Position numbers and translations under genes: made by a program | Shown: in pieces, positions 1 through 64,000 of the stretch | Layout: each line of letters starts with the position of its first letter | How positions within the stretch are numbered: position 1 is the stretch's first letter | The notes under the pieces: generated by a model | Told to the model about the DNA's origin: nothing | Seen by the model: only the letters and a program-made list of their open reading frames with translations | Databases searched by the model: none | Origin: Tubulanus polymorphus | Lineage: Eukaryota > Nemertea > Palaeonemertea > Tubulaniformes > Tubulanidae | Reading direction: 5' to 3' | Assembly: GCF_964204645.1 (NCBI RefSeq) | Contig: NC_134032.1 | Coordinates: 2,010,916 to 2,074,915, forward strand | DNA length: 64,000 nt

Positions 1-236
1 TTAAAAATTCAACCCTTGAGTGTTGAATAACGGGAATACCACTATAATGCGTCTACACCGCGGCGCGGTGTATCGTTAGTTATTAATATTTCACTATGTT
101 TGACACGTGCTGCCATTTTTCAAGAGAGATAAAAACTAATTACTATTTACACCAATACACCGCAGTGCAGTGTACTAGCAAAATCCATCACTGATTTATA
201 CACCGCACTGCGGTGTAGACGCACTGAAAGGGTTAA
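1..236. mobile_element. piggyBac-like MITE, copy A (cut by window start)
   Basis: This is the right part of a roughly 290-bp element seen six times in the window. It ends in GCACTGAAAGGGTTAA, the reverse complement of the TTAACCCTTTCAGTGC found at the left end of intact copies. It carries the family's internal 19-bp palindromes of the form TACACCGCAGTGCGGTGTA, at about 56-74, 161-173 and 199-217. TTAA target sites and ends beginning CCC are the hallmark of piggyBac transposons. No coding capacity is present, so it is non-autonomous. Confidence 0.75.
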
Positions 237-760
237 ACCAAAGTGAAATGAGTCACTTCCGGAACCAGTTGCAATTCACATTTGACCGGTGTATATGATG
301 TATCTACTTTCTATGTACTGTTATAATCACTCGAATCGTCTTTGTATTGAATCGATCGAATTTGGCGCGTGCCGAATAAGAGCTCATTCACACGCAAACC
401 ACAGTGACAGTGCTTATTATGGATGGCCCTAAAATCTGGATGACCTTGGGGGTCAGACCCTGAAGGTGACCCCCAAAGTTCGCGAACTTGGTACCATTCG
501 AAAGCTTATGAAAAGAGCTTTTATGAAATACATGCAATATGGGGGTTATCCCTCATATCTACTGAGTTATTCAGTTTTCCCCGTGTAAGGTCCAAAAGCA
601 CTCACAGGCCGAAAAATACTCGCCCGTTAAAGGGCTAAACGAAGCGAAGTGAGTTACTTGCAAACAACATGAAATGATTTGACCCGTGTATACAATGTAT
701 CTATTTTTTATGTTCTGTAATGCTTGAATTGTCTTTGTATTAAGACCAAGAGTTTGTCGA
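237..760. repeat. Pair of diverged direct repeats
   Basis: Two diverged copies of a sequence of about 130 bp lie at about 240-380 and 640-760. They share the blocks 'gaagtgagt', 'tttgacc.gtgtata.atgtatcta' and 'cgtctttgtatt'. A short related piece recurs near 33020-33055. No gene is seen here. The stretch 760-1262 also shows nothing I can name. Confidence 0.4.
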
Positions 761-1262
761 ATAAAGTATATAGTGAAGTAAAGCTGAAATTGGGCTCGGG
801 CCTGGGCCCACGTATATCTAGGCGGGCCACACTAGCATACCGTGGATCCTCTCACAGCAGCGTTAACGGTTGCGTACCCATTTGCTAATTGGCAATTTTT
901 ACTTATCTTTTTTCCAATTATTTTATTAAATAAGAGCTTTACTTGACACTAATTAACCAATAGCATAATAATAATACTAATTGATAGCATAATAATATAA
1001 TAATATCAATTGTATTTACCAATCTTCAAATCAAATCTGGAATCATTCATCTTACACCTAAATCTTAAGTAGTAATGAGCTCTAATTTCTATTTCAACCT
1101 GACTTGAGAGCATTGCGGGTGGCCTAGCTCGCTCATTTTTGGTAGTACATACCTGAAAAAGGTCTTAATAGGACCAGAAAGGACTGGCAGTCGACCTAAA
1201 TCATCATTTTTTAATCTATTTGAAACAGTATTGAACGATATCCAAAAAGTCTTCACTAAAAC

Positions 1263-1404
1263 GGGTTAAATGAAGAGAATAGACTCCCATGATTTGAAAG
1301 TTTAACAATATGTTTCCATGCCTACCGACTGAAGTTTGGTACGTAGGCATGGGAACATATTGTTAAACTTTCAAATCATGCAGTCTCTTCTCTTCATTTA
1401 ACCC
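1263..1404. mobile_element. Short foldback element (142 bp)
   Basis: Two arms of about 62 bases are almost perfect reverse complements, from GGGTTAAATGAAGAGAA on the left to TTCTCTTCATTTAACCC on the right. They are separated by a loop of about 15 bases around 1327-1341. There is no coding capacity. This is a classic foldback MITE, seen only once here. Confidence 0.7.
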
Positions 1405-1416
1405 CTCTATTGCCCC

Positions 1417-1998
1417 TAACCCGCGGGCTATCTCAAGTGATAATGAATTGAGTTAGCCCCCGGGTTAAAGGTAATACCGGTCTATAAAACAGGGCCCCGA
1501 GTATTACCGGGTATTACCTTTAACCCGCGGGCTTACTCAAGTGATAATGAATTGAGTTAGCCCCCGGGTTAACCCTTTCAGTGCTGACTAATTAATACCC
1601 TATAGTGCTGGAGAAAATTTGAAAATTCTCAAAAATTCCACCCTAGTGTGTTGAACAATGGGCATACCACTATAGTGCGTCTACACCGCAGTGCGGTGTA
1701 TCGTTAGTTACTATTATTTCACTATGTTTGACACTTGCTGCCATTTTTCAATAGAGATAATTACAAATTACTAATTACATCAATACACCGCAGTGCGGTG
1801 TACTAGCAAATTCCATCACTGATTTATACACCGCACTGCGGTGTAGACGCACTGAAAGGGTTAAAGGTAATACCGGTCTATAAAACAGGGCCCTGAGTAT
1901 TACCGGGTATTACCTTTAACCCGCGGGCTAACTCAAGTGATAATGAATTGAGTTAGCCCCCGGGTTAGAGGTAATACCGGTCTATAAACCCGGCTACT
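1417..1998. repeat. 104-bp tandem array interrupted by a MITE
   Basis: A unit of exactly 104 bp starts at 1417, 1521 and, once the MITE insertion is removed, 1917. Each unit holds two small hairpins: TAACCCGCGGGCTAACTCAA with its partner TTGAGTTAGCCCCCGGGTTA, and AGGTAATACCGG with CCGGGTATTACCT. The second unit is split at its TTAA by the element at 1569-1864. The array stops at about 1998, just before the last RIOK3 exon visible in the window. Confidence 0.8.
1569..1864 (+). mobile_element. piggyBac-like MITE, copy B (complete)
   Basis: A complete 296-bp copy including both TTAA target sites (1569-1572 and 1861-1864). The terminal inverted repeats are CCCTTTCAGTGC and GCACTGAAAGGG. Three internal palindromes of the TACACCGCAGTGCGGTGTA type lie at about 1683-1701, 1784-1802 and 1826-1846. 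The element sits at the TTAA of a 104-bp tandem unit. The sister unit has the same site unoccupied at 1465-1468, which demonstrates TTAA-specific insertion. No ORF is present. Confidence 0.85.
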
Positions 1999-2022
1999 GT
2001 AGTAATTACTGAGTGAACTTAC

Positions 2023-5000
2023 GTTCCACCGTGAGCGTGAAATACAACCGACTCTTTACCGGTGCTGATCACTCCGCTGATACTGTCTAATACTTCACCA
2101 TTCACTAGTTTATACATGATCAGTCGAGTCCTCGGGTCGACGGCCATTTCCTGAAATAGAAATATATACATCCAAGAATAATACTGATCTTCGGCTTAAA
2201 TTGAATCTTCCATTATAGACATTCTTGGACGATGCCAAAACCAAGTCCACCGGCTGCCAGAAATGAAATCAAAATATTTTGATTTTACCAGAAACAAACG
2301 AAGTTTCCTTTATTCTTCGAGAGAAGGGGGTGGCTCTGAATGCTGTAATTTAGATATTCTCAGAGACCCTAGCTCACGCTATGTCGACAGAGCGTTTCAT
2401 ATACCGGTAGGTTTCATATACCGGTAGGCGACTGTGAAGTGAAATTTACAGACAAAAGATTTCAAGACTATTCTCTACCACAACGTCACACCGAGATCAA
2501 AAACAATTACAGTAGGCCTATAAAATCCGGCCATTTGTCACGAAAGTTTAACAATGCGGCTATCGTGGTTAAAATTCGTACCATCAAAGTAAACTTTTTT
2601 TTTTACCTAGACTTTAAGATAACCGGACTATCGAGGTCATTTAGGTTAAACAATCGCGATATAATATCAGGCCATTAGTCATAAAAGCTTAAAAATGCAG
2701 CTATCATGGTTAAAATTCGTACCATCGAAGTTAACGTTTTTTTCTTTTGTTTTCACTTACGGCTGTTGAATGTTCCTTTTTCTCGTGTAGTTTCGTGCGA
2801 CGTTTCTCCTCGGTGATGCTGTGCTGTTTTAAACTGTTGTACGCGTGATTCGGCAGTTTGAAGTCATCTCCGCGAACGTCTCCCGATTCGAAATCGGGCG
2901 GAAACTGGAAAATAAACGACAAGTTCCGATTACGGTCCTTTTCAGTGTGTCTACACCGCAGTGCGGTGTATGAATAGGTGATGTATTTTGCTAGTACACC
3001 GCACTGAGGTGTATTGATTTAATTACTAATTATCTCTCTTGAAAAATGGCAGCACCTGTCAAACATAGTGAAATATTAGTAACTAAGATACACCGCACCG
3101 CGGTGTAGCAAACTATAGTGGTAATTCCGTTATTCAACACACTAGGGTGGAATTTTCCCCAATTTTCCCCAATTTTTTTCAAGCACTAAGGGTATTAACT
3201 AGTCAGCACTGAAAGGGTTAAAGGTAATACCTGTCTATAACACCCATCCCTGGATTTTCAAGAGGGCTGCTCTGCTGGTCATCCCCAAGAATTTCAATTG
3301 CTTTTGAATGAAAATTCGAACTCAAGATCAAATTTAAATTTCAGTAATTGTTTACTAACCTCCATCACTCGACTGGCGTTGCGTCTGCCGCAAATCGTCG
3401 CGTCGTGTTTCGTCGTAATATTTTTGCCTTTTCCGCGAATTCCTTGTTTGTTGAATGACTGAGTACGGTCTGCGAAAACACATAATAATAATAATAATAA
3501 TAATATGTGTCTTATAAAGCGCTGAATCCAGCCGGGCTGCTCAGAGTGCTTTACATTTTCGGTATTATTACCCCGACCAATTTTATACTCTAACATGTAT
3601 CAGTCATCTCTCACTGGGGAGAAGTAACACCGAGCTGCGAACAAGCGCTCAGGAGTCATCTATCAGGCCAGGTACCCATTTACTGCTGGGTAAAGAGAGG
3701 CTATGAGGATAAGTGTCTTGCCCGAGGACACTACGGCAATGTACGGGGTTCGAACCCACGACCTGGCTTCCCAGAGTCGAACGCTCTAACCGCTCGGGCA
3801 CACCGCTCCACATAAGTAAACCGATTTTAGGAAAATATTCGACCGCTGATCCCAGTCGCTTCGATTACGACGAAAATGGCTTAGATCAGATCTGAATTTC
3901 AGCCAATTAGACACCCCAAAGGATAACCAATCATATCGAAGGCCGGCAACGGATTAAAAGAATTTAAAAACGAGAATTTATTGATTCAATCTAAAATATA
4001 TAATAAACACAGCAGTTCGATCTCACCCTAGAGATCATCGTCATCTGACGATGATCTCTAGGGTGAGATCGAAACGTCGTGTATTCTATATATTTTAGAT
4101 TGAATAAATAAATTCTTGTTTTTTAAATTCTTTTAATCTGTAGATAGTGGGTTTTTATCTTATTACCTGGCCTATATATTTAGGGGAGGGGGGTATGTTC
4201 CGCCCAGACGCCGGCCTTAAAAAAAAATTTGAGCGTCCATTTAAAAAAATTCACACGACATTCGCTTAATCGTTCGTTTTCGTTCAAATTATGCGAATAC
4301 TTCCGAACTTACTTGATTTGAGGCGAATTTATCGGAGAAACGAACAAAATTTTCACCCCGAAATGAACTAGAAGTCGTGAAATTGCATCTAATTTTCAAA
4401 GATTTTCAGCCGAACTTACTCCCAGTACGGAACATTAATTGCGCGAGCATGTTACAAAAAGTTCAAATTTCACGAAAATCGAATCCCCCTCGAAACAACA
4501 TGGCCGGTGACAACCAGTCGGGATTCCATGACTTTTGAGCCCAATTATTATTATTATATATGCCCTATTATCAGGGGTTCCCAATATCATTCTCCATACA
4601 TTTTCCATACTTTTTCCATACCCAGATGATAAATTTTCCATACCACTCCTACATGGCCAACCTAGGGGATTTTTACCAGAGGGGGGATGTTAACCACGGG
4701 GATTTTTACCCCTAGAAACAGGCAACGTAGGTCTCATCGAGGAGAAAGAACTCCGCGAATAACCCCTTGAAAATACGATATATACGACGCTCAGATTGCG
4801 GCGTGGTTCGTCGTGTTCCCGGTCGTATCCTGAGCTGACAGTGCGGATTGCTCAGATTGCGGTGTGGTTCGTCATGCTCCCGGTCGTATCCTGAGCCGAC
4901 AGTGCGGATCGTATATCGCTAAAATCTACTTTCAGATCTAGTTTAGAAGAGTTTTACGTCCCGACCGCGATTACTTACAGTGTAACCCGAGTGGGTCTTA

Positions 5001-8000
5001 AGAGACGGCGAGGGCCTTTTTATAGGTTGTTAAGCCTAGCGCACATCGACACTGCGATTGGAGACAACTAGTTGCAAGGCAGTTTTCGGCGCATGAGAGG
5101 AACTGGCTGGATAAGATCAGTTGCTTGAATGTGTTGATGTGAGCGAGCTTACGATTGGTAAGCGTTGATCTATCTCCAGTTCAAGCCAGTTGCCCATGTT
5201 CTACTTTTGAGCAACTGGTTGTACTCGATCGCAGTCATATCCGTCGATGTGCGTGTTCTGAATCTCGACGATCGACACGCGCCAAGCAGTTGCTGCAACT
5301 GACCGGTCGTAACTAGATTTCGATGTGCGCGGGGTAATCGTTCGGTAGCAACTAGTTGTCTCCAATCGCAGTGTCAATGTGTGCTAGGCTTTATGGCTCA
5401 CAACCGGACTAAGTTAGCAGAGTTTAGTCCATGTATGTGTCTCGACAGCCAACTAGGTTTCGAACTAGGGACCTCTCGGTTCCCAGTCCTCCACTCGAAC
5501 AACCAAGCTAACTGCACAGGACGCAACATACATGATCGCCGCGACTGCCTCTGATTTCGTAAGAAGGTCCCCGCGCGCAACATCTGCGGCAGAACCAGAG
5601 TCTTTATAACGATATCGGATACTGACCTGTGAGACTTTTATTCGTCGGTTCGAACGGCTCGTCGTCGCTGCTATCCTCGTCGTCCTCGATATACGGATGA
5701 GTGATACGATAATTAGACAGAGAAATCGATACTAAAAAAGAGACATTAAAAAAAAAAACTTCAGACGAATTGAATGAAATTAAGGTTTTCCGAAAAACGG
5801 TCCTATCCTAGCGTAGCGATTAGACAATTTTCTGAAAAATCTCCCAGTAACCTTTTCATCTAATTTACCCTATAACTAAACTATGAATTGAATTAATCAC
5901 TGTCTCATCCTAATATTGGACTAAATCGATTCATTTCCCATCATCTAATTTATCGCGTCGATTATGAATGACACAGACTAATTGAATTTAATGGATCGAT
6001 TAGGCCTAGAGACTAAGATCTTATCGATTAGCCTATAATCATCTTTCTGATTATGCTAAATCACAAAATGTAGGCCTCATTACGATCGACCAGCTCGCGT
6101 GGTTATGTTAATTACCAACCTACATTGATTATGATCCCATTCGAAATCATAACTCATTACGTTAGTTTTAAAACGTTCATCATTTTGATTACAAACTTAT
6201 AGCGATAAACCAAGTCTAATTAATTACAATATACCTACATTTGTTTTGACCTTTGAATTCAGTTTTTAACTAGGCCTATCACGATTAGGAACCCCATTAA
6301 TTAATTGTGTTTAACTACTTATGATAACTACTTCTCCGTTGAATTCATCATGAATCATTCCCTATCACAATATCGTAAATCACATTGATTAACCCTTTCA
6401 GTGCTAATTGATACCCTATAGTGCTGGAGATAATTTGAAAATTTAAAAAATTCCACCCCAGTGTGTTGAATAACGGGAATACCGCTATAGTGCGTCTACA
6501 CCGCAGCGCGGTGTATCGTTAGTTACTAGTATTTCACTATGTTTGACAAGTGCTGCCATTTTTCAAGAGAGATAATTACTTATTACTAATTACATCAATA
6601 CACTGCAGTGCTATGTACTAGCAACTGATTTATACGCCGCACTGATAGGGTTTAAACGAGTCAAATTATAGCTTTGCTTTGGCCATAGAATTCATCATGA
6701 ATTATCAATAATTACAATCAAATTAATCAGGATAGTTTTTACCTTTGCACTGGCCATAGAATTTATGATTACCTATATCATATATTCATAAATTCATAGA
6801 GTATCAATAATTACAATTTGAAATCATATTGTTAAACAGTGTCTGATTAATTACAATAATTACCTTTGCTCTGACCGTTGAATTTATCCTCCTGTTTTTT
6901 CAGACATTTGTCGTATTCTTTGTCGTATTCGTATTGTAACATCTGAGCGAGCAGGAAGTCGTCTGACGTGCCGCCGCCGACGCCTCCTCCGCCGCTCACA
7001 TCGTCGTTTTCAGCCAAATTGATTAAATGCGAAAAATTGCTCAAATCTCCGCTGAAAAAGCCAAATTATCAAGACTTGGAATGGAGTTCTGAATATAGAC
7101 CAGACACAGTCCGAGTAAAATCAGATCCCTTCAGAATTCTAGCCAAAATATATTGTGTTTTATAGGCCTAGTCTAGGCCTATATTTTATTGTCTTTTTTG
7201 GAATATTTCACTAATTTTTCAGAACATAAAATTGGTCTAAAGAGGACTCGCTTAATTGTTCAGAATTCTAACCAAATATATTGTGTTTTATAGTCTTGAA
7301 CTATATTTTATTGTCTAGTCTGTCAACCTTTTTTGGAATATTTCACTAAATTTTTGAGTTTGGTCTAGAGAGGACTCTTGGAATTGTGCAGTCCAAATGA
7401 AGCATCATTTTCGCTATTCTGCAATGTTTTTTTAGGATTGTCAAAAATACTTTTTTTTAAACTCAAGTTGAATAGAGAAATGACAAGATTTTTTTAACGT
7501 TTACCAATACGTTTATTACGTGTCTCTTGTCTTACAAAAAACCATGATTTTTGGCGATTTCGAAAATATCTCAACTAGTAGGCGGCACGGCACACAATAT
7601 CATTTAAATTATTTTGGCCCCAAGAATAAAAGAACACTTTTCAATAATCCTTAGGTGAAACAAGTCACTGACGATACAAACAGGAGTCAGTTGCTTAAAA
7701 GTTGGTTTGAGATAACCGGCGAAAAATAGTAACAATGAACTTTTAATTGTCACTATGTTAACCATCTACTGATTAACACTAGGCGGCCTAACCAACTTTT
7801 TCGAGCAAATGACCCTCCAGGCCCTCAAGCTCAACTGGTCCTCGAGGCTTTCAGGCTCATCTGGTCCTCGAGGCTTTCAGGCTCAACTGGCCCTTGAGAC
7901 TTTCAGGCTCAACTGGCCCTCGAGGCCCTCAAGCTCAACCGGCCCTCAAGCTCATCTGGTCCTCGAGGCCCTCAGGCTCAGGCTCATCTGGTCCTCGAGG

Positions 8001-8325
8001 CCCTCAGGCTCAACTGGTCCTCGAGGCCCTCAGGCTCAACTGGTCCTCGAGCTTAACTGCATCAATTGAATTATAAATACCTGTCACTGATAACAGCCGA
8101 TTCCACTGTCTCCTGTTGAAGTTGCCGTGCCAACTGTTCGCTCATTACATCCTCCAGAGACACGGCATTGTTACCGACAGCAACCGATTGTTGACTGCCT
8201 CGACCCCACGGCGATACGGGCGGCGGTAGTTCCACGCGCGTAACAGCTATCGGAGCCCACGGGCACTTACTACCGGTGCCCGCGACTTTCGACGACGGAG
8301 TTTCTACGACAGTTCCCGTTTCCAT
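2023..8325 (-). CDS. RIOK3: RIO kinase 3 (5' six exons; 3' part outside the window)
   Basis: An atypical serine/threonine kinase of the RIO3 family. Family members act in the cytoplasm in late 40S ribosome maturation and, in vertebrates, in innate signalling. Coding exons on the minus strand, with phases that join, are 8325-8081, 7051-6864, 5731-5627, 3469-3360, 2904-2761 and 2150-2023. Recognisable RIOK3 blocks in order are SKCPWAP, LEDVMSEQLARQLQ, DDFLLAQMLQYEYDKEYD, KFNGQSK, GKGKNITTKHDATICGRRN, SLKQHSITEEKRRTKLHEK, KKEHSTA, and AVDPRTRLIMYKLVN leading into the ATP loop STGKESVVFHA. The start at 8325 is chosen because METGTVVE precedes SKCPWA as in relatives. The catalytic lysine, HxD and metal-binding regions are not in the window: 1-2022 has only repeats. 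Introns carry a SINE, two MITEs and a minisatellite. The gene is divergent from CETN3. Confidence 0.93.
2937..3221 (-). mobile_element. piggyBac-like MITE, copy C (in a RIOK3 intron)
   Basis: An inverted copy whose right end is GCACTGAAAGGGTTAA (TTAA at 3218-3221). Its left end has decayed to CCTTTTCAGTG and has lost the TTAA. It is followed by AGGTAATACCTGTCTATAA, the same flank found beside copy B, so it also inserted in, or was copied with, a 104-bp-type unit. It lies only about 30 bp upstream, in the gene's direction, of the RIOK3 exon at 2904-2761. Confidence 0.75.
3482..3810 (-). mobile_element. tRNA-derived SINE with TTA tail
   Basis: Read on the minus strand, a tRNA-like head (3810 to about 3735) has a Pol III box A within GTGCCCGAGCGGTTAGAGCG and a box B GTGGGTTCGAACCCC. 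A body of about 230 bases follows, and then a tail of repeated TTA (3482-3503). This is the standard plan of a V/Deu-like animal SINE, though I cannot assign a named family. It ends about 10 bases before the acceptor of RIOK3 exon 4, on the same strand as the gene. Confidence 0.8.
3952..4139. mobile_element. Long foldback element (188 bp)
   Basis: Two arms of about 90 bases pair almost completely, from GATTAAAAGAATTTAAAA to TTTTAAATTCTTTTAATC. The centre is a near-perfect hairpin, CACCCTAGAGATCATCGTCA facing TGACGATGATCTCTAGGGTG, with almost no loop (about 4024-4067). It lies in a RIOK3 intron. The stretch 4140-4788 that follows shows no gene or named repeat. Confidence 0.7.
4789..4910. repeat. 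61-bp direct repeat, two copies
   Basis: Two adjacent copies, starting at 4789 and 4850, of a 61-bp unit opening with GCTCAGATTGCGG. They differ at only a few bases. The array lies in the RIOK3 intron between exons 3 and 4. Confidence 0.7.
4980..5525 (-). mobile_element. Second tRNA-derived SINE family, interrupted copy
   Basis: The minus-strand head (about 5525-5430) reads GTGCAGTTAGCTTGGTTGTT, then GAGGACTGGGAACCGAGAGG and a box B-like TAGTTCGAAACC. The 3' end reads AGACCCACTCGGGTT. The same sequence is present uninterrupted on the plus strand at 39782-39958. Here the body is split by a MITE at 5033-5390. Confidence 0.7.
5033..5390. mobile_element. Harbinger-like MITE, copy 1 (nested in SINE)
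   Basis: A 358-bp foldback element with long terminal inverted repeats beginning AGCCTAGCGCACATCGACAC and continuing through ATTGGAGACAACTAGTTGC. It is flanked by TTA on both sides (5030-5032 and 5391-5393). The uninterrupted SINE at 39782-39958 has a single TTA at the matching position. A 3-bp TWA duplication is typical of PIF/Harbinger elements. No transposase is present. Confidence 0.75.
6389..6655 (+). mobile_element. piggyBac-like MITE, copy D (decayed)
   Basis: It starts TTAACCCTTTCAGTGC and ends ACTGATAGGGTTTAA, with TTAA at 6389-6392 and 6652-6655. It is shorter than other copies because of small deletions, and its second and third internal palindromes are eroded. It lies in RIOK3 intron 2, where 5734-6388 is otherwise AT-rich sequence with nothing I can identify. 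Confidence 0.75.
7683..7806. repeat. Dispersed short inverted repeat (AGTTGG family)
   Basis: The ends GTTGCTTAAAAGTTGG and CCAACTTTTTCGAGCAA face each other around a core AGTAACAATGAACTTTTAATTGTCACTATG. Related copies occur at about 17265-17420 and 38867-39016. No coding capacity; probably an old MITE family. Confidence 0.5.
7816..8055. repeat. 26-bp minisatellite in RIOK3 intron 1
   Basis: About nine copies of a unit like CTGGTCCTCGAGGCCCTCAG plus GCTCAA, with some units shortened. The array ends about 25 bp beyond the RIOK3 exon 1 splice donor at 8080. Confidence 0.8.
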
Positions 8326-9241
8326 GGTTATGCGATGAGTTTTTGGCAGTGAATTTTCAAAAAAAGAAATTCGGATGATTTTTTTCTGTTTTAAAGCTTC
8401 TCGGATTTTTCTTTCCACAAGTTGGAAAATAAGAATGCTAGTCCGGCAGAGACAGCGTAGGCCCACAACGAAAACTAGTTATTTTCCGGTGCGCTACCTG
8501 ACTGACTGTGTTTTTTTTACTTCTTGTACTTCGTACGTGAGGCTTCTTTCCAGTTTCCGTGTCAGTCACTTCGCTGTGTAGTTGTTTTTCTTGAAATCCC
8601 CGCAACTGTCTTTTGACTGTTTTGGCGTCGCTTTCTGCCTCTAAATACCGAGTGTCTCTTACGGAGTGTTCCTGCAATATCTTCACCACGCTCCGAAATT
8701 TAAGTTATGAAATTTTCTACACCGGTTTTCGGCTATTTATCGGCTAAAAATACTATAGAAACGAAATTTTGGGGACGAATTTCGACCCGGAAATGAAAAA
8801 TGGTGCAATATCAGCTCCACAGATTCGAAGTGATTGCGCGCGCAGTGGTGACGATAAATGGACTGGTTGCCTGTCCGATTCAATATTAGACTGATTTGCT
8901 TGTCACCGGTAACCAGTCTAATTTCATGTAGACCGATTACCGGTACAGGCAACCAGTCTAATACAAATGTTAAGACCGTCAACCAGTCTATATGTAATAT
9001 TCGATAAAAACCGATTAAATTCTGATCGTAAAACTCGGCTAATTATTTCTACAAACGCGCAAAAATATTAATTTGTTTTAGTTTGTTGTCTAAAAAATCC
9101 TTGACAAATTTTAAAATTGCATGGTCAGTTTAAACAAATGTTCGGGATTCGAACCTACCGGACCCGCTCCCGCGACTTCTAATCCTCTGAAAATCGGTTT
9201 TTATTTTCTTGCTGTTTTCTGCTGAATTTACCGCTATCACG
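8326..9241. promoter_or_regulatory. Divergent intergenic region between RIOK3 and CETN3
   Basis: The start codons of RIOK3 (minus, 8325) and CETN3 (plus, 9242) face away from each other with 916 bp between them. Both promoters and 5' leaders must therefore lie here, unless there are upstream non-coding exons. I see no clear TATA box. A foldback element occupies 8861-8958. Shared regulation is an inference from spacing only. Confidence 0.5.
8861..8958. repeat. Short inverted repeat in the divergent promoter region
   Basis: The ends GACTGGTTGCCTGT and ACAGGCAACCAGTC are exact reverse complements about 98 bp apart. An inner CCGGTAACCAGTC and further CAACCAGTCTA motifs follow to 8990. A related half-copy, AGACTGGTTGCCTGTCCCAT, lies at 18241-18260. 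Probably a small MITE. Confidence 0.55.
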
Positions 9242-12200
9242 ATGAGTTTATCATTGAGGTAGGTTTTAAATTTTATTCCATACTTTTGTACACATTTTAG
9301 AGATAATTTTGGATCTTTTTAAGACGCTACTTTCACTCGAAATGCTCTTTAAATTCAATTCAATTCAATACAAAGTAGTATTTTGTTTAATGAATCGAAG
9401 TAATCATACTTAATCCCGGGTTCGAAAATTGAACCTAAATAAAGCTAAATAGAAGCATGTGTGCATTAATTATGTGTCATTTTTACCCCTCGCGCTTAAA
9501 CTCATCCTCGCTTGCCAGGGTTCAGCGGGCGGCAATCAACAAAACACTGACTGGAAAGCGAGGATGCTCAAACACCAAATTTGAAAATAGTGGACCAAAC
9601 TAATTTAGTCAGTTACTGGACTAGGTTTAGTCAGTAACTAGACTATGATTTAGTCAGTAACTAGACTATGATTTAGATAGTAACCGAACTGATTTAGTCA
9701 GTAACTAGACTATGATTTAGCCAGTAACCAAACTGATTTAGTCAGTAACTAGACTATGATTTAGTCAGTAACCGAACTGATTTAGTCAGTAACTAGACTA
9801 TGATTTAGCCAGTAACCGAACTGATTTAGTCAGTAACTAGACTATGATTTAGCCAGTAACCGAACTGATTTAGTCAGTAACTAGACTATAATTTAGCCAG
9901 TAACCGAACTGATTTAGTCAGTAACTAGACTATAATTTAGCCAGTAACCGAACTGATTTAGTCAGTAACTAGACTATAATTTAGCCAGTAACCGAACTGA
10001 TTTAGCCAGTAACTAGACTATAATTTAGTCAGTAACCAAACTGATTTAGTCAATAACTGGACTATGATTTAGCCAGTAACCAAACTGATTTAGCCAGTTA
10101 CTGGACTATGATTAAGCCAGTAACCGAACTGATTTAGTCAGTAACTAGACTATGATTTAGTCAGTAACTAGACTATGATTTAGCCAGTAACCGAACTGAT
10201 TTAGTCAGTAACTAGACTATAATTTAGCCAGTAACCGAACTGATTTAGTCAGTAACTAGACTATAATTTAGCCAGTAACCGAACTGATTTAGTCAGTAAC
10301 TAGACTATAATTTAGCCAGTAACCGAACTGATTTAGTCAGTAACTAGACTATAATTTAGCCAGTAACCGAACTGATTTAGCCAGTAACTAGACTATAATT
10401 TAGTCAGTAACCAAACTGATTTAGTCAATACCTGGACTATGATTCTATTTTGTTGTTTCAGGACTGATTTCGCGTTTGAGAAAGCTAAACGAAAAAAGCG
10501 TCGTGAATTAAGTGATGAACAAAAAGAGGAAATAAAAGAAGCTTTTGAATTGTTTGATACGGATAAAGATAAAGCCATTGATTACCACGAATTAAAGGTA
10601 AAGTTTATTTTCACAGTCCCCTCTCTCACTGCCTCTCACTACCTCTCACTACCTCTCTCTCTACCTCTCTCTCTCTCCCTCCCCTCTCTCACTACCTCTC
10701 TTCCTCTTCCTCTCACTACCTCTCTCCCTCTCACTACCTCTATACCTCCTCTGACTACCTCTCTTCCTCGCACTACCTCTCTTCCTCTCACTACCTCTTT
10801 CCCACTCACTACCTCTCCCTCTCATTACCTCTCTCCCTCTCACGACCTCTCTCCCTCCTCCCTCTCACTACCTCTATACCTCCTCTCACTACTCCCTCCT
10901 CTCTACCTACTCCCTCCTCTCACTACCTCTCTACCTCCTCTCACTACTCCCTCCTCTCTACCTACTCCCTCCTCTCTACCTACTCCCTCCTCTCACTACC
11001 TCTCTCCCTCTCACTACCTCTCTCACTACCTCTCTCCCTCCTCCCTCTCACTACCTCTCACTACCTCTATACCTCCTCTCACTACTCCCTCCTCTCTACC
11101 TACTCCCTCCTCTCTACCTACTCCCTCCTCTCACTACCTCTCTCCCTCTCACTACCTCTCTCACTACCTCTCTCCCTCCTCCCTCTCACTACCTCTCACT
11201 ACCTCTATACCTCCTCTCACTACTCCCTCCTCTCTACCTACTCCCTCCTCTCACTACCTCTCTCACTACCTCTATACCTCCTCTCACTACTCCCTCCTCT
11301 CTACCTACTCCCTCCTCTCTACCTACTCCCTCCTCTCACTACCTCTCTACCTCCTCTCACTACCTCTCTCCCTCTCACTACCTCTCTCACTACCTCTCTC
11401 CCTCCTCCCTCTCACTACCTCTCACTACCTCTATACCTCCTCTCACTACTCCCTCCTCTCTACCTACTCCCTCCTCTCTACCTACTCCCTCCTCTCTACC
11501 TACTCCCTCCTCTCACTACCTCTCTACCTCCTCCCTCTCACTACCTCTATACCTCCTCTCACTACTCCCTCCTCTCTACCTACTCCCTCCTCTCTACCTA
11601 CTCCCTCCTCTCTACCTACTCCCTCCTCTCTACCTACTCCCTCCTCTCACTACCTCTCTCCCTCTCACTACCTCTCTCCCTCCTCCCTCTCACTACCTCT
11701 ATACCTCCTCTCACTACTCCCTCCTCTCTACCTACTCCCTCCTCTCACTACCTCTCTCACTACCTCTATACCTCCTCTCACTACTCCCTCCTCTCTACCT
11801 ACTCCCTCCTCTCTACCTACTCCCTCCTCTCACTACCTCTCTCCCTCTCACTACCTCTCTCACTACCTCTCTCCCTCCTCCCTCTTACTACCTCTCACTA
11901 CCTCTATACCTCCTCTCACTACTCCCTCCTCTCTACCTACTCCCTCCTCTCACTACCTCTCTACCTCCTCCCTCTTACTCCCTCCTCTCACTACCTCTCT
12001 ACCTCCTCTCACTACTCCCTCCTCTCTACCTACTCCCTCCTCTCACTACCTCTCTCACTACCTCTCTCCCTCTCACTACCTCTCTCACTACCTCTCTCCC
12101 TCCTCCCTCTCACTACCTCTCTCACTACCTCTCTCCCTCTCACTACCTCTCTCACTACCTCTCTCCCTCCTCCCTCTCACTACCTCTCACTACCTCTATA

Positions 12201-13259
12201 CCTCCTCTCACTACTCCCTCCTCTCTACCTACTCCCTCCTCTCTACCTACTCCCTCCTCTCTACCTACTCCCTCCTCTCACTACCTCTCTACCTCCTCTC
12301 TACCTACTCCCTCCTCTCACTACCTCTCTACCTCCTCTCACTACTCCCTCCTCTCTACCTACTCCCTCCTCTCTACCTACTCCCTCCTCTCTACCTACTC
12401 CCTCCTCTCACTACCTCTCTACCTCCTCCCTCTCACTCCCTCCTCTCACTACCTCTCTCCCTCTCATAGAAGATCCCCGTTCTATCCGTTTATATAAACT
12501 GATATTATGAATTTTGTCTCATTCCTTGATGACGGTGTTTGTCGAAAAACCGAAAATTTGGATTTTAAGATAACTGTAAACCTTTCAATATTATTTCAAC
12601 TCGGGATCTCGCGACGGAAGCTCCACCTATATTCGGCATTGGAACCGTATTAACTGTGTTTTTTAAGTCAATGATCGGAACGTATTTTACGTTTGACACT
12701 ATAGGTGGCGATGCGAGCGCTGGGTTTCGACGTGAAGAAAGCGGACGTGTTGAAAGTGATGAAAGATTACGATCGAGAAAATACCGGCCGGATTCACTTT
12801 GATGATTTCAACGAATTCAGTGAGTAGAATAAATAGTGAATGTTATATCATTTCCGAGAATCTTATGGTAACAGTTGGATTTGGGGCGGGGGGGGGGTTA
12901 GATTGAGACTAGTGGACTAGTAGGTAAGTTATTTTTTTTTGCTCCACTGTGACTGTCTGGTGGGCGGAGCTGTAGGGGAGGGGGTGATGAGTTGTCCTCT
13001 GTCCATCATCAACGTTTATTTGTATCGCATTTTTCTCGGTAAATGTCATGGGTCTACGTTCACAAAAAAACTTGCTGTATGGAGTTCACCTTGGTAACCC
13101 ATTGTTGGCTGTCGGATAATTTTTCAATAGGACTACCGCTAGCGCCACCAGGTGGCGTTTTGTAAAAATTTGTGTCTTACAGGCTGGTGGTTGTGTCCCG
13201 CGGGACTTGTCTCTAAATATGAGTTAATCTCTCTCTCCCTCTCTCTCCTCCCTCTCTCT

Positions 13260-13326
<67 letters not shown>

Positions 13327-15320
13327 GTCTCACACAGTTCTCTCTCTTGTATAGTGACTGATATGATGCTGGAACGAGATCCGCAGGAAGAGATTCTGAA
13401 AGCGTTTCGATTGTTCGACGACGACGACTCGGGAAAAATCAGCATCCGAAATTTACGACGAGTCGCGCGGTAAAATCTCATTATTCATAGAAATTCATTC
13501 CAATTGCCACGATCGGAATTAAGCAAAAAATGTAAAATTAAAAAAAAACGATGTTAAGATTTATCGTAAAATCTGAATTTTTCGGTTTTGGCTAAAAAGA
13601 AAATTTTCAAGAAATGACCTGGAATAGATATTTTAACAACACAATTTCAAAAAGTTATAAATTATCAACGGTTCACACGTATTCAGGACTTCGCCCGGGA
13701 CATTTTTACGCTTGAATGCTTGAAAAAGTCGTTTTATACGGAGGGGTGTATTTACAAGCCGTCGATTATCTATCGTACCTGTGTTACACTGAAAAAAAAA
13801 ACTCAATCCATACATCATAATTTCATTCGACATTTTCTACCATTTCATGTGATTTGTTTCGTTCTGATATTTGCAGAGATTTAGGAGAGAATATGACGGA
13901 TGATGAACTGAGGGCGATGATCGATGAATTCGACAAGGACGGAGATGGAGAAAGTAAGTGAACAAGTTCCTGCTACTACGTAAACCTTCTATATCCAGGG
14001 TGCGATCTAAGCACTTGTCCGATTGCCCGGGACAAGTATATTCTCATCGGGGCAAGTAGGTTATCATTATCACTTGTCCGCCGGGCTAGTGCAATTTAAT
14101 GTCACAAAGCTTTTACAAGAAAACTAAATACATTGCAAAAAATTTCCTCGTCTGAGAGATTTCTTTAATTATAAACTAGCTTATTTCACAAATGTTACAT
14201 TTGAAACAAAGCAGGGTGCGATCTAAGCACTTGTCCGATTGCCCGGGACAAGTATATTTTCATTTGGGCAAGTAGGTTAGCGTTATCACTTGTCCGCCGG
14301 GCTAGTGCAATTTTACGTCTCAAAGCTTTTTTTCGCGCTATATAGGGCAAGTTGATATTTGAGGGGGCGAGCGAAATTTCGGATATACTTGCCCCACGGG
14401 CGAGTGACTTTAATCCGTTAGATCGAACTCTCATATCGATAAATGCCTCCCTGTATCCCCCTATGAGATCATCGATTTGACCCATGGTCCGATTGATGTA
14501 AAAAGGGAAAACTATGAAAAATTGATTTTCGCTTCGAAAATTGTATAAAAAAAATGCGGATAATTTGAAAATCTGCGAACGATTCCAGATATCGTCAAAC
14601 CCATTAGCACTCAAGCCGCCCGTATCCACCCTGACTATTACTCCTCAAGCCGCCCGAATCTGCCCGACACTTTTTTCGTATGCTGCTCAAAAACGGTTAT
14701 AATGGGATTCGAACCCAATAGCTTATGATAAACTACACACCTAAGTCCTCGAAATCCAAACAGAAATCAACATCCTCCTATCTCAATTTCTCGAGTATTT
14801 CGAGTTTGAACATGACACATCTGAGCGCTCACTTCAAATCCAAGTAAGTTTGGATGAATTTCGGGGGGGGGGGCCAAAAGGACACGATTTTGGTGGCCCA
14901 CCTTATCAAATCTTTCATCATATGAAAGCCTTGACTTTTTACTACAAAATAACACTAACTTGTAATGCATGGAAATAAACAGCAAATGAGCTATTCAGTA
15001 TCGAGATGAACTTGGATTTTACCTTGAATTTTCTGAGGAGTAATTGACACTACATAGTGCAATTCCTGAGTGCTAATGGGTTGATATGAAAAAATTCGGT
15101 GGAAAATAATGTGAAAAATTCTGGTAGTTTTTGTGCTAATTGTAGCCAATTTAAAGATGTGAAAATAAAAATAAAGAGAATTCCACCAGAGTTCATCATT
15201 GACTCCTTCCTGTTGCTTCCACTCCCGAGTTTCTGCTTAAAAAATTTTTTTTATTGTATTAAATTGTAATTTACAGTTAATGAAGGAGAGTTTGTTTCGA
15301 TCATGACCGGAGACACTTAA
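9242..15320 (+). CDS. CETN3: Centrin-3 (complete, six coding exons)
   Basis: A calcium-binding EF-hand protein of centrioles and basal bodies. Coding exons are 9242-9258, 10462-10597, 12705-12819, 13355-13469, 13877-13953 and 15277-15320. All junctions are GT-AG and the phases join to exactly 167 codons, the length of human centrin-3. The tiny first exon encodes MSLSLR, closely matching the human MSLALR. Next come the KRKKRREL and [16 protein letters not shown] blocks, then four EF-hands: loop 1 [12 protein letters not shown], loop 2 [12 protein letters not shown], loop 3 [12 protein letters not shown], loop 4 DKDGDGEINEGE. The protein ends in MTGDT. Loops 2 and 3 lack the usual glutamate at position 12, as is common in centrins; loops 1 and 4 have it. 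The centrin-3 rather than centrin-2 assignment rests on [26 protein letters not shown] and the TGDT end. A possible AATAAA signal lies at about 16072. Confidence 0.97.
9600..10440. repeat. 44-bp minisatellite in CETN3 intron 1
   Basis: About 19 copies of a 44-bp unit built from two similar half-units, TGATTTAGTCAGTAACTAGAC and TATAATTTAGCCAGTAACCGA. Runs of almost identical units (about 9840-10015 and 10190-10400) suggest recent homogenisation. The array ends about 20 bp before the splice acceptor of exon 2 (AG at 10460-10461), so it may contain the branch point. Confidence 0.9.
10610..12465. repeat. 1.85-kb pyrimidine-rich array in CETN3 intron 2
   Basis: Almost pure C/T with regular ACTA or CTA interruptions on the plus (sense) strand. 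It is built from CCTCTCACTACC and an 18-bp sub-unit CTACCTACTCCCTCCTCT arranged in higher-order blocks. It stays open for 676 codons only because its periods are multiples of three and it lacks stop triplets; it is not a gene. Splicing of exon 2 (10597) to exon 3 (12705) skips it. Confidence 0.95.
13222..13324. repeat. CT microsatellite before CETN3 exon 4
   Basis: A run of CT dinucleotides with a few C insertions. It ends about 30 bp before the acceptor of exon 4 (AG at 13353-13354) and may act as an extended polypyrimidine tract. Confidence 0.85.
13996..14115. mobile_element. CAGGGTGCGATC element, truncated copy
   Basis: The left end of the same element found complete at 14212-14430. It starts CAGGGTGCGATCTAAGCACT, continues through the CTTGTCCGCCGGGCTAGTGCAA block, and then stops matching. 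It lies in CETN3 intron 5. Confidence 0.6.
14212..14430. mobile_element. CAGGGTGCGATC inverted-repeat element, copy 1
   Basis: A non-coding element of about 220 bp. It begins CAGGGTGCGATCTAAGCACT and ends with the reverse complement core TTAGATCGAACTC. Inside are repeated ACTTGTCC/GGACAAGT motifs that also pair. The CAGGG terminus resembles hAT elements, but no 8-bp target duplication is clear, so the class is open. It is in CETN3 intron 5. Confidence 0.65.
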
Positions 15321-15719
15321 AAAAACCGATCAGAAAACGACGATAACAAAACTGCTGTCGAAAACAGGTTAGTTCTCGAAATATCCGTGGATATATTTCG
15401 ACGAGAAATTCGATTCGATTTTGCAAAAAAAAAAAAAGATTGTTTTTTATTCTTTTTCATCGTTAACGTTTCAGATGTGCGCATGTTTTTGATTTGATAC
15501 TACACAATTTTTAGCCGTATTGCATTTATCAGGTTCTCGTATCCACGTGAAAACCAGTCGGAAATTAACTTGCGACTTCCTATTGATTTGAAAGTCCGCT
15601 ACTTAAGTCATCTGCTACGATTGTCATTACGTTTACGTCCAATCCAAATGACAATTTACACTTAGTAAATTGTTATTTGAAATACAGTTAACCTTGCGAC
15701 AGTCGGATAATCGCTTATG

Positions 15720-15979
15720 CAGGGTCCGATCTAAGCACTTGACCGATTGCCCGGGATAAGTATATTCACATCAGGGCAAGAAGATTATCATTTATCACTT
15801 GTCCCCCGGGCTAGTGCAATTTTATGTCACGAAGCTTTTTTCCAACTCGATACAACGGATGATAGCGCCACCGATCGGACTGCCTGTGTAGGGCAAGTAG
15901 CTTTTGGAGGGGGCAAGCGAAATTTCAGATATGCTTGTCCCCTCGGACAAGTGGCTTTTATTCCTTAGATCGGACCCTG
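15720..15979. mobile_element. CAGGGTCCGATC inverted-repeat element, copy 2
   Basis: The best preserved copy. The ends CAGGGTCCGATCTAAG and TTAGATCGGACCCTG are inverted repeats 260 bp apart. Internal GCCCGGG and ACTTGTCC motifs match copy 1. It lies about 400 bp downstream of the CETN3 stop codon. Confidence 0.7.
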
Positions 15980-16139
15980 CTGATATCGGATGGATTCTGA
16001 TTGTCCCGAATTTTCCTTATCTCTTTTTCTCGAAGAAACCTATATTCCGAAGAATAGAATGCGGAAAAGAAAAATAAACCCGGAATATTCCGGCGCTTTT
16101 ATATATCATTTCCTGTAGATGTTGATTTAATTTTTACGT

Positions 16140-16428
16140 TTAACCCTTTCAGTGCTGACTAATCAATACCCGTATAGTGCTGGAGATAATTCGAAAATTT
16201 TGAAAAATTCCGCCCTAGTGTGTTGAATTACGGGAATACCACTATAGTGCGTCTACACCGCGGTGCAGTGTATCGTTAGTTACTAGTATTTCACTATCTT
16301 TGACAGTTGCTGCCATCTTTCAATAGAGATAATTACTAATTACATCAATATACCACAGTGCTGTGTACTAGCAAAATCCATCACTGATTTATACACCGCA
16401 CTGCGGTGTAGAAGCACTGAAAGGGTAA
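16140..16428 (+). mobile_element. piggyBac-like MITE, copy E
   Basis: It starts with TTAACCCTTTCAGTGC (TTAA at 16140-16143) and ends GCACTGAAAGGGTAAAA, where the right TTAA has mutated. Internal palindromes are partly decayed (for example ACCACAGTGCTGTGTA). Intergenic, downstream of CETN3. Confidence 0.78.
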
Positions 16429-17264
16429 AAAGAAAATCTACTCCCAAGTCGAGGTTTCTGACTCGGACTTTTTCAAATTCAGACTTTTCAGACTTCGGAT
16501 GATTTTTCTTGGTCCCGTAAGATCCGACTTGTGCAAGGTTTACCTCACACGCACAGTATAGGTACTCGCAAATACTGACGACTCTTTGTGATAATGCGAT
16601 GATTTATCTCGTGACGACGATACCACTTATGCATTTTTCAATTTTTGTAGAATTCGTTGTCAATTTTTCCATTAGAAAATAAGACTATATCGTATTTATC
16701 GTATTTACCGTATATACCCTAGTAATTTAGTTACCGTAGTTATCTTATAATTCAAACAGTGAATGAGCAGGTCTTATTCAAAACACATTTATATATATAT
16801 ATATATATGTAGTAAGTACTTATCGCCATCAGTTAATCACTCTGTGAAAAAGGTACATTTTCAGTTTTGGTGAAGGAAGTGAATATAAATTGTTGAAAAT
16901 CATTTTAGAATTGAGTCTGGAGAAATTGTTTTCCTGCTGCCAGTGATGATCTGTTGGAAAATTCATTTTTATTTTAGGAAATCTCGAACACAAAGTCTTT
17001 TTTACTTGTCAAAGAAAAATAGGGTGCACCCTTCAACCTTAACCTCAGGTCAGCCACTGCCTCTAGGCAATGAATTTAGCATCAAAATGTCAACATTCAG
17101 GGGCTGCAGTTGTTCAGGACCCAGTTCAAAATCCACAGTTCTGTGTTGAGATTTGAATCAGAGTTAAGTCACTGAAATTGAACTAATTTTAACTGTAAGT
17201 TAGCTCTAACACACAACTGTGGAACTGGGTTCTGGTAGATAGATACATACCATGGTCACACTGA

Positions 17265-17420
17265 AATTTTACTTGTCACTATATCAACTATCCACTGGTT
17301 AACTCTAACCAACTTTTCAGCAACTACAGCCCCTGATAAATACTATAGTAACAATGAACTTTTAATTGTCGCTATATCAACTATCCATTGGTTAAATCTT
17401 TCCAACTTTTCAGCAACTGC
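17265..17420. repeat. AGTTGG-family short repeat, two overlapping copies
   Basis: Two partial copies of the family at 7683-7806 lie head to tail. Shared blocks include CTATATCAACTATCCA, AACTTTTCAGCAACT and AGTAACAATGAACTTTTAATTG. Degenerate CCAGTTC/ACAGTT motifs of another family flank them near 17120-17230. Confidence 0.45.
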
Positions 17421-18502
17421 AGCTCCAAGAATCCATATTTGTTGTCAGCTGACAAGATTTAGTGCAAAGCGCTCCCGTTGCAAGTTGTGACCCTAAAATA
17501 CATATATTATATATGTGTACGGTGGGCTGGATATAAGTTCGTCCTCATATGCCGGGGCGTCCCCAGCTGAAACTTGGAAACTTTGGTGGTTCCTTAAACA
17601 GTGGATCTTTGAGCTAAACCTTAAATGATATGAATGTATTTCATATAAAAATCGAATTCACGCTGACCGAAACTTCGGGGTTCGAACAGCTTAAACCGTT
17701 CCGCTAAGGTTCCCTCAACTGTTAAACTGTGCACACTTGAGTTGAGTCTGTATTTTGTAAAATTCAATGTTAAATGTTTATTTTATCAATATATAATGTA
17801 TGTACAAAAAAAAAACTTAAAAAAGCTGGTCTTGAATTTTGTCGAGGAATCTCTGAGGCTGAATAACAAAATCGTATGAATATCGCGCGGGAGATTGTGT
17901 TTGAATAGTGAATAGTTTCAGCGAGACAAATGCGTGTAATCTATGAAGATTTGTTCTACAATGAAATATTTTTAATTCGACGGAACGATTAGAAATACTA
18001 GAATTGCTGAGCGCTCGCGAAGTTTCCGCAAAAATTAGAAAAAAAAATAAAATTTTTTACTCTTTCACGAAAAACTTGTGGTTTATTAATTCGTAATTTT
18101 GTCGGTGATTGAAATTAAAATATCATTGTTTTCTTTTGGTCTGAAGACGAAGCGACTATTTTTGTCAGGAATGGCTGCCCATACATTTGGCATCAACTCG
18201 CAATACTTGCATTCCGCTGACAGAAGAGATCTATTAAAAATAGACTGGTTGCCTGTCCCATTCAATATGGGACAGGTTTTGCCCGTCCGCCATCTTCCGC
18301 GGAATTTACGGATCAGATTTCAGTATTTCATCACGTGAACAATGTAACATGGCCACGTTACACAGTGTCTAGATTTACGTTCCATGGACCTCTTTAAAGT
18401 CATTTTTTACATCAATGAAGAAAGAAATTCCGTTAAAACTGCCAGGCAGCGCTTCTGCAGGCACTTGTTTAGCGTGTGGTCCCGAAAATAGGTGCGAGGG
18501 TT

Positions 18503-18575
18503 GGTGCGCCGTGTGGTTGAGTCTAGCGATGCCATTAGGTTCGAATCCTCCCACGACAGGATGCCATCCAGTCTG
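18503..18575 (+). repeat. Solitary tRNA-like arm
   Basis: The sequence GCCGTGTGGTTGAGTCTAGCG, followed by ATGCCATTAGGTTCGAATCC, matches one arm of the foldback elements at 28547, 59457 and 62776. It contains box A-like and box B-like Pol III motifs. The second arm is absent, so this is a fragment or a related progenitor. Confidence 0.5.
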
Positions 18576-20629
18576 CTTGTCGACGCAGGTCCGCCCGATG
18601 ACGCTATTTTTTGTAAACACAAGCTTCCAAACATCATTCGTGGCCAAATTGTAGGAAAACGAAGCAAAATATTCTGAGGACCCTGTGATCTCGGCCATTT
18701 CCAACCCGAAATGGAATTGCGTCTAATTTTCAAAGGAGTTCTTTGGGAACACTCACAGCACCCTTGGATGTTACAAAACTATGCACCTAGGCGTGCCGAA
18801 TAACCAGTTATACATTTTCATGAAACTCAAATGATAATGTGCCCTTTTCGAACACAAGATCCATATATGGTTTAATGCAAGGCCGGTAGCTGGCCATAAA
18901 CTCTATACCGATATCTTTATTCGTCGCTCGATCGCGAATCAATCAAGCTTTATGACTGGTTTTACTGGCGGACTAGGTAGTGTTATTTATACAGCAGAGC
19001 GGTCGGTTTGACGCGCAGCGAGTCAGTGACAAGGACGCGCGCGCGATATTGGTTCTGGGACTGGTTGTCAGGACAAGCAGTAACGTCTCCACGCGTGGCG
19101 TCTCTCTCTGATAAAAGGCCAAAGAAGTTGTCGACGGTATCAAAAATTAGTCACCGGAGTATAGCAACCTGTAAAAACACCGTCTTTCATTCGTTGGAGA
19201 TAGATTCAAGAACTCGGAATTCAGTTCAGGTGTTTCAGATCCGGTTCGATTTACTATTAACTGCTGAAGCGACTCGGGATTAGAAAAAAAATATTACATT
19301 ACAATGGACTTTGCACTTTGTGAGGCCAAAAATTTGGTACGTATTCGGTTGAAAAATGATACCGTGTTTCTGCTAATCAGTCGGGTCGTGTTGTTAAGTG
19401 CAATAAAAATTTATAATCAGTTAATTTCTATAACGGCCGGGTCTGTTATGGTAAAATTGATCACGATTTAAAAAAAAAAGAGTAATGCCGATATGTGTCT
19501 TCCATTAATACAGGGTCTTTAGGTAGTGATTCAACCCGGTCAATTGCCTTTCTTAATAAAACAAGATTCCCCTTAGTGTCGAATGAAATTACATAAATCG
19601 GTTTTTTAGAGGCTAAACAAAAATGATACCTGGTCACAAAATGAATCTAAATGTTTGTGAAGTCGACACTGATTCGATACTAAAGGCAAGACAGACTCTC
19701 ACTCGGTAAAGGTGAGACTATTTCACCAGTTAGCGTCGAATATAAACGGTATTGCGTAAGAGGTAATACACCAGTATAGGCTATAGACTCGTTTGACTTT
19801 TGAGATTGGTAACAAATTCAACCGCTATACACCCGTTCGTTATTTGAAATATCCACTATAACATTGGCTGGAAATGTCTCTAAGACGCTTGAAATTTTAA
19901 GAATTTTTTTAGGTAGAAATCCCACCAAACCCCGCACGCAGCTTCGCGCCTGTTCCGCCGTATCTGAAATACGCACCCACCTGCGCCGCACGGGCCCGCC
20001 CGCGTAGACTTTTGGAAAGCGTAGGGTAATTCTTCATCGTCTCGTTAAATAGAACATTCCCAACTGAGTTAAGCGGTTTAGACTGCAGGTAGCCGACAGT
20101 CCATATTACACTTTAATTAATTTATTTAGGACACGCGTCGGTCAGCAAATTATGTTTTGTCGCTTAACGGTCTTAAGCCGAAAGCACGGATTTTATACTC
20201 TGGTGAACATAGCCGACAAACCGTGTTAAACGCGACCTCTTGTGACTATAAACACAACAAGCCCTAAATGAATTCATAATTGTGTGGCTTCTGATATTGT
20301 ATGTTCACGTGCCAGGCCTATGCATGTATTTTATATAGGACTCTGCAGTCCCCGTAACCGGTCACATTAAGGTGAGTGGTTAAATGCATGTCTTGCGAGT
20401 GTGTACGGTAGTGAATATCTCTCCCTAATGATGAATGAGACAGTTAGTTGGGGCCCCCGACAACTATTTCCACAGACCTTCCCGATTGTTGGAAATGATA
20501 TATAAACCGTACTTAATTATTCTTCTCCGTTCAATAGTCAAAACATTGGCCAGGTCTGATTATGTGGACAACTACTAGGAGCCGAAATTCTTAGATCGAA
20601 ATTATGGGTTTATTGCCTTAAAGCCTGGA

Positions 20630-20817
20630 GTGGGCGCATGAAAACCCTGTAGCTGCTAAACCGTGGTTAGTAAACTGTGGTTAGGCGTAAAAGGGCGCAG
20701 GGAAACGCTGTTAGCTATTCATTGTCTTCGTTCAGCCTCTTATTTCAAGCCGGTTAGCCTAACCACGGATAAGCCACTAACCACGGTTAGGCTAACAAGG
20801 TTTTCCTGCGCCCGCCC
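20630..20817. repeat. Imperfect foldback (TTAGGCTAACC family)
   Basis: A left arm with GGGCGCA, ACCGTGGTTAG and GTGGTTAGG faces a right arm with CCTAACCAC, CTAACCACGGTTAGG and TGCGCCC. Pairing is imperfect but covers most of the length. Probably a decayed MITE. Confidence 0.5.
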
Positions 20818-20857
20818 TGGCCGTGGGATGGGCTGTTTCAGTGGGGTATAAGCTATA

Positions 20858-20860
<3 letters not shown>

Positions 20861-20889
<29 letters not shown>
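20861..20889. repeat. TA microsatellite
   Basis: About 14 perfect AT dinucleotides in intergenic DNA. Confidence 0.85.
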
Positions 20890-20891
<2 letters not shown>

Positions 20892-21285
20892 ATTGTGGCA
20901 TTAGGACTGGAACTAGCTTAACCCGGCCCGGCCTAGCCCGCGGCCTGGACTTGCTGGTTTCTTATCTTGACTCCCTCCCTCTCAATCCCTCTCTCATTCT
21001 CATCGAAATCCGGATCCGATTCAAACACAAATTACTAGTGATTAATCTCATTCATTAGAGCCGCCCGTGTTCCATTCATCCGTCCTATCATTATCCATCA
21101 CTCGCACCATGGATAATCACACCTGCCTCCTCCTCCATATCGACTCAACTCGCTGAGCTGCTGCTGCTGCTGCTGCTGCTACCAGTGCGGCTGCTATGGA
21201 CACGCCAATTCCCGCTGATGATAAAAGTTACCGATAAAAAATCGACCAGCGAATGGTTCTATCTATACGGGTATCAAACCCCTAA

Positions 21286-21643
21286 AGCCTAGCGCACATC
21301 GACACTGCGATTGGAGACAACTAGTTGCTACCGAACGATTACCCCGCGCACATCGAAATCTAGTTACAACTGGTCAGTTGCAGCAACTGCATGGCGCGTG
21401 TCGATCATCGAGATCCAGAGCGCGCACATCGACGGATATGACTGCGATTGAGTACAACCAGTTGCTCAAAAGTAGAACATGGGCAACTGGCTGGAACTGG
21501 AGATAGATCGACGCTTACCGATCGTAAGCTCGCTCACATCGACACATTCAAGCAACTGATCGTATCCAGCCAGTTCCTCTCATGCGCCGAAAACTGCCTT
21601 GCAACTAGTTGTCTCCAATCGCAGTGTCGATGTGCGCTAGGCT
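21286..21643. mobile_element. Harbinger-like MITE, copy 2
   Basis: The same family as 5033-5390 and the same length (358 bp), in the same relative layout. It starts AGCCTAGCGCACATCGACAC and ends GTGCGCTAGGCT. Flanks are TAA on the left (21283-21285) and TTA on the right, so one side has changed or the insertion site was not a clean duplicate. Intergenic. Confidence 0.72.
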
Positions 21644-21704
21644 TTATAACGTAAGCAAATCGCATTCGTGGATCCTCGGTTATGAGAAGTGACAATGAAG
21701 TACC

Positions 21705-21785
21705 ACGGGATTCGAACCCGGGTCTCGTATAGATAGCAAGCGCGCTAGCCAGTAGACCAATATAACTAGTCCACCTGGCCAGTGG
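21705..21785 (-). repeat. tRNA-like sequence (SINE head or tRNA pseudogene)
   Basis: On the minus strand it reads ...ATTGGTCTACTGGCTAGCGC, then CCGGGTTCGAATCCCGTGG, giving box A-like and perfect box B-like motifs. A second, diverged copy lies at 28436-28530. The 5' and 3' ends do not form a convincing acceptor stem, so I do not call a functional tRNA. Confidence 0.5.
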
Positions 21786-24700
21786 TTATACAGCTTCTCG
21801 TATATGCGTAACATCTTTTTGAGATCTTTTTTAGATCTTAATTCCACAAAGATACGAATTTACCATATTTTTCCAGTATCAAAATCGATGTATATTTCGT
21901 GCCACAAGAACGATGGATATAGGGGTAGACGGACAGTCCTCAGAAATGAGAGAATTTGCGACCTTTCTACCATGTATTCTTATAGGCCTAATACACGTAT
22001 AGCTACCTACTAACAAAGAAACTCGTATTGTTTTGTATATGTAATTTGATTATTTACTCCCACGTCGCCCGTCAGACGACAAGATATATTTGAAGAAAAA
22101 AAAACTACTATAAATTCCTTCACACATAAATCACATACAAAGAGATAGATATGATTATAAATATGAATATGTTTATCGTAAGATGAGTTAAAAAATCTCC
22201 TGTTCACAAAGAGGAACACGCTGGAGGGTGGGAAAGTTTAGAGAAAGGCGTTTTGTTTGAAACGCGAGTTTAAACGTCAACTCAATGCGCAATAACTTTC
22301 GGATTTATGAGGCAGCACGCGTGACAAAAATAGGACAATTTCGGTATAAAAATTGACAGCGTTCGCGAAAGACTATGATTAAATTCCTATCGACTGCTTT
22401 TCTTGTCTTGGTTTATTAGAAACGTTGTACGCTTAAAAATAATTATTTTCTTTTTTTTAAGTTTTAAAATTCTCCGTAGAATTTCAGAAACATTTTGCTG
22501 GTAATCTTAGACATATTTAGTTCACTAAATCTTGATATTCATACGTTTTAAATCATTTTTTAAAGTCTTTCAATTCTTAATTGAACCCTGACTCTTTGTC
22601 AATTGTAATTTGGTTATTTTACTTTGTATTTCGTAAGGGTTCCTTTTCAATTCCTATTTACACAACTGTAGAACAAAGCCTTAACCGTTTGACAATAAAA
22701 ATAGAATTCTAATAGCTTTTGAAAAAACGTCGTCAAAAGTATTGTTTCAAAATCTTCAAAAGATTGAAAAAATTGTTCGCTTTTTTCATATACGAAAAAT
22801 CCTTCCAATTTGTACGAAAAAAGCCCTGAAAATGTAGAACAGTTTGGAAGGATAAGAATGGAAACATGTTTCAGATTTTTTCTAATTTCGTTAAATTCAA
22901 ACTCATTTTTGTCGTCGTCGTTGTTGTTGAGAACAGAGAATTCATTCTCATTTTCTGAGTCGCAGGCCTACGACACACGCTGCAAATGTGTGCTGAAGAA
23001 ATTTCATATTTCACAAGCCCTTTACTGCATTAACGCGCTATCAGGTTTAACGAACTACGTTCTATAAATAGTCGACGGTAAAGAGTAGATCAGTGGGCTA
23101 GGGGGTAGCTTCATTCATAAAGGCACCGGGATCTATTCTAGTTCGGAGAGACTTTTATAATAAAGAGGGCCAAAAAATTGGGGCGACCATTAAATTTGCT
23201 TCGGCAAATCACTAAAACAAACAAAGCGACACAATCGCTTAAAGCTTTTTTTTATAAAGCGGGTTCCACAACGTGTGGTAGGATATGTTTAGAAAGCGAA
23301 GAATCGATTTACAAATCTGACAGAAAATAATTCACCCAGTTATAGAGACCTATTTCGTGTTCGAAAACTGAAAACTTGTTTTAGAATAAGTGCGTCCGTA
23401 GTCAATACGTGTTTGTGTACAATATGTCTTTATACACCATTGAAATATAGAGCGTGTTTTCTGTTTTGCGCCGAAAGAACCTTTTTTTCTAAATGACATT
23501 TGAATAAACACCGTTACAAATCACGCGTGACAAAAGTTACTTTCGTTTGAATTCTCGTAACGGTCTATTCGAAATTTCTTTGCAAGATTTCGGGGATTTA
23601 TATGTTCGAATTCTTGAACAAGCCCACCGGTAATTAGGGCCAGTTCAATATGGTTTGAATAATATGACTTTGGTGGTCACAGTTCTGAGTTTATTTGATT
23701 CTGGATTCAGTTAAGTACACAGTTTTGTGGGTCTGACTCAGAACCAAGTTTTTCAATTGATCGGGATTACAATTTCATAAGGTATTATTTGACGCTGGAT
23801 CCAGTTACACAGTTTTGGGTTCGAAACAGAACCCAGTTTCAATATTTTATGGGCAATTGATTTTTGACCCAGTTCCTCAGTTTTGTAGGTTAAACCCGAC
23901 CCAGCACCCAGTTTCCACGACTGTTTTGGTTACTTTAGATTCTGGATGGTCCATTGTCATTCAAATATGATTCTTCTTAGATTTGAAATTATAGTCCATT
24001 TTAAATGTTTTCAACCAGCGTTAAATTCGTACTATGATCCACAAGTTGTAATTTGACTTAGAATTGCTTTAACCATTGATTTGAAATTAGCTAATTTTGC
24101 CAGTCAAACCTTATGGAACTGGGTCCATCACGAATCATGAATAGACGATTTGCTTTGAATTTCATTAATATCCGGTCGCCTCTATGCGTGATTGCATATA
24201 AATGCGTATACATAACATATGAATTAGGCATTTGGGGATATGGTATTACTTATGTAGGTCTGGTATTAATTAGTTGTTTTTCTATGGAGAGAATTTCAAA
24301 GGACTCCGGGAAAAAACTGCTCGACGTAGAATTCGCGATGTCTCGCGATGTATGAGTTCATTGATCGGGCCAAACTATAATTGAACTCATAACTCTAGAA
24401 CTAGAAAAATTAAACCCGCACAACTGCAGCGGCAACAGGCTCGAGAACAACTCGATCCGTTAAAAACTGGTTTTATCAATTATGGAGTAAAAGAAAAACT
24501 ATCATCGTTGATTTACAAACATACGCGGTGTTTTTCTTGTGGCGCCTTAACCACTGATTACAAACCGGCCTTTTGACAATTACATGAACTGTCAATATGC
24601 GCGTATATGTTTTGTCCACATAAAAATCCGTCTAATAGAAATTAAATCCCGTGGCACTACAATGTATATACAGTTTATACAGTGTGTAGTGTATATGTAA

Positions 24701-25475
24701 AGTGTGTTAAACGTCCTACGCTAACAGAGTTGATCTATTGGTCATTTAACGTGATAAATACGTAAGCTGTAAATAAATACTAACTGCTGCCGTGGTTTAT
24801 TTTCGTTTGGGGAATTTGAATTCGAAACGACGAGAATTTGATTCACATTCTATTGCAATCGTTCGCCTAGTAGATGAATGGCTGCGGCCCCGGGGCCGGG
24901 AAGCAGATTGATACGGTTTAATCGGGCAGCCTAGGTAGTTAGTCAAGTTCGCCAGGTAACTTAATTCGTTTGTCGAAGCGCTTAAGCTGTCGGGAACTTG
25001 TCTGACAGTCGTTTCAAGATCTTTTCATATTCAACAGTGTTCATTTCTATAAGTTCAAGTTCGGAGTGCTCGGGTAACTTTGACTCTCTATATCGTGTTT
25101 GAGGCCAATCCAATTATTCGATTACCGATATATTCAAGTCCATAACAATATATGATTTATATTATATTGTTTATTTTCGACAATATCGAGCGATATATTC
25201 ATAATCTTTCAAGGCGTCAACATAGATTTTTCAAGTTAGTTTTCTAATTTATCTATATATGGGTTGATATGTTGCCTGCATACGTTCAGTTGTGTATTAA
25301 AGCAGCCCGTTTTCAAAACAGTTCTTTGTTTCGTGTATGGTGTTAGTGACGATTTTGGCGTATCTCATTAGTTCGATTTTGATGATTTTAAATTGTCGCG
25401 ATTCATATCGATTATTCTGGTTATATTGTATTTTGTAGATGTTGAAAGCGTTGATTGCTGGTTTGTGTTGACAGC
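21786..25475. other. Intergenic and 5' region upstream of the carboxypeptidase gene
   Basis: AT-rich DNA without a supported gene. Degenerate CCAGTTCCACAGTT repeat pieces occur at about 23690-23930 and near 24110. A possible acceptor (TGTTGACAG, ending 25474) lies one base before the first carboxypeptidase ATG, which suggests an upstream non-coding exon somewhere in this region. I could not locate it. Confidence 0.4.
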
Positions 25476-58099
<32,624 letters not shown>

Positions 58100-58106
<7 letters not shown>

Positions 58107-58875
58107 CAGACTCTGATGTGACTGGCTCGCTCCGGTAGCAGACTCTCTGATGTGACAACTACTGGCTCGCTCCGGTAGTGGACTCTCTGCTGTGACAACT
58201 ACTGGCTCGCTCCGGTAGCTGACTCTCTGATGTGGCAACTACTGGTGCGCTCCGGGAGCCGGCTCTGATTTGACAACTACTGGCTCGCTCCGGTAGTGGA
58301 CTCTCTGATGTGACAACTACTGGCTCGCTCCGGTAGAGGACTCTCTGATTCGACAACTACTGGCTCGCTCCGGTGCAGTGGACTCTCTGATGTGACAACT
58401 ACTGGCTCGCTCCGGTAGCGGGCTCTGATGTGACAACTACTGGCTCGCTCCGGTAGCGGGCTCTGATGTGACAACTACTGGCTCGCTCCGGTAGCCGGCT
58501 CTGATGTGACAACTACTTGCTCGCTCCGGTAGCGTCTCTGATGTGACAACTACTGGCGCGCTCCGGTAGCGTCTCTGATGTGACAACTACTGGCTCGCTC
58601 CGGTAGAGGACTCTCTGATTTGACAACTACTGGCTCGCTCCGGTAGTGGACTCTCTGATGTGACAACTACTGGCTCGCTCCGGTAGCGGGCTCTGATGTG
58701 ACAACTACTGGCTCGCTCCGGTAGCGGGCTCTGATGTGACAACTACTGGCTCGCTCCGGTAGCCGGCTCTGATGTGACAACTACTGGCTCGCTCCGGTAG
58801 CGTCTCTGATGTGACAACTACTGGCGCGCTCCGGTAGCGTCTCTGATGTGACAACTTCTGGTTCGCTCCGGTAGC
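58100..58875. repeat. Minisatellite starting at the carboxypeptidase stop codon
   Basis: About 20 copies of a unit of about 36-42 bp built on GATGTGACAACTACTGGCTC and GCTCCGGTAG plus a variable spacer. The first unit, CGTAGCAGACTCTGATGTGA, includes the TAG stop at 58104-58106; later units have the matching GGTAGCAGACTCTCTGATG. It would form the start of the 3' UTR. The open frames on the minus strand are products of the repetition. Confidence 0.88.
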
Positions 58876-59456
58876 ACACTCATTTGCATAATATATTCAT
58901 AGGATTAAATGTATATATTCATACGATTTCTGTTTTTTTTCATGAACTTAAATCGCATTTGTTTTAAAATGCTAATTTGATATCATGAAATCTATTCTTT
59001 AAAATGTCATTTAATGTCATTTTCTGAACCTGGTGAACGGGAGGTGGTGATACCATGCTTACGTATTAGTTCGGTTGTTGTTATGTGAGGATTGAATCCA
59101 TACAATAGTTGCCTGACGGTATAGCTGTTGTAAAACTGGGCCGTAGGAACGAATCGTGAGGGGCAGAGACCTACAGTAAAATGAAGAATCGAAGCCATTG
59201 AAGAAATGTTTGAAGCCCCGATTCCCCCACGTGTAGAAAAGTTTGAAAAATCCTTGGTGAAATTGTGTAATTCTAGCAAGCGGTGACCGGAGAGGGATAT
59301 CAGGAATATTGACCATTTATTGACCACGTCCTTGATTAGAAAACATACCTTTCCCATTCTAAAATTCATTGTCAGTTTTAGTCTTATAACTACGGAGATC
59401 TGCACACGTATATGTATAGAAAAAGTTTACGTCTATCATTCTTTTCAACGAATTCT

Positions 59457-59794
59457 CATCCTCCCCCGGCAGGGATTCGAACCTGATGGCATCGAAATTG
59501 CCACGGCACGAAACCCTGCCATAATCGACCGTGTGCGCAATACATGCGCAGTTCAGATGATGTGATTTTTAGCCAATCAGAAATCACGTTTTATTTTAGC
59601 CCGGGTTTTCCCATTTATAGTTCTTCCTTGAAATTTGCCTCAACGATTATACAACGAGCAATCTGATTGGTGCCGCCAGTTTTCGTTCGGAAAGCTGCGC
59701 ATGTACCTGCGCACCCGGTCTACTGATGCAGGGGTTCGTGCCGTGGCTGAGTGTAGCGATGCCATCAGGTTCGAGTCCCTGCAGAGGGAGGATG
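59457..59794. mobile_element. Foldback element with tRNA-like arms, copy 2
   Basis: A 338-bp copy in opposite orientation to 28547-28887. The left arm is CATCCTCCCCCGGCAGGGAT and the right arm ends CCCTGCAGAGGGAGGATG. It is flanked by an 8-bp duplication, CGAATTCT (59449-59456 and 59795-59802). Central CAATCAGA and CTGATTGG motifs are retained. Intergenic, between the carboxypeptidase and astacin genes. The stretch 58876-59456 shows no gene. Confidence 0.8.
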
Positions 59795-60467
59795 CGAATT
59801 CTTCGACTACGTAGAACCACGTCATCATATAAGTCTTCTCTTTCCGTTTCGTGGTAAAAATACAGATTACAGATCAGAGCATATTAATAGAAGCTAAAGT
59901 TTATGTACAAACTGCATAAAATGAAGGTTGAAATCTATCAAAAACCCACACGAACTGTTGAAAAGTTGGAAACTGTAACTTTATATCGCTATGCATGAAT
60001 ACGACCATAACGGATATTTTTACGCTAGGGTATCATATGAGTAAATGAGAAAAGGGGCAGGCCATGTAATTAATTATGCAAAACCGTAGTAATAAATTAT
60101 GTTAATGTGTCAAAAAGTACCCTCCCCGTCCCTACGGCTCTGCCTATTTTACATGCACGTATACAGCAATTCAAACATAATGGTTTAAGGCCCTTTCGTG
60201 AAGCGGGAGCCAAAATATGTAGCAACGTTAGTTTTTATATTCAATTTTTAGAAGTATATTCAAGTTCATAAATAAATTATGTGGCGGAATAAACGTATCT
60301 GCAATGTTTATTTGTTATCCTCAACCTCAAACCTACAACAGCCGTACGCGCAAGTCTTTCGATACACATTTGCATCGAAGATTAGATCGATTTTCCTTTG
60401 CACTGAAAACTCGCAGACCCTTCAGAAACCGGTCGCAAATGGTGGTAATTGTGTACGTGTATGTGAA

Positions 60468-60745
60468 TAGTGAATAAATCTGTTAACAATAACGATAGCT
60501 CTTTCTGAACTTCCGCAACTGAACCTATTTTCCAAACCTCTCAACTCAAACCTAATAACGAATGCAGCTGGAACCCTTACAAAGACTAGAATGCTTAAGT
60601 TCGTTGATCGCAAATAGTAATTTATGTATATATGAATAAATCTGTAAAAATACTGATCGTTCTGAACTTCCGCAACTGAACCGATTTCTCAAACCCCTCG
60701 ACTCAAAACTAATTACGAATGCAGCTGGACTCTTACAAAGAGGAA
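60468..60745. repeat. Diverged tandem duplication upstream of the astacin-like gene
   Basis: Two copies offset by about 156 bp share GAATAAATCTGT, GAACTTCCGCAACTGAACC, CTAAT.ACGAATGCAGCTGG and CTTACAAAGA. A weaker third copy may lie at 60270-60440. They sit 70-350 bp upstream of the TATA-like box and may hold regulatory sites. Confidence 0.6.
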
Positions 60746-60816
60746 ATAAAAACTCACCGCAACGTGAAAAGAAACTTATGTCGGTTATCGATACGAAAAA
60801 TGTCGATAATTGCTTC

Positions 60817-60824
60817 TATAAAAA
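60817..60824 (+). promoter_or_regulatory. TATA-like box of the astacin-like gene
   Basis: TATAAAAA lies 67 bases upstream of the signal-peptide ATG at 60884. Transcription would be expected to begin near 60845. That would exclude the out-of-frame ATG at 60844 and make 60884 the first usable start. Confidence 0.5.
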
Positions 60825-60883
60825 TATAGTTTATTCCGCGTAAATGGTCAAATCGTCCGCAACTTCTTCTACCGAGCTCAACG

Positions 60884-63571
60884 ATGTCGTCGATTTTAGG
60901 CGCCTTGGTTTTCGTCAGTCTCTGCGCCTCAACCTACCAGGTAAGTTATCCGCGATCAGAATCGCAACTTTTACTAGAATCGTTAATAATCACATCGGAA
61001 ATGTTTCGGAGGAAAATGTGCTGAATACACGAAAGAAAGAATATTTCCACCAAAAGTATTGGAAGTCATACTACCAACGGAATTGCCGGCTAGTCCAGTA
61101 TCTAGCCATTGTTCGTCAGGGTAACCCGTACGTCGTGCGGTATTCAGACTACAATCTTGGCATGAACAGCATCTGACAGTAAAAAAGGCTTTCAGTCTAT
61201 CAGTAAATGGCGGCATCACCAGTAGCGTACTGAAAAACTTTAAATATTACTGGTAATTTATGAAATTATTTAAGTCAAACACGGTGCTGGTCGATTTGAG
61301 GTCCTCGGCAATCGGTTCAATTTCGATTCTCGACTGATATTCTAGTGGGATCCTGATGGTGCGCAAAAACTTTGGAAGGATTCAACGATCGAGTACTTGG
61401 CTACCGATTTCTGTGAGTCACATTATTTATTTAAAAAATTTTTTTACAAAAAAACGCCGGTATTTCTGAGTAGATTTCCTGCATACTGATTCCATAAATT
61501 AAATTCGTAGAATTCATTCAGTTGAAGTTATAGTTTACATGTTTCCGTCATGTTCTTATACCTATGGAAAAGGGAAATCATTTCAAAGCCTTGTATTCTA
61601 ATGGAAATTAGAACGTCGGTAATCGTGATCTCATTTAATCGTTGTAATGCAAAATAAAAGGATCGTCATTTAGTAGCCGATATTAGGTTACACCAAAACC
61701 TGGGACACGGTTAACCGGAATCCGGCGTGCTAAAAATGCCACAGGTAAAAATACCAGTAGGATATATTTTCTACACACACTTAGGCAAACCTGGATGAAA
61801 TTAAAAAGTGAATCCATAATTTATAGAAAAGTCAGGCACATGGAAGAAGTGGATTAACATTGGACGCATGATATTACTATTCGCCCTAGATGGTCATTAG
61901 ATACAAACTTTTTTTTGAATACCGTTGGATTGAAAAAAAATTGATGGAAAGTTTAGATATGATATATACATTTCTAGATCGAAGAAATTTTTGAATGATT
62001 TATTCCCTCTCAAATAGCAAGACAAGACCCCCTTTTCGCATTAGGGTGCCCTTCGTGATTACTTTAGTGCACTTGCGATTACTTTTGTGCCCTCCCTGCC
62101 ATACCCTGGTCCCCCTTGCAGAAATCCTGGCTCCTGGCCAAATATCAAATCAACATCTAAGTGAATAGTTTACGATCGAAGATTGAGACGAGGTAGTTTG
62201 TTGTATGGGGATATAGTGCAAATTTCCTTGAGGCATTTTTACATCTGGTACTTAAACACCCTTGGCATTTTCAATACCGGCGTTATTACCAGTGGCATTT
62301 TACCCCTGGTGCCGTTACAGGATCCTTTCTTAACGTGGCCGAATCAGCCACCATTGATTCGGACCACATCTATAGTATAACACTTCAATATCCACCGATC
62401 TTTTATTTAACATTTTTAACTTAAAACAATATTCTAAGTACAACTGTATGTCGAACTCTCCGTATTGTCATACGCTCAATAGGTTTGGGTTACCCTAGGC
62501 TTTGAAATCACCAGCTAAATTCACAATTTCGTTCAATCACCGAATACGGTTTTTGTTTCTCAATCTTTTCAATAAACCTGTCTACAGCTGCAGAAGAATT
62601 AAAGAATCTGACGGAACGTTTGCGAACTTTCTCCAAATTGATCGGAGCGAATTGTCTTAAATTCATTCCGCAAAATGAGAATCCTGAACTCCGAACGAAC
62701 GGAGGGAAATCCATCGACTTTAGAAGAAGGTTAGTATACTTTAATCTGCTAGTCTGCGTAATACTATCGATGCGCCATCCTCCCTCTGCAGGCACTCGAA
62801 CCTGATGGCATCGCTACACTCAGCCACGGCACGAACCCCTGCATCAGTAGACCGGGTGCGCAGGTACATGCGCAGCTTTCCGAACGAAAACTGGCGGCAC
62901 CAATCAGATTGCTCGTTGTATAATCGTTGAGGCAAATTTCAAGGAAGAACTATAAATGGGAAAATCCGGGCTAAAATAAAACGGGATTTCTGATTGGCTA
63001 AAAATCACATCATCTGAACTGCGCATGTATCTGCGCACACGGTCGATTATGGCAGGGTTTCGTGCCGTGGCAATCTCGATGCCATCAGGTTCGAATCCCT
63101 GCCGGGGGAGGATGTCGATGCGCTTCCACGGTTGTGTGGGCTTACTTTGATAATTCTGGGTCCAGCGGTTTCGCATTCATTTTTACTTAACTTGATTTCG
63201 AGTGCCGTTAAACAGAAGCGTGGGCTTAACTTGATTCTTAAACCAGTTCCAAAGTTGGTAATTGATTTCTATTTTCTTGTAGTGGTGCAGGTTAATCTAG
63301 GTCGTTTAAAAACCAAAATAAATGTTTGGATATCTTTGGCATATTTTCTGTTCTAGCGGAGGCTGTAGGTCATTCTACAGCGGGATGCAGGGCAAGGGTA
63401 CCTATAGGAGAGTTTACCTGGCCGAAACCAACCCGAGATATGGAAAGTGCAATTTATTCACGAACCAGGGCAAATTCAATGTCGCCATGGCAACAAGACT
63501 CGGTTTGATGAGACAGACGAATCGGCCAATCAGAGACGCGTTTCTTAAGATGGCTTTTAAGAAACCATTAT
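60884..63571 (+). CDS. Secreted astacin-family protein lacking all catalytic residues (5' four exons)
   Basis: Astacins (M12A) are secreted zinc endopeptidases. Exons 60884-60940, 61346-61412, 62588-62729 and 63357-63571 join in phase with GT-AG ends; the last donor (GTAAGT at 63572) leads beyond the window. Exon 1 is a signal peptide, MSSILGALVFVSLCASTYQ. Only about nine residues then precede LWKDSTIEY, the usual start of the mature domain (LWPNGTIPY-like), so no propeptide is seen. Family features follow: ATDFSAEELKNLTERLRTFS, a cysteine in ANCLKFIPQ, SGGCRSFYSGMQGKG and YGKCNLF. The zinc-site region reads VAMATRLGLMRQTNRPIRD where the family has HExxHxxGxxHExxRxDRD, so all three His and the Glu are gone, while the Gly and the RPxRD tail align without gaps. 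Inferred role: binding or regulatory pseudoprotease. A further exon between exons 1 and 2 cannot be excluded. Confidence 0.8.
62776..63114. mobile_element. Foldback element with tRNA-like arms, copy 3
   Basis: A 339-bp copy in the same orientation as 28547-28887, flanked by a perfect 9-bp duplication, TCGATGCGC (62767-62775 and 63115-63123). It inserted in intron 3 of the astacin-like gene, 46 bp after the donor at 62730. Confidence 0.82.
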
Positions 63572-63750
63572 GTAAGTCCATTTATATCCCAAGGTGGTGC
63601 CAATAACTCTAAGTCTGTACGATACATATCTAAATAGAACGCTCTTTGGCAGTTGTATATAAAACAATATCACTCCTCACCAGGAAGATATGATTGATAC
63701 ACAATTTCATATACATGGGCCATAAGGGCATTTATCACCTTTTCCTTGGT

Positions 63751-64000
63751 AAACAGAGTTTATTAGAATACTAGCGCAGTGTGTTTGTTTATTTGTTCGT
63801 AGGCAAACATAGTTTATTAGAATACTAGCGCAGTGTGTTTGTTTATTTGTTCGTAGATAAACAGAGTTTATTCGAATACTAGCGCAGTGTGTTTATTTGT
63901 TCCTTGGTAAACAGAGTTTATTAGAATACTAGCGCAGTGTGTTTGTTTATTTGTTCGTAGGTAAACATAGTTTATTAGAATACTAGCGCAGTGTGTTTGT
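63751..64000. repeat. 54-bp tandem repeat running off the right edge
   Basis: Units start at 63751, 63805, 63859, 63909 (one unit is 50 bp) and 63963. The core is AGTTTATTAGAATACTAGCG, then CAGTGTGTTTGTTTATTTGT. In the downstream intron of the astacin-like gene. Confidence 0.88.

Follow-up and report, generated by a model that had tools for sequence, protein, structure and literature searches.

Gene Content of the Locus

The analysed window is a stretch of 64,000 nucleotides (C8:2010916-2074915) from an assembly of 267.8 Mb in 77 contigs, which is taken to be that of an animal on account of its multi-exon genes and receptors of the rhodopsin type. Its right end carries, on the forward strand, the first four of the six exons of a gene for a secreted astacin-like protein, and the last two exons lie just right of the window. 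Open frames of rhodopsin-family receptors, above the Pfam cut-off, are found at 31031-32011 (reverse strand) and 37274-38302 (forward strand). Three copies of a rhodopsin-type receptor gene, set about 2.34 kb apart, stand in tandem at 47610-53361 on the reverse strand; the repeat stretches compared are 94-98% alike, and an in-frame stop near 50420 splits the middle copy into a pair of abutting open frames. An M14 zinc carboxypeptidase exon, also above the Pfam cut-off and presumably of the CCP-type cytosolic carboxypeptidases, is located at 39487-39882 (forward strand). A 1.8 kb low-complexity repeat of the CCTCTCAC type, open in three frames, spans 10620-12466, and the open stretch just upstream of it is taken here to encode a calcium-binding EF-hand protein. 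A minisatellite of about 19 copies of a 38-base unit lies at 58121-58875. An element of 338-339 bases with imperfect terminal inverted repeats occurs twice, at 59457-59794 and 62776-63114, in opposite orientation and with 99% likeness, one copy being upstream of the astacin-like gene and the other in its intron 3; the ends of the element hold GGTTCGAATCC-like strings, which we assume to be of the kind found in the tRNA box B.

At 12 kb to the left of the window (C8:1997799-2001400), a divergent astacin with the intact zinc motif (HETLHATGCWHEQQRTDR) was found, followed downstream by a WSQWGGWSNC-type stretch that we take to be a thrombospondin type-1 repeat. Counted exon by exon over the whole assembly, the Astacin profile has no fewer than 161 matches, and this large repertoire includes tandem clusters, such as those on C4 near 7.03-7.06 Mb and on C8 near 9.63-9.65 Mb.

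Structure of the Gene and Its Protein

The gene opens with the exon 60884-60940, which encodes the signal peptide MSSILGALVFVSLCASTYQ, assigned from its hydrophobic core, and ends in CAG/GT in phase 0. The second exon (61346-61412, ending in phase 1) begins the mature domain with WDPDGAQKLWKDSTIEYLATDF, with neither a propeptide nor a basic activation site ahead of that start. The third (62588-62729, ending in phase 2) comprises the first-helix region and the cysteine aligned to Cys42 of astacin (ANCLKFIP), and the fourth (63357-63571, ending in phase 1) contains the strand with the cysteine aligned to Cys64 (GGCRSFYSG), the one aligned to Cys84 (YGKC) and the pseudo-active site. All of these are on the forward strand. 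The scaffold motifs named in a preliminary description of this DNA were each present, and its claim that the four exons splice cleanly is borne out by the AG/GT borders and the running phases 0, 1, 2, 1; the four junctions of which it spoke are in fact three within the window. It had also expected further exons to the right, and two were found there on the forward strand with unbroken frames: exon 5 at C8:2075526-2075792, 611-877 bases beyond the window end, followed at C8:2076345-2076442 by exon 6, whose stop codon closes the gene.

The resulting protein of 281 residues consists of a 19-residue signal-peptide exon, one astacin-like domain, which reads as astacin from the mature-enzyme start to the last cysteine, and, at the C-terminus, a tail in which two of the 39 residues are cysteines. 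Much of intron 4 is filled by a 54-base minisatellite, running from 63748-64000 onward (C8:2074663-2075525) and reaching exon 5, so that the acceptor of this exon (TTTGTTCGTAG) is the last, cut-off unit of the array. The consensus unit has the same acceptor-like string, and cryptic splicing is therefore possible.

A Family of Five Intact Genes

A search of the own genome with the four-exon protein as a query revealed relatives on C9 (one) and C5 (three), with 48-50% identity over exon 4, and a fifth piece on C5 with 45% identity. The four relatives are intact paralogues, designated C9 (291 aa), C5A (289 aa), C5B (288 aa) and C5D (287 aa), each with six exons in the same phase order; the fifth piece is a decayed fragment, in which exon 4 is shortened and exon 5 is truncated. 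The intact family thus comprises five genes on three contigs, all modelled by eye and script, and none of the five has HExxHxxGxxH. By a scan for upstream hydrophobicity and a donor site, the signal-peptide exons of the paralogues (MISVHVLAAALSLFCIIHQ, MESVHVFAAVLALFCIYQ) were found to be of the same type as exon 1 of the window gene. A further, spare exon of this type is present near C5A. When the C9 protein was used as the query, the own genome returned the same loci, with only two weak matches on C11 besides (E about 1), which were rejected as family members, having stop codons inside and no domain. Among the best candidates scored in these two own-genome protein searches, no active astacin was listed among the matches at E up to 10. 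The search of viral contigs and prokaryote genome contigs gave pattern matches to the family, none of which was confirmed.

Seven cysteines are invariant in the family: four at the places of the two canonical disulfides and three further ones, two of the latter in the C-terminal tail. In the window numbering, C64, C92, C120 and C242 fall at the places of the astacin disulfides 42-198 and 64-84, with C242 placed by eye and the pairing predicted. The mature proteins are basic in all five cases, with pI of 9.1-9.5 compared to 4.5 for crayfish astacin, the single astacin compared.

Relationship to the Astacins

Single-protein searches recognise the family only in part. The C9 protein matches the Pfam Astacin profile over positions 2-188 of 189 at 25.1 bits (E 1.7e-5), above the curated cut-off of 22.5, and C5A reaches 21.0 bits, under that cut-off; C5D gives no match, and two of the five members in all match the profile at E up to 10. 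For the window protein, hmmscan of Pfam gave no family even at E 10, first with four exons and then with all six, and no astacin turned up among solved structures when either the four-exon protein or the family profile served as the query. Compared profile to profile, the five members and a set of seven astacins, five of which are partial domains joined from exons and a sixth a part of a zebrafish enzyme, align at E 6.8e-7 with a probability of 92 and with the zinc-motif region ungapped.

The exon borders were compared by scanning 36 of the genome's astacin loci, two of which repeat others. A scorable exon was present in 28; of the rest, seven had no Cys64 motif within the same open frame and one had no zinc motif. 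In the active astacins, the acceptor stands 1 nt ahead of the Cys64-equivalent codon, in phase 2, in 28 of 28 exons (26 distinct loci), and the acceptor of the family's intron 3 stands in the same phase 7 nt ahead of the equivalent cysteine, two codons farther. The donor at +61 past the third His codon, in phase 1, was observed in 25 of 26 active astacins, and the intron 4 donor of the family is at +61 in the four paralogues, against +58 in the window gene. At the N-terminal end, 20 of 22 rows were judged by eye to be true N-terminal exons, the other two being chance matches, and these 20 have a phase-1 GT 10 to 25 bases past 'PY'; the phase-1 donor of the window gene lies 16 bases past 'EY', the counterpart of the astacin 'PY'. 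Since the C9 match in Pfam, the profile comparison and the exon borders agree, the family is, as judged from these sequence features, homologous to the astacins despite the weak single-protein searches.

Loss of the Active Site and of the Propeptide

In the place of HExxHxxGxxH, the window gene encodes VAMATRLGLMR (63481-63513, forward strand). The replacement had been described as gapless, and this was confirmed by the profile-profile alignment, in which V-A-M-A-T-R-L-G-L-M-R stands against H-E-L-M-H-A-I-G-F-Y-H of crayfish astacin. All four paralogues read SAMFKRLGLMK at that place. In the crayfish numbering, the family therefore shows His92 replaced by Val or Ser, Glu93 by Ala, His96 by Thr or Lys, His102 by Arg or Lys, and Glu103 by Gln. 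The Met-turn SIMHY became NILSH in exon 5 of the window gene and NIMSA in the paralogues, with the zinc-binding Tyr lost and the Met present in four of the five, the register being set by eye next to an adjoining gap of the hhalign alignment. Thus, all four zinc ligands of the window gene are replaced, and likewise the catalytic Glu and the family-specific Glu. The RPxRD tail, described as kept, is retained only in part: the counterpart of ExxRxDRD is QTNRPIRD in all five proteins, in which the two Arg and the last Asp stand, the family-specific Glu is changed to Gln, and Ile takes the place of the Asp that precedes the second Arg. A normal HExxHxxGxxH in a downstream exon was looked for, and neither the window nor the 18 kb that follow on its right contain HExxHxxG. 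The pattern HQxxHxxG matches twice elsewhere in the window, both matches being unrelated and one falling inside the tandem repeat at 58 kb. Each of the 30 astacin loci that score best in the genome carries H[EQ]xxHxxGxxH, and 28 of the 30 fit the stricter pattern including the tail, figures which, being those of the best scorers, are not a measure of how common the loss of the motif is.

The apparent absence of a propeptide, first seen in the window gene, extends to the whole family, where all five gene models splice the signal exon straight onto the mature-domain start (QKLWxD...EY). The five first introns, read in their forward frames, have no xGD[IVLM] pro-motif, and those of C9 and C5A have no phase 0-0 open stretch of at least 25 codons. 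Such stretches are present once in the first intron of the window gene (63 codons), twice in C5B and once in C5D, with no shared sequence; the 63-codon stretch could in principle be spliced in. The active astacins of the genome have, in 20 rows, an Arg-Asn-Ala-like or dibasic activation site just ahead of the mature start, and several have GDI-type pro-segments, such as MEGDI at the locus L052, in one exon with KRSAASNLMKLWRDRVIPYEF, and FEGDI at the locus L029, in a separate exon. In astacins, the family-specific Glu forms a salt bridge with the mature N-terminus, as stated in the accessible part of a review (PMC9848320). Its change to Gln in all five proteins, together with the lost metal site and the lost propeptide, points to losses that go together.

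Selection and Conservation

A codon-model script applied to 252 codons of the five genes gave an omega of 0.317, with omega = 1 rejected at p = 1.6e-18. A dN/dS near 1 with frame breaks had been named beforehand as the mark of a pseudogene; with 0.32 and the remaining exons unbroken, the data argue against one. The C5 branches have an omega of 0.58 (p = 0.0014 for the difference), which indicates a weaker constraint on these three copies, and the window branch has 0.15 (p = 0.0039), a rough value with the silent sites saturated. The best-conserved stretch is formed by residues 129-151 (63475-63543, forward strand), that is, the former active-site helix and the following turn, with 18 of 23 residues invariant in the five proteins compared to 98 of 281 overall. 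The permutation test of this peak gave p = 0.00115 (20,000 permutations), which is somewhat flattering because the length of 23 residues was set after seeing the alignment.

Interpretation and Alternative Explanations

The family joins homology to a peptidase family, loss of the catalytic residues, intact genes and purifying selection, the features by which a pseudopeptidase is recognised. Because four intact sister genes share the losses of the active site and the propeptide, the window gene probably makes a working non-enzyme rather than being a broken gene. The reading that we favour with good, if not full, confidence from the sequence evidence is that it belongs to a small family of secreted pseudo-astacins, basic and permanently mature, which bind a partner through the old cleft. 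Such a protein would enter the ER by its signal peptide, fold straight into its final form with no zymogen stage, and, as predicted from the replaced residues, bind no zinc and cut nothing. It would then serve as an extracellular binding protein, the contact surface being the former active-site helix and cleft, basic instead of metal-bearing, and the partner, as a first guess, an anionic ligand of matrix or mucus, or another secreted protein. The conservation from which the binding role is drawn might also be due to folding. The preliminary description had proposed a binding or dominant-negative function, and this is a plausible proposal. A more specific proposal may be offered tentatively, as one that is possible and would not surprise us if wrong: in an animal lineage, the astacin domain was turned into a zinc-free, permanently mature secreted binder, in which the charge of the metal is taken over by basic residues where the ligands stood (Lys/Lys in four members and Thr/Arg in the window gene), the old active-site helix is a conserved surface for docking an anionic partner, and the losses of the propeptide, the zinc ligands and the Glu that holds the N-terminus form one linked package.

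The main rival to the partner-binding reading is that the dead copies regulate active astacins, by pairing with them or by competing for their substrates or inhibitors as dominant-negative or decoy forms. Candidate partners exist in the repertoire of at least 161 astacin-profile matches, with the zinc motif carried by 30 of the 30 best loci, and dead paralogues regulating active partners are known from the accessible part of the literature (PMC5201418). However, the cleft residues for metal and substrate are gone, the family is isolated, with active astacins absent among the listed matches at E up to 10, and, in the stretches read, the active astacin motif closest to the gene lies about 73 kb away, 12 kb beyond the left end of the window. 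A regulatory role of this kind is accordingly regarded as rather unlikely.

The protein might also have remained an enzyme, by way of a rewired site or of a different chemistry, and the former active-site helix, being the best conserved part, could mark a new active site; that the four zinc-motif positions are without His, Glu, Asp or Cys in all five proteins (V/S, A, T/K, R/K), and that the family is without the zymogen control present in secreted astacins, makes this very improbable. Little can be said for the genes being decaying pseudogenes, old duplicates without an active site and on the way out: one copy of the C5 cluster is indeed a broken fragment and the C5 branches show the omega of 0.58, yet six exons with their splice sites, phases and stop codons are kept in five genes, the overall omega differs strongly from 1, and the active-site losses are common to the family members. 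Being shared by five genes, these losses are most simply older than the duplications, and decay is thus a highly improbable account. That the family is not astacin at all, the likeness of short motifs being due to chance, is scarcely credible: the window protein has no Pfam family even at E 10 and the structure searches gave no astacin, but a paralogue lies above the curated cut-off over the whole profile, and the profile comparison and the matching intron positions and phases concur.

A pseudo-astacin that has shed its zymogen segment as well reveals which parts of the enzyme belong together. Since zymogen latency and the burial of the N-terminus are tied to the astacin active site, the family lends itself naturally to testing what the fold requires after catalysis is lost. 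For a partner, the conserved former cleft is a definite place at which to look.

Comparison with Known Systems

With the astacin family (MEROPS M12A, PF01400; crayfish astacin, BMP1, meprins), the pseudo-astacins share secretion, a two-lobe domain of about 200 residues, the order of motifs, the four cysteines of the two disulfides and, within the same genome, the exon borders; they differ in lacking the zinc motif, the zinc-binding Tyr, the family-specific Glu and the propeptide, and in being basic. The M12A list of MEROPS includes non-peptidase homologues. Pseudopeptidases, inactive metalloproteases included, are a known kind of protein. Several of the S-LAPs of Drosophila sperm are catalytically dead. 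In the literature searched, some of which was accessible in part, no astacin pseudopeptidase family lacking a propeptide was found, nor was the phrase 'inactive astacin', and the word 'inactive' was not found in the accessible passages of the astacin review PMC9848320. In the parts of the reports available, the salmon-louse astacins have the zinc motif in all eight domains (PMC10828956), and no dead astacin was found in PMC1867822 and PMC9382459. For one spider, the accessible part of the source gives the motif and/or the cysteines in only 9 of 12 transcripts (PMC5553785), and motif-less astacin sequences have therefore apparently been seen before.

Inactive proteases in multicopy families are known from elsewhere, as the available passages indicate: the inactive cysteine proteases of the scabies mite likewise form a multicopy family of another fold and another catalytic class (PMC5956821), and the S-LAPs are likewise multicopy, with expansion and functional diversification, and again of another fold and catalytic class (PMC3078892). 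Closer in kind are the pseudopeptidase ADAMs of M12 (ADAM2, ADAM11, ADAM22, ADAM23, UNC-71), in which, according to the accessible part of a review of dead metallopeptidases, the metzincin zinc ligands and the catalytic Glu are replaced in a similar way (PMC11266112). In the same accessible part, this review places most dead metallopeptidases in the M12 (ADAM) and M14 families and mentions astacin once, within a list of metzincins (PMC11266112). The ADAMs differ in being multidomain membrane proteins with a prodomain, whereas the dead domain of the pseudo-astacin stands nearly alone and without a prodomain. Some pseudopeptidase ADAMs use the surface of their dead domain for partner binding, as the accessible passages describe (PMC11266112), and such dead metzincin domains, binding by their surface, may, by analogy, be the nearest working model for the pseudo-astacins of this genome.
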